The notes beneath the pieces were generated by a model. The model had not been told where the DNA came from and did not search any database. It was given only the letters and a program-made list of their open reading frames with translations. Positions 1-64,000 of a stretch of 64,000 nt of DNA are shown one piece after another; positions within the stretch are counted from its first letter, which is position 1, and each line of letters opens with the position of its first letter. This stretch comes from a virus: IMG/VR virus record IMGVR_UViG_3300029826_000001, positions 1 through 64,000 of that record. One strand, 5' to 3'. The translations under genes were made by a program, and so were the position numbers.

Positions 1-12
1 CGGAGGTGGAAG

Positions 13-192
13 ATGGAACTAAAGCAAAAAGATAGCACTTGGAGAATCACTGTATTGTCAAACAAGAACAAGATTATTGTTGATAGGTTTGGTATGGTGA
101 ACATCACAAGAGGTCAGCATTATGGACTTACTAAGCTAAAGAAAGAGATTGTAGAGAGAGAGTACGAGATTCCAGAAGGAGTAAAGATATGA
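13..192 (+). CDS. Small hypothetical protein, 59 aa
   Basis: Open frame from ATG 13 with a GGAGG ribosome site at 2-6, ending in a TGA that overlaps the next ATG (ATGA at 189). The 59-residue product is charged and lysine-rich, with no recognisable motif. Its compact coupling to the next gene and its place in the early gene bank support it as real. Function unknown. Confidence 0.7.
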   Translation: MELKQKDSTWRITVLSNKNKIIVDRFGMVNITRGQHYGLTKLKKEIVEREYEIPEGVKI

Positions 193-521
193 AAGACAGA
201 AGAGAGATTTATGAAGACTTGTATGACAACAAATTCCAAAGTGAGATAAGAAGTAGGTTGTATACAATCGAGACAGCCCTTGAGGTGTCGATGCATGACA
301 ATGATGCCGAATACATCAAGATGGTAATAGACAGAGAGTTTGACAAGGCTAGAAGAAAAGCAAACATCCATGCTGTTAAGAACACAGAGAATGAGTACAG
401 AAACCAGTGTGAAGATAAGATTGTTTTTGGAGATGGAACGCTAACCATCAAAGATACTGAAACCGATGATGTAATTTGTGAATATAGAATTGAAGGAGTT
501 GCGTTATGCAAGGAAAAATGA
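189..521 (+). CDS. Hypothetical early protein, 110 aa
   Basis: The start ATG overlaps the stop of the preceding gene, and the end overlaps the next start by 16 bases, so translation is probably coupled. The N-terminal half is strongly charged and likely helical; the C-terminal 35 residues look like beta strands (DGTLTIKDTETDDVICEY). No family recognised. Confidence 0.75.
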   Translation: MKDRREIYEDLYDNKFQSEIRSRLYTIETALEVSMHDNDAEYIKMVIDREFDKARRKANIHAVKNTENEYRNQCEDKIVFGDGTLTIKDTETDDVICEYRIEGVALCKEK

Positions 522-763
522 CAGTAAGTGAATTTTATGATTTTTTGGATGAGCATGGTGTGAAAGAAAAATTCATTGAAGAGTACAAAGAGCTAAAATC
601 ACCTCGTGATGATATTGATGTTGAAGTATCTCTTTACTTGAGAAAGAATCTTTCACCGATTCTATACATGACTGATTTTTGTAGTGATAGGGCAGACTGG
701 AATCATCTTGATGATTTGTTTGATTTAAAGATTAGAGGTATGTTGCGTAATGAGTCAGTTTGA
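506..763 (+). CDS. Hypothetical acidic protein, 85 aa
   Basis: Starts inside the end of the previous gene and overlaps the next gene by 14 bases. Small and acidic, with a predicted helical N-terminus (VSEFYDFLDEHG) and a C-terminal aspartate-rich stretch. No catalytic motif seen. Probably one of the small host-takeover or accessory proteins of the early operon. Confidence 0.7.
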   Translation: MQGKMTVSEFYDFLDEHGVKEKFIEEYKELKSPRDDIDVEVSLYLRKNLSPILYMTDFCSDRADWNHLDDLFDLKIRGMLRNESV

Positions 764-1043
764 AATAGTGTACTATGGTCTAGGTCTCATCAGTTTTCTT
801 GTTGCTTTAAGTGCATTGCTGTATCACATGACTGGACAAAGAAACCACAATATAAACATGAAGGCAATAAGACTTGTTGGTGAATCTGCATTCATGTCTA
901 TCGAGGATGTTGCTAACGCTGAAATTTATTTCAAAGAAAACGAGAGAGTTATTCCAAAAGATAGATATGAGGTAGCAATGAACTTATTCGAACTCAGAAG
1001 GTCAATCCTACAGAAACAGCAAGAACAAACAAAGGATGTGTGA
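750..1043 (+). CDS. Small single-pass membrane protein, 97 aa
   Basis: One hydrophobic segment at about residues 6-25 (YYGLGLISFLVALSALLYHM) is followed by a charged soluble tail, giving a predicted single-pass inner-membrane protein. It overlaps both neighbours by a few bases, which suggests translational coupling. Function unknown; membrane placement is inferred from hydrophobicity only. Confidence 0.72.
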   Translation: MSQFEIVYYGLGLISFLVALSALLYHMTGQRNHNINMKAIRLVGESAFMSIEDVANAEIYFKENERVIPKDRYEVAMNLFELRRSILQKQQEQTKDV

Positions 1044-1573
1044 TGACAGATAATGATTTACTAAATTACTTTGTTGGCATATGGGGTAGAATGCAGTTAT
1101 CCATGAAAGAGGTAGGTCTTGTTAATGACAGAGGTGATGTAATAAAGTCAAAATGGTCTAAACTAGACAAAGAGGCTGTTGATATATACTTACACCTAGA
1201 CAGTGTTATTGAAGCTTACAAGAAGAAATTATGTGTCACAACCAAAGAAATAATTTTTAAACGAACAGCAGTAACGGATGATATTGTCAAAAAGCTGATT
1301 AACGATAATAAGCAAGTCAACAATCACTTGCTTGCTATGTTCTTGTATCAGAACTACTTGTTTGATATAGCATCTAAGTCAGAGCAGATTCTTATGATGA
1401 AAAAGGTTCAGAGTCAGGTTGATGACTACCCGACAGATACAGAGCACTACAATTCCATAAGAAAGAATACAGCTTGGATAGCAGATAACATCTGGAGACA
1501 GTTCACTGGTAAGGCACAGCTGAGTGATGAAGTAAGAAGAGCGAATGCAAAAAGGTTCATGAAGAATAAGTAA
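1043..1573 (+). CDS. Hypothetical protein, 176 aa
   Basis: ATG 1043 is preferred over a GTG three bases upstream because AAAGGA sits at a normal distance. The product is largely helical and mixed-charge with a basic C-terminal end (RRANAKRFMKNK), which could contact nucleic acid. No family recognised. It is the last gene before the early promoter at 1576. Confidence 0.7.
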   Translation: MTDNDLLNYFVGIWGRMQLSMKEVGLVNDRGDVIKSKWSKLDKEAVDIYLHLDSVIEAYKKKLCVTTKEIIFKRTAVTDDIVKKLINDNKQVNNHLLAMFLYQNYLFDIASKSEQILMMKKVQSQVDDYPTDTEHYNSIRKNTAWIADNIWRQFTGKAQLSDEVRRANAKRFMKNK

Positions 1574-1575
1574 TA

Positions 1576-1629
1576 TTTAAGCCAATAAATGATATGATTA
1601 ATGTATCCAAAAAACCAACAAAAAGGATG
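1576..1629 (+). promoter_or_regulatory. Early-type promoter and leader P1
   Basis: TTTAAG at 1576-1581, an 11-base spacer, and a -10 box TATGAT at 1593-1598. The leader holds AAAACCAACA at 1611-1620, extending to AACCAACAAA, a 10-base complement of the apical loop of the 43.2 kb RNA. A weak ATCC/GGAT stem (1605-1608 with 1625-1628) brackets it. Drives the gene at 1634. Confidence 0.75.
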
Positions 1630-1633
1630 AATA

Positions 1634-1873
1634 ATGCTAACAAATGATATTAAAAAAGGAATGAGAGTAAAACTATCAAGTGGATGGTTTGGAACAATGT
1701 ACGATAATAAAAAAGGGAACACAAGGGTTGTTGATGTAGAGGGAGACTTCCACGAAATAGGAAGTGTTTATGCTTGGGATATTGTAGCTGTAAATGTTGA
1801 TAATGTCTGGCATGGTATCGAACTCACACCAAAGCAACTTAAAGCAAAAACAGACATAGAGAAAATGTTTTAA
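1634..1873 (+). CDS. Hypothetical beta-rich protein, 79 aa
   Basis: First gene behind promoter P1, with AAAAGGA upstream of ATG 1634. The product looks like a small beta barrel (KKGMRVKLSSGWFGTMYDNK, followed by further strands), a shape common in short phage proteins of KOW/SH3-like type. That fold assignment is inference from pattern only. Function unknown. Confidence 0.75.
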   Translation: MLTNDIKKGMRVKLSSGWFGTMYDNKKGNTRVVDVEGDFHEIGSVYAWDIVAVNVDNVWHGIELTPKQLKAKTDIEKMF

Positions 1874-1882
1874 GGAGACAGT

Positions 1883-2035
1883 GTGTATAAATATGTATCT
1901 TCGTTTTTAATAGGACTAGGAATAGGATTTTGTTTGTGTTTGATTATGCTTAACCTTCATGCACATCATGAGATTAAAAAGAGTGAAAATATCACGCTAA
2001 AAAAATACTGGGATGGAGAAATGAAAGGTGAGTAG
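1883..2035 (+). CDS. Short membrane protein with GTG start, 50 aa
   Basis: GTG 1883 follows TAAGGAGA at 1871-1878 at good spacing. The 50-residue frame has one hydrophobic helix at about residues 6-24 (glycine- and leucine-rich) and a charged C-terminus, so a single-pass membrane peptide is predicted. It overlaps the next gene by eight bases. It could be a small toxin, an anti-receptor or a holin-like peptide; nothing decides between them. Confidence 0.6.
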   Translation: MYKYVSSFLIGLGIGFCLCLIMLNLHAHHEIKKSENITLKKYWDGEMKGE

Positions 2036-2510
2036 AATACAGAAGAGAAACAAGGTAAAGTATGATATCAATAAGATTAAGCGAAAAGTCAAAAGAACAT
2101 ATAGACCAGATGAGAGACTTGCAAAAGAAATTGAAAACTACAAGGCATTCTCGGATGAGATACAGAAGTGGGTTGATGAAAATGCAGAAGACGATACTTA
2201 TGTGCTATCTCTTGAAGCGGATGGGGTTACTACACATCTATTCTGCGAAACAGACAAGAATGACCCGTTCCCTATGATTTTATACAGAATCAATAGTTCT
2301 TTGGACGGTGTAATAAGAGGCTCAAAAGACGAAATAAACGCTCTTTTGTATGAAGTCAATATACAACCTACCTTTCAAGAGGGATTAACCCTTAAAATCC
2401 TTTCTACGTTGTTTCTACAGAACGATAGAGTTGATTCAATGAGAAAAGCACTCGAAAAGTACAAGATAGCACTAAAAGAAGAAAGAAAAATGCTATCCGA
2501 AAAGCGATAG
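2028..2510 (+). CDS. Hypothetical protein, 160 aa, GTG start
   Basis: GTG 2028 lies inside the end of the small membrane gene (coupled). The N-terminal 25 residues are very basic (IQKRNKVKYDINKIKRKVKR), suggesting nucleic-acid contact. The middle is a mixed alpha/beta region and the C-terminus a charged helix. An alternative short frame at 2062 is a shadow. No family recognised. Confidence 0.7.
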   Translation: MSRIQKRNKVKYDINKIKRKVKRTYRPDERLAKEIENYKAFSDEIQKWVDENAEDDTYVLSLEADGVTTHLFCETDKNDPFPMILYRINSSLDGVIRGSKDEINALLYEVNIQPTFQEGLTLKILSTLFLQNDRVDSMRKALEKYKIALKEERKMLSEKR

Positions 2511-2530
2511 AAAAAGTATATAATTCATAT

Positions 2531-2554
2531 TGGGGTTGTTACTGTTCAACCCCA
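2531..2554 (+). terminator. Strong hairpin, probable terminator
   Basis: TGGGGTTG (2531-2538) and CAACCCCA (2547-2554) form a perfect 8-bp, GC-rich stem with an 8-base loop, just after the stop at 2510, followed by a T/C-rich GACTTTCTTC. This position fits a terminator of the 1576-2510 transcript, although there is no clean run of T. Confidence 0.55.
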
Positions 2555-2580
2555 GACTTTCTTCATCAAAGTTCTTCTTG

Positions 2581-2642
2581 TATAATGCACTGTAGGGAGT
2601 TTCCCTATGGTGTCTTCGTTTTAAGCCAAACATTGTTATGAT
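2581..2642 (+). promoter_or_regulatory. Tandem promoters before the 2660 gene, including P2
   Basis: A first -10 box TATAAT is at 2581-2586; its transcript would begin with the hairpin TAGGGA/TCCCTA (2593-2607). A second promoter of the early type follows: TTTAAG 2620-2625, 11-base spacer, TATGAT 2637-2642. Unlike most early leaders, this one has no AACCAAC element. Confidence 0.6.
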
Positions 2643-2659
2643 TCAATCAAGGTAGGAAT

Positions 2660-2887
2660 ATGAATAGCTCAAAAACATTTGCAAAACCGACACCATCTTC
2701 TCTATTGAAGAATGCTTTTATTGAGTATGGTGAAGTAACTAAGAATCCATCACAGCTAATGTTTAATGGCGAATCCTATATTTTAAAAGAGAAAAGCAAA
2801 GAGTTGTTCTTCGGTAGTGAAGATGAAGTTGTTGATTATCTAAGAAGTGAGATTCGTAAGCATGATAGTGAAGATACTGAGATGTGA
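2660..2887 (+). CDS. Hypothetical protein, 75 aa
   Basis: ATG 2660 follows GGTAGGAAT, a weak ribosome site, directly behind promoter P2. The acidic C-terminus overlaps the next gene. Pattern of alternating beta strands and helices (MFNGESYILKEKSKELFFG). No family recognised. Confidence 0.68.
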   Translation: MNSSKTFAKPTPSSLLKNAFIEYGEVTKNPSQLMFNGESYILKEKSKELFFGSEDEVVDYLRSEIRKHDSEDTEM

Positions 2888-3416
2888 GGTATGTAATACA
2901 ATCCTTGATGGCTCAAAGAAGACAAACTGTGGCTCCAAAAAATGCAAGGCAACCATAGCAAGAAGACGCTACAAAAAAAGAAGAGAAAACAAGCTCCTAA
3001 AGAGACCATGCCCTTGTTGTGGAAAGATAATCCCAAATACAGAAGATAAATATTGTTCAGATATGTGCCTTGTTCGATGTGACGGAATAAGTCCTAGTGA
3101 AGAAAGGTACATCAACACCCATAAGTACAATATAGTGAAACTTGCGAGTCTAGCAAGGCTACTTCCAGAAAATAGAAAAAGACTAAGAGAAATAGAGGAC
3201 AGACTAAGAAGAAAGTATAGTGCAAGATACCATTTCAGCTTACCGATGAACACCCTATTGAAAGAGTTCGGGTTCACAGAAGATTTGGATGTAATGTCGT
3301 ATGATTTATATTTGAATGGAATGTTAACTGGGTCAAGCTATCAAGAAGTAGCTTATGACCTCAGCATATATAGAAAGCTATTTGACTATGGTATTATTCT
3401 TGGATTTATCGAGTAA
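2862..3416 (+). CDS. Double zinc-finger protein, 184 aa
   Basis: Two cysteine clusters are visible: CEVC...C...C near residues 8-30 and CPCC...C...C near residues 50-72, separated by a very basic linker rich in K and R. This is the pattern of two treble-clef or ribbon zinc sites in a DNA- or RNA-binding protein. The C-terminal half is helical. ATG 2862 lies in the end of the previous gene; a GTG at 2847 is the alternative start. It ends tail-to-tail with the minus-strand gene, overlapping it by 11 bases. Likely a transcription or processing factor; function is inferred. Confidence 0.72.
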   Translation: MIVKILRCEVCNTILDGSKKTNCGSKKCKATIARRRYKKRRENKLLKRPCPCCGKIIPNTEDKYCSDMCLVRCDGISPSEERYINTHKYNIVKLASLARLLPENRKRLREIEDRLRRKYSARYHFSLPMNTLLKEFGFTEDLDVMSYDLYLNGMLTGSSYQEVAYDLSIYRKLFDYGIILGFIE

Positions 3417-3792
3417 TCTCTTTGTATACTTTTAGTATCTGTTTAGCCATATTATCAGTTCTACCTCTTGGTGAAGCAAGCCTCTTATTTTTCTCTATGT
3501 AGTCTATAAGTTCTTTCACATAAACGTTGTCCAGCTGTTTAACAGTGAGATTGTCAAGCCACTTGTATGTTTCACCTTTTATCTTTAGTGAATGCATGAT
3601 GTGTTGAGCCAAAGATATTCTCGATGCTCTAGGCATTGCACACTTGTTGTTTAGATATTGAGATATTTTGTTCTGAGTATGTCCAGATACCAAGTATGTA
3701 TCTTCTGATGATTGCATATCGTCTTTCATTTTTACTGCAAAGTGAAGAATTAATAGAATGTCTTTTTGCAGTATTAAATCAATGCTACCCAT
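3406..3792 (-). CDS. Putative DNA-binding regulator, only minus-strand protein gene
   Basis: 128 residues. A helix-turn-helix-like stretch is visible around SGHTQNKISQYLNN (about residues 36-49) followed by basic helices. It is the only protein gene in the window on the minus strand and has its own near-consensus sigma70 promoter (3811-3839). It starts at ATG 3792-3790 with AAAAAAGG six bases upstream. It is divergent from the early operon at 3935, the position typical of a phage repressor or anti-repressor. The regulator role is inference; it could also be an unrelated moron gene. Confidence 0.65.
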   Translation of the reverse strand: MGSIDLILQKDILLILHFAVKMKDDMQSSEDTYLVSGHTQNKISQYLNNKCAMPRASRISLAQHIMHSLKIKGETYKWLDNLTVKQLDNVYVKELIDYIEKNKRLASPRGRTDNMAKQILKVYKEITR

Positions 3793-3793
3793 A

Positions 3794-3839
3794 TTAAACC
3801 TTTTTTCATGATTATAGCAGAAAGGTTAAAACAAGTCAA
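3794..3839 (-). promoter_or_regulatory. Consensus sigma70 promoter with inverted-repeat operator candidate
   Basis: On the minus strand TTGACT (3839-3834) and TATAAT (3816-3811) are spaced by exactly 17 bases, the only full -35/-10 promoter noticed in the window. TTAAACCTTT (3794-3803) and AAAGGTTAAAA (3821-3831) form an inverted repeat flanking the -10 box, as an operator for autoregulation would. Confidence 0.7.
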
Positions 3840-3934
3840 TAATTGTTATGAATAAGTAAATATTAAGCCAATAATTACTATAATGCATTAAGCAAAAAAC
3901 CAACAAAGGTTACAAAATATCAAAAGGACTAGAT
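3833..3934 (+). promoter_or_regulatory. Early-type promoter and leader P3, with an upstream degenerate copy
   Basis: ATTAAG 3862-3867, 11-base spacer, TATAAT 3879-3884. The leader has AACCAACAAA from 3898 and GGACTAG at 3926-3932 just before ATG 3935. A diverged second copy (ACAAG, 11 bases, TATGAA) lies at 3831-3852 and overlaps the minus-strand -35 box, so the divergent promoters may compete. Confidence 0.75.
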
Positions 3935-4162
3935 ATGACAAAAACAGAGCAATTAAAACAGCTTATCGAAAACAACGAAATGGATAAGGCACTTTCACTT
4001 GCTAAGTCATTTAAGATTTGGGATAGAAAGGAGGATAAAGAGGTGGTTATATTGGCTCATGAGTGCAATGTTAACCCAGACTTTTACAGACAGATAGGAA
4101 AGGATGTTCCAGCTTGTATTGAGGCTGGAGTAAACACGCTGAAAAGAATTTACTTGGACTAG
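3935..4162 (+). CDS. Small conserved phage protein, 75 aa
   Basis: ATG 3935 follows the AAGGACTAGAT leader. The layout (a helical repeat reading DKALSLAKSF..., then FYRQIGKD and a final helix AGVNTLKRIY) resembles a small protein seen in the early regions of many phages whose role is not known; this resemblance is from memory, not a search. Followed 10 bases later by the next gene with AGGAGG. Confidence 0.75.
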   Translation: MTKTEQLKQLIENNEMDKALSLAKSFKIWDRKEDKEVVILAHECNVNPDFYRQIGKDVPACIEAGVNTLKRIYLD

Positions 4163-4172
4163 GAGGTTTATT

Positions 4173-4400
4173 ATGATGAGTGTAAATTTTATTATGGACT
4201 ACGAAAGTGGTATCGCATCAGATGTTGATACGTTGAAAAATTTTGCAGAAGGAATCAAAGACGGTTCTGTGTGGGGTCTTCAGGGTCACTACGGAAGAAC
4301 TGCAAAAGCAATGATTGATGATGGATGGATTGAGCGTAATGGTGAGCTTACTGAAAAGGCTCTTGAATTTATAGCAGATGAGGAGATTGATAGTGAATAA
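4173..4400 (+). CDS. Small conserved phage protein, 75 aa
   Basis: AGGAGG lies six bases before ATG 4173. The core SVWGLQGHYGRTAKAMIDDG is a pattern I recognise from short proteins of many phages, of unknown role, often near dUTPase or recombination genes. The C-terminus is acidic and overlaps the dUTPase gene start. Confidence 0.75.
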   Translation: MMSVNFIMDYESGIASDVDTLKNFAEGIKDGSVWGLQGHYGRTAKAMIDDGWIERNGELTEKALEFIADEEIDSE

Positions 4401-4875
4401 TATACCAGTAAAGATTAAGGTTGAGACGGGTGGGCTTATCCCAGAATATAAAACAGATGGAGCTGGTTGTTTCGACCTATTTTCTCCAGATGATTATGTT
4501 TGGGAGACAGTAGCAATCGGTGGAGGTTTGGTTAAGGCAACTTGCGTGATTGACCTAAAAGTGAAGTTCGAGGTTCCAGACGGGTATATCATGAATATCT
4601 ACCCAAGAAGTGGTTGGGGGTTCAAGATGGACATTCAACTTGCAAATGGTACTGGTAAAATTGATTCAGACTACAGAGGAAATGTAGCGGTGAAACTCAT
4701 CACATATATTGAGAGAGATAGGTTGCCAGATTTAAGAAGAGGTGTTGGAATTGCTCAGGCTGAAATCATGCCAGTGTATAGAGCAGAGTTTGAGGTTGTC
4801 GATGATCTATCTGAGACAAATAGAGGTGAAGGAGGTTTTGGTTCCACTGGTCACCACAGAGAGCACAAGGAGTAA
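4393..4875 (+). CDS. dut: dUTPase (deoxyuridine 5'-triphosphate nucleotidohydrolase)
   Basis: Hydrolyses dUTP to dUMP and pyrophosphate, keeping uracil out of phage DNA. All five motifs of the trimeric dUTPase family are visible in order: AGCFDLFS (about 24-31), PRSGWGFK (about 71-78, the phosphate-binding Ser), GKIDSDYRG (about 88-96, the catalytic Asp loop), GIAQAEI (about 118) and the glycine-rich C-terminal RGEGGFGSTG (about 144-153) that closes over the substrate. Length (160 aa) is normal. GTG 4393 is chosen because GAGGAG lies eight bases upstream; an in-frame ATG at 4378 would put the ribosome site inside the gene. Confidence 0.93.
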   Translation: MNNIPVKIKVETGGLIPEYKTDGAGCFDLFSPDDYVWETVAIGGGLVKATCVIDLKVKFEVPDGYIMNIYPRSGWGFKMDIQLANGTGKIDSDYRGNVAVKLITYIERDRLPDLRRGVGIAQAEIMPVYRAEFEVVDDLSETNRGEGGFGSTGHHREHKE

Positions 4876-4889
4876 GAATAGGAGGTATT

Positions 4890-5216
4890 ATGACTGATGA
4901 TGAAAAAAGAAAAAACCTATCCAAAAACATAGAATATCTAGCTGGACACTTTAGGTCTCATGCAATGCTATCAAGGCTGTTAAAATGTCCTCCTAAGTTT
5001 GTAAATAGGGCAGTAAATACACCAAATGAATTAAGTATTGCATCAACCGATTGTGCAAGTAAGTCTTTGTGTATATCAGAAGAAGTGCTTCTTGGGGATT
5101 TGAAAACATTCAAGAAGTCTGTAGCAAGATGGATAAAAGATAAAAAAAGGATGATAGATGATAGAAGAGAAAGTAGAACTAGAAGTAAAAGACCTAAAAG
5201 CTCCAGTGCTAGGTGA
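4890..5216 (+). CDS. Hypothetical basic protein, 108 aa
   Basis: GGAGG lies before ATG 4890. The first 75 residues are helical; the last 30 are extremely basic (RRESRTRSKRPKSSSAR), but that stretch is also read in another frame as the start of the next gene, so its composition may reflect overprinting. The 59-base overlap with the next gene is long. Function unknown. Confidence 0.65.
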   Translation: MTDDEKRKNLSKNIEYLAGHFRSHAMLSRLLKCPPKFVNRAVNTPNELSIASTDCASKSLCISEEVLLGDLKTFKKSVARWIKDKKRMIDDRRESRTRSKRPKSSSAR

Positions 5217-6222
5217 CATTCACTACCCAGTAACAGTTGTTGATATTGATGCACTTATAGATAAGTTCAAGAATATAAAAAATATTGACCTTGAAGATGA
5301 AAATGTGAAAGAACACTATGCTCTGATAAGAGATGGTCAAAGACAATTCCAGAAAGCAAGGACGGCTATCGAGACAGCTAGAAAAGAGTTCAAAGCTCCA
5401 GCTATTGCTTATGGCAAAAAAGTTGATGAGGTTGCAAAATCTCTTCAGGAAAAGATTGCTCCATATGAACAGTTCTTTGTAGAGCAGAGGAAGATTTATG
5501 ATGACCATGAAGCGAAGCTTAAAAAAGAAGCTGAAGAGGCAGAACGTAAGCGTATTGAGAAAATCAACAATAAGATTGATTTCATAAGAAACCTACCTCT
5601 TACACTTATTGATAAGTCGTCTGATGACATAAGGACATCTCTAAGTGATTTAAGAGCTGAGGACATAAACGATGAAACATACGAGGAGTTCACAGACATA
5701 GCAAAGCAAGTTCACGAGGTTACTTGTCTTACTCTTCAGAATATGGTTGATTCAAAAGCTGAAATCGAGCGTATAGAGAACCAAAGAAAAGAAGAGCTGA
5801 GAATACAGCAGGAAGAAAAAGAGAAGCTAAGAAAAGAAGCTGAAGAAGCAAGAAAAGCTCAAGAAGAGGCTGAAAGAAAACTAAAAGAACAAGCTGATGC
5901 AATCAGGGCTAAAGAAGAAGCAGAAGCAAAAGCAAAAGATGATAAAGAGATAAGAGTAAAAAGAGAAGAAGAAGAGGCGAGAATTGAAAGAGAAAAGAAA
6001 GAACAAGAGCAAAAAGAAAGAGATGAAGCAGAAGCAAGAAAAGCTCAAGAAGAGGCAAGAATCAAAGCTGAGTATGAAGCTAAGTCCGAGTCAATCAAGG
6101 AAGCTAGAAGAGAGTCAATCGAAGGCATTGCAACCATTTCTGGTCTAAGTAAAGTAAAAGCAAGAATGATTGTTGAGGCAATAGAGCAAGGTGAAGTTCC
6201 TCACATCAAATTCGAGCTATAA
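5158..6222 (+). CDS. DUF1351-like coiled-coil protein, 354 aa
   Basis: The N-terminal 100 residues match the pattern of DUF1351 proteins, usually encoded beside phage recombination genes (RecT/ERF and SSB). Residues 110-320 are a long, charged coiled coil of E, K, R and A. The last 30 residues (IEGIATISGLSKVKARMIVE) look like a helix-hairpin-helix DNA-binding end. Likely a DNA-metabolism accessory or structural scaffold protein. Unusually, it lies about 33 kb from recT here. Family call moderate, role inferred. Confidence 0.72.
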   Translation: MIEEKVELEVKDLKAPVLGDIHYPVTVVDIDALIDKFKNIKNIDLEDENVKEHYALIRDGQRQFQKARTAIETARKEFKAPAIAYGKKVDEVAKSLQEKIAPYEQFFVEQRKIYDDHEAKLKKEAEEAERKRIEKINNKIDFIRNLPLTLIDKSSDDIRTSLSDLRAEDINDETYEEFTDIAKQVHEVTCLTLQNMVDSKAEIERIENQRKEELRIQQEEKEKLRKEAEEARKAQEEAERKLKEQADAIRAKEEAEAKAKDDKEIRVKREEEEARIEREKKEQEQKERDEAEARKAQEEARIKAEYEAKSESIKEARRESIEGIATISGLSKVKARMIVEAIEQGEVPHIKFEL

Positions 6223-6242
6223 GTAGAAGCCCTAATATGTGC

Positions 6243-6248
6243 TATAAT
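6243..6248 (+). promoter_or_regulatory. Late-type promoter for the head operon
   Basis: TGTGCTATAAT ends at 6248, in the 55-base gap before the portal gene. It has an extended -10 (TGTG) and no TTTAAG element, unlike the early promoters. Confidence 0.6.
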
Positions 6249-6277
6249 GGTTTGAATAAAAATCATTGGAGCACATT

Positions 6278-8734
6278 TTGGCAGAGATTAAAGACAAGAA
6301 TCCCTCCACAGAGGAGTTAACACCGAACTCAACATTCGCTGGTGTCGTTGGTAGCTTACCTAATCCAGATGTAATCCTAAGAAAAGCTGGTATCTCAACC
6401 ACTGTATATGATGAGATGCTTTTCGACCCTCAAATTTTCTCAGCATACCAAAAACGTAAAAGAAAAATCCAAAGACTAAAGTATATCGTTGAAGGTGAAG
6501 ACAAGGAGATTGTAGATTTCGTTGTTGAAACAATAGATTATCTCAATATGAAAAACCTTATTGTTGGTATGGTTCGTGCAATACCTCATGGATTTTCAGT
6601 TGCAGAGATTATGTGGGAAAATTATGAAGGTAAATGGATTCCAGTAGAACTGAAAAATAGAAGTAACCAGAAGTTTGAGTTTAATGAGCTATCACAACTT
6701 ACATATGAGTCTCAAGAAGGAATGGTTGTTGCACCGTATGGCAAATTTGTTCTTCATAGGAACGATTATGATGATGCTGGGAATCCGTATGGAACATCAC
6801 TTAATTCAAGATGCTACTGGTATTGGAGATTCAAGAAGCATGGATGGAAGGTATGGGGATTATACCTAGAGAAGTATGGAGACCCAGCACTTGTTTTGAA
6901 GTCAGAAGAAACAGATGAGGAGAAAATAAAAGAATTGCTTGTAAAGCTTGATAGCGTGTCAAGTGGTTCAAATATGGTTATAGGTTCACAAGAAAGTGTA
7001 GATGCAATCAGTATACCGAATGCTGGCTCAATTGGATATGCAGATTATACAAAAGAAGCTGATAAGCAGATAGCAAAAATATATCTCGGTTCATCTCTTC
7101 TTATGGATGAGACATCAACTGGAACATATGCTACATCGGTTGAGCATGGAAACGACCTAGATGACATTATCATATCAGATGCAACTTCCATTGCTGAGTC
7201 AATAAGAGATTATCTTTTGAAGCCTATGATTTACTTCAACTATGGAGAAGATAGAGAAGTTCCTTTTATTAAGTTCTATAGTGATGCTGAGATGCAAGAG
7301 CAAGAGACTCAAGGTGGAACAGAGGAAGAGGTTGAAAAAGAAGAAGAGGTAAAAAAAGAAGAAGAAAAGACGGAAGCATCTTCAAAAAATATCTCAGAGA
7401 ATTTTTTTTTTGACGATTTGACTGTAGAACAGTTTGCGGAACTTCCAGTTTATAAGCAAACACTTGAGAAATTAAGCTCTAATCTCGAAATAAAACAAAT
7501 ACCTATCTTCGATGAGATAAAAGCATTTAAAAGCTATTCTAAAGACCCACAAACGGCATTTTTCCAGCTACAAAACTTTTACAGTGATACCCTAGATAAA
7601 ATCCATGAGAATCTTGGGTACGCAATGTTCTTTGTAAAGATGTATGCAAAACTAAACTCTCCTACCTACAAAGCAAGCTTTATTAGTGGAGTCAAGGATA
7701 TATTTGCAACAAGCAAAATAGAGGACGCTATAATACAGCCATATGAAGAAGTGAGAAAACTCTTCAAGTCTAAAATAGTGCTTACAGATGAAGAATATCT
7801 ATTGCTTGTAAATGAAGCTAAAAATGATGCGTTTTCAATATCTGGGTACAAATCAAAACAAGTTCTAAATGCATTGAAAGATATGCTTGAGCAAATGATT
7901 ATTGATGGAGAAGGTGAGGCAGTATGGAAAAAGAAAGCAAGTGAACTTCTTGATTCTTATGGTATGTCTACAACAAAAGCACATCTTGGTAACGTATACA
8001 GAACAAACCTATACAGTGAATATGCAAAAGCTGGGTACAAAGAGTACGAAAAAGTAAAAGATGAGTTCCCAGCATTGATGTATGATGCTATAGGTGATGC
8101 AAGAACAAGACCAACACACCTAGCACTTGATGGAAAGATATTCTGGGCTAACGACCCTATATGGGATACAATTTACCCACCGAATGGATACAACTGTAGA
8201 TGTTCTGTGATTCCAATGTCTCAAAAGAAACTGAGTGGTGTAGAAGTTCAGAATGGAGCAGATTACACTGGAGAAAAGTATGCTCCAGATGATGGATGGG
8301 ATTATCATAGTGGTAGAGACTATAAGCCAGAGCCTAAAGTTATTTACGATAAAGACGCAAACAACACTATGACCTATTCAGAGTTCGGTCTTCCAGATAA
8401 TCTTGAACCAGTAAAAAAGTCTTCATTCTCGTCAGTAGATGATGTTGCTGGAGATGTTCTTGGTGGAGACGTAAAGATTGATAGTGATGTTGAAGATATT
8501 GATGTCATTAGAAATATTCTATCTAAACCGCAAGAGGTGTGGATTTACTCAATGTATAGCAAGTCAAAAAATTTAGTACACAAAGTAAACTATGTAAAAA
8601 GCTTCATTGATGGTGACACGATAGAGTCATTCACAGTATCTGTCGATAGTAGAGGAAACTTTATTTCTTTGAGCAAAATGAGTAAAAAAGACAGAAGCGG
8701 ATTCCCTATCTATGTAAACGAGTTTGAATCATAG
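6278..8734 (+). CDS. Portal (DUF935) - MuF head protein - C-terminal PBECR-type nuclease fusion
   Basis: 818 residues from TTG 6278 (TTGGAG seven bases upstream; a TTG at 6266 is less likely). Residues about 30-345 are a Mu gp29-like portal (DUF935: MWENYEGKW, KKHGWKVWGLYLEKYGDPAL). An E/K-rich linker (about 350-372) leads to F376-F378. Residues about 500-680 are MuF-like (Mu gpF: GDARTRPTHLALDGKIFW and YNCRCSVIPMS). The last 90 residues (PQEVWIYS, DRSGFPIY) resemble the PBECR nucleases that often end MuF proteins. The portal forms the DNA-entry ring; MuF is a minor head protein; the nuclease could be ejected with DNA. Portal and MuF are normally separate genes. A T10 run at 7402-7411 sits in the linker. 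Confidence 0.85.
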   Translation: MAEIKDKNPSTEELTPNSTFAGVVGSLPNPDVILRKAGISTTVYDEMLFDPQIFSAYQKRKRKIQRLKYIVEGEDKEIVDFVVETIDYLNMKNLIVGMVRAIPHGFSVAEIMWENYEGKWIPVELKNRSNQKFEFNELSQLTYESQEGMVVAPYGKFVLHRNDYDDAGNPYGTSLNSRCYWYWRFKKHGWKVWGLYLEKYGDPALVLKSEETDEEKIKELLVKLDSVSSGSNMVIGSQESVDAISIPNAGSIGYADYTKEADKQIAKIYLGSSLLMDETSTGTYATSVEHGNDLDDIIISDATSIAESIRDYLLKPMIYFNYGEDREVPFIKFYSDAEMQEQETQGGTEEEVEKEEEVKKEEEKTEASSKNISENFFFDDLTVEQFAELPVYKQTLEKLSSNLEIKQIPIFDEIKAFKSYSKDPQTAFFQLQNFYSDTLDKIHENLGYAMFFVKMYAKLNSPTYKASFISGVKDIFATSKIEDAIIQPYEEVRKLFKSKIVLTDEEYLLLVNEAKNDAFSISGYKSKQVLNALKDMLEQMIIDGEGEAVWKKKASELLDSYGMSTTKAHLGNVYRTNLYSEYAKAGYKEYEKVKDEFPALMYDAIGDARTRPTHLALDGKIFWANDPIWDTIYPPNGYNCRCSVIPMSQKKLSGVEVQNGADYTGEKYAPDDGWDYHSGRDYKPEPKVIYDKDANNTMTYSEFGLPDNLEPVKKSSFSSVDDVAGDVLGGDVKIDSDVEDIDVIRNILSKPQEVWIYSMYSKSKNLVHKVNYVKSFIDGDTIESFTVSVDSRGNFISLSKMSKKDRSGFPIYVNEFES
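7402..7411 (+). other. T10 slippery run inside the portal-MuF gene
   Basis: Ten T residues encode the end of N375 and F376-F378. A -1 slip on this run places TGA (7411-7413) immediately in frame, giving a product that ends right after the portal part. It could be a ratio-setting frameshift or simply a mutation-prone run; no downstream stimulator was found. Confidence 0.4.
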
Positions 8735-8761
8735 ATGCAGTAAAAAGTTATAAGTTTTGTG

Positions 8762-8767
8762 TATAAT
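8762..8767 (+). promoter_or_regulatory. Late-type promoter
   Basis: TTTTGTG directly precedes TATAAT 8762-8767 in the 63-base gap between the portal fusion and the 8798 gene; TAAAAAGGAG-type ribosome site follows. Confidence 0.55.
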
Positions 8768-8797
8768 ACAAATTATTGGCTTGAAAAAGGAGTAAGC

Positions 8798-9214
8798 ATG
8801 AAGAACAAAGAGAATGAATTAAGTCCAGCATTTTTTGAAGGTATGCTAAACGATGTAGGAAAGGCACTGGAAAGGTTAGATAATTTAGATGGTGTTGACC
8901 TGAAGACACTTGGGTATCAGGAGGGTAAAGCGTTTATAGCGTATCAGATTTACAGACAGAGAATCCATAACCCTAAACTCCTTGAGATTGCAACAAGAAG
9001 ACTAAAGAAGTGTAAAGAAATATACCAAAAGTGGGAGGTTTCTGTAGAAGATTGTAATGAAGATGTTGACAATGAAGATGTTCTAACGCTTGAAAAAATT
9101 GATAAAATGAAAAAGCCAGAACTTATCGCTATGTTGAGTCAGCTTAAAATTGATGGTGTTGAAGAAAAGGTTGAGCCAATGAAAGAGGCTCTTAGACAAA
9201 TTGTAAATAAATAG
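8798..9214 (+). CDS. Hypothetical head-module protein, 138 aa
   Basis: ATG 8798 follows AAAAGGAG at normal spacing; an upstream ATG at 8759 overlaps the promoter and is rejected. Helical throughout, with an acidic middle. The C-terminal LEKIDKMKKPELIAMLSQLK has a SAP/HeH-like outline. It lies between the portal fusion and the head protease, where Mu-like phages keep small head-assembly genes. Function unknown. Confidence 0.7.
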   Translation: MKNKENELSPAFFEGMLNDVGKALERLDNLDGVDLKTLGYQEGKAFIAYQIYRQRIHNPKLLEIATRRLKKCKEIYQKWEVSVEDCNEDVDNEDVLTLEKIDKMKKPELIAMLSQLKIDGVEEKVEPMKEALRQIVNK

Positions 9215-9222
9215 GAGAGAAT

Positions 9223-10179
9223 ATGAAAACAGCAAAGATTCAAATTTTCAAAGCTGGTGTCTATGGAAACTCTGAGAGTAGGGTTTGGAGCAGAGAAGAA
9301 TGTCAACAACTTGTAGATAACTATGATGTTGCTTTCAGGTCTGCTCCGATTATTCTTGGTCATAATGACTGGAATGGAGAAAAGCCAGCATATGGATATG
9401 CACAGACTCTTGGTATTGACGATAATGGTGTTGTTTTTGCAAACATAGAATACAATGATGCTCTCGGTGAAATGGTTGAGCAAAAAATGTATACTAGGGT
9501 TAGCATTGAGGCAACAAAAAAGATTGAGCTTTATGATAGAGTAGATGGTAGGTCTGGAGCATACTGTTTGGCTATCGCACTACTTGGTGGTACACAACCA
9601 GCAGTATCTGGTCTTGAGCCAGTTCATTTTAGTGCAGAGGACGGTGAACACGCTTTCTCTCTTGAAAATGAGATTGAAGTATTTGATGTTAAAGAACAAG
9701 AAGATGCTGGTTCTGATGATGAGGAAGGTGTTGAAAATGATGTTGACACACCAGACGTAACTTCTGATAAAATTGTAGATGAAGTAGATAGTGATGAGTC
9801 TACAGAAACACAAAAAGAGGAGTATACAGTGAAAACAGCAGAAGAGCTTAAAGCTGAACAAGAGGCACTAAAAGCTGATAGAGAAGCTTTTAAGGCTGAA
9901 CAAGACGCTTTCAAACTTGAGCAGAGAAAAGGTGCTGTTGCAAAGTTCATGAATGACAATGCAAAGAGAATCGTTCCAGCCCAAAAAGAAAACATTGAGT
10001 CGTTCATGACTAGCCTTGATGATGAAAAACTTGAGAAGTTCCAAGAAATCATCTCTGCCTTCCCAGAAAACGAAATTTTCAAAAATATGGAAGACGGTCA
10101 AAATGAACAAAAGCACATTGATACTGATGAGAAGTTTGCACAACAAGCTCTCGATGACATCAAAGCTACAAAAAAGTAA
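9223..10179 (+). CDS. Mu-like head protease with C-terminal scaffold (gpI type), 318 aa
   Basis: Matches the phage Mu protease I family: an N-terminal region (residues 1-130) with GHNDWNGEKPAYG (His, about 47-59), a conserved YTRVSIE (about 88-94) and a following small hydrophobic strand (AIALLGG). Residues 150-300 are a charged coiled coil typical of the scaffold part (gpZ-like) made from the same gene. It would template the procapsid and cleave the scaffold during maturation. It lies directly upstream of the decoration and capsid genes, the expected order. Confidence 0.82.
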   Translation: MKTAKIQIFKAGVYGNSESRVWSREECQQLVDNYDVAFRSAPIILGHNDWNGEKPAYGYAQTLGIDDNGVVFANIEYNDALGEMVEQKMYTRVSIEATKKIELYDRVDGRSGAYCLAIALLGGTQPAVSGLEPVHFSAEDGEHAFSLENEIEVFDVKEQEDAGSDDEEGVENDVDTPDVTSDKIVDEVDSDESTETQKEEYTVKTAEELKAEQEALKADREAFKAEQDAFKLEQRKGAVAKFMNDNAKRIVPAQKENIESFMTSLDDEKLEKFQEIISAFPENEIFKNMEDGQNEQKHIDTDEKFAQQALDDIKATKK

Positions 10180-10190
10180 GGAGATAAAAG

Positions 10191-10541
10191 ATGGCAACTA
10201 CTGAAACTATCGGTAATCCGTTGGCTAACTTGTTCACAAGTGACAAGTATGATGTAAGACCTTCTGTTTTCACTGGTGATGCTAGTGGATATGAGCATGG
10301 AGAAATTGTTACTTTCGATGAAACTACAAATACCTATGCAAAATGTGTACTTGGTACAGACCAAGCAGACGGTGTTGTTTATGACGAGGTTGAAGCAGAT
10401 GGAACAGTTGGACTTGTTGTTACTTCTGGTGGTGTGAGAGCGTCACTTCTGGTCGGGTACTCAGCACTTGCTACTGATGCACTTAAAGGTGCGGTAAGAG
10501 GCGACTTGCTTAACAAAAACATCTATGTGGAGGATTTGTAA
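10191..10541 (+). CDS. Head decoration protein, lambda gpD-like, 116 aa
   Basis: Length and position (just before the major capsid gene) match the lambda gpD capsid-stabilising family. Glycine-, valine- and threonine-rich beta pattern with GVRASLLVGYSAL near residue 80. AAGGAG precedes ATG 10191. It would bind as trimers on the expanded head. Confidence 0.75.
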   Translation: MATTETIGNPLANLFTSDKYDVRPSVFTGDASGYEHGEIVTFDETTNTYAKCVLGTDQADGVVYDEVEADGTVGLVVTSGGVRASLLVGYSALATDALKGAVRGDLLNKNIYVEDL

Positions 10542-10542
10542 G

Positions 10543-11544
10543 ATGGCAACTATTGATTTTCTAAGCCCAGCATATCTTGAAACGATTGCTAAAGAGGCAG
10601 ACAGTATGAAGAAATACGAGACTCCGATTCTCAATATGTTCTTCAAGAGACAAGTATCGGCTCCAAATGGATTCGTAAAGGTTCCAAAAGAAGTTTTCAA
10701 CTATGATGACATCCTTCCGTTGATTCAAAGAGGTGGAGCGATTCAGGCATCAGCACTTAATACTTCAAGAGAGTATACAACTTACGAGTTGAAGTCGTTT
10801 GGTGATATGAAGGTTCTGTCTCCTAGAGATATCAAAGACCTTGTTGTTCAGCTTGAGAACTTGACTGGTACTACTTACCAAGCCAAGAAGGTAGAGTTGG
10901 CGAACCAAATCGTTGGTGAGTTCAATGAGAAGGTTAACGCAACAAGAGAGTATATGGCTGGTTCAGCTATTCTTGGTACAATCAAAGACAAAGATGGTAA
11001 CACTATCGAGACATTTGATATTCCAGTTGCAAACCAACTAGGTTCACAGACTGTTTCTGATGGTACTGTAAAAGTGTATCAGCTTATGAGGATGATGACA
11101 AAGCAAATGAGAAAAGCTACCAAATACAAAGGTGGTGTTGGTATTCTTATCGGTGAGGATGCTTTCGAGACTATCCAAGATACAGCAGAGTTCCAGAACT
11201 GGGCTACTAACGTTGCCAACAACTTGTCTGCTGAAGATATGGCAGAAGGTATCGAAGGGTTCATGGGTAACAAGCGTTATCCGTTTATCGTTGCAGATGA
11301 CTTCTACTATAGTGACGGTACTCAGACTCAGTTCTTTGATGCTGACACTATCGTTGTTGCACCAGTTGATGCATTTGCTGAGTTCTATGCAACTATCGAA
11401 ACAAACGATGGTTCATTCTCAAAAATCAAGCACGTTGACTCATGGGAAGAAAAAAACCCAGACGGTACAGCATACAGACTACAGTGTAGTGCAATGCCAA
11501 TCGTTACTTTGCCTAACGCAATCGTAACAGCTACAATCGCATAA
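10543..11544 (+). CDS. Major capsid protein, lambda gpE family, 333 aa
   Basis: Main head shell protein, HK97 fold. Length, position and sequence style fit the phage_cap_E (lambda gpE) family: an N-terminal arm, SREYTTYELKSFGDMKVLSPRD (broken here, about 74-95), a long spine helix, and IVVAPVDAFAEFYA near the C-terminus. ATG 10543 is chosen because GGAGG lies ten bases upstream; a frame extension to 10525 would overlap the decoration gene. Codons here are richer in C-ending forms, as expected of a highly expressed gene. Confidence 0.88.
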   Translation: MATIDFLSPAYLETIAKEADSMKKYETPILNMFFKRQVSAPNGFVKVPKEVFNYDDILPLIQRGGAIQASALNTSREYTTYELKSFGDMKVLSPRDIKDLVVQLENLTGTTYQAKKVELANQIVGEFNEKVNATREYMAGSAILGTIKDKDGNTIETFDIPVANQLGSQTVSDGTVKVYQLMRMMTKQMRKATKYKGGVGILIGEDAFETIQDTAEFQNWATNVANNLSAEDMAEGIEGFMGNKRYPFIVADDFYYSDGTQTQFFDADTIVVAPVDAFAEFYATIETNDGSFSKIKHVDSWEEKNPDGTAYRLQCSAMPIVTLPNAIVTATIA

Positions 11545-11554
11545 GGTTGTAGCA

Positions 11555-11956
11555 ATGGCTATTGCAGTTAGTGATATTGAATCGTACTGGAAAAGTTCAG
11601 AACTAAACTCTATCGCTGACTACAATGAGGACGGTAAGTTCGATAAAGATACCGTCCAGTCTGCAATCACGGATGCATACAGCGAACTAAAAATCCTAGA
11701 TGGATACTATGCTACTGAGACTATAGATTTATTCGCAAAGCGACTTACAATTTGCATACTGCTATCAAGAATGAATGTTAATCCAGAAGCGGTTGTTTTG
11801 CCAATGAATGATTGCCTTGTAGTTAGAGAGAAGATTGATGCTGTGATGAAGATTATCCAGAAAAACAAAGCTGAGGTTGATAACAGAAAGGTGTCAAGTG
11901 GGGTATCTGTGTCTGAGGGTATGACAGATTTTTCGGACATCATAGTTGATTTCTAG
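11555..11956 (+). CDS. Head-tail connector, Mu gp36-like (DUF1320), 133 aa
   Basis: The pattern of DUF1320 is clear: an N-terminal small domain, then a helix bundle with DLFAKRLTICILLSR and a long C-terminal helix (VREKIDAVMKIIQKNK). It follows the capsid gene as in Mu-like phages, where this protein is a head-completion or adaptor ring below the portal. Confidence 0.78.
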   Translation: MAIAVSDIESYWKSSELNSIADYNEDGKFDKDTVQSAITDAYSELKILDGYYATETIDLFAKRLTICILLSRMNVNPEAVVLPMNDCLVVREKIDAVMKIIQKNKAEVDNRKVSSGVSVSEGMTDFSDIIVDF

Positions 11957-11965
11957 GAGGTTACT

Positions 11966-12391
11966 ATGGAAGTTAATATCAATGGCATAAAGGCACTTGA
12001 AAAGCTTGATGATAACCTAAAGAAAGTAAGTAAAAACACAATGAGCAAAGTAGGTCAGGTCGTAGAGACAGATATCCTACTTGGGTTCAAAAATGAGACA
12101 GACCCATCTGGTAAAAAATGGGCTGGACTAAAGCCATCCACAATAAAATCAAGACTAAGAAAAGGTGTCGGTGAGATAAAGATTCTTCAAGATACTGGGA
12201 ATCTAAAAAAATCTTTAAATAGGAAAGCCAGCGAAGGTTCAGTAACTATTGGATTTGGAGCAAAATATTCTGTTTTCCATCAACTCGGAACTGGTGATAT
12301 GGAAGCAAGAAAGATACTTCCAACAGAGCCAGAAGAGATTGACATGGAAGAGATAGAGAGAATCATATTGGGAGACATTAAGGATGTATAG
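11966..12391 (+). CDS. Virion morphogenesis / tail completion protein (Mu gpG-like), 141 aa
   Basis: Typical features of the phage virion morphogenesis family: DPSGKKWAGLKPSTI (about 47-61), ILQDTGNLKKSL (about 73-84) and FGAKYSVFHQLGTG (about 97-110), which form the head-tail joining protein. AGGAGG precedes ATG 11966. The end overlaps the next gene by eight bases. Confidence 0.82.
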   Translation: MEVNINGIKALEKLDDNLKKVSKNTMSKVGQVVETDILLGFKNETDPSGKKWAGLKPSTIKSRLRKGVGEIKILQDTGNLKKSLNRKASEGSVTIGFGAKYSVFHQLGTGDMEARKILPTEPEEIDMEEIERIILGDIKDV

Positions 12392-12806
12392 CACAATAAC
12401 ACTACAGAATATGTTTGTTGACTTCTTGAATGAAGCAAACATACAAGTTAAACCACTAGAAACAAAAGAACAGCTATCTATGACCGTATCAAGCCCTACA
12501 ATCTACATTCAGTTTATAGGCAATACCTACCCCTTAAACAGTGCTCCAAACTATTTTAACGCTAATTTCAAGATATATATACTTAACAAAACTCTATCCG
12601 AGAAAAAGAAGTCTGAACTTCTTACAATCCTAGATACAATAAGACAACATTTGGTTGGTGCGAGAGTTGATTACGAGAAGTATGTAACGAAAGAGAATCC
12701 AGTTATAATTAAAAATGAAACTTTTCATGAAACAAAGAGTTCGGTGTTTGCATACACTTTTGATTTTTCTGTAAAGGTAGGAGTATCGAATGTACACAAC
12801 AAATAG
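12384..12806 (+). CDS. Tail terminator-like protein (DUF1834, Mu gp37-like), 140 aa
   Basis: Sits where Mu gp37 / tail terminator proteins lie, and shows the expected alpha-beta layout: an N-terminal helix, PTIYIQFIGNTYP-type strand region, and ILDTIRQHLVG helix. It probably caps the growing tail tube. Family assigned by context and overall pattern; no unique motif. Confidence 0.65.
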   Translation: MYSTITLQNMFVDFLNEANIQVKPLETKEQLSMTVSSPTIYIQFIGNTYPLNSAPNYFNANFKIYILNKTLSEKKKSELLTILDTIRQHLVGARVDYEKYVTKENPVIIKNETFHETKSSVFAYTFDFSVKVGVSNVHNK

Positions 12807-12990
12807 AATCATTATACACAATGGTAAGGCAATTCAAAAGGGTAAACCTTTTTCAAGTGAAGACAAAGAGCTTATATCTCTTCTTGAGAGTGTTGGAGAT
12901 ATTACCGATACATCAAAAAAAACTACAGTTAAAGTAGAAAGAAAAAAGAAAGTTGTTAAAGTAAAGGAAGAAGAAAATGAACATGAATAA
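12790..12990 (+). CDS. Small basic protein, 66 aa
   Basis: Overlaps both neighbours (16 and 14 bases). The first 30 residues could form a small beta domain; the last 25 are a lysine/glutamate-rich tail. Position matches the short Mu gp38-type gene (DUF2635) that follows gp37, but the sequence match is not clear. Function unknown. Confidence 0.6.
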   Translation: MYTTNRIIIHNGKAIQKGKPFSSEDKELISLLESVGDITDTSKKTTVKVERKKKVVKVKEEENEHE

Positions 12991-13231
12991 TATTACGCTT
13001 GAAGAATCTCAAGGGTGGGTCAAGCTTGACTCTGAAAACATAGGGTTTAATCTATTGACTGTTGGTGGTCAAGTTCAATACTATGTTTCATCTGTTGATG
13101 TTGCTCCAACTGGAAACGAGGGTGATATAGTATTTGAACATGACCCTAGAATATGGGATGCTGGTAACCATGCATGGGTTAAGACAGAGGTTAAAAATAA
13201 AACGATGCAAGTTTGCGTCTATCTCTCTTAG
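12977..13231 (+). CDS. Small structural-module protein, 84 aa
   Basis: ATG 12977 (or 12983) follows AAGGAAGAAG inside the previous gene. Beta-rich sequence with HDPRIWDAGNHAWVK. It resembles a small tail or fibre accessory subunit; no family recognised. Confidence 0.6.
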   Translation: MNMNNITLEESQGWVKLDSENIGFNLLTVGGQVQYYVSSVDVAPTGNEGDIVFEHDPRIWDAGNHAWVKTEVKNKTMQVCVYLS

Positions 13232-13240
13232 GAGTACAGA

Positions 13241-14137
13241 ATGAGAGTACCTTTTGACTTTAGGGTTCCACTAAGGGTAAGTGATATTTTAGTTAAAGAA
13301 TACACAGTAAAAACAGTTGGTTCGGGTAAAGACTTTGAAACACTACACGAGGCTTTATCGTGGGCAGAAAAGATAAGTGGTGTTGGTAATGGTATGATTA
13401 TATTTAAGCTCGATGATGGAGTGCATAAATTAGGTGCAGAAGGCTCTTTTGATGGCACGAAACCAATATACTCTATACAGAACCTTTACATAAGTATTGA
13501 ATCTTCTTCGCAAATTGAAGGAAATTGCATTATAACTATTGATGGTGGTTCACAAACACCAGCATTTATTGAGGTATTTAGGCTAATCGGTAGCGTAATA
13601 ATTACTTACAAAATAACAGTAGACTTGGCATATGATGGGTACGATGTAGGCGCAACATCTTTGTATTTTGGTAGATTATTTTCAACAGCTACTTTTATAA
13701 TGCAATCATCAACCATTAAATCCGTTGGTCAAATAATGGCACAACACGCATCTACAATAGTATTTGATAACTCAACAGTAGATGGGTTTAAATCTATCAC
13801 AATGGTAAATTCAAATGCTATTTTCATGGATACAATAGTCAAAAATGGAACCTCTTCAGGTGGTAGCATAGTCGCAATGTATTTTAGTAATGTGCAACTC
13901 ATTAATGCAACACTTACCGACAACGTAAAAGATACCAATATCCCACTAAATGAAGTTCAAGAAGATGGTTCTTACATTGGCGATGGTTCATACCTACAAC
14001 CAAAGCCATTGAGCGGGGATACAGCTTCGAGACCAACAGTAACCCGTATAGGGTTCAGGTACTTTGATACCACACTTGGTAAGCCTATTTGGTGGAGTGG
14101 TTCAGAATGGGTTGATGCAACTGGAACAACAGCGTAA
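13241..14137 (+). CDS. Beta-helix tailspike/fibre protein, 298 aa
   Basis: Residues 20-230 show the rungs of a right-handed parallel beta helix: an opening VKTVGSGKDFETLHEALSWA typical of phage pectate-lyase-like spikes, followed by short repeated strands with stacked I/V/N. The last 40 residues (IGFRYFDTTLGKPIWWSG and WVDATG) are a C-terminal tip module often found on fibres and spikes. Likely binds or degrades a surface polysaccharide; enzymatic residues are not obvious. Confidence 0.75.
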   Translation: MRVPFDFRVPLRVSDILVKEYTVKTVGSGKDFETLHEALSWAEKISGVGNGMIIFKLDDGVHKLGAEGSFDGTKPIYSIQNLYISIESSSQIEGNCIITIDGGSQTPAFIEVFRLIGSVIITYKITVDLAYDGYDVGATSLYFGRLFSTATFIMQSSTIKSVGQIMAQHASTIVFDNSTVDGFKSITMVNSNAIFMDTIVKNGTSSGGSIVAMYFSNVQLINATLTDNVKDTNIPLNEVQEDGSYIGDGSYLQPKPLSGDTASRPTVTRIGFRYFDTTLGKPIWWSGSEWVDATGTTA

Positions 14138-14147
14138 GAGGTGATAT

Positions 14148-14606
14148 ATGAAACTATGGTTCTATTATGCATTCTGTGACAATGCAACATTGCTTGATGG
14201 AATCATAGCTCAAACAACTGGTGGAATCTATAGCCATGTAGAAGGTCAATTTTCATGTGGTGATTCTTTCTCTGCATCTCCTAGGGATGGAGGAACAAGA
14301 TGGAAGAAGATAGACTATAAAAAAGAAAATTGGAAATGCATAGATATCCCACTGTCTGAAGAATCAGAAAGAAGAATAAGAACAAGATGCGAGCTTACTT
14401 CAAGTAAAAAGTATGCATATTGTGGAGCAATTTTTTCAATATCTCCATTGTGTCTAAGTCTTCCAGATAGAACATTCTGTTCAAGGCTGTGGGTTACTCT
14501 TCTATGTGACACATTAATGTATGAGTTCGGAATAGTTCTTGGAGACCCATGCTCATACTCACCGCAAAAATTATATGATGAATTAGCAAAGTATTTCGGA
14601 GAATGA
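14148..14606 (+). CDS. Permuted papain-like (YiiX/NlpC-P60-type) hydrolase, 152 aa
   Basis: The order of motifs fits a circularly permuted papain fold: an early His in IYSHVEGQF (about residue 29), and a later Cys in RTFCSRLWVTLL (about residue 112) at a helix start, as in YiiX-like amidases. Such enzymes cut peptide or acyl-amide bonds and in phages may act on the cell wall or be carried on the virion. It lies among fibre genes rather than the lysis genes. Catalytic call is by motif only. Confidence 0.62.
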   Translation: MKLWFYYAFCDNATLLDGIIAQTTGGIYSHVEGQFSCGDSFSASPRDGGTRWKKIDYKKENWKCIDIPLSEESERRIRTRCELTSSKKYAYCGAIFSISPLCLSLPDRTFCSRLWVTLLCDTLMYEFGIVLGDPCSYSPQKLYDELAKYFGE

Positions 14607-14607
14607 T

Positions 14608-16215
14608 ATGCCATTAACGATAAGTCTCATAGGTAAGGGTGTTATAGCAAATGCCGATGGGTATTCAGATACTGCAACATCTGGGTCAACTTGGAATGAA
14701 GATGGTGGCGGTACTGATTCGTTCAGTGGTGATACATACTTGTATGGTTCACTGTCTTTCGCTGGAGCTTACTCTGCAAAAAGCGGATGGCAATATTTCG
14801 ATATTGGCTCTGGAAATGTTCTTGACTTTACACCTTCAACTGGTAGTGAGGCTGGACAGTTTTTATGGTTGCCAATCTCATGTCCTACACTTGGACTGTT
14901 GCAGACCATAGCAAATAAGGGCTTGACGATTAGGGTCGGTTCCAGTTTGACTGATTATTGGGAATGGGATATCGGTGGTTCAGATGACTCAAATGGTTGG
15001 CTAGGTGTTGACTGGAAATGTTTTGTAATTGACCCAACAGAAGGTGGGAGTAGGACGGTTGGTTCTCCAAATATAGCTTCAGTCAGGTATATGGGTGTAT
15101 GGATTGATACCTCAGCACTTGCAAAAGGTGATAACATCTTCATATCACAAATTCTTTGTGCCTCTGGGCTTAGAATAGAAGGAACAAGTACAGATGTGTG
15201 GAATGATGTAATATCTTACTGTACAGACTACTCAAACAGAGCGTATACCATGATAATGGAGAAAGAGGGAATCGGTTTTGCTCTTGGTAGTTTTGTTTTT
15301 GGTAATACTGCACAAACAGCAGATACTGATGTTAGTGGTTCAAGCCAAACTGTTAAGTTCGCAAGGTCTGAATACTGGAACGGTTCAGCGTGGGTGTCCA
15401 CCTACCCAACAAATGCGAACTTGATTAATTTTGAAGAGAATGTAACTTATAGCACTACATACGATTTGTCTGACTCATCCATAAGTGGAGCAAACGGAAG
15501 TACGTTTTCATATGATGGAGCAGATGTAGCATTGAACTTGTCTGGAGGTTCATCTGTAGCGTGTCAAGCTATATTTGATTCTACTGATACACTAAATGGT
15601 CATGTGTTTGCTGGATGTCCAGCGGTAAAGCCAAATGGTGCTTCTGTTTCAAATATAGCAATAAGTTCTACTTTAGAGGCTTCTACTGGTGCTTTAGAGA
15701 TTGTAAGTTCTTCAGACCTACTCAATATATCTGGAGTAACTTTCAGTAAATATAGTGGTAAAAACGCTTTATATATCCCAGCATCTGTAACTGGAACGAT
15801 TTCCCTCAATGGGTTTATCGGTGATGGTTCTGGAACTGATGTTTACTGGGCTGGAACTTCTGGAACGCTTACTATCAACAAGTCGGGTGGTACAAACCTA
15901 TCAAGCTGGAATAGTGCTGGTGGAACAGTGTCTTTAGTGTCATCAGTAAGTATAGACGTTCATGTTGAAGACCAAAGTGGTTCAGATATTGTTGGAGCAT
16001 ACGTTTACATAGATGAGGATTTGGAGTCTGCTGGAGAGATTATTAACACTACATCAAGTTCTACTGGAGATGTTTCAACGTCATATAGTGGGTCTGCTAC
16101 ATCAGCAACTGTTAGAATCAGGAAGTATGGATTCAAACCGTATAGTGGTACAATATCTTTAACAAGTGATACTAACTTGAACGTAACTTTGGTTACAGAC
16201 CCTCAACAAATATAA
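14608..16215 (+). CDS. Large fibre-like protein A, 535 aa
   Basis: Serine-, glycine- and threonine-rich, beta-strand-dominated throughout, with repeated G-T-S rungs around residues 330-440. Residues about 445-535 form a separate carboxypeptidase-regulatory/Ig-like module (VEDQSGSDIVGAYVYIDED ... IRKYGFKPYSGTISL) ending in DPQQI. The same type of C-terminal module closes the next gene, so the two are probably partners in one fibre or paralogues. Role in adsorption is inferred. Confidence 0.7.
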   Translation: MPLTISLIGKGVIANADGYSDTATSGSTWNEDGGGTDSFSGDTYLYGSLSFAGAYSAKSGWQYFDIGSGNVLDFTPSTGSEAGQFLWLPISCPTLGLLQTIANKGLTIRVGSSLTDYWEWDIGGSDDSNGWLGVDWKCFVIDPTEGGSRTVGSPNIASVRYMGVWIDTSALAKGDNIFISQILCASGLRIEGTSTDVWNDVISYCTDYSNRAYTMIMEKEGIGFALGSFVFGNTAQTADTDVSGSSQTVKFARSEYWNGSAWVSTYPTNANLINFEENVTYSTTYDLSDSSISGANGSTFSYDGADVALNLSGGSSVACQAIFDSTDTLNGHVFAGCPAVKPNGASVSNIAISSTLEASTGALEIVSSSDLLNISGVTFSKYSGKNALYIPASVTGTISLNGFIGDGSGTDVYWAGTSGTLTINKSGGTNLSSWNSAGGTVSLVSSVSIDVHVEDQSGSDIVGAYVYIDEDLESAGEIINTTSSSTGDVSTSYSGSATSATVRIRKYGFKPYSGTISLTSDTNLNVTLVTDPQQI

Positions 16216-16228
16216 TAAGGAGTAGAAA

Positions 16229-17911
16229 ATGGCTTTCAATAGTGCTCATTGGACGATTGATTATGCAACAAAGGAAATCTGGAATACGGATTCAACTATT
16301 GGTGCAAGGCTTCCGATTGCCACTGGTGATTATTCTGGTGTTGGTGAGATACTTGAGTTCTTTCAATGGCTTGCTGGTGAATTTGCTTCAAGCGGTCAAA
16401 TGGATGATACATACCCGATTGAATCACAAACCCCTACAGTTTACAAGTTTTTGAACGGATGGACTTTTAAATATCCAGCAGAAGACTTCAAATATCTAAA
16501 GGGCGGTACGATTGAAGACCCAGCTGGTTCAGGTTCTGCGAACGCTGATTCTTTGTGGGTAAACCTTTATTCAATCGGTACTCAGGAAAGTGGTACACAG
16601 CTTTATGTAGTACAGAACGATGCAGAGGTTACAAACTGGTGGATTACTGGTAACATTGATATCCTGCTAAGAGTAAAAGTAAATGGCTCATGGATTCAGT
16701 CAGAAGATACAAGTGGTGTATTAACAAATGGTGGTGTGTGGGTTTATGCAAGGGAATTTGGTGATACATATGACCACAACTTTGCAAACATCTCAGGTGG
16801 TGGTAGAAACCCTATCGGTATCAACACATCAGCAGACTCAGCGAACAAGTCTGGAGAGCTTTATGTAACAGTTGCTGATTCCACTGGATTTACTATAGGT
16901 GAATTTGCTCAAGATACAACAACTGGTGGGGTAGGTAAGATTGCAAAGATTGAAGGTAACAATATTTACCTTAACGCTGTAAGAGGTGGTGTAATCACCG
17001 CATCCAACACACTTGCAGAGTTCTCAGAGAGAGAGTGTGTGAATGCTTCAGGTACATCGTCATCAATCTCAAGTGTTACTGATGTTGTCGCTGGATGGAG
17101 TGACATATCTACAACATTTGGAAGCATCTCAAGAGACCTCAATAATGGTAATGGTTCACAAAGCTATGATGTTGAGATTGACTTGAATAGTAGAACAACT
17201 GCTCAGGGTTATGAGTGGTTAAAATTCATTACAAGATATGGTTCAACTGGTGCTACATATACGGTTAATTCCGATGATGGTCAAGAGTATCGTTCATGTG
17301 ATGAGGGAACATACCCAGAGGTGAAAGTTGCTCCATTTGGTACACTTGCTGGTACTACATTCTATGGTGCTCAAGGTGTATGGGTAACTGGATATTCTTC
17401 TGCTGATTTTGTATTGAAAGATGCTTCTGGTGTCGAGCAATCTCCTCCTAACTATCAAAATGTTGATGTTTCTCATGCAAGTCTATCTGGATGTAATATT
17501 TTTGTTGCAGAGATTTCAGGTGGAGCAATCGTTAAAAATCAATATACCATCCAGAGTGTAACGACAAATACGATTCAGGCTACAGCTTCAATCAATCAGA
17601 ACAAAGTGCCTCAATCAGGTTCACTTAGAATAGGAGACACAAAGTATACATATACTGCTTTCAGTGGTGATACTTTCACTGGTGTGTCTCCAGACCCTAC
17701 TGGAGAAACTGGAGACTTCTATGTTCCGTTGCTTGATATCACGGCAGATGCTACTCAGGAGATTTCCGATAACATCATTTTCACAGCGAACTTCGATGTT
17801 AGAACCTCAGTAAGAAAATACGGATACAAGCCTTACGATGTTGATACTCAGTTCACTTCAACTGGATTGACTTTCGTTCCGATTCTATCTGATGACCCTC
17901 AAGCAACATAA
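16229..17911 (+). CDS. Large fibre-like protein B, 560 aa
   Basis: AAGGAG precedes ATG 16229. Beta-rich, threonine/serine/glycine-rich. The C-terminus (VRKYGYKPYDVDTQFTSTGL ... DDPQAT) is a paralogue of the C-terminal module of the previous gene (IRKYGFKPYSG ... TDPQQI). Probably a virion fibre or appendage. No enzyme motif. Confidence 0.7.
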   Translation: MAFNSAHWTIDYATKEIWNTDSTIGARLPIATGDYSGVGEILEFFQWLAGEFASSGQMDDTYPIESQTPTVYKFLNGWTFKYPAEDFKYLKGGTIEDPAGSGSANADSLWVNLYSIGTQESGTQLYVVQNDAEVTNWWITGNIDILLRVKVNGSWIQSEDTSGVLTNGGVWVYAREFGDTYDHNFANISGGGRNPIGINTSADSANKSGELYVTVADSTGFTIGEFAQDTTTGGVGKIAKIEGNNIYLNAVRGGVITASNTLAEFSERECVNASGTSSSISSVTDVVAGWSDISTTFGSISRDLNNGNGSQSYDVEIDLNSRTTAQGYEWLKFITRYGSTGATYTVNSDDGQEYRSCDEGTYPEVKVAPFGTLAGTTFYGAQGVWVTGYSSADFVLKDASGVEQSPPNYQNVDVSHASLSGCNIFVAEISGGAIVKNQYTIQSVTTNTIQATASINQNKVPQSGSLRIGDTKYTYTAFSGDTFTGVSPDPTGETGDFYVPLLDITADATQEISDNIIFTANFDVRTSVRKYGYKPYDVDTQFTSTGLTFVPILSDDPQAT

Positions 17912-17920
17912 GGAGCTTAG

Positions 17921-18088
17921 ATGGGAGAGCTAGTATTTATGGATGATACAGCTACAGTTAACCAAATTCCATCAGCAAAGTGGGCTACCATAGAAGGTAG
18001 CTTCACTTCTGAGGAACTAAGGAAAATAGCTGATAAAATAGATGACAACTACAAAACCTTCAAGGAAGGGCAGAAAAGAGGTAAATAA
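17921..18088 (+). CDS. Small protein in the fibre cluster, 55 aa
   Basis: ATG 17921 with AAGGAG at 17910-17915. The stop overlaps the next ATG (TAATG at 18086-18090). Acidic N-terminus, helical basic C-terminus. Tight placement between two virion genes supports it. Function unknown. Confidence 0.62.
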   Translation: MGELVFMDDTATVNQIPSAKWATIEGSFTSEELRKIADKIDDNYKTFKEGQKRGK

Positions 18089-19260
18089 TGGCAATAAGAG
18101 GTGATATAAGTGTAAATTGGAATACTTCACCAAGAATCATAACTGTTGCCAAGCCATCTACAGAATGCAGTATGCAAGATTTGCTTGATACATTACGTTA
18201 CCTTGAAGCACAGTTTAACGCTATGGATGAACCGAGTATTGTAAGTGCGTCTGGCAAAGAGCCTCTTGGTGGTGGTGTAAAAGTTGGACTTACAGTGTCA
18301 CTACTAAATGCTAAGATTGCGTTTGAAGGAAGAGATGTAGCGGATGGATGGACTCTGTGTAACCTACAAGGTGGGAATCTTGTTGCATTTGATAGTTTAG
18401 GCGGTGAGATGGATTCAATCCAGCCTACATCATATGTTACTGTTGCAAAGACATCTTCAGCATCTGCAACACTTCAGGAGCAAGGAGCATTGCAATATTC
18501 ATCATTTGATGGCGGTGTTTCAATTGATTTTGTAAATGGTATATCTGGAACTGACTTTCCAGCTGGTACAGTAGAGCACCCAGTTAACAACCTTATTGAT
18601 GCAAAAGCCATAGCAGTTGAAAGAGGGTTTGATAGGATATGGCTTAATGGTAATATGTTCATTACTGGAGATGATGATATCTCTGATTACTCAATTATAA
18701 ATAGGTCTGACAACCCGACTAAGAGTATTGTTGTTGTAGATGCTTCAGCAAATACAACTGGTGTCCAAATTAAAAGATGTGCTGTATCTGGAACGCTGGA
18801 CAATGGTGTTATTCTTGAGGAATGTATTACAATGGGTATCAACTATATAAATGGATATCTAAAGGAATCAATTCTGGCATCGTATGAGATTGTTCTTGGT
18901 GGAAATGAGCCAGCATTTTTGATTAATTGTCAAAGTGGTGTACCTAATGCTTTAAGAACTCAGCCATCTATAGATTTAGGTGGTTCTGGTCAGGCACTTG
19001 TTATGTCTGGTTTCGATGGTGAGATATCATTAGTAAATAAGACTGGCAATGATGTATGTTCAATCAGGATGACTGGTCAATTGAGGGTTGATAGTGCCAC
19101 TTGTATAGCTGGAAACATAGAGGTTTTTGGAGATTGTTATATCACTGATGAGAATGGTGATTTATGGGTCAATGGTGTTGGAAAATCGAATGTTATAGAT
19201 ATGACAACTGGAACCAAAGAAGAGATTGCAGATTCTGTATGGAATAAGGTGATACCATGA
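18088..19260 (+). CDS. Beta-helix fibre protein C, 390 aa
   Basis: Residues 1-60 look like an attachment domain; residues 150-370 have right-handed beta-helix rungs (GTVEHPVNNLIDAKAIAVER is a common opening of such repeats in marine and environmental phage fibres). The end (NVIDMTTGTKEEIADSVWNK) is a short helical tail of the same family. Overlaps the next gene by four bases (ATGA). Host-recognition role inferred. Confidence 0.7.
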   Translation: MAIRGDISVNWNTSPRIITVAKPSTECSMQDLLDTLRYLEAQFNAMDEPSIVSASGKEPLGGGVKVGLTVSLLNAKIAFEGRDVADGWTLCNLQGGNLVAFDSLGGEMDSIQPTSYVTVAKTSSASATLQEQGALQYSSFDGGVSIDFVNGISGTDFPAGTVEHPVNNLIDAKAIAVERGFDRIWLNGNMFITGDDDISDYSIINRSDNPTKSIVVVDASANTTGVQIKRCAVSGTLDNGVILEECITMGINYINGYLKESILASYEIVLGGNEPAFLINCQSGVPNALRTQPSIDLGGSGQALVMSGFDGEISLVNKTGNDVCSIRMTGQLRVDSATCIAGNIEVFGDCYITDENGDLWVNGVGKSNVIDMTTGTKEEIADSVWNKVIP

Positions 19261-19523
19261 CAACTGGAGAGAAGTTAAGCTCAATATCTTCAGTATCAGA
19301 TGTATCTGCACTTGAGCATCTTCTTAATGTTGTTGGAGGTGAGTGTATATCTTCAACCATCATAAAATCATTAAAGGTCACTGCTGTTAGAAATCAGCAT
19401 GAAGTCAAGTTGCTTAAAAAAGATTATAATATTGAGAGAGTACAACAGCTTAGAAAGGTTGTTTATGAGCCTAGTAAGCAAACTATCAAGAGAATAGAAT
19501 CAACTAAAGTAGCAAGGGGTTAG
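19257..19523 (+). CDS. Hypothetical protein, 88 aa
   Basis: ATGA overlap with the previous gene. Helical and basic at the C-terminus (KQTIKRIESTKVARG). Between a fibre gene and the BppU-like gene, it may be a fibre chaperone or adaptor; no motif supports a specific role. Confidence 0.62.
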   Translation: MTTGEKLSSISSVSDVSALEHLLNVVGGECISSTIIKSLKVTAVRNQHEVKLLKKDYNIERVQQLRKVVYEPSKQTIKRIESTKVARG

Positions 19524-19524
19524 G

Positions 19525-19845
19525 ATGACAATAGATGATAGATATGAGGGAGACACAAACCCACTTGTTATGTGGCTATATGATGTTGACGAAAACAAAA
19601 AAGAAATCCCAGTAAAGCTTGTTACTGATTCTTGTACAGTTAAATTAAGAGTAAAACTTAGCGATGATACTGTTCATGAAATAGTTGGTGAAAACATAAC
19701 TGATGAAGGATATGTTGAGTTCCCATTCGCATCTGATGAGATTGATGCTGGAGAGTATATATTCGTAGTTAAAGTAGACAATACTGCACTATCCCATACC
19801 CTTACATACATCAGGGGTGTTCTTGATATAAAAGAGAGCATTTAA
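19525..19845 (+). CDS. Baseplate Ig-like protein (BppU N-terminal-like), 106 aa
   Basis: A compact beta-sandwich pattern: MTIDDRYEGDTNPLVMW, then KLRVKLSDDTVHEIVG and a closing strand pair (YIRGVLDIKESI). It resembles the N-terminal domain of lactococcal-type upper baseplate proteins, which attach receptor-binding parts to the tail. Fold assigned by pattern, not search. Confidence 0.6.
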   Translation: MTIDDRYEGDTNPLVMWLYDVDENKKEIPVKLVTDSCTVKLRVKLSDDTVHEIVGENITDEGYVEFPFASDEIDAGEYIFVVKVDNTALSHTLTYIRGVLDIKESI

Positions 19846-20255
19846 TGAAGAATCAGGTTATTGAGGTAAACGCAACTGGTGTAATAAAAGCAAGTAGTGT
19901 AGGTGTATCTATGTCAAGTGGTGGAATATCACTTGGTGTAATACAGATTAGTCATGATATGGTAGTTCTTGCTTGCATTGGTCTCATTGTCTCAATACTA
20001 GCTTTTGCGTATGATTTTTCACACGAAGAAACACAACATAAGAACAGACTTGCTTTTGCAACTGCACTTGTTCAGTATATGATTTTTGGTAGCTTTGCTT
20101 TGCCAGCTGGGTTTATGATTACTTACTCTTATTTTACTCAAGAGGTTATGGCTTGTATGCTTGTTGGGATATTTTCATCATGGGTTATAGTCGCTGTTGC
20201 TAAGGCACTAAAGAAAAGAACTGTGAGAGAGGTTGATGAAAGGAAGATACCGTAA
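19845..20255 (+). CDS. Holin candidate, three membrane segments, 136 aa
   Basis: Three hydrophobic segments are visible at about residues 37-57, 70-91 and 98-118, with a charged C-terminal tail. Size, topology and position just ahead of spanins and an amidase fit a class I-like holin, which makes the membrane lesion that starts lysis. The soluble N-terminal 30 residues are unusual for a holin. Confidence 0.65.
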   Translation: MKNQVIEVNATGVIKASSVGVSMSSGGISLGVIQISHDMVVLACIGLIVSILAFAYDFSHEETQHKNRLAFATALVQYMIFGSFALPAGFMITYSYFTQEVMACMLVGIFSSWVIVAVAKALKKRTVREVDERKIP

Positions 20256-20551
20256 TGCAGTACGTTGAAATTATTGAGTTTTCTGGATTTACTTTAGGTA
20301 GTTTTGATGTAGTAAAATATCTATGTATGTTCATGGTGACTATGTTTGCTTTGGCTGTATATCATAAGCTATACAATAGAAGTCTATCTTCGTTTATCTC
20401 TATAGCTGGAATTACTGTTTTTGCTTGTACAGTTATGTACGTTGATGCTATATATTCATTCGGTACTTTGGCAGTTACTGTATTGATACTTCATGCTAGG
20501 GCTATGCTTATGGAGTGTAAAGGTGTATGGTTTTTTAGAAAGGATAAATGA
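20255..20551 (+). CDS. Second lysis-cassette membrane protein (holin or antiholin), 98 aa
   Basis: ATG overlaps the previous stop (TAATG). Three hydrophobic segments at about residues 20-38, 46-65 and 68-84, with a basic C-terminus (FFRKDK). Paired with the preceding membrane protein, it could be a second holin or an antiholin that times lysis. Confidence 0.6.
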   Translation: MQYVEIIEFSGFTLGSFDVVKYLCMFMVTMFALAVYHKLYNRSLSSFISIAGITVFACTVMYVDAIYSFGTLAVTVLILHARAMLMECKGVWFFRKDK

Positions 20552-20829
20552 TGCCTAGTTTCCTATTGAACAAATATTTTATAGTAGCAATTATATCCGT
20601 AGGTCTTGTTGCTGGAACATGGTACGCTGTCGATGATATATGCTTCAAGCCACAGAGGGAAATGGAGAAAGAGCTTCAGAGTATAGGTGAATATCTTAAT
20701 ATATCTGAAGCGAAACTTACTGTATGTGAAGCAAAACTTGGAAAGAACACACTTGAAGGACTTGTGGAGGGTTTACATGAAGGAGATGATGAGAATATCA
20801 CTATTGACCTTGATGATTCTTGGTATTAG
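20548..20829 (+). CDS. Inner-membrane spanin (i-spanin), 93 aa
   Basis: An N-terminal membrane anchor (about residues 8-27) followed by a periplasmic charged helix. Rz-like topology and, decisively, an embedded out-of-frame lipoprotein gene at its 3' end. The pair spans the envelope and fuses inner and outer membranes at lysis of a Gram-negative host. Shorter than many Rz proteins. Sequence similarity alone would not identify it. Confidence 0.65.
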   Translation: MMPSFLLNKYFIVAIISVGLVAGTWYAVDDICFKPQREMEKELQSIGEYLNISEAKLTVCEAKLGKNTLEGLVEGLHEGDDENITIDLDDSWY

Positions 20830-21091
20830 TGGATGCTGTGATAACGAGCCGAAGCCTTGTGAGCCTCAACCTTGCAAGAACATATTACCTCACCTGACTA
20901 CTTGGAAGGTTCCAGATAAAAAAAGATTTATAGAACAGCCTATACCAGTTGGTGATGGAGTTCATTCTATAGTGAGAACAGATGACTTGAAAGGATGTCT
21001 AGCAACAAATAGAAGGCTTAGGAAAATATGCAGTAATTATGCTGTAGTTTTCAAAAAGATAAACGATATGAACAACAAGGAGAATAAGTGA
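20777..21091 (+). CDS. Outer-membrane spanin lipoprotein (o-spanin, Rz1-like), 104 aa
   Basis: Starts within the i-spanin gene in another frame (ATG 20777, GAGGG upstream). A signal peptide ends in a lipobox (ILGISGC, lipidated Cys about residue 20) followed by CEPQPC, proline- and cysteine-rich. Overlapping Rz/Rz1 architecture indicates a Gram-negative host. At 104 aa it is longer than most Rz1 proteins. Confidence 0.7.
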   Translation: MKEMMRISLLTLMILGISGCCDNEPKPCEPQPCKNILPHLTTWKVPDKKRFIEQPIPVGDGVHSIVRTDDLKGCLATNRRLRKICSNYAVVFKKINDMNNKENK

Positions 21092-21318
21092 AAAGGTATA
21101 AATTCAAAGGCTTTATATGGGTAGTTAACCACAGAGAAAGTGGATGGATTGATTTGTCAATAGAGAACAAAAACTATGACCCTAAAGACAAAACAAGTAG
21201 ACATTACTATGGTCAGGGTATATTCAAGGATGTTGAAGGTATGTTGCAATACATCTACAACTACCACAACCTAAAAGAACCTATAACACTTGAAGACCTA
21301 GAGATACTGGAGGACTAA
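21088..21318 (+). CDS. Hypothetical protein, 76 aa, GTG start
   Basis: GTG 21088 overlaps the o-spanin stop; AAGGAG precedes it. Contains FIWVVNHRESGWIDLSI and an acidic C-terminus. It sits directly before the endolysin with a two-codon-tight junction, so it may be part of the lysis cassette. Unknown family. Confidence 0.6.
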   Translation: MKRYKFKGFIWVVNHRESGWIDLSIENKNYDPKDKTSRHYYGQGIFKDVEGMLQYIYNYHNLKEPITLEDLEILED

Positions 21319-21864
21319 ATGGGAAAGTATGCACTATGTGTTGGACACAATGAGATTTATCAGGGAGCAATAGGTTCTGCTGGTGTAAGTGAGTTTATGT
21401 TCAATGATGGGCTTATAAAAGATATTCTATCTCATCCAAAAGTTGTAAATTCTGGAAACGAGTTTAAGGTATTCTATGAAAATCCATACGCTGGTAAGTA
21501 CACTGCAAGACAGATTGATTTACATAAAAGGATTGATGAGTGGGGTGCTGATTATTCTGTATCATTCCACTTTAACGATGCAGTAAGCAAGTCAGTCAAT
21601 GGTCATGAAATTCTGTACTACTCTCCAAATGGAATGAAGCTTGCAAAAAGACTTGATGAACTGCTTGATAAGTATATGCCCAATAGAGATAGAGATATAA
21701 AACAAAGAGCGAGAAGAGATCGTGGTGGACAGTTCCTATCTAGGGGTAATTCATACTGCATAATTTCCGAACCGTTCTTTGCAACATACCAAAATCTATA
21801 TGTAGAAGGTGGTGAATTTAGAGATAAACTACTTGAAGCATATGTTGATTTCTTTAGTGCATAA
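21319..21864 (+). CDS. Endolysin, N-acetylmuramoyl-L-alanine amidase (Amidase_3-like), 181 aa
   Basis: Zinc amidase that cuts between MurNAc and L-Ala in peptidoglycan. Visible zinc and catalytic positions of the family: VGHNE near residues 8-12, SFHFND near 77-82 and the late catalytic glutamate in IISEPFF near 147-153. Length is that of a catalytic domain alone, with no cell-wall-binding domain, as usual for Gram-negative phages. No export signal is seen, so it depends on the holin. Confidence 0.85.
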   Translation: MGKYALCVGHNEIYQGAIGSAGVSEFMFNDGLIKDILSHPKVVNSGNEFKVFYENPYAGKYTARQIDLHKRIDEWGADYSVSFHFNDAVSKSVNGHEILYYSPNGMKLAKRLDELLDKYMPNRDRDIKQRARRDRGGQFLSRGNSYCIISEPFFATYQNLYVEGGEFRDKLLEAYVDFFSA

Positions 21865-21881
21865 ATGCAAAAAATGCGTGA

Positions 21882-21887
21882 TACAAT
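21882..21887 (+). promoter_or_regulatory. Late-type promoter for the tail operon
   Basis: GTGATACAAT ends at 21887 in the 55-base gap before the tail tube gene. AAAAGG ribosome site follows. Confidence 0.5.
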
Positions 21888-21919
21888 ATAGTGAAATAAA
21901 ACATTAAAAGGAAAAAACA

Positions 21920-22690
21920 ATGCCTGTTTCTACAGATTACATCAATACTGGTGGTGGAAAGCTTTATATTGAGCAATTCGTTAATGGTGCGCCAAGTGGT
22001 GATTTGGCTTACTTCGGTATCACCGAGAATGTTAACTTAACCACAGCTGTTGAGTTCATTGACCATAAGAATACCGAAACAAAAACTACAAAGACAGACA
22101 AGAAGGTTCAAAAATCAGTATCTGCTACTATCAATTTTGCTACAGCTGAAATCAGTCTAGCTCAAATGGCTAGAGCATATGGTGGTACTGTTACTGCAAA
22201 TGCTCAGACAGCATATACTGATGAGGCAGTTACTATTACTGGAGCAAAAGCTGGATACTACTACCCTATCGGTATTCGTAACATTACATCACTCATTGTT
22301 AAAGATGTTACGGATACAACAACTTATGTCATCAATGATGATTACACATATGATGCATCAACTGGTATGCTTTACATTGTTGATGGTGGTGCAATCACAA
22401 GTGAAGACCTTCACCTTACAGTTTCTGCTGATGCATTTGCTGATGGTGCTATCATGGGTGCATTCCTTGAGTCTCAGCTTGAAGCAAAACTCGTATTCAT
22501 CTCAGACCCACTTGCTGGTAAGAGATTTGTGTATACATTCAAAAAGGTCGCTATTTCTGGTACTGGAGACCAAGCGTTGAAATCAGAAGATTTCGCAACC
22601 ATCACATTTGAAGGTACAGCACTTGTTGACGATACGGTAACCGACCCTACATTGTCTGACTACTTTGATGTAGAAGAAATTCCAGCATAA
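21920..22690 (+). CDS. Major tail tube protein, 256 aa
   Basis: Position (first tail gene, before the gpG/GT frameshift pair and tape measure) identifies it. Beta-rich with an N-terminal FGITENVNLTTAVEFIDHKNTE region typical of tube proteins and a central loop insertion (residues 85-160) that could be a decoration domain. Its isolated promoter and strong ribosome site fit high expression. Confidence 0.8.
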   Translation: MPVSTDYINTGGGKLYIEQFVNGAPSGDLAYFGITENVNLTTAVEFIDHKNTETKTTKTDKKVQKSVSATINFATAEISLAQMARAYGGTVTANAQTAYTDEAVTITGAKAGYYYPIGIRNITSLIVKDVTDTTTYVINDDYTYDASTGMLYIVDGGAITSEDLHLTVSADAFADGAIMGAFLESQLEAKLVFISDPLAGKRFVYTFKKVAISGTGDQALKSEDFATITFEGTALVDDTVTDPTLSDYFDVEEIPA

Positions 22691-22696
22691 GGGTAA

Positions 22697-22978
22697 ATGA
22701 TGGAGAATACATATCCCGTTAGGACAAAGAAAGTCTTTATAAACGGTGATGAGTATGAGCTTTGTGAATTGCCAGTCTCGTACCTTATAGGTATCGAGGA
22801 GGGCAAAAACAATAGTAAGATTGAAAACTGTGTAAAAGGTTCAAATATTCCACTTGAAGTAATTAACAGTTTGACTCTTAGTCAACTCAATGGTGTCTAT
22901 GGAGATATCATGATTTTATCGTATGGTGATGACTGGGAAAAAAGAGCCAAAGAAGGCGAACCCTCAAAAAAAAACTAA
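22697..22978 (+). CDS. Tail assembly chaperone, gpG-like, 93 aa
   Basis: Short gene between the tail tube and tape measure that ends at TAA 22976-22978, directly after an A9C slippery run. In lambda and most siphoviruses this position holds gpG, which with its -1 frameshifted form gpGT coats the tape measure during tail assembly. The 0-frame product is the shorter, major form. Confidence 0.8.
   Translation: MMENTYPVRTKKVFINGDEYELCELPVSYLIGIEEGKNNSKIENCVKGSNIPLEVINSLTLSQLNGVYGDIMILSYGDDWEKRAKEGEPSKKN
22966..22975 (+). other. Programmed -1 frameshift site (A AAA AAC)
   Basis: A9C with the canonical heptamer A AAA AAC at 22969-22975, immediately before the 0-frame TAA. A downstream stem (22992-23004 with 23020-23031, 12 pairs and one bulge) may stimulate the shift, although its 16-base spacing is longer than usual. 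Confidence 0.82.
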
Positions 22979-23226
22979 GTGAATGGGTCGCATGGCTTAT
23001 AAGCAACGGTCATCTGTATGCTTATAGCTATGGGATTTACTTCTTTCACACAGCTATCAAGCAAACATTAGAAAAACAAAATGAAGAACTACTTATAGCG
23101 ACACACGCAAGTAGGATAAGTCAATACAGTAACAAAGATTTTGAGAAGGCTATAAAGCCATTCTTACCTAAGTCTCCAATATCTGTTGACCATGAAGAAA
23201 ACATTAAAAGGTTTGGGAAAAAATAA
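22975..23226 (+). CDS. Frameshift extension of the tail chaperone (gpT part of gpGT)
   Basis: The -1 frame is open from the slippery site to TAA 23224-23226, adding 83 codons (starting LSEWVAWLISNGHLYAYSYG). It has no start codon of its own, fills the whole gap to the tape measure gene, and its stop overlaps the tape measure ATG. This is the classic gpGT layout. Confidence 0.8.
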   Translation, partial: LSEWVAWLISNGHLYAYSYGIYFFHTAIKQTLEKQNEELLIATHASRISQYSNKDFEKAIKPFLPKSPISVDHEENIKRFGKK

Positions 23227-26200
23227 TGGCTGTAGACAATGAAATACTCTTAACCATAAAAGCAGAAACTGATAAAGCTAGAAAAGAGGTAAAGGAACTT
23301 AAACTTGCCATTGATAAATTGGCTTCAAGCTCTGATGGTAGTGCCAAGAGTTTTCATGGTCAAGAAACAGCTTTAAAGAATATAGAACAAAAGACAAAAA
23401 GTCTTACTAGCTCACTAAAAAGTCTTGTTGGTGTATATGCATCATTTCAGGGTGCTAAAGCATTCATTAACTCAATGTCTGAGATTGAACAAGGTTTTAT
23501 CGGTATCGCAAAAACAACTGGTGCAACCGAAGAAGAGATGGAGAAGTTCAAGGATGGTATCTATGCTCTTGCTGATGAGTTGTCTGGTATAGAGGTAAAC
23601 GAACTTCAATCAATAGCTGAGGGTGCTGGTCAACTTGGTGTTGCAAAAGAAGATATCCTAAAATTCTCAGAATCAATAGCAAAGATAAGTGTAGCTACAA
23701 ATCTTACTGCTGAAGAGGCTAGTTCAGATTTTGCAGTAATCGCAAATGTGTTTAAGGAACCAGTTGACAATATTGAAAATCTAGGTTCTGCTGTTAACGA
23801 ACTTTCCGCAACAACGGCTGGTACTGTTTCATATATAGTTGATTCAACAAAAAGATTGGCTCCAGTTGGTTCGTCTTTCGGTTTACTGTCTCATGAGGTT
23901 ATGGCATTCTCCGCTACACTTGCAGATGCTGGTATCAGGTCTGAAGTTGGTGCTACTGCATTGTCTCAAATTTTCCAAAAAATGCAAGTTGATGTTGATA
24001 AGTTTGCAAAACTTTCTGGAATGAGCATTGATGATTTCTCAACGATTATGAGAGATAAACCAGCTGAGGCTGTTAAGATTGTTGCAAGTGCTATACATCA
24101 ATTAGGTACTGAAGCTCCTTCTGCACTTGATAGTCTTGGGTTATCTGGAGCTGGTACAGCTCAAACAATTCTTGCTTTGTCAAACAATGTTGATAACCTA
24201 TCAAAAAACCTACAGACATCAAAAAAAGCATTCGAGGAAAACACATCAGTAAGTGATGAGTATTTGAAAGCGTCTAATTCAATTGATGCAAAAATGAAAG
24301 ATGTTAAAACATCATTTGTCCTATTATCGAGAGAACTTATGGTTGAACTACAACCAGCAGTTAAAGATGCACTCGATGGTATAAATGAGTTTATACGTTC
24401 AATTGATTCCAAAGCAATAGGAGAATTTGCTGGTGATTTGGTTGACGGTGCAAAATCAGTTGCAACATTCGCAAGTGAGAATAAGACGTTATTAAAAACA
24501 ATAGCTGAGGTTGCAATAGCATTCATAGGATTCAATAAGGCGAAAACAGCATTTTTTGGTTTGTTCAGTTCTCAATCAATACAAATAATAGAACACTTTA
24601 GTGCTAAGGGTCAAGGTCTATCAAAAACCATTGATATAATGGTAAGAGGTTTCTCTAAGTTTGGAAAAACTGTACTTGGATTAGTTACCGCAAACCCTAT
24701 TCTTGCTGGACTTGCTGTAGCTATAACAGCGGTTGTGTATGCGTACAATAAACTAAGTGAAGCAGAGGCAGAAAGAGAAAAGGTATCTGAGGGCTTTAGA
24801 GATAGTGCTAAAAATGGAATAGCAGTACTTGAAGAGTATTCACAGCATTTGGATGAGAATAAAAATCTTTATTTTAAAAGCATTGAAGAACAGAAGAAAT
24901 ATGTAAAGTCAATAGATGAAACAATACTTGCAAACAAAAATCAAATCAAGTCAATGGAAGACCTTGACCATGATAGATATGCAGAAGAAATTTCACAACT
25001 TACAAAACAGAATGAAGTTCTTGTTTTAACAAAAGAGAAAGTTGTATCTGTAACAGCAGAAGAAATAAAAGCAATGAATGAAGCCATAGCTACATCTAAG
25101 GCTGAAGAAGCTTCAAAAGCTTCACTTATAAAAGCACATCAAGATTTTGTTGATAAGGCTATTGAGGCAAATGAAAAAAGGCTGTCAAAAGAAAAAGAGA
25201 CAATTGAGCTATTAAGAGACAAAGAGTCTCAATTATATGTTGACCTAGCAGAACTTGAAAAAGAACTTGCTGAAACTAGACAGAAATATTCAAACCAAAG
25301 AATAGTAGTAACTGATGAGCTAAATGATAAGATTAGAAAGCTAAATGAGCTTGATGCAACAGAAACACAAAAGTCTGTAAATTCAAAAATTCTAGCTGAA
25401 CAGAAATATGCACAAGTAAGAGAAAATATCTCAAAGGGAAACATTGAGTTAGCAAAAAAATACCTCAGTGAGTATGATTCACTTGTAGAGCAGAATTTCA
25501 ATACAGAGTACGCAAGAGCACAAGATAGCACCTATAAAAAAATGCAATTGGTAGATGAGTACAAAGAAGCTTTAGCTAATAGTGCTCAATTCTCAATAGA
25601 GATGATTGACCTTGAAGAGCAAAAAGAAATTAAAGCTCACAACACAAAGATAGAAGCAAAACAGATTGAGATAAGAGCTACCCAAGCACAGATTCAATTG
25701 CAGATGCGAATGATTGAGCTTATAGGTAAGATGGTAGAGAAGGCAACTGGTACAAAGTTTGAAATGCAGTTTGATGACTTTGAACAAGATGTTAAAGATG
25801 CAGACAAACTACTTGATGAGCTTGAGAGTCAAAAGAGAACTGCAACTATAAGAGCAAAAGCAGAAACTGGTGATGCCGATATAAGTCTAAACAGAACAGT
25901 ACAAATTGGTAGTCAGACTGTAGAAATGAAGCAGATAGCAGATAATAGTGATGCTGTTTCAAAAATTGACGATGTAGTAAGAAAGGCAGAAGATTCTAAC
26001 CCTAAAATATTCACATATGTTGATAACACAACAGCAGATGGTCAGATTGTTAGGTTCATAGAAGATGTAAACGGAAAATATGCAACAGTAAGTGTTGATG
26101 CAAAAGATGATAATGCACAAAAGAAGCTAGATGTCTTAATGCTTGATATCTTGGGTAGAGAAGGATATGTTTCAGTTGGAGTAAACTCTGAGAATGTTAC

Positions 26201-27026
26201 TCCAGCACTTGATGACATAGAGAAAAAAATAACAACCACTGAAGGAACAGTAAAAGTATATGGTAATGCTGATAACTTTTACGAGGTTGTAAATAAAGCA
26301 ACGAGTGATATAGAAGAAACTATAGCAAAGAAGAAAGTTGGTTTTGTAAAATCAAAAGACCAAGAGACATTGGCTGTAGAGAAGGCTATAAAGTCATTAA
26401 ATAGTGATACCACATCAACACATAAAGTAAAAGAAGATAAGCCGTCATTTGACTCACTAAAGGCTACAAAAAGGGAAATATCAAAAGACACAGAAAGTAT
26501 TCACCGTATTATATTTGACCAGAACAATCTAGCAGACATATATACTATTTTGTCAGACATAAGAATGGATACCCAGTCAATACATACAATTATACTTAGA
26601 ACTGTTGACCAAAGAACACACGCATATAAAACTGGAGGAGAAGTTATTCCCAAATTTGCAACTGGCGGGTTTACGAGATTGTCTGGTGCTCTTGGTGGAT
26701 ATGGTGGTGGTGATAGGATTAAAGCACTTCTTGAAGCTGGTGAATTTATTCATAATAAAGAATCCGTATCTATGTATGGTCTTGATTTTATGAACATGAT
26801 TAACAAGAAGCTTCTACCAGTTGATGCTGTAAGAAACTTGGTAGGCGGTGGAGTCAGAAGATATGCTACTGGTGGTGAGGTTTCTGCTATACCATTATCA
26901 AGCCCTACAATGAGTGCTCCAGCTATCATAAATCTAACAGTTGCTGGAAGAACTTTCCAAGTAATGTCAGATAAAGATGTTGCTGATGCACTTGCTAGGC
27001 ATATTGAATTAACTGGAGGTATATGA
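23226..27026 (+). CDS. Tail tape measure protein, 1266 aa
   Basis: Sets tail length. Long, mostly helical, alanine/lysine/glutamate-rich, with a hydrophobic central region (about residues 420-510), long coiled coil (about 560-870), and a C-terminal part carrying glycine-rich HAYKTGGEVIPKFATGGFTR and RRYATGGEV, repeats common at tape measure C-termini. The general rule of about 1.5 angstrom per residue would give a tail near 190 nm. No cell-wall hydrolase domain seen. Confidence 0.9.
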   Translation: MAVDNEILLTIKAETDKARKEVKELKLAIDKLASSSDGSAKSFHGQETALKNIEQKTKSLTSSLKSLVGVYASFQGAKAFINSMSEIEQGFIGIAKTTGATEEEMEKFKDGIYALADELSGIEVNELQSIAEGAGQLGVAKEDILKFSESIAKISVATNLTAEEASSDFAVIANVFKEPVDNIENLGSAVNELSATTAGTVSYIVDSTKRLAPVGSSFGLLSHEVMAFSATLADAGIRSEVGATALSQIFQKMQVDVDKFAKLSGMSIDDFSTIMRDKPAEAVKIVASAIHQLGTEAPSALDSLGLSGAGTAQTILALSNNVDNLSKNLQTSKKAFEENTSVSDEYLKASNSIDAKMKDVKTSFVLLSRELMVELQPAVKDALDGINEFIRSIDSKAIGEFAGDLVDGAKSVATFASENKTLLKTIAEVAIAFIGFNKAKTAFFGLFSSQSIQIIEHFSAKGQGLSKTIDIMVRGFSKFGKTVLGLVTANPILAGLAVAITAVVYAYNKLSEAEAEREKVSEGFRDSAKNGIAVLEEYSQHLDENKNLYFKSIEEQKKYVKSIDETILANKNQIKSMEDLDHDRYAEEISQLTKQNEVLVLTKEKVVSVTAEEIKAMNEAIATSKAEEASKASLIKAHQDFVDKAIEANEKRLSKEKETIELLRDKESQLYVDLAELEKELAETRQKYSNQRIVVTDELNDKIRKLNELDATETQKSVNSKILAEQKYAQVRENISKGNIELAKKYLSEYDSLVEQNFNTEYARAQDSTYKKMQLVDEYKEALANSAQFSIEMIDLEEQKEIKAHNTKIEAKQIEIRATQAQIQLQMRMIELIGKMVEKATGTKFEMQFDDFEQDVKDADKLLDELESQKRTATIRAKAETGDADISLNRTVQIGSQTVEMKQIADNSDAVSKIDDVVRKAEDSNPKIFTYVDNTTADGQIVRFIEDVNGKYATVSVDAKDDNAQKKLDVLMLDILGREGYVSVGVNSENVTPALDDIEKKITTTEGTVKVYGNADNFYEVVNKATSDIEETIAKKKVGFVKSKDQETLAVEKAIKSLNSDTTSTHKVKEDKPSFDSLKATKREISKDTESIHRIIFDQNNLADIYTILSDIRMDTQSIHTIILRTVDQRTHAYKTGGEVIPKFATGGFTRLSGALGGYGGGDRIKALLEAGEFIHNKESVSMYGLDFMNMINKKLLPVDAVRNLVGGGVRRYATGGEVSAIPLSSPTMSAPAIINLTVAGRTFQVMSDKDVADALARHIELTGGI

Positions 27027-27403
27027 TGGGAAACAAAAGAGCAACTCAAATAGGTTCAGTGGAATTTGACCATAGCTTATTGGTAGCTGAACTTGATAAC
27101 CCGAATAACATTTTATGTGAGGTAAACATAAGTGAAGCTGGTAATCATATTGTTTGGCAGACAGAGGTTGAAGAAAGGTATATAACTCTTGTTAGTGGTG
27201 AGGGGGGATGGATTTACCATGACACAAAACTAGCTTTAATTGCATTGTATAATCAACTTGAAACAGTATTTACCTTGACGTATAGTGATGAATCAACAGA
27301 TACTGTAAGATTTGCACACGAAAAGCCTCCAAAATTTGTTGAGATTTATGAGGGTGCAGAGATTTATTTTGCAGAAATAAGTTTTGCTACCGTTGTGGTA
27401 TAA
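27023..27403 (+). CDS. Minor tail protein following the tape measure, 126 aa
   Basis: ATGA overlap with the tape measure gene. Beta-sheet pattern and position match the small tail-tip proteins found directly after the tape measure in siphoviruses. The stop codon overlaps a late-type -10 box. Role inferred from position. Confidence 0.68.
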   Translation: MMGNKRATQIGSVEFDHSLLVAELDNPNNILCEVNISEAGNHIVWQTEVEERYITLVSGEGGWIYHDTKLALIALYNQLETVFTLTYSDESTDTVRFAHEKPPKFVEIYEGAEIYFAEISFATVVV

Positions 27404-27404
27404 T
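27399..27404 (+). promoter_or_regulatory. Late-type promoter for 27427 onward
   Basis: GTTGTGG next to TATAAT 27399-27404, overlapping the stop of the preceding gene; AAAGGAG follows before ATG 27427. Confidence 0.58.
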
Positions 27405-27426
27405 TAAATAATCAAAGGAGAAATTC

Positions 27427-28032
27427 ATGGCTACAATTACATATTTTAAGTGCGTTAATTCACAGACAGATGGTTCTAAGGGAGCACAGATTACAAGTGG
27501 TCAGGTTGATGCAGTTTTGCCGTATTTGACAAGCCAACAGAGAATAACTGGTATTACACAGCTTGAGAAATTCTATATACAGTCAGACACAGATTTAGAG
27601 ATTTTCGTAGGATTATCTGATTTGGGGATATTCACTGCTGGAATGATAGATTCAACTGGTGCTTCTGAGGTTGCTGGTGATGTGAGTGGTGCTTCACCTA
27701 GACACGGTGCGTCAAAGATTCTCGCAAATAGCGCAACTGGATGCACCATTGAACATAACCCAACAGTGGATTTGTTCAGAGCTAACGATTACATCTTAGT
27801 TGGCGATGTTGTTGTGCAGATTGATACGATTTCAGCCAACACAACAGATAGGGTAATTACATATAAGTTCACTATCCCATATGTTAACTTAGTAGGGCAG
27901 AATGCGACATCAGTGCTTCAGAAATCACTCACCGCAGGCGTAGGTGTACCATTGTGGATAGAGAATATTGTACCAGCTGGCGCACCAGCTACCCAGACAT
28001 ATAATACTATCCCTATGGTGATTGTGAGTTAA
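27427..28032 (+). CDS. Tail-associated structural protein, 201 aa
   Basis: Beta-rich, T/S/G/V-rich protein behind its own promoter. Short helices are rare. Starts a block (27.4-34.2 kb) with visibly more C-ending codons than the rest. No family recognised; a tail decoration or fibre-anchoring role is inferred from context. Confidence 0.65.
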   Translation: MATITYFKCVNSQTDGSKGAQITSGQVDAVLPYLTSQQRITGITQLEKFYIQSDTDLEIFVGLSDLGIFTAGMIDSTGASEVAGDVSGASPRHGASKILANSATGCTIEHNPTVDLFRANDYILVGDVVVQIDTISANTTDRVITYKFTIPYVNLVGQNATSVLQKSLTAGVGVPLWIENIVPAGAPATQTYNTIPMVIVS

Positions 28033-28034
28033 TC

Positions 28035-28454
28035 ATGGCGAGTGTGATATACAACTCATTTAAAAAATCAATCAATGGAACTGTTAATTTTGCCACCGAC
28101 ACTATCAAGGTGATGCTCGTTGATGATACATACGAACCAGATATTGATACTCACCAATTCATAGATGATGTGACAGGTGAAGTAACTGGCACTGGGTACA
28201 CAGCTGGTGGTGCAACACTGTCCAATAAGAGTGTGACTGTTGATACGACAAACGACTTAGCGAAATATGATGCTGACAATATAACATGGGCTAACTCAAC
28301 CATCACCGCTTATGGAGCAGTTATTTATCAAGATACTGGTACACCTTCCACATCAGGGTTGATAGCGTTCATAGATTTTCTAGGTGTCAAATCATCGTCA
28401 GACGGAGACTTTATTCTTCAGTGGCACACTGGTGGAATATTTACAGTATCTTAG
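28035..28454 (+). CDS. Phage structural protein, 139 aa
   Basis: The pattern (YNSFKKSINGTVNFATDTIK, then VMLVDDTYEPDIDTHQFIDD) is one I know from short tail or fibre genes of environmental phages, in which a series of beta strands carries a product of about 140 residues. Probably a virion appendage subunit. Same type of genes on both sides. Confidence 0.68.
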   Translation: MASVIYNSFKKSINGTVNFATDTIKVMLVDDTYEPDIDTHQFIDDVTGEVTGTGYTAGGATLSNKSVTVDTTNDLAKYDADNITWANSTITAYGAVIYQDTGTPSTSGLIAFIDFLGVKSSSDGDFILQWHTGGIFTVS

Positions 28455-28466
28455 AAAGGAGAATAC

Positions 28467-28874
28467 ATGGCTATGACAAATTATCTCGAACAGAGACTCA
28501 TTGATTTTGTGTTCAATTCAAACGCTGAGTTCTCTTTTTCGTCTCCTGCAAATGTTTATGTTGCGTTGTTTACTTCAGCCACAGCAGATGATGGAACTGG
28601 AACAGAAGTGACAGGCACCAATTATGCTCGTGTTGATACAGGCTCTTTTACGGCAATGACCAATATCACAGACGGGCAAACCGAAAACACAAACGATATA
28701 GTATTTCCAACGGCAGGTTCAGGTGGGTGGGGTACTGTAACACACATAGCACTATTTGATGCACTAACTGGCGGTAATATGCTCTTTCATGGAGCATTAT
28801 CACAATCTAAAGAGATATTGGACGGAAACACATTTTCAATAAATGCAGGTGGTCTAGTTCTAACTTTATCCTAA
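28467..28874 (+). CDS. Phage tail fibre-type protein, 135 aa
   Basis: Pattern of a known short fibre family: a start like MTNYLEQRLIDFVF, then NVYVALFTSATADDGTGTEV and YARV, and a FPTAGSGGWGTVTHIALFD core. Usually a small structural subunit near tail fibres. AAAGGAG precedes ATG 28467. Confidence 0.7.
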   Translation: MAMTNYLEQRLIDFVFNSNAEFSFSSPANVYVALFTSATADDGTGTEVTGTNYARVDTGSFTAMTNITDGQTENTNDIVFPTAGSGGWGTVTHIALFDALTGGNMLFHGALSQSKEILDGNTFSINAGGLVLTLS

Positions 28875-28886
28875 TGAGGAGTATTT

Positions 28887-31800
28887 GTGGCTACACCCGT
28901 AATTGAAGTATTCACGACCAATAGGACTGAGGGTACAGCAAGTTCATTAACCCTCTCAAAACCAGTTGGTGTAGTTGCAGGTGAATTGCTATTAATACTC
29001 GTAGCGAACGAGAACTCAGCTAACGGTGAGGGATTTGGTGCTATTACATCTGAGTCAGGTTGGACTCAAATATTCAATTATGGCTCAGGAAACGTTGATA
29101 CATACATTGGTGCATACTATAAGATTGCAACTGGAACTGAAAACGAAACAGTAACAGTTCCTTTTATTGCATCTGATGACGGGCTTGGATGGTATATTCG
29201 CATTTCAGGGGTAGATGCAACCAACCCTATTGGTTATGTGAGAAGTGCAACTGAAAGCACAAATTACTATGTGAACATGGTAGGAGATTACACCTACCCA
29301 CAGACCGATAATCCATTAATGATCGGACTCGCTTCGTTCGATGGATCAGATGGTATGCCACTCTATACGTCAAGCACTGGTTGGGTTAATGAAAGCAGTA
29401 TTGATAGTCCAAAAAATTCAAACTCAGGCGGTGCATCCTCAGCGGTATTCACAAGTTGTTCTACAATAACAAGCTCTTCGCAACAAATACCCACTTTACT
29501 CATATGGAGTACGGGGAGCGTTGTTGATGGTTTTATTGGAACACTTTTTGAAATAAGAAGTCCATCATCATTAAACTTGGAAGCTTCACTTTCTTCTAAT
29601 TCAACGATCTATGCTCGTGGTTCCATTGACGGTGAGATATACGCTGAAACTGACTGGGTGCATTATGAAACACTTGGTGGTGGCTCAGCCAGTTGGACTA
29701 ACCCAACATTCATAGAGACAGAAAACGGAGTTGGAGCACAATACGATGCTGGGTCAAATATAACTTCCCCTACTATCGGTGGTGACCAATGGTGGGATGG
29801 AACAAATATGTTGTACGACCTCGTACCGTCAGATGCTACAATCTACGGTATTGAAGTAAGAGTCAAAGCACAGCCGTCATCATACAACATTATCAAAGAT
29901 GCCAATGTTCTGATAACGACACCAAGCAAGACCTCAAGCAACAAAGCGAGTTCTGCGTATTGGGAGACTGGTGGATACACAACAAGATACTACGGTGGTA
30001 CAACTGATTTGTGGGGATTGACTGGAGGACTCACACCCTCAGAACTTGGGTCAAGTGCGAGATTCTCTTTCTTGTACTCATTTAAGAACTATGATGCTTC
30101 AACAAGATACCTTTACATTGATGTAATAGAACTGAAGATACATTACTCCTATAGAGACACGAACAAAAACGGAAATGCAAGTCTATCCGCATCATCGTCA
30201 TTAACAGTAGATGGAGCGTTATCAACATCATTTAGTGCTTCTGTATTTCCAGTAACATTATCTCTAATACAGCCTACAATAATTGCCGTAGCACCAAACG
30301 TTACAGTAACCCCCCAAACAATCGCTTCTGTGATGACAGTAGAGCCTATTTCCATTGTCAGCCATAATACGTTGTACCTAAACACAGTTAACGTCAATAT
30401 GACCATGCTGGATGCCTTAGTGTCAATACCAACACCTATCGTAGTGATTGATACCTTTGAAATCAAACACGGTGTTGACAATGAATATGATTTTTTATAT
30501 GCTGACGTAATACAAGAGCTTGAACCTGCTACATATTTCTATTTATCCATCATACATGAGATTCAAGACCCTGAAATAAGCAGAGAGACAGTTGATACGT
30601 TCGTATTCAAACACAGATTGGATTTTGATTACGCAGTAGTGACTGAAATAGTACCAACTGGGTATCCAACTGATAGGTTTTCTTATTTTAAGCTTGATGG
30701 AGACTTTCAAGACGAAGAAGGTAATCTATCAACATTATCCCCAGTAGATGACCCAATATGGGAGCCGTTTGATATCTTCGATATGTGTCTAAAACAAAGT
30801 GAGAAAACAGATTCATACGCACAGCTGACTTCTCAATATTCAAATTACACAAACTACACATTGTCGTTTTGGGTTGAAATTGGTAATGATAGGGTGTCTT
30901 ATGATTACTTCTCAGCTGATGTATATGGCTGGATGAGCTTCCTTGACGGTGGCTATAATATGAGCGGATATGATTTCCCTAATAAATTCTGTCAAAACAG
31001 AATGAATCATGTTGCAGTAGTGTATGAAAACCCATATGTTTATGTATTTGTGAATGGTGACAAGGTAAGATGGGATGGGGGTGAATATTATAAGCAAACA
31101 TTAGTTGATTCAAGAATCATTCTCTCACGGATAGGATTAAAAGACCAAACTGGTCACATGGCAGAAATGGAATTGTTTTTGAGAGCATTATCCATGAGTG
31201 AGGTCAGACAACTTTACGCAAAACACGCAAATAAGCCATTGGTGATCAAACAAGGTGTCATGCAGGGTAACCCAACAGCAATGATTGTTGATACTTTCAT
31301 AGTAAAAAATCAGCTAGAGAGCAGTGGATTGAATTATTATCAATACACAAAGAGCCGTTTTGAAAGGTTCTTGATTCCACATGGTGTTTTACTTGGAACT
31401 TACAATATCATTTACATCGATTATTTTGAAGTCAAACATGAAGTTGAAAGTGAAGTTTTAGCATCCATCGACAATAGAGTGATAGGTGAGTCCGATATAT
31501 TCGGTGATAACTCAACTCGCACACATATTGTTAGCACTATAACTGGCTTCAAAGATGAATTGTCAATACAGAGACATTATTATTTTAAGTATGGTGTATG
31601 GATTGACCCATATGGTTTTAATTCATTTCAAGGCGACAATATGTTTGTCAGCGAGGAGATGATACATTTAAAGCGTTCAGGTCTAACACGGTCACCATTC
31701 GGTGTGACTTCGCTGAGACCAGTGTGTAGTTATCGTGGTATGAAATCATTCACAGACAGACGTAATGGTGGAGTAACAATATCTTTTTTCATGAAGATGT

Positions 31801-34175
31801 TCGATGCAAATTCAACTGACGAGACTGTGCAGGAAAATTACAAACATACAATTTTAGGCTCCCATGCAGTTGATGAGACACTACTAACTGGTGAAGACCC
31901 TCAATTTTATATGACTGGTCAAGCTATTGATATGTTGACTTTCTACGGTGTTGGTTCCCAGACGATGTTTGAAATGACATCTGGTTCAATTTACCTCACC
32001 TATTCAAACAGAGATGAAGAACACAGAATGGGTCTTGTGGATACTTTTTTGTTGGAGCAAAAATTTAATCATTTTGCACTTAGTATTGATATGCAAACAG
32101 CGGAAGCTATTTTGTATATGAATCATAAAGAAGTTGGTCGAACAACGGCATCTGACCCAAATGGCTTCATACATATCTATCGGTTTGTGAATGGGTTCAT
32201 AGGCGGTATGACTAAAACTGACCCATCTGGTCGGTATATCGATATAAGTCATCGTGGGAAATTCGCTATTGATAATATACGAATCATAGATAGGGTGCTA
32301 AATACCTCTGAAATTGCCAAACTGGAGTATGAAGGCATAGAGGGAATGATAATATCATCAAGGGTTGAGAGATTCACTATACATAGAATGTCATTCACAC
32401 AGACTATGGAGAGAGCATTATTATACAAAGTTGGTGATGATAGGAGTAGGGATACATTCAATGACTGTAGCTTAATTGGGTATTGGGATTGGAAAGGTGA
32501 CGGCAGAAACAAATCTCTGTATAGAACCAAAGAGACCAAACTACACATTGATGAATTTTTTTATGAAGACATACTTGATTATATCCCATCTTCATGGCTT
32601 GGCTACGATTCAAAAAACAAGCGAAATTACGTCAAAGTTGGCTCAATTAGAGGTGGTGTAGCATTAGGGCAAGGTATAGACAGCTATGAGTTTTCTATCT
32701 CATGGAGCGTTACTGATAATACATATTTTGGAATAGGTGTGTCTCACCAGAGTGGTATTTTTGATATCCCCACATCTACTGGTATGGGTCAACCTATGAA
32801 AATATTGCAGGGAAATAAATTCACACCGTACTCCTATTCCGATTTTTTAGGAGGGCAGATAGATGTAACTGGGATGACTAGAAGAGGTGATGATGAATGG
32901 AATTACTTCACCCTCACTCAGAAGTTGGTCGGTGGGAAATTTGAATGTACGCTCTATGTCAATGAGCAAAAATTCACAACTTTAAACGATGTTCCTATGT
33001 TCCCTTTTGCGGATGAGGGGGTCAATGTCAATAAAGACTATGTACCGCACAATTTATATCTCGCAACAACCGTACCCAATGTCGCTGGTGCTTCCGTTAA
33101 AGCGGTAGGCGCATTGAGACTCTTTAATAGGGCATTAACCGATAAAGAAGCCTTTTCCCTTGTCGATGATAAATTTGATGGCATTACTGAGCTATTCAAT
33201 GTTGTAAATACTATCAATGCGCCATACACCATCATTGAAGAGCCAATTTTTATACGTCAACACATCTACCCAGATTTTGTGCAATTCGACAACAGAGATG
33301 TGGTTGATATCTTTGGTGATGAGTCTGGTATGTACCTATGGAAATTTGACGGTGACTTGGGTGAAGAAGGCGAACGTGCAGTTTTATTGTCTTCCACATC
33401 TGATTACACCTATGAGGATGCTGTATTTGACGAAGGATTATACTGTCCTAGTGAGACCTCCCAATCATTCAGGTACTCTCTACCCGTGACATCAAGGGTG
33501 CTTACTATCTCATCACATATTAAATATCTCTATCTATTTGATTACGATCAGGTTGGTGGACTTCATATCGAGTCAAACACAAGTGAATATAGTGGTATAA
33601 ACTTTTTTTATGAACCAACATTTAACAGATTCACACTTGAAAAATATGAATGGGGTATAGGGAATATAACATACGCAACTGGTATTGCACCTTTCACGGT
33701 TGAAGAGATGACAACTGAGTATCACAACGTTGTCTTAAAACTCGACCTTGATGCTATCTTTTTTGAACTGACGGTTGATAACATTGTGGTATTTAGTGGA
33801 ACCATTGATTCTGGTAGTTACAATAGAATGGATGGAACCCCAAATGAGTTACGGATTGGGTATGGTTCACATGGGTATGGGTATTCAAGAGCGGGTTATG
33901 ACCAAATACGAATGTTCAATAAAATTTTGTCGGACGATGAAGTGGCTATGCTTAAAACTGAAGCAAGACCACCTGTCGGCTTCATGGTCGTTAATACCAT
34001 TGAAGAGGTAAAATATGATATGATTGAGGTAGTGAATGGAATTGAAGCATTCAAGTTTGAGGAATTCAAATTTACACAGAGATTCAAAATTGTATCTGAG
34101 TTTTACAAAATGAACATTACACAGTCTATACAGCAGAAACATAACACTCTATTCATAAAAAGGATTAAAGAATGA
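28887..34175 (+). CDS. Giant multi-domain tail/adhesin protein with LamG-type domains, 1762 aa
   Basis: Largest gene in the window, GTG start with GAGGAG upstream. Residues 1-230 form a beta sandwich with VGVVAGELLLILVANEN, common in phage receptor-binding proteins. Residues about 590-780, 860-1160, 1200-1440 and 1480-1700 look like concanavalin/LamG lectin domains, each with a closing strand-helix such as MAEMELFLRALSMSEVRQLY, AIDNIRIIDRVLNTSEIAKL and GYDQIRMFNKILSDDEVAML. Short linkers share the text DTF..KH. Probably the main carbohydrate-binding adhesin at the tail tip. Codons are more C-rich than the neighbours, suggesting exchange. Confidence 0.78.
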   Translation: MATPVIEVFTTNRTEGTASSLTLSKPVGVVAGELLLILVANENSANGEGFGAITSESGWTQIFNYGSGNVDTYIGAYYKIATGTENETVTVPFIASDDGLGWYIRISGVDATNPIGYVRSATESTNYYVNMVGDYTYPQTDNPLMIGLASFDGSDGMPLYTSSTGWVNESSIDSPKNSNSGGASSAVFTSCSTITSSSQQIPTLLIWSTGSVVDGFIGTLFEIRSPSSLNLEASLSSNSTIYARGSIDGEIYAETDWVHYETLGGGSASWTNPTFIETENGVGAQYDAGSNITSPTIGGDQWWDGTNMLYDLVPSDATIYGIEVRVKAQPSSYNIIKDANVLITTPSKTSSNKASSAYWETGGYTTRYYGGTTDLWGLTGGLTPSELGSSARFSFLYSFKNYDASTRYLYIDVIELKIHYSYRDTNKNGNASLSASSSLTVDGALSTSFSASVFPVTLSLIQPTIIAVAPNVTVTPQTIASVMTVEPISIVSHNTLYLNTVNVNMTMLDALVSIPTPIVVIDTFEIKHGVDNEYDFLYADVIQELEPATYFYLSIIHEIQDPEISRETVDTFVFKHRLDFDYAVVTEIVPTGYPTDRFSYFKLDGDFQDEEGNLSTLSPVDDPIWEPFDIFDMCLKQSEKTDSYAQLTSQYSNYTNYTLSFWVEIGNDRVSYDYFSADVYGWMSFLDGGYNMSGYDFPNKFCQNRMNHVAVVYENPYVYVFVNGDKVRWDGGEYYKQTLVDSRIILSRIGLKDQTGHMAEMELFLRALSMSEVRQLYAKHANKPLVIKQGVMQGNPTAMIVDTFIVKNQLESSGLNYYQYTKSRFERFLIPHGVLLGTYNIIYIDYFEVKHEVESEVLASIDNRVIGESDIFGDNSTRTHIVSTITGFKDELSIQRHYYFKYGVWIDPYGFNSFQGDNMFVSEEMIHLKRSGLTRSPFGVTSLRPVCSYRGMKSFTDRRNGGVTISFFMKMFDANSTDETVQENYKHTILGSHAVDETLLTGEDPQFYMTGQAIDMLTFYGVGSQTMFEMTSGSIYLTYSNRDEEHRMGLVDTFLLEQKFNHFALSIDMQTAEAILYMNHKEVGRTTASDPNGFIHIYRFVNGFIGGMTKTDPSGRYIDISHRGKFAIDNIRIIDRVLNTSEIAKLEYEGIEGMIISSRVERFTIHRMSFTQTMERALLYKVGDDRSRDTFNDCSLIGYWDWKGDGRNKSLYRTKETKLHIDEFFYEDILDYIPSSWLGYDSKNKRNYVKVGSIRGGVALGQGIDSYEFSISWSVTDNTYFGIGVSHQSGIFDIPTSTGMGQPMKILQGNKFTPYSYSDFLGGQIDVTGMTRRGDDEWNYFTLTQKLVGGKFECTLYVNEQKFTTLNDVPMFPFADEGVNVNKDYVPHNLYLATTVPNVAGASVKAVGALRLFNRALTDKEAFSLVDDKFDGITELFNVVNTINAPYTIIEEPIFIRQHIYPDFVQFDNRDVVDIFGDESGMYLWKFDGDLGEEGERAVLLSSTSDYTYEDAVFDEGLYCPSETSQSFRYSLPVTSRVLTISSHIKYLYLFDYDQVGGLHIESNTSEYSGINFFYEPTFNRFTLEKYEWGIGNITYATGIAPFTVEEMTTEYHNVVLKLDLDAIFFELTVDNIVVFSGTIDSGSYNRMDGTPNELRIGYGSHGYGYSRAGYDQIRMFNKILSDDEVAMLKTEARPPVGFMVVNTIEEVKYDMIEVVNGIEAFKFEEFKFTQRFKIVSEFYKMNITQSIQQKHNTLFIKRIKE

Positions 34176-34309
34176 TAGAAGTAACTGCTATAAGTTCGTT
34201 CAGTTTTTCATGTTTAATTAGTTCTGGTTTCGATGTTAGGCTATTCGTTTTTGTTTCCAAGATAGAAAAGGTTCAATACCAGACAATATTAAGAAGGACG
34301 TTTGAATGA
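34172..34309 (+). CDS. Short hydrophobic protein, 45 aa
   Basis: ATG overlaps the giant gene's stop and its TGA overlaps the next ATG (ATGA on both sides), a strong sign of coupled translation. The middle (SFSFSCLISSGFDVRLFVFV) is hydrophobic but broken by charged residues. Function unknown; it might only serve to carry ribosomes on to the next gene. Confidence 0.5.
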   Translation: MIEVTAISSFSFSCLISSGFDVRLFVFVSKIEKVQYQTILRRTFE

Positions 34310-37300
34310 CACAATTATTTAAGGTGCTACTGGATGGGGTATCTGTTACTAAAAAAGTTGTTGATGTTACAATAAATGAGTCTGTAGGTTCAATATTTAA
34401 CACTGCAATTTTCAAGATAGCTGGAGTGTACCCAGAATTGTACAATGGTGCTAACGTACAGATAACACATGGAGACCATGTTTTTAATGGTTTTGTTCTT
34501 GGGTTCTCTAAGGTTTCAAGAGATAGCTATACTGTAAGTTGTAGGTCAAATGGAGGCAGGTTGTCTGAGCCGTTTTTTACAGATACAGAGAGAATGTCTA
34601 TTGCTACTGATGCAATAGGGTTATGTGCTGAATTTGCTTATGAGTCTGGAGTGCAGATTTCATATATTTCTCCAAATATTTCTTTTGGTGGAGCATGGAT
34701 TAGTGATGGTACTCCAGATGCTGAACTTATGAAGCTTGCCAACATAACTGGTGCTGATATTTATGATGACGGAACTGGTATAGTAATAGAGCCAGTTAAA
34801 GCTGTTTCTGGCTCTGCCGAGATTATAGAGGCTAATGAAATTATTGATTTCGCTGTTATTGAAAAAAGCATCATGAATAACAATTTGGGTATTGTAATAA
34901 CAAAGACGGAAGAGGACACAACCTCATCGTCACAGTCATACAGTGGAGATGTTATTGCATACAATACTATAAACTTTGATATAAAAGAAGATGAGTCAAT
35001 TGCAAAAATATATATTTCACCATTCCAAAAAATGGATGACTATGATGGATTTATAATCACAAAATATGGAGATATTGAGACTTTAATAGACTCTCAAATG
35101 ATGAATGGTGATACAGTTATTGGTTTGACATCTGCTATAAAATCAATTGTAGGTGTAACACTAAATGGTATACCAATAACAAACTACAAGTATAAGCTGA
35201 ACACAAATGTTGTTTACTTTGACACCCCTCAATATGGTGAGCTAAGAGTGCAATATGAGACAAGATATCATCTTGTATCAATGGAGGCAGAATATACACC
35301 AGCTGGAAACTTTTCGCACATAATGGTTAAGGTTGGAGAAAACATAAAAGAGTGGAGTGGTTTTGTTAGGTCTGGTGCATCTCTTACTGGTGGAGGAATC
35401 ACAGATGATGGAACAAGGATTTTTGGTGGAGATGACAATGTATCATACTATTCTGAGACTGGGTTCAATTCTGATGATGGATTTTTGATTAATACTTTTG
35501 GTGATTCTGCTGTTGTTGAACTATATTCAGGAAGTGAGCTTATAGATGGAGCAATAACAGAGTCTCCAGATGTTGTACTGCTTACTGAGGTAAACACTGT
35601 AACATTATTGTCTGGTCAAGTAGGTGTTGACCCAGTTTATGGATACTCAACAGACTATACTCCAATATCCGTTGTAAGTGTAAGGGATGGTGTTCAGTCT
35701 GGTTCTGATGGTGTGTCTGTAAGTTTCACTGTTAATGAGTTTGATGAAATTGTTGTTGGTGAAGATTATGGCACAGTATTGACAAAATATTATGCATCGA
35801 AATTTGATGTTACTGGTTCTTTGACATCATCACTTATTACAGAACAGCTTGATTCTATTGATGATGGTGGTGTTTTTAAGATAATACCATCTCAGGTTCT
35901 TTCTGGAACAGTTAGTGTTATAAAAGATGGTCAGAATATATCTTTTACTGAGAATGTTTCTGGTGGATATATAGAGGTTGGTCAAGAATATAGCAAATTG
36001 TCTGTCACATACTGGACTGATACACAAAATCTTGTTAAAAATAAAGAGTCTGCAACAGTTGAAATGATTAGTGGTAATTATGGGATATATCCAGATTATC
36101 CAATTGGTGATGTTATTGGTGTGTACTCTAATGGTCAACCAATATCATATACTACTGCACAAGATTCACAGCTTGTAGATTATATACAGCTTGATGGATG
36201 GTACTCTAATCTTCAGGTTAATTATAGTGGTGTTGGGTTGGTGTCTGAGGATTTGGATTATATTGATGCTGTATGGGGTATTTATACTGATTTCCCAGTT
36301 GAGTCAGTATCGCTTCTAACATCAAACGGTTTACCTATAGATTACACTATAGAGGATGGATATATAGGTGTTGATTCCAAGTATCCGAATGTTGAGGTTG
36401 AATATTATACTACTGGAGAAGAGTTCTATGTTAAATATGATAGTGAATATAGTGACAAGGTATCACTGAAAATTTATCCAGATGGTTCAGACCCAGACGA
36501 ATACGATAGTATACTTCTTGAGTTAGATGACGAGTATATTGATGGATTCGGGTATGGTCAGAATAATACAAAGTATTTCTTTTATGAGATTGATACAAGT
36601 GGCGGTGGTGAGCCTAACTATGTTACGGGGTTTGCAATATACTGTTTTGGCGAGGAGCCAGATTTTGAATTATACTCTGGAATCACAAAAATTACCACAG
36701 ACGGAAAGATTACACAAAGAGGTTCGGTTAATGAGTCTTGGACTATAAAAGAAAGAGCAAACATACAGAATGATGATTCTGGAAGAAGAGTAATTTACAC
36801 TGGATACCAAAGTAACGGCATAGTGAAATTAACATCAAATGGAATAGATATAAACTATTCAGAATCCGTAGATGATTATGGAAGGACGATGATTGTGCTT
36901 GATGATATGTATCCACAAGTAGATGTATATTACAATTTGACTTGTAGGATTTACGACCTTCAGTATGCAGAAAATCTTTCTGAAGAGCAGACATTAATTA
37001 TCATATGCAATGAAACTGGAGATAGATATGAAATCCCTCTTCAGAACAGTAGAAGCAGTGATGATTGGTATGACCCATCAAATATCCCTTGTTCATATCC
37101 TCAAGATTTTCCGTTTAATATCCCAGAGCTTCTTGATTTGAAATTGAATGATTGTATCGGTAAGTCAATACAAGATATGGGAACTGTTGGTGATGATGGT
37201 TTTATATTTGTAACAATAACACAAGACGGTCTATATGAATGGGATGCTAGTTCATTGAAACCAAGAACAACAATAACACTTAGAGCAAATGTGAATGGGA

Positions 37301-37311
37301 GCTTAGAGTAA
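34306..37311 (+). CDS. Tail hub-like protein with repeated beta modules, 1001 aa
   Basis: The N-terminal 200 residues (VFNGFVLGFSKVSRDSYTVS and helix ATDAIGLCAEFAYESG) resemble the first domains of baseplate/tail hub proteins. From about residue 280 onward, at least six copies of a 60-90 residue module recur, each reading roughly V-x-x-N-G-x-P-I-x-Y-T ... Y-x-x-V-x-V-x-Y. The same module ends the 37731 gene. Likely forms the central tip and carries adhesin modules. Confidence 0.72.
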   Translation: MTQLFKVLLDGVSVTKKVVDVTINESVGSIFNTAIFKIAGVYPELYNGANVQITHGDHVFNGFVLGFSKVSRDSYTVSCRSNGGRLSEPFFTDTERMSIATDAIGLCAEFAYESGVQISYISPNISFGGAWISDGTPDAELMKLANITGADIYDDGTGIVIEPVKAVSGSAEIIEANEIIDFAVIEKSIMNNNLGIVITKTEEDTTSSSQSYSGDVIAYNTINFDIKEDESIAKIYISPFQKMDDYDGFIITKYGDIETLIDSQMMNGDTVIGLTSAIKSIVGVTLNGIPITNYKYKLNTNVVYFDTPQYGELRVQYETRYHLVSMEAEYTPAGNFSHIMVKVGENIKEWSGFVRSGASLTGGGITDDGTRIFGGDDNVSYYSETGFNSDDGFLINTFGDSAVVELYSGSELIDGAITESPDVVLLTEVNTVTLLSGQVGVDPVYGYSTDYTPISVVSVRDGVQSGSDGVSVSFTVNEFDEIVVGEDYGTVLTKYYASKFDVTGSLTSSLITEQLDSIDDGGVFKIIPSQVLSGTVSVIKDGQNISFTENVSGGYIEVGQEYSKLSVTYWTDTQNLVKNKESATVEMISGNYGIYPDYPIGDVIGVYSNGQPISYTTAQDSQLVDYIQLDGWYSNLQVNYSGVGLVSEDLDYIDAVWGIYTDFPVESVSLLTSNGLPIDYTIEDGYIGVDSKYPNVEVEYYTTGEEFYVKYDSEYSDKVSLKIYPDGSDPDEYDSILLELDDEYIDGFGYGQNNTKYFFYEIDTSGGGEPNYVTGFAIYCFGEEPDFELYSGITKITTDGKITQRGSVNESWTIKERANIQNDDSGRRVIYTGYQSNGIVKLTSNGIDINYSESVDDYGRTMIVLDDMYPQVDVYYNLTCRIYDLQYAENLSEEQTLIIICNETGDRYEIPLQNSRSSDDWYDPSNIPCSYPQDFPFNIPELLDLKLNDCIGKSIQDMGTVGDDGFIFVTITQDGLYEWDASSLKPRTTITLRANVNGSLE

Positions 37312-37595
37312 TGGCAACTTATACTTTTCAACTTGCAACTGGAAACACTGGAAAGAAAACTATTGTAGACCCTATGTTGAACACCGAACGTATAGCAAAC
37401 GAGAGAGCTAGAAGAGAGTTCATGGAGAATGGATATACACATAAGTATGTTACACTTAAAACGTATAGAACTGATTTAGTGTTAAACCAGATAATATCGG
37501 TTCATGGTGTTAAGTTCAAGATTATTGCAAAAAACACAAGTTCTGATGATAAAAAAGTAATTGTATCAATAACTGGAGTTAGATATGAGCAATAA
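37311..37595 (+). CDS. Tail-tip protein, 94 aa
   Basis: TAATG overlap with the hub gene. Has a helix ERIANERARREFM and a beta domain with RTDLVLNQIISVHGVKFKI, the look of a small hub partner. Function inferred only from position. Confidence 0.62.
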   Translation: MATYTFQLATGNTGKKTIVDPMLNTERIANERARREFMENGYTHKYVTLKTYRTDLVLNQIISVHGVKFKIIAKNTSSDDKKVIVSITGVRYEQ

Positions 37596-37728
37596 AAACG
37601 TATCAAAAGCCATCTATGATGCCGTAAAAAGGCAAACTATAGTTAAGAAACCAAATATATCAAATGGAGCAAAAATAAGCTCTACGGTCATTTTCAGTGC
37701 AATTAAGATACAAAACATGAATGAGTAA
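37585..37728 (+). CDS. Small basic protein, 47 aa
   Basis: ATG 37585 lies in the end of the preceding gene (11-base overlap) and stops three bases before the next ATG. Rich in K, S, N and I. Fills the gap perfectly, which supports it as real. Unknown. Confidence 0.5.
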   Translation: MSNKNVSKAIYDAVKRQTIVKKPNISNGAKISSTVIFSAIKIQNMNE

Positions 37729-37730
37729 TT

Positions 37731-39476
37731 ATGGCTTTCGGAAGTGCTTACTATGTAGACCCATGTATTAACGATAAACCTCAAGACCCTTGTTGGATGA
37801 TAACAACAAGAACTGCAAATGAAATAACAGAAGAGGAGCCTATTGAGCCAAATAATAGCTTCAAGGCATCATCAGCAACAAGTGACAGAATAAAGAAGGT
37901 TAGAGAAGGTCAATGTTGGGAAGTTAGGGTTAGTCAAGACCCATGTTGGTCTCTAAATGTCAGTACGTTGTGTGGTCAAAATCCAAATCCAAGATTTGAA
38001 AAAGATATAGAGCTTGAAGAGCATGATATATTTAGAGCATACGCTGTTCATATAAGGGGTGGGGAGATATATATGGCTGTAGAGTTTAGACCACCAGACG
38101 AGCCAGACGATGTGTATCTTGATATTTTTGGTTACAGCGGTAAACCTATACAAGTTGGTCAGGATTTGAAATATGCATATTATCCATCATACAAATCAAC
38201 ACAAATAGTTGATGTTTCACACCCGTTGACTGGTGCTGTTCCTCATAGTATCGGTGTTGGAGACTATGGATACAAGTATATAATAACTGATAAACCAGAG
38301 TTCTTTGAAGTTAGATATAAGCTTGATGCTGGATTCAGAATTATTAGGGGTATTTTTTCAAGTGCATTTGATAAGCAAGGTCATTATATGTCTGCTATAA
38401 TTGATTCAATTGAACTCAACAATACACTCATAGGTGCTGGATGTTCTCTTATGGCTCATGAAAGTTCAGGTCTTACTGATTACTTGTATTTCAATGCAAT
38501 GAATGGAAATTCGTATAGAATTGATATGCTAGGGTTTTCTATTGTACCTTTGTCCACTTCAAATTTGAACTATATGCTCACAAAAACAATCGCATTGAAG
38601 ACAGAAAGTAAGACAAGATTCTATGTTGAAGAGGACTATGGTGAGCCAAATGCATATCCTACAGATTTTGCTCTGGGTTCATATAAATGGACATATCTTA
38701 ATGTTATGCAGAATGATGAAATTACAATTGGTTTTCCAGTATTTGATGGGAATATTTTAAATTACGAACAAGCAGTATTGCAGAATTTATATTACCTTAT
38801 TCAAGACCCAGAGTCATCTGGCGGTTCATGGGGAGGGGTTGGTAATACTGGCTCTATTATTGGTACAGCACCATATAATCCAGATAAATATTTCAGAGAA
38901 CCTATACCGTATCCCCCAGTGATACCATATACACTACCATCATACTATGGTAATTATGCTGTTCTTGTTGGTATGACCCCATATACAAGCTATATTACAG
39001 ATGGTTTTGAACTTGTAGCTAACGGACTTATGAGTGATTCAATCATAAGAATGAATATAGGTGATGATTTCATAATTTCAACTGGAGGTGAGATACTTTA
39101 TCTCGAAAATAATCACGGTTCTTTTGTTGGAATAACTGTTCATAAGATAATTGACCACTCTCAGGGTGGACTTGGAATATTTTATGGTGTTAATCCATCC
39201 CATCCAATTGATAATGTTCTTGCTGTATATTTTGATGGTAATCCAATACCATACCAGATAGCTCAGGATTCATCAGAAAACTTCTTTTTGAATGTGTACA
39301 AACAGTATGGTAATGTAGATGTTGATTATTCTGGAATTGGTATCGTATCAGAGCAAGTAAATAAGATAGGTGAGACCAAGATAGACTATTGCTATTATCA
39401 AGGAATTCTTGTTATGTCAAATGGAACAAATGTGCTAAAAGTAAGAGATGTTATTGATGCTATTTTTTGGAATTAG
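37731..39476 (+). CDS. Tail-tip protein sharing the hub repeat module, 581 aa
   Basis: Starts AFGSAYYVDPCINDKPQDPC with three CW/PCW pairs in the first 85 residues (disulfides or zinc possible). The middle is beta-rich. Near residue 470-540 it repeats the hub module (VYFDGNPIPYQIAQDS ... VDYSGIGIVSEQVN), nearly matching VYSNGQPISYTTAQDS ... VNYSGVGLVSEDLD of the 34306 gene. Last gene of the structural block. Likely the terminal tip or central fibre protein. Confidence 0.68.
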   Translation: MAFGSAYYVDPCINDKPQDPCWMITTRTANEITEEEPIEPNNSFKASSATSDRIKKVREGQCWEVRVSQDPCWSLNVSTLCGQNPNPRFEKDIELEEHDIFRAYAVHIRGGEIYMAVEFRPPDEPDDVYLDIFGYSGKPIQVGQDLKYAYYPSYKSTQIVDVSHPLTGAVPHSIGVGDYGYKYIITDKPEFFEVRYKLDAGFRIIRGIFSSAFDKQGHYMSAIIDSIELNNTLIGAGCSLMAHESSGLTDYLYFNAMNGNSYRIDMLGFSIVPLSTSNLNYMLTKTIALKTESKTRFYVEEDYGEPNAYPTDFALGSYKWTYLNVMQNDEITIGFPVFDGNILNYEQAVLQNLYYLIQDPESSGGSWGGVGNTGSIIGTAPYNPDKYFREPIPYPPVIPYTLPSYYGNYAVLVGMTPYTSYITDGFELVANGLMSDSIIRMNIGDDFIISTGGEILYLENNHGSFVGITVHKIIDHSQGGLGIFYGVNPSHPIDNVLAVYFDGNPIPYQIAQDSSENFFLNVYKQYGNVDVDYSGIGIVSEQVNKIGETKIDYCYYQGILVMSNGTNVLKVRDVIDAIFWN

Positions 39477-39481
39477 ACCTA

Positions 39482-39543
39482 TTGATAAATTCGTCAATAC
39501 CCTATTGATATTTTTATCAATACCCTATTGACAAATATGTCAA
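39482..39543 (+). repeat. Three palindromic repeats with exact 23-bp period
   Basis: TTGATAAATTCGTCAA (39482-39497), TTGATATTTTTATCAA (39505-39520) and TTGACAAATATGTCAA (39528-39543). Each is a 16-base palindrome (the second perfect) of the form TTGAYA-N4-TRTCAA, and the units are joined by the same seven bases TACCCTA. Fits iterons or a three-site operator. Confidence 0.82.
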
Positions 39544-39645
39544 GTAAATAATACAAGATATTAATAATATAAAATATATTTAATAAATTAAATATACAAA
39601 AGTTTTCAAAACTAAGATAAAAACACAATACAAAGTTAAGAAATA
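39544..39645. other. Very AT-rich tract (DNA-unwinding candidate)
   Basis: About 100 bases almost free of G and C (runs such as AATATAAAATATATTTAATAAATTAAATAT), between the palindromic repeats and the recT promoter. It carries no gene. Iterons next to an AT-rich tract form the usual plan of a replication origin. Confidence 0.5.
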
Positions 39646-39703
39646 AATAAGTCAATAATTGTTATAATATTCTTTGCAATAAAACCAACACAAAGGATTA
39701 GAT
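39646..39703 (+). promoter_or_regulatory. Early-type promoter and leader P4 (recT operon)
   Basis: AATAAG 39646-39651 (with T for C in the next element, AAGTCAAT), 11-base spacer, TATAAT 39663-39668. AACCAACA at 39683-39690 lies in a loop closed by TTCTTTG (39670-39676) and CAAAGGA (39691-39697), so the stem hides the AAGGA ribosome site. Ends GGATTAGATATG. Confidence 0.75.
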
Positions 39704-40471
39704 ATGGTCGAAGATTCAAAAAAGAATGACATTGTAATTTCTGAACAAAAACCACAAAAGGACAATTGGCTTACACTCGAAGAAAAGCAGATTGTTATGA
39801 CACAGTTTTTCCCACCTAATGCTACTCAGGCAGATATGGTGTACTGCATGAATGTTGCAAAGACTTTCAACCTCAACCCTATACTAAAGCAAATCTTCTT
39901 TGTTAGCAGAAGAACAAAGAATGAAGAGACTGGACAGTGGATAACAAAAATCGAACCGCTTGCTGGTAGGGATAGTTTTCTTACCCTCGCACACAGAACA
40001 AAGATGTTCGATGGGATAGAGAGTCATATTGAGGTCAAGGAGATACCTTCACTTGAAAATGGTGAATGGGTTATGAAGAAAGAGCTTGTTGCCATTGCGA
40101 ATGTATGGAGAAAAGACACTCAAAGACCATTCTCGGTAGAGGTATCATACAGCGAGTATGTACAAAAGACAAGCAATGGAGAGGTTACAAAGTTCTGGAA
40201 AGATAAGCCTCACACTATGCTCAAAAAGGTTGCAGAGTCTCAGGCACTTAGAAAGGCTTTCAATATCACTGGTCTATACGATGAAAGTGAGCTTGATAAT
40301 GAGGCAGAGAAAAGAAAAAACACAACAAATGCAAAAGAAAATCTTGATGAAAAACTTGAGATTCCATATGCAACAAAAAATAATGTACCTCAGAAACAAG
40401 TAGTAGAAGAAGAATATATCGAGCATGACGATATTGTTGTTGAATCAATAACTGGTGAAGAAAATGAATGA
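39704..40471 (+). CDS. Single-strand annealing protein (RecT/Bet family), 255 aa
   Basis: Recombination annealase. Matches the phage Bet/RecT pattern: GLNPILKQIFFV-type N-terminal (here FNLNPILKQIFFVSRR), PLAGRDSFLTLAHR (about 86-99), IANVWRKDTQRPF and the C-terminal HTMLKKVAESQALRKAF (about 173-189), which is the signature end of the core. Pairs with the exonuclease encoded next to process and anneal DNA ends during replication. First gene behind promoter P4. Confidence 0.88.
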   Translation: MVEDSKKNDIVISEQKPQKDNWLTLEEKQIVMTQFFPPNATQADMVYCMNVAKTFNLNPILKQIFFVSRRTKNEETGQWITKIEPLAGRDSFLTLAHRTKMFDGIESHIEVKEIPSLENGEWVMKKELVAIANVWRKDTQRPFSVEVSYSEYVQKTSNGEVTKFWKDKPHTMLKKVAESQALRKAFNITGLYDESELDNEAEKRKNTTNAKENLDEKLEIPYATKNNVPQKQVVEEEYIEHDDIVVESITGEENE

Positions 40472-41537
40472 GACACTCGGAGTAATTGAGAGCAGTGAAG
40501 AGTACCATAGCAACAAAGCTATTGGTAGTACAACTTGCAAGGCATACATGGTAAACCCAGTAAAGGCATACAAGACATGGAGTGGTGAGATTGAGATGAA
40601 GGAGTCTCAGGCATTGATTGATGGCAAGTTGATTCATTGTCTGATACTTGAGCCTCATGTGTTTAACGATGAGTTCCATATTCTTGGAGATGGTGACATA
40701 AGATACAATAAGGAACTTGTTCAACACATAGAGGAGAATATACTAAATAAACGAATGGTATTGTACCCTCAAGAGCTTTTAACACCTTCTGGCAACCTAT
40801 CATCCTCAAAAAAGGCAAAAGAGGAAATAGAGGCATTTAAGCTTAAAAATGGGGATTGTTTATTTTTAACACCAGCTCAATACGCTGAATACAAGTTTTA
40901 TCTGAATGTAAAAGGCAAGATTTTAATTACCAATGAGCAGTACGAGTATGCAAGTAAAATAGCAAAAAAGGCACTTGCATATGAGTTCCAGATGACTACA
41001 ACTATGGGGGTGTTCACGTTTACTCTTCAGGATGCAATCAATAACGAATCTGCGATTATGGAGAGGTCGTTCTACGCATGGTACAACCCAGATACTGGAG
41101 AAGTAACCAAAGAGAAGATGACTGAAGATTCAATCCATGTAAAAACAAAGCCAGACATCATGCTTGAGGTCGGTAAAATGATTTATGTTGTGATTGATGT
41201 CAAGAGTGCCATTGATGCAAGTCCAGATACAGTAAGAAGTGCTGGTAGGTTGTTTTATCATCTTCAGGAGGCACACTATACAAAGATTCTTGAGGCACAT
41301 GGAATCAAGGTGTATAAGTTCAAATTTATGTTCACTGGTAAAGAGGAGTGGTCTACTTGCCAAGATTATGAGTATGGAGAAACTACTAAAGATTTGGGTG
41401 TACAGCATTTTCACAAAGCAATGAAGATGCATAGACTAGCAATCAATGGAGAAGTCAGGGAGACCATCTTTGATGGAGAAAAGTACGATAGGGAGCCAGT
41501 AGTTGATGTTCCAAACTGGTTGTTTTATCTTGATTAG
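40464..41537 (+). CDS. PD-(D/E)XK exonuclease (RecE-like, DUF3799 type), 357 aa
   Basis: A RecB-type nuclease that would resect DNA ends for the annealase. An N-terminal helix region with GKLIHCLILEPHVF, and the core KPDIMLEV...MIYVVIDVKSA (D and D-x-K of the PD-(D/E)XK active site at about residues 228-250), then a Q-containing helix AHYTKILEAHG. ATG 40464 chosen over a GTG at 40455. Overlap with recT by eight bases. Exo plus annealase is a typical phage recombination pair. Confidence 0.85.
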   Translation: MNETLGVIESSEEYHSNKAIGSTTCKAYMVNPVKAYKTWSGEIEMKESQALIDGKLIHCLILEPHVFNDEFHILGDGDIRYNKELVQHIEENILNKRMVLYPQELLTPSGNLSSSKKAKEEIEAFKLKNGDCLFLTPAQYAEYKFYLNVKGKILITNEQYEYASKIAKKALAYEFQMTTTMGVFTFTLQDAINNESAIMERSFYAWYNPDTGEVTKEKMTEDSIHVKTKPDIMLEVGKMIYVVIDVKSAIDASPDTVRSAGRLFYHLQEAHYTKILEAHGIKVYKFKFMFTGKEEWSTCQDYEYGETTKDLGVQHFHKAMKMHRLAINGEVRETIFDGEKYDREPVVDVPNWLFYLD

Positions 41538-41545
41538 GATATCAA

Positions 41546-41809
41546 ATGACGATAGAAGAGTTTGAGAAAGGGATAAGAGACCTTCTTTTGGAGCATATTG
41601 GTAAGATGCACCTTGCTCCATTTGAACACTGGTTTGAGGTAGAGGTAAAAGGAAAGTATCATGATAAGCTGGTTACTGTTACTTTTCTTCATAGGAGAAT
41701 AGTTTCAAGGTTGGATGCTGAAAGAATTGTTGAGAGAGCACCAGAGTATGATGTGCTGTTTGAGTATATTCTTAAATCAATAGAAAAAAGACTAAAGGAG
41801 AAAAAATGA
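41546..41809 (+). CDS. Hypothetical protein, 87 aa
   Basis: Weak ribosome site (TAGGATATC). Compact alpha/beta sequence with EHWFEVEVKGKYHDKLVTVTF and a basic C-terminus. In the recombination operon; overlap of four bases with the next gene. Function unknown. Confidence 0.65.
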   Translation: MTIEEFEKGIRDLLLEHIGKMHLAPFEHWFEVEVKGKYHDKLVTVTFLHRRIVSRLDAERIVERAPEYDVLFEYILKSIEKRLKEKK

Positions 41810-42168
41810 GAGACAAGAAAGTAAGTGTTAAAAGAATTGAGTTGCTTAAAGAGTTAGAGAAAAACATGGAGATTCATGTTAAAGACTTCGGAGACATGAT
41901 GGATGCGTACTTTGTTGATGTTGTAAGGTCTGCTGATGAGCTTAGGAAAAAGGTTGCTGAACTTGATAGTGATTTTGACCCAAGAAACTGGTCATTCCCT
42001 TCAAAGCCAGTATCATACGAGAAGGACTATAGTGTAGCAATCAGAATGTTTGAAATGGAGGTCAATGATGTTGTTGAGTTGACTGAAGAGGAGTTCAGAC
42101 AGTTTGTTTGTGATGAGTGGAACTGGAAACGTAAATTTGACATGATGAAAACAGCTTACTCAAGATAG
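41806..42168 (+). CDS. Hypothetical recombination-operon protein, 120 aa
   Basis: AAGGAG precedes ATG 41806. The C-terminal half (FPSKPVSYEKDYSVAIRMFE ... EFRQFVCDEWNWKRKF) is a pattern I recognise from small proteins in phage recombination or replication operons, of unknown role. Mostly helical. Confidence 0.68.
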   Translation: MRDKKVSVKRIELLKELEKNMEIHVKDFGDMMDAYFVDVVRSADELRKKVAELDSDFDPRNWSFPSKPVSYEKDYSVAIRMFEMEVNDVVELTEEEFRQFVCDEWNWKRKFDMMKTAYSR

Positions 42169-42177
42169 GAGGATAAA

Positions 42178-42501
42178 ATGTCAGATAGAAAAAAGATTGT
42201 AGTTGAGGCTGAGCTTGATGCTACTGGTAATGGTATAACCTATTTGTATATTGGAGACATATACTTAACCTACATAATTAAGCCAGTTAGTATTGATTTG
42301 GATGACCTAGCTCCAGAGAATTTTGTTGACTGCAACAAGTATGATGCACTTGAAAATGAAACAAGTACGGTTGGTGAAGCAAAAGTTGTTGAAGATTATC
42401 CTACGGTCAGGTATGGTGAGGTTGATGAAGCATTGAGGTTGAAAGACAAAGGTTTTTCTGATGAAGTGATTATTGAGATAATCAAGTTGGCTAAAAATTA
42501 A
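42178..42501 (+). CDS. Hypothetical protein, 107 aa
   Basis: GGAGGA precedes ATG 42178. An acidic beta-rich start is followed by a C-terminal helical tail (YGEVDEALRLKDKGFSDEVI) which looks like a small helix-turn-helix protein-binding end. Between recombination genes and the SSB-like gene. Function unknown. Confidence 0.65.
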   Translation: MSDRKKIVVEAELDATGNGITYLYIGDIYLTYIIKPVSIDLDDLAPENFVDCNKYDALENETSTVGEAKVVEDYPTVRYGEVDEALRLKDKGFSDEVIIEIIKLAKN

Positions 42502-42515
42502 AGAGGTAAATTAAA

Positions 42516-43121
42516 ATGAATATCGGTTGGGTACAACAAAAAGAAGTAAAAACAGATGGTGGAACAGCAAAGTTCCTTGAGATGTCAATTAGAGCACCCT
42601 TTGGCTCCATGACGGCAACACTTACAAAATATAAACCAAAGGAAGGTGAGGAGCATAATGAAAACTCACCAGATTACTACATCAACTTCAGTCCAAACAG
42701 AAAGGGTGAGAGCTTTGACAGAATGAGAGTTGGAGCACTTTGGATGAAGCAATCTCAAAACAATGAGACATACATGAGTGGATACATTGACAGTCCTTTT
42801 ATGGTTCCAGCTGGTAGACTGCATATCAATGTGGTCAAGTATGTTCACAGAGAAGGAATGAAAGTTCAGCCTATTCTCTACAATGTGCTCTGGAGTTCAC
42901 AAGCTGAGAATGACAGTCACAAAAGAAGAACAGCTAGTCAAGGTGGATATGATGATGGTAGAGGTGGTGATTATGATAGCGGTTATGCAGATTATCAAGA
43001 ATCAGTAGGTCAGAGTCAGCAAGTTGGAACAACTGCTGGTGGAGCACCAGTAACTGTTGAAAATGCTCCAGCACATCATATTCCAGAAATTGACATCAGT
43101 GAAGAAGAAATACCCTTTTAG
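42516..43121 (+). CDS. Single-stranded DNA-binding protein-like, 201 aa
   Basis: An N-terminal beta domain (about residues 1-130) is followed by a flexible G/Y/D/Q-rich linker (about 135-180) and an acidic tip ending EISEEEIPF-like (IDISEEEIPF), the hallmark of SSB C-termini that recruit partner proteins. It ends the recT-exo operon, where phage SSBs are usual. The core sequence is not a plain OB-fold match, so it may be a divergent or analogous SSB. Confidence 0.75.
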   Translation: MNIGWVQQKEVKTDGGTAKFLEMSIRAPFGSMTATLTKYKPKEGEEHNENSPDYYINFSPNRKGESFDRMRVGALWMKQSQNNETYMSGYIDSPFMVPAGRLHINVVKYVHREGMKVQPILYNVLWSSQAENDSHKRRTASQGGYDDGRGGDYDSGYADYQESVGQSQQVGTTAGGAPVTVENAPAHHIPEIDISEEEIPF

Positions 43122-43161
43122 AATGGAATCATTTAATCTAAAATATAATTCCATTTTAGAT
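43122..43161 (+). terminator. Mutually exclusive hairpins after the SSB gene
   Basis: ATCTAAAAT/ATTTTAGAT (43136-43161) forms a 9-bp hairpin after the SSB stop. An alternative stem, AATGGAAT (43122-43129) with ATTCCATT (43148-43155), would break it. This looks like a terminator with an attenuator-type choice, although no clean T run follows directly. Confidence 0.5.
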
Positions 43162-43169
43162 AAAGAATT

Positions 43170-43192
43170 TTTAAGGTAAGTATTGTTATAAT
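43170..43192 (+). promoter_or_regulatory. Early-type promoter P5, driving the structured RNA
   Basis: TTTAAG 43170-43175, 11-base spacer, TATAAT 43187-43192, the same geometry as the early operon promoters. Predicted transcript start near 43199. Confidence 0.75.
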
Positions 43193-43198
43193 ACGACA

Positions 43199-43480
43199 AC
43201 CTATGAAGGAGGGTTTGTTGGTTGCTTCCCATCCTTCAAAAAGTAGGTAGGAGTAACAGCCTTAGCTCCGATTCTTGACATGAAGCTAGTTTCCTAGTCC
43301 GAACGGTCGCTTCATTCAAGAAGGTTCCTTATGTAATTTTAATGCAGTTGTCCAACTGTATCAGACTTTGGGTGCCACCCCTCTTCCCCTTTAGGCACCC
43401 AAGTTTGATTATCTGACTGTTGCATTAAGATTATCCTCAAGGATTTGGCATTGGACAACTGCTAATCAATCTTAAATAAA
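43199..43480 (+). ncRNA. Structured regulatory RNA, candidate trans-acting antisense RNA
   Basis: About 280 bases, more GC-rich than the surroundings, without a credible gene, behind its own promoter. Stems: 43205-43213/43228-43237; 43250-43256/43262-43269; a 14-bp stem 43272-43286/43309-43322; a 7-bp GGGTGCC/GGCACCC stem 43370-43376/43394-43400 with TCAGA/TCTGA outside; the ATCC-TCAA-GGAT hairpin 43433-43444; and a perfect 10-bp long-range pair 43344-43353/43453-43462. Two loops are complementary to conserved parts of early leaders: TGTTGGTT (43216-43223) to AACCAACA, and CTAGTCC (43294-43300) to GGACTAG. A third loop is pyrimidine-rich (43377-43392). It could also be the leader of the 43493 gene. 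Not recognised as a known RNA class. Confidence 0.72.
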
Positions 43481-43492
43481 ATTGTCGAAAGA

Positions 43493-44164
43493 ATGGATAT
43501 GGGGAATCCAAATTACTTTGGAATTATTACTGCTCCTATAAGATACTCAAAAACGCTAACTGATTTCCAGAAAATACTGTACTCTGATATAGTTGCATTA
43601 TCAAATAGATATGGCTATTGCACAGCATCTAATGACTACTTTGGTAATTTGTTCGATAAGGCTCCAGAGACAATATCTCGCTCAATAAGTGCATTACAGA
43701 AAGAAGGTCATTTAAAAGTCGTTATGGTTTACGACAAGGAAAAGCCAAGATTAATCATAGGAAGAAGAATATATCCAGTAACTAAGTTCGATGAAGATAA
43801 TCCACTTGATGAAAAATATCGAACAGAAGAGCAAGTTCCACAGCATAGAAAAAAGAAAAAAGCAGAACAAGTTGAAATACCAGCATGGATAGATAGAGAG
43901 ATATGGAGTCTATGGGAGTCACATAGGGCTGAAAAAGGACAAAAGCTAACCCCAACATCAATAAAACAGCAAATCAAGCTCCTAGAGGCAAACAAGCCAC
44001 TTTATAGGGATATTATCATTCAATCAATAAGGAATGGTTGGACTGGACTATTCCCTATCAAACCAAATGCTGGTATAATTAATAAGCCAGAAGAGGGAAG
44101 CATAGGTTGGCATATGCAGAATGAAGAAAGGAACTCAGATACCATTGATGCGGAGATAGAATAA
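43493..44164 (+). CDS. Replication initiator-like winged-helix protein, 223 aa
   Basis: Residues about 10-80 form a DnaD/RepA-type helix-turn-helix: LTDFQKILYSDIVALSNRYG, then FGNLFDKAPETISRSISALQ as a recognition helix region. C-terminal half has a basic KKKKA linker and a helix LTPTSIKQQIKLLEANKP with GWTGLFPIKPN, seen in phage replication proteins. It sits directly behind the structured RNA. Probably loads replication proteins or binds the origin; inferred. Confidence 0.72.
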   Translation: MDMGNPNYFGIITAPIRYSKTLTDFQKILYSDIVALSNRYGYCTASNDYFGNLFDKAPETISRSISALQKEGHLKVVMVYDKEKPRLIIGRRIYPVTKFDEDNPLDEKYRTEEQVPQHRKKKKAEQVEIPAWIDREIWSLWESHRAEKGQKLTPTSIKQQIKLLEANKPLYRDIIIQSIRNGWTGLFPIKPNAGIINKPEEGSIGWHMQNEERNSDTIDAEIE

Positions 44165-44769
44165 TGGCAAATATTAATCCAGACCATCTTTTGATTTTAG
44201 CTGGAATTATGGGGTTGGATGTCAACTCTCGTTCAGACAGCAAATTCATAGGATATTGCATCAACGGTATAAATGATATTGATGCATTTATCCAGTATTG
44301 CAATGATAAAAAGGATGGAATCATAGCAAAAAGGCAAGAGAAGCTAAATATCCTTTCAATAAAATTCAAAAAAATGGAAGAAGATGCAAGGCTAAGTGAT
44401 GACTCGAATAAGGCATTAGTATATGCAAAGAGGCTTGCTGAGAAGGTTGCAGAAACAAGAAGCAGTGTCAAAAATGCAAGGGAAGAACAAGAGTTCAAAG
44501 GTATTGACGTTACAGCTGGGTTTGGAAGTGTAATAGACCACTACACAAAAGAAAAATACTTCACAGATAAAGAGATTGCAACACTTGTTGCAGTAGCAAA
44601 AAACACAGAGAAAGTTATCTTCTATTCAGAGACTGGGGAACTCGCAGACATGATTTATCAGGCATATATAAACAAGCTTAAACCAAAAAAGAAGTACGAA
44701 GCACTCGCTGATGGTCAAAAGAACGTTATGAAGATGATAAGTGGAGCGGTCAAACATGGAGAAGACTAA
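44164..44769 (+). CDS. Hypothetical replication-module protein, 201 aa
   Basis: TAATG overlap with the preceding gene. Helical with a long basic coiled coil at about residues 50-105. The position after a replication initiator would suit a helicase loader or primosome helper, but there is no Walker motif, so no enzymatic role is claimed. Confidence 0.65.
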   Translation: MANINPDHLLILAGIMGLDVNSRSDSKFIGYCINGINDIDAFIQYCNDKKDGIIAKRQEKLNILSIKFKKMEEDARLSDDSNKALVYAKRLAEKVAETRSSVKNAREEQEFKGIDVTAGFGSVIDHYTKEKYFTDKEIATLVAVAKNTEKVIFYSETGELADMIYQAYINKLKPKKKYEALADGQKNVMKMISGAVKHGED

Positions 44770-44950
44770 AAGAGAGAGAAAGCTTGAAAAGACAATTCAC
44801 ACACTCGTAGGATTTATGGGTGAGATTGATGATGCAAGAAACGTTATTAATAACATGATGGTAAATGCATTAACTCATATAAAGAAGGGTCAAATCGGTC
44901 AAGCGACAAAAATAATAGAGAAAGCCAAAAAACTTACGGACAAGAAGTAG
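44756..44950 (+). CDS. Small helical protein, 64 aa
   Basis: ATG 44756 is preferred to GTG 44741 because GGAG lies ten bases upstream. Basic N-terminus followed by two amphipathic helices. Overlaps the previous gene by 14 bases. Unknown function. Confidence 0.6.
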   Translation: MEKTKRERKLEKTIHTLVGFMGEIDDARNVINNMMVNALTHIKKGQIGQATKIIEKAKKLTDKK

Positions 44951-44952
44951 AT

Positions 44953-45309
44953 ATGATGAGTTCCAATACACGAAAAAAGCTAAAGAAGTTTCTAGGCAAG
45001 ACAGTAATGTACACAGCGTTTTTTGGTGGTGTTTCATCCCATAGTAGAAATATGGTTATATTGTTCGAGTTGAGGCATAATGGGAAATTAATATCAGACC
45101 ATGTTAGTGTTTCTGGAGAGATATTGAAGGGAAATATAGATATTGGAGACAAGGTATCGTTCTTTTCTGAGGCATACACCTATAGAGATAAGAGAGGAGT
45201 AAGAAAGTATGGTTTAAAGAGTGTCACATACTACATAGTAGGTGATAATGGTGAAGAGCTATTCAAAAAGATTAGACATGACAAGGCAAACAGACAAAGG
45301 AGATGTTAA
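44953..45309 (+). CDS. OB-fold-like hypothetical protein, 118 aa
   Basis: Basic N-terminal helix (TRKKLKKFLGKTV) then alternating strands (VMYTAFFGG, MVILFELRH, GDKVSFFSEAYTY), and a basic C-terminus (RHDKANRQRRC). The shape suggests a small nucleic-acid-binding barrel. No family recognised. Confidence 0.62.
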   Translation: MMSSNTRKKLKKFLGKTVMYTAFFGGVSSHSRNMVILFELRHNGKLISDHVSVSGEILKGNIDIGDKVSFFSEAYTYRDKRGVRKYGLKSVTYYIVGDNGEELFKKIRHDKANRQRRC

Positions 45310-45647
45310 TGTATGGTGATAACAGTAGACGTTTAGCGATAGGTATAGACTTTGATGATACTATAACAAGGAACGAAGATATGTTCTTTGATATCATAAA
45401 AATTATGAAGAATAGAAATTGCGATGTATACATTGTTACGGCAAGAGGTAAAAACCAGTGGTGTGAAAAGCTGAGAAACTTCAGTTCAAAAGCAAATGTT
45501 CAAGTTATTTTTGCTGGAACAAAAGCAAAACATGAAGTTGCTGTGATAGATATTTGGATTGATGATTTTCCTTTGGCAATTACGCATGATTTCAAGGAAG
45601 CAAGATGGAGTCCTAGTAAGACATTAATTGAGGAGAGACTTGTATGA
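45309..45647 (+). CDS. HAD-type phosphatase-like protein, 112 aa
   Basis: The HAD signature DFDDT lies at about residues 14-18 (nucleophile and acid/base aspartates), VTARGK supplies the second motif, and the later FAGTKAKHEVAVIDIWIDDFP supplies the lysine and the acidic pair. The protein is only a minimal core without a cap. Could dephosphorylate nucleotides or RNA/DNA ends. ATG 45309 (six bases after AAGGAG) preferred to ATG 45303. Confidence 0.78.
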   Translation: MYGDNSRRLAIGIDFDDTITRNEDMFFDIIKIMKNRNCDVYIVTARGKNQWCEKLRNFSSKANVQVIFAGTKAKHEVAVIDIWIDDFPLAITHDFKEARWSPSKTLIEERLV

Positions 45648-45961
45648 CCGAAGATATACATAAGATTGTCGGAGAACTAGAGGTTGAGCTTATTAAGTAT
45701 GGGATAACTGTAGACTTTAACGGAGAAGGATATGTTCTTAACTCATCAAGAAACGATACTGCACTAAAGCTTATTCTTGAAAGGTTGGAACTTGAAGCAA
45801 AAATAGAGACCATATCGCTTCTTCTTGCTGGAGAAGAGATTAATGGTCATATGATTGCAGACGGTCAGGAAGATAAGGCTGAAAAATTAATAGGTGAATA
45901 CAGAGCTGAGATAGATGTAATATCAAAAGAGTTGAAAAAATATGAGGTGTCAAATGTCTGA
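45644..45961 (+). CDS. Hypothetical protein, 105 aa
   Basis: ATGA overlap with the HAD gene. Two halves: a small beta/alpha unit (VDFNGEGYVLN) and a long helix pair. Unknown function. Confidence 0.62.
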   Translation: MTEDIHKIVGELEVELIKYGITVDFNGEGYVLNSSRNDTALKLILERLELEAKIETISLLLAGEEINGHMIADGQEDKAEKLIGEYRAEIDVISKELKKYEVSNV

Positions 45962-46280
45962 AGCATATTCAAAAGAAAAACAGCTAGGAAAGTCAAAGAG
46001 GGAAAACCCAAAGAAGATGACAAGAACAGAGCTTGATGCATATGAGACATTCATTGATGAAAAGCAAAAAGGTTTGTGCTTCTGTGGATGTGGTAGACCT
46101 ATAACAGAATATCATCATGCATGGTTCGGAGCATACAAAGACGATAGGTACTTGGTTGGTATCGCACAATATCCATGCCACTATGCAATCCATCATGGAA
46201 AAGATATTGATTTGAAGTCGAGACTAATCCTACTGTCGAGAAAAAAAGCAAAAGAGCACTGGAAAGACTACAACTCATGA
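45954..46280 (+). CDS. HNH/zinc-type nuclease-like protein, 108 aa
   Basis: The pattern FCGCGRPITEYHHAWFG ... YPCHYAIHHG has paired Cys and His residues like an HNH or NinG-type zinc nuclease found in phage recombination operons. ATG 45954 follows AGGTG; an ATG 45942 is also in frame. Overlap with the VRR-NUC gene (four bases) suggests shared work on branched DNA. Nuclease role is inferred. Confidence 0.68.
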   Translation: MSEAYSKEKQLGKSKRENPKKMTRTELDAYETFIDEKQKGLCFCGCGRPITEYHHAWFGAYKDDRYLVGIAQYPCHYAIHHGKDIDLKSRLILLSRKKAKEHWKDYNS

Positions 46281-46675
46281 TTACAAAAAAAGGTAGTGAA
46301 GCGAACGAGCAAGAGATATTTGTCCTCTACTTGGAAAAGCAGAACATACCAGTTATCCCAAATCTAAATGAGAACATATGGTCTGGAATCATAAGATGGG
46401 TAGTAAAGCCAGAAAGCGTTGCACTTGGAATTATAGCTAGAATAGAACAGAAGATGAAGAAGATGGGTAAACGAAAGGGTGTTCCAGATTTATTTATCCC
46501 TTACCCGTCTGGTAGATATCATGGAATGTATATTGAGATGAAGTATGGAAAAAACAAGGCTACGAACGAACAGATGGAATGGCTACAGAGACTATCGAAG
46601 CTTGGATACTACTGCGTAATATGCTACAGTGCAAAACAAGCGATAACCGCATTTGAAAAATACAAGAAAGGATAA
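46277..46675 (+). CDS. VRR-NUC domain nuclease, 132 aa
   Basis: Clear VRR-NUC pattern: GVPDLFIPYPSGRYHGMYIE then MKYGKNKATNEQMEWLQRL and GYYCVICYSA, with D, E-x-K and Q in the PD-(D/E)XK order. Stand-alone VRR-NUC proteins in phages are thought to cut branched DNA such as Holliday junctions. Its stop abuts the 3' end of the tRNA cluster read on the other strand. Confidence 0.85.
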   Translation: MITKKGSEANEQEIFVLYLEKQNIPVIPNLNENIWSGIIRWVVKPESVALGIIARIEQKMKKMGKRKGVPDLFIPYPSGRYHGMYIEMKYGKNKATNEQMEWLQRLSKLGYYCVICYSAKQAITAFEKYKKG

Positions 46676-46676
46676 T

Positions 46677-46750
46677 TGGCTGTAGTGAAGAGAATCGAAC
46701 TCTTTCATCCGTACTGTACGATACAGACCTTCCCTAGTAGAACGCTAAAA
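46677..46750 (-). pseudogene. Degenerate tRNA-like sequence (3' half intact)
   Basis: On the minus strand a perfect T arm (AAGAG-TTCGATT-CTCTT), a 3' acceptor strand CACTACA, discriminator G and encoded CCA are present, but no matching 5' acceptor strand (TGTAGTG) or valid anticodon arm exists upstream. Its 3' half lies in register with the functional tRNA next to it. Most likely a decayed tRNA or an unusual tRNA-like RNA. Confidence 0.55.
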
Positions 46751-46756
46751 CGATTA

Positions 46757-46833
46757 TGGTGGGTAAGTATGGACTTGAACCATAGACCAACCGCTTATGA
46801 GGTGGTTGCTCTAACCAACTGAGCTACATACCC
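46757..46833 (-). tRNA. tRNA with CAT anticodon (Met or Ile-CAT)
   Basis: Cloverleaf on the minus strand: acceptor GGGTATG/CTTACCC (one mismatch), D arm GCTC/GAGC, anticodon loop CTCATAA, T arm TATGG-TTCAAGT-CCATA, discriminator A and encoded CCA. The anticodon stem has one A-C mismatch. CAT reads Met, or Ile (AUA) if lysidine-modified; the sequence cannot separate these. Confidence 0.85.
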
Positions 46834-46847
46834 GAAATATTGATATT

Positions 46848-46924
46848 TGGCTGAGATAGGGGGCATCGAACCCCCAAACATCACATTAACAGTGTGACGG
46901 ATTTACTAGTTTGCCTATATCTCA
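46848..46924 (-). tRNA. tRNA-Asn (GTT)
   Basis: Acceptor TGAGATA/TATCTCA, anticodon stem TCACA/TGTGA with loop CTGTTAA (anticodon GTT), T arm GGGGG-TTCGATG-CCCCC, discriminator G and encoded CCA. Fully paired and probably functional. Confidence 0.9.
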
Positions 46925-46928
46925 ATAG

Positions 46929-47018
46929 TGGAGGAGTATGTAGGATTTGAACCTACGGTAGTTTTAACTACAAGTGACTAGCAATCACCCAGATTAAACC
47001 AGACTCTCTCAATACTCC
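46929..47018 (-). tRNA. tRNA-Ser (GCT)
   Basis: Acceptor GGAGTAT/ATACTCC, anticodon stem GGTGA/TCACT with loop TTGCTAG (anticodon GCT, AGC/AGU codons), a long variable arm (TGTAGTT/AACTAC), T arm GTAGG-TTCAAAT-CCTAC and encoded CCA. The discriminator is T, whereas G is usual for serine. Confidence 0.87.
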
Positions 47019-47023
47019 ATGTA

Positions 47024-47122
47024 TGGCAAGTATCTCTGGACTTGAACCAGATTTGAGGTCATGACAAACTCAACGCTCTAAAGAAACACTCAACTAGTAT
47101 CATTCCAATATAGCAAATACTT
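47024..47122 (-). tRNA. Aberrant class II tRNA, anticodon unclear
   Basis: Acceptor AAGTATT/GATACTT, T arm TCTGG-TTCAAGT-CCAGA, a variable arm TTGAG/CTCAA, G discriminator and encoded CCA all pair, so this is tRNA-shaped and 99 bases long. No anticodon arm with a 5-bp stem and 7-base loop could be placed. It could be a decayed Leu/Ser-type tRNA or a non-decoding form. Confidence 0.6.
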
Positions 47123-47140
47123 ACAGATAAAAAAACAATA

Positions 47141-47215
47141 TGGAGCGTCAGGGTGGATTCTAACCACCGACCTTCCAGCTGGAAACTGGATGCTCTAACA
47201 CTGAGCTACTAACGC
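47141..47215 (-). tRNA. tRNA-Gly (TCC)
   Basis: Acceptor GCGTTAG/CTGACGC, D arm GCTC/GAGC, anticodon stem TCCAG/CTGGA with loop TTTCCAG (anticodon TCC), T stem GGTGG/CCACC and encoded CCA. The T loop is TTAGAAT instead of TTCGAAT, losing the C56 that normally pairs with G19. First tRNA of the transcript. Confidence 0.85.
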
Positions 47216-47231
47216 ATAAGTGGGTAATTGA

Positions 47232-47237
47232 ATTATA
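47232..47237 (-). promoter_or_regulatory. Promoter of the tRNA cluster
   Basis: TTGTATAAT on the minus strand places the -10 box at 47237-47232, about 17-22 bases upstream of the tRNA-Gly gene, so transcription would start just before the first tRNA. Confidence 0.65.
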
Positions 47238-47256
47238 CAAGAGTAAACCTTATAGA

Positions 47257-47449
47257 ATGTCGAAATGTCGAACTTTTAATGTCGAATTGGTATTTTTATG
47301 TCGAATTTTGGTATTATGTCGATAGATGGTTTATGTTGAATAGTCTTCAAAGCTCGGTGTTTTGGGGGTTTGTGTTGAATGTCGAATGTCGAACATTAAT
47401 TTGTCGACTTTTTAAGTTGAGAGTCTTTGGAGGTTAATGGTTTGTCGAA
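47257..47449 (+). repeat. ATGTCGAA repeat field upstream of terS
   Basis: Six exact ATGTCGAA copies at 47257, 47265, 47279, 47298, 47379 and 47386, plus variants at 47316 (ATGTCGAT), 47333 (ATGTTGAA), 47372 (GTGTTGAA), 47401 (TTGTCGAC) and 47442 (TTGTCGAA, which overlaps the terS start codon). No other gene lies here. It may be the packaging site recognised by the small terminase, or its operator. Confidence 0.75.
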
Positions 47450-48206
47450 AGTAAGCAAAGTTTCAGACAGTACACTTGAAGAAATAAAGATTCTTTGGGA
47501 GAAGGGTGAGAGGAATAATTCCAATATCGCTTCGATGTTTGAAGAGTACAATGTAACTGAAAAGAATATTCGAGACTGGGCTAAAAAGTTCGGATGGACT
47601 AGGGAGCATAAGCCTTCACTGAAGAGACCAAAGGTTGGAGATGCTGGAGCAGTTGTAAGGCTCACAGATAAAAGAAGAAAAAAGAAACCAAAACAAAATC
47701 CAGAAGTACAGAAGAAAACTCACGGAGACCAGCAGAGGGAAGATATACTTAGGTCGATGGAGGAGATAGAGAGAGGTGAAAGATTCTCAACAAAGGAGTT
47801 GAACGAGATTCTTGAAATCATCCTTGAGATGATAGTGTCTGGATACAGAAAGACACAAATAAAACAGTTTCTGGAACGAAAAAGACAAGTTGCCACCCAC
47901 TTATTTAACGAACTACACTTACACGCTATCAAAGCACTAGCAGACTCAATAGAATATAATATGATGTCAAGATATGCATTCCATGTTGAAGCAAGACTCA
48001 GGCTTTTAAGAAAGCTTGAGGAAAAGGAAGACTGGAGAGGTGTTCATGCTGTGCTTATGGATTTAGGTAGGCTTGAAGGTGTGTATCCTAAAGACCCTAT
48101 ACTCGACATGAAGGGTGTTGAATCCACCAAGAAGGTATTCGCACTCAAGGTTCCAGATGAGTATAGGAACATGGCTATCACAGCAAAGGTGATTCCAAAT
48201 GAGTAG
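47442..48206 (+). CDS. Terminase small subunit, 254 aa
   Basis: Recognises the packaging site and feeds DNA to the large subunit. The N-terminal helix-turn-helix (SDSTLEEIKILWEKGERNNS ... NIRDWAKKFGW) is typical, followed by a basic linker and helical oligomerisation region. TTG 47442 chosen: GGAGG sits at 47429-47433; TTG 47427 would place the site inside the gene. Overlaps terL by eight bases. Confidence 0.8.
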   Translation: MSKVSKVSDSTLEEIKILWEKGERNNSNIASMFEEYNVTEKNIRDWAKKFGWTREHKPSLKRPKVGDAGAVVRLTDKRRKKKPKQNPEVQKKTHGDQQREDILRSMEEIERGERFSTKELNEILEIILEMIVSGYRKTQIKQFLERKRQVATHLFNELHLHAIKALADSIEYNMMSRYAFHVEARLRLLRKLEEKEDWRGVHAVLMDLGRLEGVYPKDPILDMKGVESTKKVFALKVPDEYRNMAITAKVIPNE

Positions 48207-49515
48207 AGTAGAGACACTAGTAGAACAAATTGATATGACGGCTCTGTTCGAGACAACGAACAAAAAGTACATTCCGTTCTACTGGGATATGTCAAGATAT
48301 TTTATTGCATTCGGTGGTGCTGGGTCAGGTAAATCAAGATGGGTCGGTCAAAAGATGCTCTATCGTATGCTTGATGAGACCCCACATAGAATACTTATTG
48401 TAAGAAAGGTAGCAACAACCCTAAGAAAGTCTGTCTTCCAGCTTATGGTCGACTATATCCATAAGTACGGTCTGTCATCGAAGTTCATAATCAGAAAAGG
48501 CGATATGACCATAGAGTGTGAGAATGGTAACCAGATGTACTTTATGGGTCTTGATGATGTTGAGAAGCTAAAGTCAATCGAGGGTATTACAAGCATATGG
48601 ATTGAAGAAGCAAGTGAAATCACTCAAGACGACTTCTTGCAACTAGACTTGCGTTTGAGAGGTTACACTCAAAACTATCAGCAGATTACATTATCATTTA
48701 ACCCGATATCTGAGCACCATTGGATTAGAAAACTCTTTTTTACTGATGATATCGAAGAAACGATTGATGAAGACGGATGCTACATCGGTGATGATGTAAC
48801 GATAGTGAAGTCAACTTATCTTGATAATGAGTACATAGACGATAGATATAAAAAGGTTCTCAACGACCTAAAGCTAAAAGACCTGAGAATGTATAATATA
48901 TACGCTCTTGGTAAGTGGGGTGTTCTTGGTAATTTGGTATTTAACCCATACAATGACATCACAAGGTTTCCGACAGTCGCACAGATTCCAGACCTACAAA
49001 TAACATACGGTGTTGACTTTGGTTTTACCAACCCATCAACATTTATAAAAATAGGTTATTCAAAGCTCAATAATGCACTATATTTGGATGAACTATATTA
49101 CGAATCAAACACAACCAAACCAGAATTTATAACAGCCGTCAAAAGGTCAAATCCAGACATGAAAGATATTGTCGGGTACGGTGACTCAGCTGAACCAGCC
49201 TCAATCAAAGAATTTACTAAATCTGGGTTCAAGATGAAGTCGGCACACAAAGACACAAACATGAGTATCGACTTTATAAATAGGCATACTGTATACATCA
49301 CATCAAGAAGCAAGAATCTAAAAAAAGAGTGGGAAGGATACAAGTGGAAACAAAATAAGGATGGCGAGACGGTTGATGAGGTCGTAAAAACAAATGACCA
49401 CTGTATAGATGCTGTTAGGTATGGTGCATACACTAAGTGGGGAATCATTGTAGACTCGAAGGGTCATGTTTCAGATAAGCAAATGTCAATCATCAAATCT
49501 TATGGCAAATATTAA
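48199..49515 (+). CDS. Terminase large subunit (PBSX-like), 438 aa
   Basis: Packaging motor. Walker A GGAGSGKS at residues 39-46, Walker B IWIEEAS at about 134-140, motif NPISEHHW about 165, and an RNase H-like nuclease starting at VDFGFTNPST (about 273) with acidic DSAEPA and DAVRYG. Normal length for the PBSX/terminase_3 family. Next to the ATGTCGAA repeats and terS. Confidence 0.93.
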   Translation: MSRVETLVEQIDMTALFETTNKKYIPFYWDMSRYFIAFGGAGSGKSRWVGQKMLYRMLDETPHRILIVRKVATTLRKSVFQLMVDYIHKYGLSSKFIIRKGDMTIECENGNQMYFMGLDDVEKLKSIEGITSIWIEEASEITQDDFLQLDLRLRGYTQNYQQITLSFNPISEHHWIRKLFFTDDIEETIDEDGCYIGDDVTIVKSTYLDNEYIDDRYKKVLNDLKLKDLRMYNIYALGKWGVLGNLVFNPYNDITRFPTVAQIPDLQITYGVDFGFTNPSTFIKIGYSKLNNALYLDELYYESNTTKPEFITAVKRSNPDMKDIVGYGDSAEPASIKEFTKSGFKMKSAHKDTNMSIDFINRHTVYITSRSKNLKKEWEGYKWKQNKDGETVDEVVKTNDHCIDAVRYGAYTKWGIIVDSKGHVSDKQMSIIKSYGKY

Positions 49516-49521
49516 TATTAA

Positions 49522-49577
49522 AATAAGCCAATAATTGTTATAATAATGTACACAAAAACCAACAAAAAAGGAAACAG
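49522..49577 (+). promoter_or_regulatory. Early-type promoter and leader P6 (modification island)
   Basis: AATAAG 49522-49527, 11-base spacer, TATAAT 49539-49544. AACCAACAAA from 49557 (10-base complement of the RNA loop). The ribosome site is AAAGGAAAC rather than GGACTAG, and there is no leader hairpin. Confidence 0.72.
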
Positions 49578-50036
49578 ATGAAAACTGGAAATTTCTCTCA
49601 CAAGATACCTAGCGACAAATATTGTAGGGTATCAATAGCGGTCGGAGACCCAAAGTATGGTGATAAGCCAGATTTTAAGATAGACCAACTTGCACCGACA
49701 TGGAAGCTACTCAATGCATTTAGAAATGAAATGATTACAGAAGAAGAATATGTTGCTCAATTCAATGAACAATTATCTGTACTCAATCCAAAAGGAACGC
49801 TAGAAGCAATCAAAAAAGCGTGTGGAGACAAGGAGCCAGTATTATTGTGTCACTGTGGGAAACAACACTTTTGTCATAGACATCTTGTTGCTGAATGGCT
49901 TGAGAATGGAACTGGTGAAAAAATTGAGGAATTCAATTATGGTGAAACACCAAGATATCATGGAAGAATCATCAAAGGTGTAAAACATAGTGAAGAAGAG
50001 CCAGAACAATCATTAGAATGGAGTCTGTTTGGATAA
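49578..50036 (+). CDS. DUF488-family protein, 152 aa
   Basis: The C-terminal half carries VLLCHCGKQHFCHRHLVAEW (about 98-117), the Cys and CHR signature of DUF488 proteins. Found in bacteria and phages, with unknown biochemical role; the conserved Cys-His-Arg hints at nucleotide or nucleic-acid chemistry. First gene of the predicted modification operon, joined to the next gene by an eight-base overlap. Confidence 0.72.
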   Translation: MKTGNFSHKIPSDKYCRVSIAVGDPKYGDKPDFKIDQLAPTWKLLNAFRNEMITEEEYVAQFNEQLSVLNPKGTLEAIKKACGDKEPVLLCHCGKQHFCHRHLVAEWLENGTGEKIEEFNYGETPRYHGRIIKGVKHSEEEPEQSLEWSLFG

Positions 50037-50826
50037 GGTTAAAAAGCTTGACGGGATTATATCTAATTGTCTCGAAAAGGATTGCGGATTTGTATGCTGT
50101 GATTTTGGTGAGAAGGGTCATATTATAATCTTGCCAAATGAGCTTGATGGTATAAATGCAGATATGATGAAGCACCTCACTACAGTAAGTGAGAATGGTG
50201 ATGGAAGTCGTTTTGTTAAGTGTACTGCTACAGATAGAGTATCGTGCGACAATGGATATAAACCGATACAGTGTAGGACATTTCCACTGTGGCTGAGAGG
50301 AGATAGCACTTTTGAGAAGAGCACAAGATGTCCTCTTACTCCAGAAGAGTCAACGCTTCATGCGGAGATGGCAAGAAGATTATTCGACAGTGTTGGAGCA
50401 ACACAAGACTTTCTTGATAAGGCAGTTATCACAATGTATGAAAAACTGTATACAGTAAGAGAAGCAACAAACGATGATTTAGGTGTCATAATGTCCATTT
50501 ATAGCATGATAGACGCAGACCCAAATACATTCATCAAGAATGATGTTGTGACGGTAAAAAACCTTCTTAAGAATTCAATTATTTGCGAGTCTGGAGGAAA
50601 GGTTGTTGGATTCATGTTGAAGAACAGCCTATACATAGATACTATCGTTTCAATAAGTGATGGAGCTGGTACTGCAATGATGAAAACACTCAAAGGTAAA
50701 TACCTTGTTCATATCTCGGATAGCAACAGAAGTAGTCTGAATCTATTTAAGAAATTTGGATTCAGGAAGGTCGGTGATGACAAGTTGCATGGATATGATA
50801 GGGGTCTGTATGAAGCTGAGTTGTAG
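50029..50826 (+). CDS. Zn/Fe-S cysteine-cluster protein fused to a GNAT acetyltransferase, 265 aa
   Basis: TTG start with GGAG six bases upstream. N-terminal 110 residues carry CLEKDCGFVCCDF, then CDNGYKPIQCRTFPLWLRG and CPLT, resembling the YkgJ-type cysteine cluster (Zn or Fe-S). From about residue 130, VREATNDDLGVIMSIYSMID and SGGKVVGFMLKNSLYIDTIVS, then SNRSSLNLFKKFGFRKVG, show the GNAT layout with the acyl-CoA-binding and C-terminal FGF strand. It could transfer an acyl group to a modified base or to a peptide. Fusion is unusual. Confidence 0.72.
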   Translation: MDKVKKLDGIISNCLEKDCGFVCCDFGEKGHIIILPNELDGINADMMKHLTTVSENGDGSRFVKCTATDRVSCDNGYKPIQCRTFPLWLRGDSTFEKSTRCPLTPEESTLHAEMARRLFDSVGATQDFLDKAVITMYEKLYTVREATNDDLGVIMSIYSMIDADPNTFIKNDVVTVKNLLKNSIICESGGKVVGFMLKNSLYIDTIVSISDGAGTAMMKTLKGKYLVHISDSNRSSLNLFKKFGFRKVGDDKLHGYDRGLYEAEL

Positions 50827-51556
50827 TATAGGCGGTCTCATTAGAAACAGAGACTTCATAAAGGATATTTGCAACTCAAAGAATCTTGAGCTGGCTTTTA
50901 TGATAAAGAAGCAGTTAGCTATTCCAGAAATCATGAGTGTACTCGATAATGAGAAAGTGTACACTACAGAAGAAAGCAGTAAAGCAAAATCAATCTACCA
51001 TGACAAGAATATAGTGATTGTTGATGCGTTTGAGCGTAGAGAGGGAATCAGCGTTACGGATGCGGTAAAGATAGCAAGCTCTGAGCTTACAGCAATAGTA
51101 AATTTTTACTGCTGTGAGGAGAGGATACCTACAGATACAGACCTCAATAGAATATACAAGAAGCTGAAGTCGTCTGGATTCGGAAGGGTATCTTTCGGTG
51201 GAAGTATGTTCATTGAGTTTGACTATACAGAATACGATGAGATGAGGGTAGGAGAAGCGTTCCTAACTGGATACTCAACTGTTTACAATAAAGAGATATC
51301 TGAATGCAATCCTTTCAGTGTCGAGCTTGATATCTACAAAGAGGAGGCAGACAGATATGTCGTAGAACATGGATTCTTGGAGATAGGTGGGTTCACTGAT
51401 GCGGATACTGTATGTGTGAACACTGATTTTACAGTAATTGAAAAAAGAAGTGGAATGGTAGAGCGTAATGGTAAGCTCATACTGCATCCAGACTATTTTA
51501 CACTTATAAAGTTAGCACATAATGGAGATTTGAAAAATGCTGAATTTACTAGATAG
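50813..51556 (+). CDS. Modification-island protein of unknown family, 247 aa
   Basis: ATG 50813 overlaps the previous stop; an upstream in-frame start at 50756 is rejected as it overlaps too far. Mixed alpha/beta with INIVIVDAFERREG-like (NIVIVDAFERREGISVTDAV) near residue 65 and FCCEERIPTDTDLN-type (YCCEERIPTDTDLNRIY) near 100. No motif recognised. Coupled at both ends to modification genes, so probably part of the same pathway. Confidence 0.68.
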   Translation, partial: KLSCSIGGLIRNRDFIKDICNSKNLELAFMIKKQLAIPEIMSVLDNEKVYTTEESSKAKSIYHDKNIVIVDAFERREGISVTDAVKIASSELTAIVNFYCCEERIPTDTDLNRIYKKLKSSGFGRVSFGGSMFIEFDYTEYDEMRVGEAFLTGYSTVYNKEISECNPFSVELDIYKEEADRYVVEHGFLEIGGFTDADTVCVNTDFTVIEKRSGMVERNGKLILHPDYFTLIKLAHNGDLKNAEFTR

Positions 51557-53543
51557 AACCTTTGGTATGGAGCTTGAGTTTGGTGATGTAATCAAAAATA
51601 GTGTTGACTTGCCAAACGGTTATTCATGGAGCAAGGATGAGCGTAGTATCGTTAATACGAATAGCAAGAAATCTACTCCTTCTGGAGATTATGGTGGAGA
51701 GCTTAATACTAGACCGCTAATGCCGACAAGAAGCGACATTAAAGAGCTTAGAAGCGTAATAAAAGATTGTTTCAATAATCATGGTATTAATATGTGGAAT
51801 ACTGGATTTGATGGTCACTTGTTCATCGGTGACTTAGAGCTTGAGCACCTAAAGAAGATATTTGCTCTTGGTTACTACACTACCCCTCATATCATAAAAG
51901 CATTTAAGCTGGGTGAATGGTTTAATGTTGAGCATCTCGTTCCTATTGTAAGCCGTGAGATTTACCAAAGGGTAATGGAAGCGGATACGTTTGAATCACT
52001 AAAGAATACGTTTGCAAACTCATCAAACATCGGACACTATAGATTCCATATAAACATCATGCCGTATTTTAAGACAAAGACGCTTGAGTACAGAATATTC
52101 AACGGCACTCCAAACTTCAGAGAAACGCTTGAGACTATCAAATTCATGTACAGCTTTTTGGATTATGCATTAAATAACGATATAGAGGATTTCAGAAAGA
52201 TAGAGACGCTTGAAGACTTCATGAATACGTTCGATATAAGAGGAGAGTTGCCAAGTGCGATACCACCTCTTATTTTTGCTGAGAGTCACATGGAAGCAGT
52301 AAGAAACATATCAAAGGGGTTCGCACCATCGAGAAAGCTTATAAGTGCATTCATAGATGATAGTGGTGAATCAGTAGCTACAGTTAATCCATTCCACTAT
52401 ACGACAGAACTGGCAGTTTACGACAAGAAGAAGTTGACGATATATAACAATTCAGAATACAATGACATTGTGCATCTTCTGGCAACTGGGTCGATGTCAA
52501 TAAGTTATGAGAATCAGTTTGAAGTTCTTAATCAGTACAAGGATGGTACGGCAGAGAGAGAGTTGATTCTATTCTTTATCTTTGCAAGAATACAGAAATA
52601 CAGTCTAAATACAGAGTATGGAGCAAACGAGTTTATGTCGTATGTTGGTGTGATACCGAATAGTATAGACAAGCTACACGATACAGCGGTGAATCTCATA
52701 AAGATGTTCGAGAACAGTAAATATGTTCATGGTACTCTAAATGATGCACTGGAGAATGAGCAAGATATTTTATTCCAGCAAGAACTTGACAGTAAATCGA
52801 ACTCGGTTGTAACCCAACTGAAGAACAATAGCGATTATGAATCATCGTTTGAAAATCTTTATATATCATACAAGAATATAAAAGAGAAGTCAGAATCGGT
52901 GAATAAACTGTATGTTGTGAGTCATAATGACTTCTTGCCATTCTATAAGATATCAAAAGACATGAGCACTACCCTCTATTCATCAAAAAAATCTTACGTT
53001 GGTGTAAGGAAGGTAATCGACAAAGATATGAACTTCTCAGTAAAAGTTCCACCAGATGACTATGAGATAACAGATAAAACTAGGATTGAAGTAAGAGAAA
53101 TTAGACCAGTAGCATTCACAGTTCTTCAAAGAAATTTTGTGAAAAAGGTGACTAAGTTCAAGCAACCTAAGTTGTGCTATGTAGTAATGTCTGATGGATA
53201 TGTTCTTGGTGCGTTTGGGTTTGACTATTCAAAAGATGATAACTATACGTTGTTCTTATTGAGCGACTTTTGTACAAATAACGATGTAAGATTGCTAAGT
53301 AAACTCATACTATTCATTATCAAAACTAGGGAAGTCAAGAAGATTTTAGAGCGTAAAATTGTTGAAGAAGTGGACAACTGTTACACTAAAGTATACACGA
53401 CAATGCCAGTGAGTATGAAGTATAGAGGAGCTTTCAATAAAGTAAAGACAGACTCACCGAAAAGTTTGCAATATGACTTCAAGTTTGGAGAGATTGAGTC
53501 AATAGGTCACGCAGTAAGAGAATACAACAAAAGGAGAAAATAA
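51537..53543 (+). CDS. Amidoligase-like N-terminal domain fused to a Mom-like GNAT domain, 668 aa
   Basis: Residues 1-250 carry the amidoligase layout (COOH-NH2 ligase of the glutamine synthetase fold): FGMELEF (9-15), GGELNTRPL (about 53-61), WNTGFDGHLFIG (about 86), and FHINIMPYF...TLEYRIFNGT (about 172-192). Residues about 440-650 look like the phage Mom-like GNAT group: SDGYVLGAFGFDYSK, LFLLSDFCTNNDVRLLSKL, then MPVSMKYRGAFNKVK. Known Mom modifies adenine in Mu DNA; amidoligases make amide bonds to amino groups. The fusion could synthesise and attach an amide-bearing base modification. Function is inferred. Confidence 0.72.
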   Translation: MLNLLDRTFGMELEFGDVIKNSVDLPNGYSWSKDERSIVNTNSKKSTPSGDYGGELNTRPLMPTRSDIKELRSVIKDCFNNHGINMWNTGFDGHLFIGDLELEHLKKIFALGYYTTPHIIKAFKLGEWFNVEHLVPIVSREIYQRVMEADTFESLKNTFANSSNIGHYRFHINIMPYFKTKTLEYRIFNGTPNFRETLETIKFMYSFLDYALNNDIEDFRKIETLEDFMNTFDIRGELPSAIPPLIFAESHMEAVRNISKGFAPSRKLISAFIDDSGESVATVNPFHYTTELAVYDKKKLTIYNNSEYNDIVHLLATGSMSISYENQFEVLNQYKDGTAERELILFFIFARIQKYSLNTEYGANEFMSYVGVIPNSIDKLHDTAVNLIKMFENSKYVHGTLNDALENEQDILFQQELDSKSNSVVTQLKNNSDYESSFENLYISYKNIKEKSESVNKLYVVSHNDFLPFYKISKDMSTTLYSSKKSYVGVRKVIDKDMNFSVKVPPDDYEITDKTRIEVREIRPVAFTVLQRNFVKKVTKFKQPKLCYVVMSDGYVLGAFGFDYSKDDNYTLFLLSDFCTNNDVRLLSKLILFIIKTREVKKILERKIVEEVDNCYTKVYTTMPVSMKYRGAFNKVKTDSPKSLQYDFKFGEIESIGHAVREYNKRRK

Positions 53544-54280
53544 TGAGCAGTAAATGGAAACTAGTCGAGGTAAACGTAGATGAGGTTGAGTTCACAGAGG
53601 TGAATGCAAATAGGATGTCTCAATCTGATTTTGATAAGCTTGTGAACAACATAAGAACAAGCGGTCTAAGTTCAGTGATTGCTTGCTACAGAAGAAAAGA
53701 TGATGGCAAGTATGTAATCATCAGTGGTAATCATAGATTCAGAGCTTGTCTAAAGTTGGGCTATACAAAAATCAATATTCTATATGCTGATGAACAAGAT
53801 ATGTCACACGATGAAATAGTGGCATTGCAGTTATCCCACAACTCATTACATGGTGATGATGATAGAGCGATTCTAAAGAGACTTATGGATGAAATCAAGG
53901 ATATAGATTTTAAAGAGTTCGCTCACATTCAGATTGATGATATTGATGTCGATGATATGTTCAGTGGTTCAATAGTTCCAATGTCTGAGCACTATTCAGT
54001 ATCATTGGTTCTATATAAGAAGGACAAAGAATCAATAGAAGAGCTTATGAGTATTGTTGAAGACAACAACAAAGTAAACGATATGGTTATTCTGGCAGAT
54101 GGAGAAAAAAATGAAAAAGTGTTCTTGGAAATGATTTCAGATATCAAGAAAGATTTTGACATAAAGTCATCTAGTATCGCTTTTTCAAAACTACTAGAAC
54201 TGGCTAAAGCTGGTTACGGCACACTAGGAACTGACGATGTAGACCCAGAAGAGTTTAGTGAGATACAATCTGAAGACTAA
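53543..54280 (+). CDS. ParB-like nuclease-domain protein, 245 aa
   Basis: N-terminal ParB/Srx domain: VNVDEVEFTEVNANRMSQSD, LSSVIACYRRKDDGKYVIISG, then GNHRFRACLKLGYTKINIL (about 68-88). GNHR fits the GxHR of this family. Residues 150-245 are a separate C-terminal extension. ParB-like proteins accompany Mom-like GNATs in phages in predicted DNA modification loci. TAATG overlap with the amidoligase gene. Confidence 0.8.
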   Translation: MSSKWKLVEVNVDEVEFTEVNANRMSQSDFDKLVNNIRTSGLSSVIACYRRKDDGKYVIISGNHRFRACLKLGYTKINILYADEQDMSHDEIVALQLSHNSLHGDDDRAILKRLMDEIKDIDFKEFAHIQIDDIDVDDMFSGSIVPMSEHYSVSLVLYKKDKESIEELMSIVEDNNKVNDMVILADGEKNEKVFLEMISDIKKDFDIKSSSIAFSKLLELAKAGYGTLGTDDVDPEEFSEIQSED

Positions 54281-54286
54281 GTTTAT

Positions 54287-54342
54287 TTTAAGCCAATAAA
54301 TGTCATAATACTTGTACTTAAAAACCAACATAAGGACTAGAC
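54287..54342 (+). promoter_or_regulatory. Early-type promoter and leader P7
   Basis: TTTAAG 54287-54292, 11-base spacer, CATAAT 54304-54309. AACCAACA at 54323-54330 in a small loop closed by CTTA/TAAG (54317-54320 with 54331-54334), which overlaps the ribosome site. GGACTAG at 54334-54340. Confidence 0.75.
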
Positions 54343-54519
54343 ATGGAAGACATTAAAAAGAAGATAGCCATTGAAGCAATCAGAATGGTTGCAAAGCACT
54401 ATAACACTACAGCATCAAAAGTTGCTCAATCAATTAAAGATGGAAATGAAAAAGTCAAGAATCAAGTTAACTTTATTTGTGTTGCAACTCTAAATAATCT
54501 ACTAGTGGAATCGGCATGA
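54343..54519 (+). CDS. Small helical protein, 58 aa
   Basis: Behind promoter P7, with AAGGACTAGAC before ATG. Helical and mixed-charge (KIAIEAIRMVAKHYN). The end overlaps the next ATG (ATGATG). Unknown function, but the promoter and leader are strongly conserved with other early genes. Confidence 0.62.
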   Translation: MEDIKKKIAIEAIRMVAKHYNTTASKVAQSIKDGNEKVKNQVNFICVATLNNLLVESA

Positions 54520-54689
54520 TGGAGTATCCACTATTCCCAGCAACAAGAAGCAACGAGATTACAGAAGGATATTACTTCTGTATTGTTGGTCAAATCAGTC
54601 GAGGAACTTGTAGTAAGAAAGTGCAGAAGATTATGAGAAGAAATGGTTCTCATGAGTATTTCACATACCATCTGGTATCAGAAAGGTAA
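54516..54689 (+). CDS. Small protein, 57 aa
   Basis: ATG 54516 overlaps the stop of the previous gene. Contains EITEGYYFCIVGQISRG and basic C-terminal residues. No family. Ends ten bases before the next ATG, whose GGAG is inside this gap. Confidence 0.58.
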   Translation: MMEYPLFPATRSNEITEGYYFCIVGQISRGTCSKKVQKIMRRNGSHEYFTYHLVSER

Positions 54690-54699
54690 GGAGAAGCAG

Positions 54700-54999
54700 A
54701 TGAGAAGAGAAGAGCTTCGTAGAAAAATAGAAAAGCTAATATCAAGTGGTCATTCCAAGAATAAGATAGAGCTGATTGATGTTTTGTATTATAAGACGGG
54801 TGGTGCTCAAAAGGTTGTGGTCGTGGAATTAAAGATGTATGGTGCACTCTCTTCATCTATTAGGGTTCACTCCAGCGATAGTGCAGAGAAGGCATTGTTG
54901 TCTGCTATTGATAGGCACACCAATGGCGGTGAGCTGGACATGAGTAATTCGGTAACTGGAAAAAGTAGTGATAACACAGCATTGGTAGAGGAGTTATAG
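54700..54999 (+). CDS. Hypothetical protein, 99 aa
   Basis: AAGGAGAAG precedes ATG 54700; an in-frame ATG at 54643 lies inside the preceding gene and is rejected. Basic N-terminus and beta strands in the middle (VVVVELKMYGALSSSIRV). Unknown. Confidence 0.62.
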   Translation: MRREELRRKIEKLISSGHSKNKIELIDVLYYKTGGAQKVVVVELKMYGALSSSIRVHSSDSAEKALLSAIDRHTNGGELDMSNSVTGKSSDNTALVEEL

Positions 55000-55000
55000 T

Positions 55001-55186
55001 ATGACAAACTCAGAAGCAAGAAAACTAAAAGTAGGAGACAGAATTAAAGTCTCCACATGGAACAGAGAAGGCAAAAAGACTTGTGAGAGAGATATTGTAT
55101 GTATCGACTCACTTGGTATCGGAATAAGGTTGTTTGGATGGAATCCGTTCTATGTACAGCCACATGAAATTGTAGATAAGGTTTAG
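55001..55186 (+). CDS. Small SH3-like beta protein, 61 aa
   Basis: Strand pattern VGDRIKVSTWNREGKKTCERD with FYVQPHEIVDKV at the end resembles short SH3-like barrels that are common in phage early regions. Two bases after the previous stop. Unknown function. Confidence 0.62.
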   Translation: MTNSEARKLKVGDRIKVSTWNREGKKTCERDIVCIDSLGIGIRLFGWNPFYVQPHEIVDKV

Positions 55187-55188
55187 CA

Positions 55189-55443
55189 ATGAGTAAAGTA
55201 AGAGGCAAAAAAGAGGAAATCACTTGTGCTTGTGGTTGTGGAAGAAAAAGACTCGTTAGAGTTGCAGATATAAAACGTGGATGGGGGAAATACTTCAACA
55301 AGTCATGCAAAGCAAGACATCAGGAAAAGAGAACTGGTCAATATGCTGATTACCTACATAGAAGAGCAACGTGTACAAGCGAGGTTGACTGCATTGAAAG
55401 CAGTTTCCACCCGCACGACCCATATTCTCTCGGTCAAGAATAA
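55189..55443 (+). CDS. Zinc-binding protein, 84 aa
   Basis: CACGCGRKRLVRVADIKRGWG with a later SCKARHQEKRTGQY forms a compact zinc site (three Cys near the start and one Cys/His later), as in many short phage zinc proteins. Basic, likely nucleic-acid-binding. Confidence 0.68.
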   Translation: MSKVRGKKEEITCACGCGRKRLVRVADIKRGWGKYFNKSCKARHQEKRTGQYADYLHRRATCTSEVDCIESSFHPHDPYSLGQE

Positions 55444-55449
55444 GTAATA

Positions 55450-55506
55450 TTTAAGCCAATAATTGTTATAATACAGATACCAACAAACCAACAAAAAGGA
55501 CTAAAA
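55450..55506 (+). promoter_or_regulatory. Early-type promoter and leader P8
   Basis: TTTAAG 55450-55455, 11-base spacer, TATAAT 55467-55472. AACCAACAAA from 55486, ribosome site AAGGACTAA (one change from GGACTAG). No leader hairpin. Confidence 0.72.
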
Positions 55507-55791
55507 ATGAAATTAACTACCTTCTCAGTAAGAGACTTTGACGATAAACTAACTGGTCATGTACTGATTGATATTTCAGACAGAGACAAAGCAAAGGTAG
55601 AGTTTGTATTAAACTATCTTGCTAACATCGGTGGATGGAGCATAGCTAACTGCCCTAACGAGGAAGATGGTGTTTATTCTGACTCAATTTCTGTTCTTTC
55701 ATGTGAAGTAAAGCTCGCAAAGGAATATTACAAAGATGCAAAGACTGAACTTCAAAAGCTAATAAAATCAATTCGTGATACCAATTTCTAG
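55507..55791 (+). CDS. Hypothetical protein, 94 aa
   Basis: Alpha/beta protein with a helix DKAKVEFVLNYLANIGGW. First gene behind promoter P8 and followed at once by AGGAGG for the next. Unknown function. Confidence 0.65.
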   Translation: MKLTTFSVRDFDDKLTGHVLIDISDRDKAKVEFVLNYLANIGGWSIANCPNEEDGVYSDSISVLSCEVKLAKEYYKDAKTELQKLIKSIRDTNF

Positions 55792-55801
55792 GAGGCATAA
55801 T

Positions 55802-56002
55802 ATGGAAAGAGTAATCATGTCAATCATAAACGGGCAAAGAAAACAAGCATTGAAGCAACTACTTGAAGATGGATACAAGTTGTCTGACCTTACTGTTGAG
55901 CTTGTAGACAGAAATATGGTAAAAGAGATTCCAGTAATGATTAGACTTGCTGAAGACCATTCGATTATCTCATACCATCCAGCAAACTTGAGGAGTCTAT
56001 AA
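55802..56002 (+). CDS. Small helical protein, 66 aa
   Basis: AGGAGG precedes ATG 55802; the longer frame from 55775 is rejected. Basic N-terminus (NGQRKQALKQLLEDG). TAATG-type junction with the next gene. Unknown function. Confidence 0.62.
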   Translation: MERVIMSIINGQRKQALKQLLEDGYKLSDLTVELVDRNMVKEIPVMIRLAEDHSIISYHPANLRSL

Positions 56003-56634
56003 TGAATATGGTTACAGACTATGAAGTTTATGGATGCTGGACATATGAAGATGTAAAAGGTGTATGTCCAAAGTGCTCATCCACTCTTGAGCTAGTACCA
56101 GAAGAAGGTCACTATAACTCTAAGTATTGGAGGTTAAAGAGGGATGATGGGCTGGACTTGTATTGTTGTCCAAAAGGATGTAACAATGATTTTCTTGGAG
56201 CCATAAGAGATAATGCAAAAGAGCTTGATGAAAAAACACTCAAGTCATTTTGTTTTGTGCATGATGTTGATTATGAAAAAGGTGACATGAACATACTCCA
56301 TGACTACTACTCCAGTGTTCATGTGTTGCCAGTAAGGGAGTTTGTTTACAACTATGAAGGTTTTGTGTCCTATCACCTTGAGGACTTTGGAGGAAAATCA
56401 GATGTTGAATTTCTCATTGATGTTAAATCTGGATATGTCTTCTTTAATATACCAAGCCATGAGCCATTTGCATCATGGTTGTATGAACTTGTTTTCCCAA
56501 ATGTTGCAGACCAAGACAGGCTATATGAGGCAGAAAGAAATGGATTTTGTATATGGAAGAGTACGATATCTAATACCATTCATGGATTGGATAATCCAAG
56601 TATACCAACTCACATAAGAAACAAGTTTAAGTAA
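56002..56634 (+). CDS. Zinc-ribbon protein, 210 aa
   Basis: Two CxxC-like pairs near residues 23-65 (GVCPKCSSTLELVPE ... LYCCPKGCNNDF) form a zinc ribbon. The remainder is a mixed fold with no recognisable motif. Perhaps a nucleic-acid-binding early protein. Confidence 0.68.
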   Translation: MNMVTDYEVYGCWTYEDVKGVCPKCSSTLELVPEEGHYNSKYWRLKRDDGLDLYCCPKGCNNDFLGAIRDNAKELDEKTLKSFCFVHDVDYEKGDMNILHDYYSSVHVLPVREFVYNYEGFVSYHLEDFGGKSDVEFLIDVKSGYVFFNIPSHEPFASWLYELVFPNVADQDRLYEAERNGFCIWKSTISNTIHGLDNPSIPTHIRNKFK

Positions 56635-56641
56635 GGAGAAG

Positions 56642-56731
56642 ATGATGCGAAAGTACACTGACCATGTTTCTCACATTGAAAATATGAGTGATTTAATATC
56701 TACCCATACAAAACCATTAGAGGAGGTGTAA
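56642..56731 (+). CDS. Very short protein, 29 aa
   Basis: AAGGAGAAG immediately before ATG 56642; ends in a TAA overlapping the next ATG (TAATG). The tight fit supports translation, but the length makes this provisional. It could act as a leader peptide for the following gene. Confidence 0.42.
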   Translation: MMRKYTDHVSHIENMSDLISTHTKPLEEV

Positions 56732-56946
56732 TGAAGGCTACAACTGCTCTCAGAGAGCTTAAAAACGGTGAAACAGTTGTTGATGACAATTTCCACTGTT
56801 CTTACTGCATACCAGACAGTGAGACACAGAAGCATCTTTGTGATGGCGAAGATATCTATGTTTCAAGAAAAGACAGTGGGGAGTTTATCTCTTTTGAGGA
56901 TTTTCTTGATTTGAAGTACAACTTTAAGTTGGAAAGTTATAGGTAG
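56731..56946 (+). CDS. Hypothetical protein, 71 aa
   Basis: Has two Cys residues around SYCIPDSETQKHLCDGED, possibly a small zinc or disulfide unit, and an acidic C-terminus. GAGGAGG precedes the ATG. Unknown function. Confidence 0.62.
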   Translation: MKATTALRELKNGETVVDDNFHCSYCIPDSETQKHLCDGEDIYVSRKDSGEFISFEDFLDLKYNFKLESYR

Positions 56947-56995
56947 GAGGAAATGTAATGTGCAGTGAAAGCACTGGAGGAGCAAGGAGTATTAA

Positions 56996-57235
56996 ATGAG
57001 TGTAGTTAAATGTGCAAGAAGAGGATGTGATTCCATGTGTTGTACTGTGTACAGTAGTAGTTATGGATATCTTTGTAATGAATGCTTTGAAGAGATGAAA
57101 ACATATCTTGCAATAGAGTTCAAGTTCCATTCACTTGGAATAGCTGGAGAAATGTTCATGAATACAACAAAGCCAAACAAGTATGAGGCTGAATATATTG
57201 ATAAGTGGTGCGATGAAGAATTTAAATCTATATGA
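56996..57235 (+). CDS. Small cysteine-rich protein, 79 aa
   Basis: CARRGCDSMCC near residues 6-16 and LCNEC near 33-37 suggest a zinc-binding fold, followed by a helix. AAGGAG precedes ATG 56996. A 13-codon frame at 56958-56999 in the gap just before might be a leader peptide. Confidence 0.62.
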   Translation: MSVVKCARRGCDSMCCTVYSSSYGYLCNECFEEMKTYLAIEFKFHSLGIAGEMFMNTTKPNKYEAEYIDKWCDEEFKSI

Positions 57236-57245
57236 TTTATAAAAC

Positions 57246-57318
57246 TTTAAGCCAACAATTGTTATAATACGTTATATCAAAAAACCAACTTGATATAAAA
57301 AAATACTAAGGACTAGAT
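57246..57318 (+). promoter_or_regulatory. Early-type promoter and leader P9 with perfect 9-bp hairpin
   Basis: TTTAAG 57246-57251, 11-base spacer, TATAAT 57263-57268. TTATATCAA (57272-57280) pairs perfectly with TTGATATAA (57290-57298) around the loop AAAACCAAC. GGACTAG at 57310-57316. Confidence 0.82.
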
Positions 57319-57624
57319 ATGAAACATCCACTAAAATTTGACCACAGTAAAAAGGATATCTTTGAAGCTATAGGCACAACACCAGATGAGCTTAGTGAGG
57401 CATTCGATGATAAGAACAATGAGTTGCACAGAGTTTCAAAAATACTCAATGTGATGATGGACAATGGTCACATCTCAAAAGATGGTCTTGGAGCGATGAT
57501 TGCTACATTTTCGTTTATGACTGGAAATACTTCGGGCTACGTTTCTGAAATGATTGAAAAATACCTAGACTCTCTTGATGCCGACAATGTTGATGCGGTT
57601 TTGAAAAAGTGTGAGGAGGAATAA
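57319..57624 (+). CDS. Hypothetical protein, 101 aa
   Basis: Acidic helical protein. It has the same general helical style as the 60262 gene, also first in its early operon, but no clear repeat of sequence. First gene behind P9. Function unknown. Confidence 0.65.
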   Translation: MKHPLKFDHSKKDIFEAIGTTPDELSEAFDDKNNELHRVSKILNVMMDNGHISKDGLGAMIATFSFMTGNTSGYVSEMIEKYLDSLDADNVDAVLKKCEEE

Positions 57625-57969
57625 ATGGAAAAATATTACGATGTACCAAATGGAAAACTTGAGCTAGAGGTGAGATACCAAAAGGGTGGAAGCAACTGGG
57701 GAACTGGAGACATCGAAAGAAGAGGTCTATACCTACACTTCACTACGGTTCAACTCGTAAATGGAAGTAGGACTGCTCAGCTATATGGAGATATCACTGG
57801 AAACGATATCAAGAATGCAAAGGTCTTCTTGAAGGAGCTTGGAAGAAAGTCTGATAAGCAGATTGAATTAATCGAAAAGAAAATTCCTTTCGACAAACTT
57901 GCGGAGCTTTGGATTTCAAAACAATATCAAGAAGTGTTGAGAGTTATCGAGAATGAGGTGAAATCATGA
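57625..57969 (+). CDS. Hypothetical protein, 114 aa
   Basis: GAGGAG precedes ATG 57625. Beta-rich start (GKLELEVRYQKGGSNWGTGD) and helical end. Overlaps the next gene by four bases (ATGA). Unknown function. Confidence 0.65.
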   Translation: MEKYYDVPNGKLELEVRYQKGGSNWGTGDIERRGLYLHFTTVQLVNGSRTAQLYGDITGNDIKNAKVFLKELGRKSDKQIELIEKKIPFDKLAELWISKQYQEVLRVIENEVKS

Positions 57970-58262
57970 TTATTGAAGGTAGAGATATCGTATGTCTAAC
58001 CCTAAAGAAAGACTATGACGCTGGAACATCTGTTAAGAGTGGTGAAGTAGTTGTTATCATCAGAGGGCTTATCGGATACGGACTCACAAGCTATGGTGAG
58101 AAAACAAGAGAGTGGGTTGAAGAAATAAACAGAGATGTGTTTAAAGTAACCCCAGAGGATGAGGAGGCATACATCACTATGAGTATGTTTGGATGGGGGA
58201 ATGAGCACTCTGTAAAGTCTCTCATGAAAGGCTTTGTAGGGAGAAAGAAAAATGACATATGA
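57966..58262 (+). CDS. Hypothetical protein, 98 aa
   Basis: ATGA overlap with the previous gene. Begins with a small beta barrel pattern (VCLTLKKDYDAGTSVKSGEV) then an EDEEAYITMSMFGW helix region. Unknown function. Confidence 0.62.
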   Translation: MIIEGRDIVCLTLKKDYDAGTSVKSGEVVVIIRGLIGYGLTSYGEKTREWVEEINRDVFKVTPEDEEAYITMSMFGWGNEHSVKSLMKGFVGRKKNDI

Positions 58263-58545
58263 ACAAGCACAAATAATTGAGAAGTACTTTGATGCTGGGT
58301 ATGCAGTAAAGATTTCATATGGTGGCTATGTAGATAGTTTCTGTACTGGATTCTACTTTGATGAAGAGGAAGAAAACTGCTATGTGTATGATTCTGAGGT
58401 TTTTACTGGTCAACCAGTAACAGACATTAATATTGGATGTGTCGAGGTGTTTGCTCCAGTTAGAGACCTTAGTAGCAAAGAGATTGATTATTTGGATGAT
58501 CAAGACCAGTGGTTTGTAGAAAAAATAGATGGAGAAATAGTATGA
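58252..58545 (+). CDS. Hypothetical protein, 97 aa
   Basis: Overlaps both neighbours. Aromatic, acidic and beta-rich (AVKISYGGYVDSFCTGFYFD), with an acidic C-terminal helix. Unknown function; its acidity and small size are typical of phage inhibitor proteins, but this is only a thought. Confidence 0.62.
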   Translation: MTYEQAQIIEKYFDAGYAVKISYGGYVDSFCTGFYFDEEEENCYVYDSEVFTGQPVTDINIGCVEVFAPVRDLSSKEIDYLDDQDQWFVEKIDGEIV

Positions 58546-58934
58546 CAAAATCAGACCTAAAAACAACAATGGTATTTGTAACAAGAGGTGGTGAACAGAG
58601 AATGGTGTTCAGAGGTAAAAAAAGAGGAGAAGATGCTCATGCTGGTGTTTCTGGATGGGGTATTCTCGATGACTACAATGAAGACCTATCTCATAAGACG
58701 GCAAGCCATCTCGACATGGTTGCCGTGTATGAGATGACATCAAACAAAGGTATTCATATGTTCTTGAAGTACGGTGAATACTCAGATGCTATGGTTCGTC
58801 TTATTTGGGCTTTACCATCAGAGGATATTGATAAAACAAAAAAATATACACTTGAAGAGGTTGCACAGATGGTTTCAGATGGAGAAATCGGTATTGTGTT
58901 TGGTAAAGACGGTGCAAAATTAATAAGGGAGTAA
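58542..58934 (+). CDS. Hypothetical protein, 130 aa
   Basis: ATG 58542 chosen (GGAGAAATAGT upstream; ATG overlaps the previous stop). Starts with a beta pattern TTMVFVTRGGEQRMVFRGKK, contains aspartate/histidine loops (DLSHKTASHLDMVAVYEM), and a C-terminal helical end. Unknown function. Confidence 0.62.
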   Translation: MTKSDLKTTMVFVTRGGEQRMVFRGKKRGEDAHAGVSGWGILDDYNEDLSHKTASHLDMVAVYEMTSNKGIHMFLKYGEYSDAMVRLIWALPSEDIDKTKKYTLEEVAQMVSDGEIGIVFGKDGAKLIRE

Positions 58935-58936
58935 CC

Positions 58937-59356
58937 ATGAAAACGATTGAGTATATTATTGATAACTACACAAGTGGTTGTATTGACGGAAGGGATATTA
59001 TAAGGCTTGGTCAATTTTTGACAGAGGAGCAACTTGAGAAAGTTGGTATGAGCTTAAAAGATGAGTTCAAAGGTAAGTATGAGCCTATTGAGTTCACGAG
59101 AGAGAATATTCTTTTGCAACTTGAGAAAGACGTTGAGTTCGGTTTTGAAAAAGCACTTAACCAAAGAGGTATTTCTGCTGGAATGATGCATGAAGTTGTG
59201 AAGATGTGGAACTGGGTTCTTGAGGAAGGACTTGAGGATTTTGATGACTACGCTATGTATGGTCTCCCACTATTCAAGGCTACAGCAGTGAAGTATGGTT
59301 TTGATAACCCTATCGGTGATGATACTGGTAGAGAGTCGTATTATGATGCAAGATGA
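58937..59356 (+). CDS. Hypothetical protein, 139 aa
   Basis: Two bases after the previous stop, with GGGAG upstream. Helical; includes ISAGMMHEVVKMWNWVLEEG (a tryptophan-bearing helix). Unknown function. Confidence 0.65.
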   Translation: MKTIEYIIDNYTSGCIDGRDIIRLGQFLTEEQLEKVGMSLKDEFKGKYEPIEFTRENILLQLEKDVEFGFEKALNQRGISAGMMHEVVKMWNWVLEEGLEDFDDYAMYGLPLFKATAVKYGFDNPIGDDTGRESYYDAR

Positions 59357-59368
59357 AAGGATGATATT

Positions 59369-59659
59369 ATGTGTAGAGGAATGTTAACACAAGATGCAAT
59401 CAACCTATCGACAGCAATTTTCGGTAGAGAGGTTTACATAAGAGAAATGAGACTTATTCCTTATGTTAGGAACTGTCTCGTAAATGGTGGAACTATCAGC
59501 ATGGGAAGTGTTGATGATGATGAAAAAATGTTCTTGGATGAATGGGAAGAAAAAGGTCTCATCAAGATAAGCGGAAACAAAATATCATGCTCAGAGGAGT
59601 TTTGGAACATCACAAATTTAATGATGTGGTCAACTTATGTAAATTACGAAAAGGAGTGA
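59369..59659 (+). CDS. Hypothetical protein, 96 aa
   Basis: AAAGGATG precedes ATG 59369. A helix-turn-helix or winged pattern is possible (FLDEWEEKGLIKISGNKISC), as in small phage regulators. Unknown function. Confidence 0.6.
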   Translation: MCRGMLTQDAINLSTAIFGREVYIREMRLIPYVRNCLVNGGTISMGSVDDDEKMFLDEWEEKGLIKISGNKISCSEEFWNITNLMMWSTYVNYEKE

Positions 59660-59662
59660 CAC

Positions 59663-59956
59663 ATGAGCAGAAGTAAAAAAAGAAACAGCATTGAGAATAA
59701 AGTATATGGACTCATCGAGTTGAGTCCTTTTATCTATGGTGGAAACAAAGCTACGAATGTTGTAAAGCATATGTTTCATGAAGAGTTTGGAATATTGCTT
59801 ACAGATGAGCAGATTAAGTTTATAGCATCTGTAGACAGAGCTAGAAGAAGGGTGCTTAAATCAAATCCAGAGCTGGACAATAGAACCAGAGTGAAAGAAC
59901 TCCAGAAGGAAGATGCAAAACACTATGCGAAAACAAAAAATAAGAGGATGCTGTAA
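59663..59956 (+). CDS. Basic hypothetical protein, 97 aa
   Basis: AAAGGAG upstream. Basic at both ends (SRSKKRNSIENKVYG and HYAKTKNKRML), with a helical core (LLTDEQIKFIASVDRARRR). Likely nucleic-acid-binding; the RNA-binding S15-like look is only an impression. TAATG junction with the next gene. Confidence 0.65.
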   Translation: MSRSKKRNSIENKVYGLIELSPFIYGGNKATNVVKHMFHEEFGILLTDEQIKFIASVDRARRRVLKSNPELDNRTRVKELQKEDAKHYAKTKNKRML

Positions 59957-60171
59957 TGACTAAACAGAGATTTGCATGGCTACCAACAATTGTATGGAAC
60001 ATGAAGAGTAGAAACTACAGATACACAGTAGCTTGGCTTGTATGGTACTGGGATGACGGAACTGGAGAAGAAGACAAACCAACTCATTTTCACAGACTAT
60101 CGGATGACCCGTATGAAGATACAAGGTTATGGAAAAGGCACAAGACCAGAACAAACACAAACAGATGGTAG
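59956..60171 (+). CDS. Tryptophan-rich basic protein, 71 aa
   Basis: ATG overlaps the previous stop. Seven tryptophans in 71 residues (WLPTIVWNMK, VAWLVWYWDDG, LWKRHK). Basic C-terminus. Unknown function; last gene before promoter P10. Confidence 0.6.
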   Translation: MTKQRFAWLPTIVWNMKSRNYRYTVAWLVWYWDDGTGEEDKPTHFHRLSDDPYEDTRLWKRHKTRTNTNRW

Positions 60172-60185
60172 ATTGCTAAGTAATA

Positions 60186-60261
60186 TTTAAGCCAATAAAT
60201 GTTATAATCAATGCATGAATAAAACCAACTATTCATAAATAAATTACAGAAGGACTAGATT
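60186..60261 (+). promoter_or_regulatory. Early-type promoter and leader P10 with 7-bp hairpin
   Basis: TTTAAG 60186-60191, 11-base spacer, TATAAT 60203-60208. ATGAATA (60215-60221) pairs with TATTCAT (60230-60236) around AAACCAAC. GGACTAG 60252-60258. Confidence 0.8.
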
Positions 60262-60612
60262 ATGGAAAATCTATTTAGACTCAACAGAAACGGACATACG
60301 GCAGAGGAAATTTTCGGTAAACCTACAGACGAGCTTGTTAAGATAACAATGGAAGATTTATACGCAGATATTCCTTTTGCACTGTTTATCTACAGAGCAA
60401 CAACGGTGAAGGCTGATTTAATGGCTCCAGTATCTATTATTCTTGGTGTATTAATCGGAAGAAGGCTTGAAGAGAGAGAAGACATGGTTGAGTATCTTGT
60501 TAACTCAGTCAGGGATAGGGGTGATAGAGAGATTGTGATTAGGGCATTGAGTTTCATAACGGACAAGGAAGATATGATGAAAATTTTAAAAAGAGAGGAA
60601 GAGCAATGTTAG
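60262..60612 (+). CDS. Hypothetical protein, 116 aa
   Basis: Helical, with a hydrophobic stretch LMAPVSIILGVLIGRRLEER near residue 52-71, possibly a weak membrane helix or a buried core helix. First gene behind P10; overlaps the next by seven bases. Confidence 0.62.
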   Translation: MENLFRLNRNGHTAEEIFGKPTDELVKITMEDLYADIPFALFIYRATTVKADLMAPVSIILGVLIGRRLEEREDMVEYLVNSVRDRGDREIVIRALSFITDKEDMMKILKREEEQC

Positions 60613-60917
60613 AAAATTACGATATAAGGGAAATTAACGTATATGATGGTAATTTGAGTGTACCCAATACATTCCTTTACCTAATCGGTAAAAACCCGTC
60701 AAATCGCATTCTATGTATGAAAATAGAGATTTATTCTCTTGATAGGGATACATATAAACCTAGAAACATTTCAACTGTTTACTGTCTACAGAAAGATGTA
60801 GTTGATAATAGGGATGAACTTATACACATGGCAATAGCAAATGTTACTGATTTGCCATACAGCATGAGAAAAAAAATGCTTATAGATGATGTAAACATTT
60901 GGGAGATTGAGCAATGA
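60606..60917 (+). CDS. Hypothetical protein, 103 aa
   Basis: GAGGAAGAGCA upstream of ATG 60606. Beta-rich first half, IHMAIANVTDLPYSMRKKML helix near the end. Overlaps the next ATG. Unknown. Confidence 0.6.
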   Translation: MLENYDIREINVYDGNLSVPNTFLYLIGKNPSNRILCMKIEIYSLDRDTYKPRNISTVYCLQKDVVDNRDELIHMAIANVTDLPYSMRKKMLIDDVNIWEIEQ

Positions 60918-61066
60918 GATATGAGGTCACATTCAAGGTGATGGTAGATGCTCCAAGCCCAACAAAGGCTAAAGAGTACGGTCAGAAATTTTGTGACACA
61001 ATAAACAGTAAAGACTCACGCAATAAAGCTTGGGTGTCTCAAGTGGTGGAGAAAAAGAATGGTTGA
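60914..61066 (+). CDS. Small protein, 50 aa
   Basis: ATGA overlap with the previous gene and an eight-base overlap with the next. Compact alpha/beta (YEVTFKVMVDAPSPTKAKEY). Unknown function. Confidence 0.58.
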   Translation: MRYEVTFKVMVDAPSPTKAKEYGQKFCDTINSKDSRNKAWVSQVVEKKNG

Positions 61067-61304
61067 AGAATATTGGTTGGTAGTAGCAATAGCCATTGCT
61101 ATTTTGTTTATGTATCTTAGAATGGAAAGGTATGTTGTTGTATGCTCTCAAGATGACTTCACTGCTTTCAGTGGAAGAAAGGCATTCATGACATATGATG
61201 ATGCGTTGAAGTTCGCTGAATCAAAAGCAGACCATTTTGACTATGTGTTTATTGAGCATGGAGAGAATCAGGTTGATGTTGTAAGGATGAATGGTAGCAA
61301 ATGA
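61059..61304 (+). CDS. Small membrane-anchored protein, 81 aa
   Basis: An N-terminal hydrophobic helix at about residues 4-22 (YWLVVAIAIAILFMYLRME) followed by a soluble domain of about 55 residues (CSQDDFTAFSGRKAFMTYDD). Predicted single-pass inner-membrane protein. Unknown function. Confidence 0.65.
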   Translation: MVEEYWLVVAIAIAILFMYLRMERYVVVCSQDDFTAFSGRKAFMTYDDALKFAESKADHFDYVFIEHGENQVDVVRMNGSK

Positions 61305-61369
61305 TGAAAGTTAGTGAAGACAGCATCTTTAAATATCTTGAAAAGATAGTATCAGGAGAGAGACAATGA
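61301..61369 (+). CDS. Very short protein, 22 aa
   Basis: ATGATG at 61301 overlaps the previous stop, and the TGA overlaps the next ATG (ATGA). The frame fits exactly and ends in GGAGAGAGACA, the ribosome site of the next gene. Probably a coupling peptide; it may not have its own function. Confidence 0.4.
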   Translation: MMKVSEDSIFKYLEKIVSGERQ

Positions 61370-61563
61370 ATGACAGAGTAAAAGAAATCCTTGAGAACAT
61401 CAAGAAGATGGGTTTAAGTGAGTTGCAAGAATACAAGCGTAGGTTGTGGCTATCTACATCAAAGGACAAAACAAAACTGATTGATGCTTGTGATGAGAGA
61501 GAATCAATGTTAAGCAAAAATAGTCCAATGATTGAATACTCGGATTTTGACGATATAAATTAA
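61366..61563 (+). CDS. Small helical protein, 65 aa
   Basis: Contains LENIKKMGLSELQEYKRRLW and an acidic C-terminus (SDFDDIN). Last gene before P11. Unknown function. Confidence 0.6.
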   Translation: MNDRVKEILENIKKMGLSELQEYKRRLWLSTSKDKTKLIDACDERESMLSKNSPMIEYSDFDDIN

Positions 61564-61569
61564 GCAACT

Positions 61570-61640
61570 ATTAAGCCAATAAATACTATAATATGATATG
61601 TCAAAAAACCAACTTGACAAATAAAAATAAGGACTAGAAA
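61570..61640 (+). promoter_or_regulatory. Early-type promoter and leader P11 with hairpin
   Basis: ATTAAG 61570-61575, 11-base spacer, TATAAT 61587-61592. TGTCAA (61599-61604) pairs with TTGACA (61614-61619) around AAAACCAAC. GGACTAG 61631-61637. Confidence 0.8.
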
Positions 61641-61952
61641 ATGGCATACGCATACCCAATATGGAATAAAGTTGAAGCTTGTATCTATAACTCCGATAAA
61701 AGCTATGGAGCGAAAGAAACAAGCAAGGTAAACATCTTGGTAGGTAGTAGTAAGTCGAACTCTTACGAACTTGCAGAGGCAATCACAACAAAAAGAAGAT
61801 ACTTCGATGAGGATGCAAATGAATACAGATGGAAATTCAGACATTCTGTAGACGGTGTTATCCTCAAGGAAATAATCTTTAAAGACAACAAAGGTAAAGC
61901 TGGTGAGTTTATCAAAGAGCGTTCTGCACTCAAAAGAATGAAGGGGTTGTAA
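61641..61952 (+). CDS. Hypothetical protein, 103 aa
   Basis: Starts with AYPIWNKVEACIYNSDKSYG and contains the basic C-terminal GEFIKERSALKRMKGL. No family recognised. The opposite-strand long frame across this region is a shadow of this gene and the next. Confidence 0.62.
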   Translation: MAYAYPIWNKVEACIYNSDKSYGAKETSKVNILVGSSKSNSYELAEAITTKRRYFDEDANEYRWKFRHSVDGVILKEIIFKDNKGKAGEFIKERSALKRMKGL

Positions 61953-62266
61953 TGACATACGAAGAGTTTGAGAAGAGAAGAGTAGAGCACTACGAAGGCA
62001 TGAGAGAGGCTGGTGGTATTGCAAATGCATTTCAGGATGGATATGGAGATGACTACCCAGACTACACATATGAATCAGCAATGAAAGAGGCAGATGAGCA
62101 TTACGAAAAGTACGAACAGTTAGCAAAAGATGCGAACATGACGCTCGATACACTTGAGCTGTTTGATATCTTGGTTGAAAAATCAGCAAGAAAGCTGTTT
62201 GCACAAGCAGACAAGAACAGAGACAAAGGTATGCTTAAAGCATCACTTGGAAGAAGGGTATCATGA
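61952..62266 (+). CDS. Hypothetical acidic protein, 104 aa
   Basis: TAATG junction with the previous gene. Acidic, aromatic and helical (YGDDYPDYTYESAMKEADEH). ATGA overlap with the next gene. Unknown function. Confidence 0.62.
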   Translation: MTYEEFEKRRVEHYEGMREAGGIANAFQDGYGDDYPDYTYESAMKEADEHYEKYEQLAKDANMTLDTLELFDILVEKSARKLFAQADKNRDKGMLKASLGRRVS

Positions 62267-62496
62267 CAAAGACAGTGAGGGGAACATACGGGTCTCTCAA
62301 TATCCCATGCAATGTATTTGTATATGTTAATCGTGATATGGTCTGGTACGCTGTTGAGGGTAGCTCAAATGTTAACGGAACATATGAGCAGATTGAAGAT
62401 GGTGTTGATATTGAAAAAATCCATGATTGTGAGTATTTTTCATGGAAAGAAGATATCAACTCAGAAGATGATTTAGTAATTGCTGTAGAAGCATAA
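62263..62496 (+). CDS. Hypothetical protein, 77 aa
   Basis: Beta-rich with a tryptophan at each half (MVWYAVEGSSNVNG and EYFSWKED). Unknown function. Confidence 0.62.
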   Translation: MTKTVRGTYGSLNIPCNVFVYVNRDMVWYAVEGSSNVNGTYEQIEDGVDIEKIHDCEYFSWKEDINSEDDLVIAVEA

Positions 62497-62503
62497 GGGA
62501 AGA

Positions 62504-62812
62504 ATGATGGGATTATACCTAGAGCCTAAAGGCGATAAAAATGAAAGAATCAAGTGGCTTGGTGACAACAAAGAGAAAACATATCATCTCGGTGTAGAAG
62601 ACCCACTTATTAAGTATGAGTCAATTCCAGTAGATGAGGTTTTGGTATGTCTTGTAGATAACGGAGCTTTTGTAGCAATTGCTGTGTGTTACAGTAGACA
62701 CGAATATGGTGCTTTTGCTAAAGAAGATGGAAGAATCAAGATTTGGGCTACACTAAAGAAGAATGTAGCAAAAGCTGTGTGTCCTATGTGGGATTCATAT
62801 ATTAAAAACTAA
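62504..62812 (+). CDS. Hypothetical protein, 102 aa
   Basis: GGGAAG upstream of ATG 62504 (62507 also possible). Beta sheet core (VDEVLVCLVDNGAFVAIAVC) with a basic ending. Immediately upstream of the clamp-like gene, so may share its operon. Unknown function. Confidence 0.62.
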   Translation: MMGLYLEPKGDKNERIKWLGDNKEKTYHLGVEDPLIKYESIPVDEVLVCLVDNGAFVAIAVCYSRHEYGAFAKEDGRIKIWATLKKNVAKAVCPMWDSYIKN

Positions 62813-62822
62813 GGAGAAAAAG

Positions 62823-63512
62823 ATGTTAGAAAAACTAGATACAAACGATTTGAGATTGCTACTCGCATACTGTGACAAGAATAGTCCTAAGTTAGAGCTG
62901 AATGGTATTTGGATTAATGGAGAAAAAGGTCACATGGTAAGTACCAATACAAGAGCACTAATCGTGCTAAAAACAGCTCCAAGTGATGTAAACAATATAG
63001 TACATAGGGATAGTGTAGAACTGCTCACAAAGCTCACTACAGTGAATATGTCAAAAGGTGTTTGGATTTCAAACGAGAAGCTGTCAAACGGAAACGGAGA
63101 GAAGGTCATTGATGGTATTGGTATGCAGACATACGACATCCACAGCAGAGATAAAAAAGAGAATGTGATGGTAGTTGGTTCGGTCATACATGGAAAGTTC
63201 CCAGACTACACAAGAATCATTGCAGATGAGTCAAAATATGATACAGATTGGGATGGCGAAACAAAGTATTCAGATGATAACAACGAAAAACCTATCACAA
63301 AAATGAAGGCAGAAAAGGTTCATGCTGAGTTCTTAAAGCAATCAATTGCTATGACTGGAACAGTTGTTGATGATGCATACATGAAGCCTATCATGGACTA
63401 CATCAAGCAGAAGGGTATCAGTGAGGTAACTTTGAAGTTTATCTCAACAGCGCATCCGATATATGTTGAGCATGATAACTTTGATTTTGTTGTTATGCCT
63501 GTTGTATTTTAA
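62823..63512 (+). CDS. Sliding-clamp (DnaN)-like protein, 229 aa
   Basis: Resembles the beta-clamp of DNA polymerase III, but shorter than the 366 residues of a bacterial clamp: WINGEKGHMVSTNTRALIVL near the start, FPDYTRIIAD (about 120) and the final IYVEHDNFDFVVMPVVF, where clamps end in a MPM-type strand. It probably forms a processivity ring or a replication-tethering protein. Identification is moderate; no polymerase gene lies in this window. Confidence 0.72.
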   Translation: MLEKLDTNDLRLLLAYCDKNSPKLELNGIWINGEKGHMVSTNTRALIVLKTAPSDVNNIVHRDSVELLTKLTTVNMSKGVWISNEKLSNGNGEKVIDGIGMQTYDIHSRDKKENVMVVGSVIHGKFPDYTRIIADESKYDTDWDGETKYSDDNNEKPITKMKAEKVHAEFLKQSIAMTGTVVDDAYMKPIMDYIKQKGISEVTLKFISTAHPIYVEHDNFDFVVMPVVF

Positions 63513-63519
63513 TTTGGCA

Positions 63520-63547
63520 ACCAGCACCAAGCTGTATTGGTGTTGGT
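63520..63547 (+). terminator. Long inverted repeat, terminator or operator
   Basis: ACCAGCACCAA (63520-63530) and TTGGTGTTGGT (63537-63547) form an 11-bp stem (one G-T pair) with a GCTGTA loop just after the clamp-like gene. The second arm touches the TATAAT at 63547-63552. It could end the upstream transcript or hold an operator, with the T run lying eight bases on. Confidence 0.6.
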
Positions 63548-63552
63548 ATAAT
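63547..63552 (+). promoter_or_regulatory. Late-type promoter overlapping the inverted repeat
   Basis: TTGGTATAAT at 63543-63552 has the late-type extension and no TTTAAG; AAAGGAG follows before ATG 63575. Confidence 0.5.
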
Positions 63553-63574
63553 TTAATTTTTTAAAGGAGATGTT

Positions 63575-63793
63575 ATGACCAAGACCATGCTTATTTACGG
63601 GAAGACAAACTCATACTTTAGAGGTATGTTGTTTGAGGAAGCTATCAAGGAAAGATTGAAGCTTGTTGAGCCAAGATACTACGAGATGGAGACATCTAGC
63701 AATCTCACATATCAAGAAGAGCTAATCAAGAAGGAGATGAGAGATGCCATTGAATGGTGTAGAAAGATGATAGAAGAGTTCGATGAAGACTAA
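63575..63793 (+). CDS. Hypothetical protein, 72 aa
   Basis: AAAGGAG precedes ATG 63575. Starts MTKTMLIYGKTNSYFRG, then helices to an acidic end. Lies alone between two promoters. Unknown function. Confidence 0.62.
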   Translation: MTKTMLIYGKTNSYFRGMLFEEAIKERLKLVEPRYYEMETSSNLTYQEELIKKEMRDAIEWCRKMIEEFDED

Positions 63794-63799
63794 GTATAC

Positions 63800-63875
63800 T
63801 TTAAGCCAATTAATGTTATGATATAACTATCAAATAAAAACCAACATTTGATAAAACCAACACTAAGGACTAGAC
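63800..63875 (+). promoter_or_regulatory. Early-type promoter and leader P12 with 8-bp hairpin
   Basis: TTTAAG 63800-63805, 11-base spacer, TATGAT 63817-63822. TATCAAAT (63828-63835) pairs with ATTTGATA (63846-63853) around AAAAACCAAC; a second AACCAACA follows at 63855-63862. GGACTAG 63867-63873. Confidence 0.8.
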
Positions 63876-64000
63876 ATGACAGAAGAACGAAACATTGTTC
63901 TATGGTACAGAAACAGAGCAGACAAAGACAAACTATACACATTTGATGAGATAGCTGATGGATTCCTTGAGAGTGAATTCTACTCAGACTACAAGAAGGA
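63876..64000 (+). CDS. Hypothetical protein, 5' part only (41 codons in window)
   Basis: ATG 63876 follows AAGGACTAGAC. The frame stays open to the window end: charged and helical (TEERNIVLWYRNRADKDKLY). Cut off by the window, so no family can be assigned. Confidence 0.65.
   Translation, partial: MTEERNIVLWYRNRADKDKLYTFDEIADGFLESEFYSDYKK

What the first reader, a model, noticed from the sequence alone, without database searches (positions are those of the whole stretch)
43199..43480. Structured phage RNA with two loops complementary to conserved early leaders
The loop at 43214-43227 includes TGTTGGTT (43216-43223), the exact complement of AACCAACA; at P1, P3, P6 and P8 the match extends to ten bases (TTTGTTGGTT against AACCAACAAA). 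A second large loop includes CTAGTCC (43294-43300), exact complement of GGACTAG, which overlaps the ribosome site of at least six early leaders (P3, P7, P9, P10, P11, P12). Two independent matches, both in predicted loops and both to conserved leader parts, are hard to explain by chance. This suggests a phage RNA acting in trans on the phage's own early operons, perhaps by loop-loop contact and blocking or opening of ribosome binding. Direction of effect is unknown. It could instead be a structured 5' leader of the 43493 gene.
Basis: partly seen in the sequence, partly recalled or inferred. Interest (0 to 1): 0.93.

Follow-up and report, generated by a model that had tools for sequence, protein, structure and literature searches.

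The report
Phage RNA with leader-matching loops
A phage RNA just in front of the replication gene carries two hairpin loops that match, letter for letter, the conserved starts of about a dozen of the phage's own messages, and next to them a second RNA switch whose loops pair with each other, a switch that recurs with different but still matching letters in other phages; this suggests RNA-by-RNA control of the infection programme, not yet tested at the bench.

Summary
The window is part of a 67.3-kb IMG/VR phage with no close relative found. Eleven promoters of one type head leaders with AACCAAC, in four of them shown in hairpin loops with different stems. Region 43199-43480 has its own promoter of that type and two modules. 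(1) In the 5' domain (43199-43326), the loops UUUGUUGGUU and CCUAGUCC give the best accessible pairing site for all 11 leaders; 0 of 1000 loop-permuted controls and 0 of 525 genome windows score as well, and 2 of 1000 dinucleotide shuffles do for the whole RNA. An unlisted target, the ribosome site of gene 4173, matches all 8 nt of the second loop. (2) In the 3' domain (43333-43465), directly upstream of the replication initiator, two stem-loops have mutually complementary loops. The same arrangement, with other letters, lies upstream of the homologous gene in contig L074 and Fusobacterium phages FNU4 and Funu2, where both helices show compensatory changes. Best reading: a rep-mRNA leader holding a cis kissing-loop switch plus a c4/CI-like trans regulator of early leaders, most likely a translation repressor. 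Trans action is inferred: no relative carries both the 5' domain and the leader motif.

The parts
43173..43192 (+). Promoter of the RNA: AAGGTAAGTATTGTTATAAT, 3 mismatches to the phage promoter consensus AAGCCAATnATTGTTATAAT; inferred start near 43199
43199..43248 (+). Hairpin 1; loop 43214-43227 holds UUUGUUGGUU (43214-43223), complement of leader AACCAACAAA/AACCAACA
43250..43269 (+). Hairpin 2 (GGAG...CUCC); loop holds CCUUAG, complement of CUAAGG in the ribosome sites of the leaders at 57249 and 63803 (weak, 6 nt)
43272..43322 (+). Hairpin 3; apical 8-nt loop CCUAGUCC at 43293-43300, complement of GGACUAG(G) at ribosome sites
43333..43434 (+). Stem-loop I of the rep leader: helix a 43333-43348 with 43419-43434; 5' side of its loop carries b (43344-43355, GCAGUUGUCCAA)
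43445..43465 (+). Stem-loop II: UUGGCA-loop-UGCUAA, loop UUGGACAAC (43451-43459) is b', complement of b; perfect 12-nt complementarity 43344-43355 with 43451-43462
43493..44164 (+). Replication initiator (phrog_678, O-like; HTH N-terminus), gene downstream of the RNA
1579..1636 (+). Promoter and leader with AACCAACAAA, in front of gene 1634
3865..3937 (+). Promoter and leader with AACCAACAAA and GGACTAG, gene 3935
4156..4175 (+). Extra target: GGACTAGG overlapping the ribosome site of gene 4173, pairs with all 8 nt of the hairpin-3 loop
39649..39706 (+). Promoter and leader with AACCAACA and GGATTAG, RecT/exonuclease operon
49525..49580 (+). Promoter and leader with AACCAACAAA, DUF488-amidoligase-ParB operon
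54290..54345 (+). Promoter and leader with AACCAACA and GGACTAG
55453..55509 (+). Promoter and leader with AACCAACAAA
57249..57321 (+). Promoter and leader; AAACCAAC in a hairpin loop (AUAUCAA/UUGAUAU), then CUAAGGACUAG
60189..60264 (+). Promoter and leader; AAACCAAC in a hairpin loop (AUGAAUA/UAUUCAU), then GGACUAG
61573..61643 (+). Promoter and leader; AAACCAAC in a hairpin loop (UGUCAA/UUGACA), then GGACUAG
63803..63878 (+). Promoter and leader; AAACCAAC in a hairpin loop (UAUCAAAU/AUUUGAUA), a second AACCAACA, then CUAAGGACUAG

Best explanation
43199-43490 is the structured 5' leader of the replication-initiator mRNA, transcribed from its own phage promoter, and has two working modules. 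The 5' domain (hairpins 1-3) is an antisense-type regulator. Its hairpin-1 loop pairs with AACCAAC(A), shown at the 5' end of the early leaders, and its hairpin-3 loop pairs with GGACUAG over their Shine-Dalgarno sequences. The likely result is repression of early translation in trans once the rep transcript accumulates, either from the full leader or from a processed 5' fragment. The 3' domain is a cis switch: the loop of a long stem-loop pairs with the loop of a short stem-loop just upstream of the rep start, controlling rep translation as loop-based pseudoknots do in I-complex plasmids. Shown here: promoter similarity, structure, complementarity beyond controls, and recurrence with covariation of the 3' module. 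Inferred: transcription, trans pairing in the cell, the sign of the effect, and processing.
For: Same promoter type as the target operons, with the inferred start at the base of hairpin 1. Best site in every leader is one of the two loops. 0 of 1000 loop-permuted and 0 of 525 genome windows score as well; the windows with hairpin 1 and hairpin 3 rank 1 and 2. 2 of 1000 shuffles and 0 of 238 windows for the whole RNA. Leaders against other gene starts p 9e-8, and the only strong other gene start (4173) carries the 8-nt loop-3 complement over its SD. AACCAAC in hairpin loops with stems differing in sequence in four leaders. 3' module: most structured window of the whole record in three phages, each just upstream of rep; crossing helices 0 of 300 shuffles in four phages; compensatory changes in both helices among Fusobacterium phages; b' in the loop of a second hairpin.
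Against: No relative with leader motif and 5' domain was found, so covariation of the trans pairing cannot be tested. The other phages with the 3' module lack the leader motif and show no trans signal. The hairpin-1 match does not extend into the most conserved side of the leader motif (AAAACCAAC): the base next to GUUGGUU is G, not U. Pairings are short (7-10 bp). The all-gene-start test gives rank 3 of 518, not rank 1. No transcript evidence.
Confidence: 0.55

Rival explanations
1. Cis only: the whole region is a structured leader controlling rep translation. The 5' hairpins serve folding, stability or timing, and the match to the early leaders is chance.
For: 3' module recurs upstream of rep without a matching 5' domain in L074, FNU4 and Funu2; no intrinsic terminator found before rep; word-level p only 0.0065-0.11.
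Against: Two separate loops, each the genome's best pairing window for the leaders; 0 of 1000 loop permutations; leader-specific energies.
Confidence: 0.25
2. Trans RNA that activates instead of repressing: pairing at AACCAAC opens or stabilises leaders, for example by undoing the weak 5' hairpins that partly hide the ribosome site, or by protecting 5' ends.
For: In the leaders at 1579, 54290 and 65429 a 4-5 bp stem around AACCAAC can include the SD.
Against: Loop 3 pairs over the SD in six leaders plus gene 4173, which would block ribosomes; in the four strong leader hairpins the SD is already free.
Confidence: 0.12
3. DNA element: the inverted repeats upstream of rep are part of a replication origin and the RNA view is incidental.
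For: Lies next to the initiator gene in four phages.
Against: Crossing helices b/b' with compensatory changes including a G-U pair, and loop placement in FNU4/Funu2, are an RNA signature; no direct repeats (iterons) in 43100-44200; promoter reads into the element.
Confidence: 0.06

Closest known systems
c4 antisense RNA of phages P1/P7
   Same: Structured phage RNA; short complementary segments in loops; pairs around a ribosome site to block translation (PMC12197685).
   Different: c4 acts on one target, ant mRNA; here about a dozen dispersed operons would be targets. No Rfam match.
CI RNA of satellite phage P4
   Same: RNA from an untranslated transcript that controls replication genes; pairs with leader sequences (PMC4825925).
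   Different: CI RNA targets seqA/seqC flanking it in its own transcript and acts by transcription termination; here the matched sites are in other operons and overlap ribosome sites.
Rep-leader pseudoknots of I-complex plasmids (IncI-alpha repZ; IncB and IncL/M repA)
   Same: Rep mRNA leader with a stem-loop I whose loop pairs with a sequence upstream of the rep start; loop letters set specificity (PMC10724649 and references there; details of the pairing from my own knowledge).
   Different: Plasmids, enterobacterial, with a known antisense RNAI; here phages, loop-to-loop with a second hairpin, no antisense RNA shown, no sequence homology claimed.

Membership tests
c4 antisense RNA (P1/P7) | Complementary segments in loops, matching the target around a ribosome site | tested here: met
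c4 antisense RNA (P1/P7) | Sequence/structure homology to a described RNA family | tested here: not met
   No family at gathering score; best E 0.82 to unrelated microRNAs
c4 antisense RNA (P1/P7) | Target is the ant mRNA | tested here: not met
   Matched leaders lie in about a dozen dispersed operons with other genes
P4 CI RNA | RNA encoded in the untranslated leader of a replication operon | tested here: met
   Promoter 43173, initiator gene 43493, no terminator found between
P4 CI RNA | Targets flank the RNA in its own transcript and cause transcription termination | tested here: not met
   The two leader-matched words are found in other operons; termination itself not testable
I-complex plasmid rep leader | Stem-loop I whose loop pairs with a site just upstream of the rep start | tested here: met
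I-complex plasmid rep leader | Antisense RNA (RNAI) opposite stem-loop I | tested here: inconclusive
   Only a 9-of-12 promoter-like site on the - strand (43458-43430), at chance level
I-complex plasmid rep leader | Leader peptide translation coupled to rep | not tested
   -

The most novel reading that the evidence does not exclude
A phage replication-initiator leader doubles as a master RNA regulator: two loops kiss the leaders of about a dozen early operons and shut them off as replication starts, while a self-kissing pair of loops with fast-changing, covarying letters sets rep output and could give RNA-based incompatibility between related phages.
Probability: 0.3. Interest if true: 0.87.

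Novelty: new variant of a known kind. Interest (0 to 1): 0.74.

Why it matters
The phage RNA regulators described in the review read here act on one or a few targets. An RNA that reads a shared tag in about a dozen of a phage's own leaders would be a post-transcriptional counterpart of an early-gene repressor and would tie the early-to-replication switch to one transcript. Separately, a covarying kissing-loop element in front of replication initiators of unrelated phages would be a phage parallel to plasmid copy-number control, with specificity letters that can be tested directly.

Tried and rejected
Rfam search at gathering and at E up to 10: nothing (L074; FNU4). A sponge for a leader-binding protein: the RNA carries the complement of the leader motif, not the motif. 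Inverted copy of a leader: the order of the two matches in the RNA is not that of a reverse-complemented leader. Close relatives: TerL, Rep and RecT single queries, promoter, leader and promoter-plus-leader patterns in viral and genome collections gave none, or chance hits mostly in coding sequence; L003 shares one promoter-like 36-mer only. Looking for the same trans system in L074 and FNU4: no shared leader motif and no outstanding pairing window. The 3' module in other initiator homologues (Staphylococcus, Lactobacillus, Pseudomonas and other phages): not seen.

Full report
What the window is. The window is 1-64000 of a 67,303-base IMG/VR virus record. It is a tailed phage: TerL, portal, RecT, exonuclease VIII, an O-like replication initiator, RusA-like and ParB-like proteins, amidoligase, and nearly all genes lie on the + strand. 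No close relative was found: best TerL identity is about 50%, there is no megablast match in phages, and no promoter-leader pattern match in 84,980 species genomes.

The leaders. A consensus scan finds promoters of the form AAGCCAATnATTGTTATAAT (extended -10, no usual -35) at 1579, 2623, 3865, 39649, 49525, 54290, 55453, 57249, 60189, 61573, 63803 and 65429 (record coordinate), and a diverged one at 43173 in front of the RNA, so transcription should start near 43199. Eleven of these leaders carry AACCAAC 12-16 nt after the -10 box (the exception is 2623). At 57249, 60189, 61573 and 63803 it is the loop of a 6-8 bp hairpin whose stem letters differ each time; three more have 4-5 bp stems. Six end in GGACTAG over the Shine-Dalgarno site.

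The 5' domain. 43199-43326 folds into three hairpins. Loop 1 holds UUUGUUGGUU; loop 3 is CCUAGUCC. With opening costs counted, the best site in every leader is one of these two loops. Controls: whole RNA 2 of 1000 dinucleotide shuffles and 0 of 238 genome windows; 5' domain 0 of 1000 loop-permuted controls and 0 of 525 windows, with the windows containing hairpin 1 and hairpin 3 ranking first and second separately; leaders against 86 other gene starts p 9e-8. The single other gene start with a strong match, gene 4173, pairs with all eight letters of loop 3 across its ribosome site, an independent hit. Weaker readings: word tests give 0.0065-0.11, and when all 101 gene starts are used without choosing leaders the region ranks 3 of 518. 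The target set was defined by promoter and motif, and the finding came to me because the match had been noticed, so I treat the p values as supportive rather than final.

The 3' domain. In three phages with a homologous initiator (this one; IMG/VR contig L074; Fusobacterium phage FNU4) the most structured 140-nt window of the whole available record lies just upstream of the initiator gene. In these and in Fusobacterium phage Funu2 the element has the order a-b-a'-b': a long stem a/a', its loop side b, and b' just before the gene; 0 of 300 shuffles reach this in each case, whereas six other initiator loci do not stand out. b' itself lies in the loop of a second hairpin, so the contact is loop to loop. 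Sequences differ completely between the groups. Between Funu2/L253 and FNU4, aligned through a conserved ribosome site, four pairs of a and four of eight pairs of b change on both sides and stay paired; one pair is lost. Cross-pairing between groups is weak except window/L074. This is good evidence for a real RNA element upstream of rep.

How it most likely works. One transcript from 43173 runs through both domains into rep; no intrinsic terminator was found. The 3' domain would set rep translation by loop contact, as pseudoknots do in I-complex plasmids (PMC10724649). The 5' domain, free or attached, would pair with early leaders and, because loop 3 covers their Shine-Dalgarno sequences, most likely represses them. 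This is close to c4 RNA of P1/P7 (PMC12197685) and to CI RNA of P4, which also controls replication genes from an untranslated transcript (PMC4825925), but with many targets. The trans step, its sign and any processing are inferred.

What limits the claim. No relative has both the leader motif and the 5' domain, so the decisive comparative test could not be made. The other carriers of the 3' module show no such trans pattern. No expression data exist.

Noticed in passing
1579, 2623, 3865, 39649, 49525, 54290, 55453, 57249, 60189, 61573, 63803 (and record 65429): A family of phage promoters AAGCCAATnATTGTTATAAT with an extended -10 and an unusual conserved AAGCCAAT just upstream, nearly all on the + strand; possibly needs a phage factor.
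   Followed up: partly
43333-43465; L074:3335-3450; L156:2885-2985; L246:1378-1475: Kissing-loop element in front of the replication initiator in four phages, with covarying loop letters; may be a phage counterpart of plasmid copy control and incompatibility.
   Followed up: yes
L074:2290-2520: Second strongly structured stretch in the divergent intergenic region of L074's phage, with GGGCAACCAAA...TTTGGTTGCCC arms; an AP2/HNH-like endonuclease gene (2706-3293, judged by eye) follows.
   Followed up: no
L156:2370-2475 (Fusobacterium phage FNU4, record about 37855-37960): Structured stretch with CTAAGGCTAGTCCTTAG; CTAGTCCTTAG is the exact complement of CTAAGGACTAG in two leaders of the window phage. 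Probably chance (palindromic), but unexplained.
   Followed up: partly
46757-47215: Four tRNA genes (Met, Asn, Ser, Gly) on the - strand of an otherwise + strand genome.
   Followed up: no
43123-43161: Weak inverted repeats between the upstream gene and the RNA promoter, perhaps a terminator of the RecT operon.
   Followed up: no
8763-8782 (- strand): The only - strand match with at most 3 mismatches to the phage promoter consensus; it lies near the start of gene 8759/8798.
   Followed up: no
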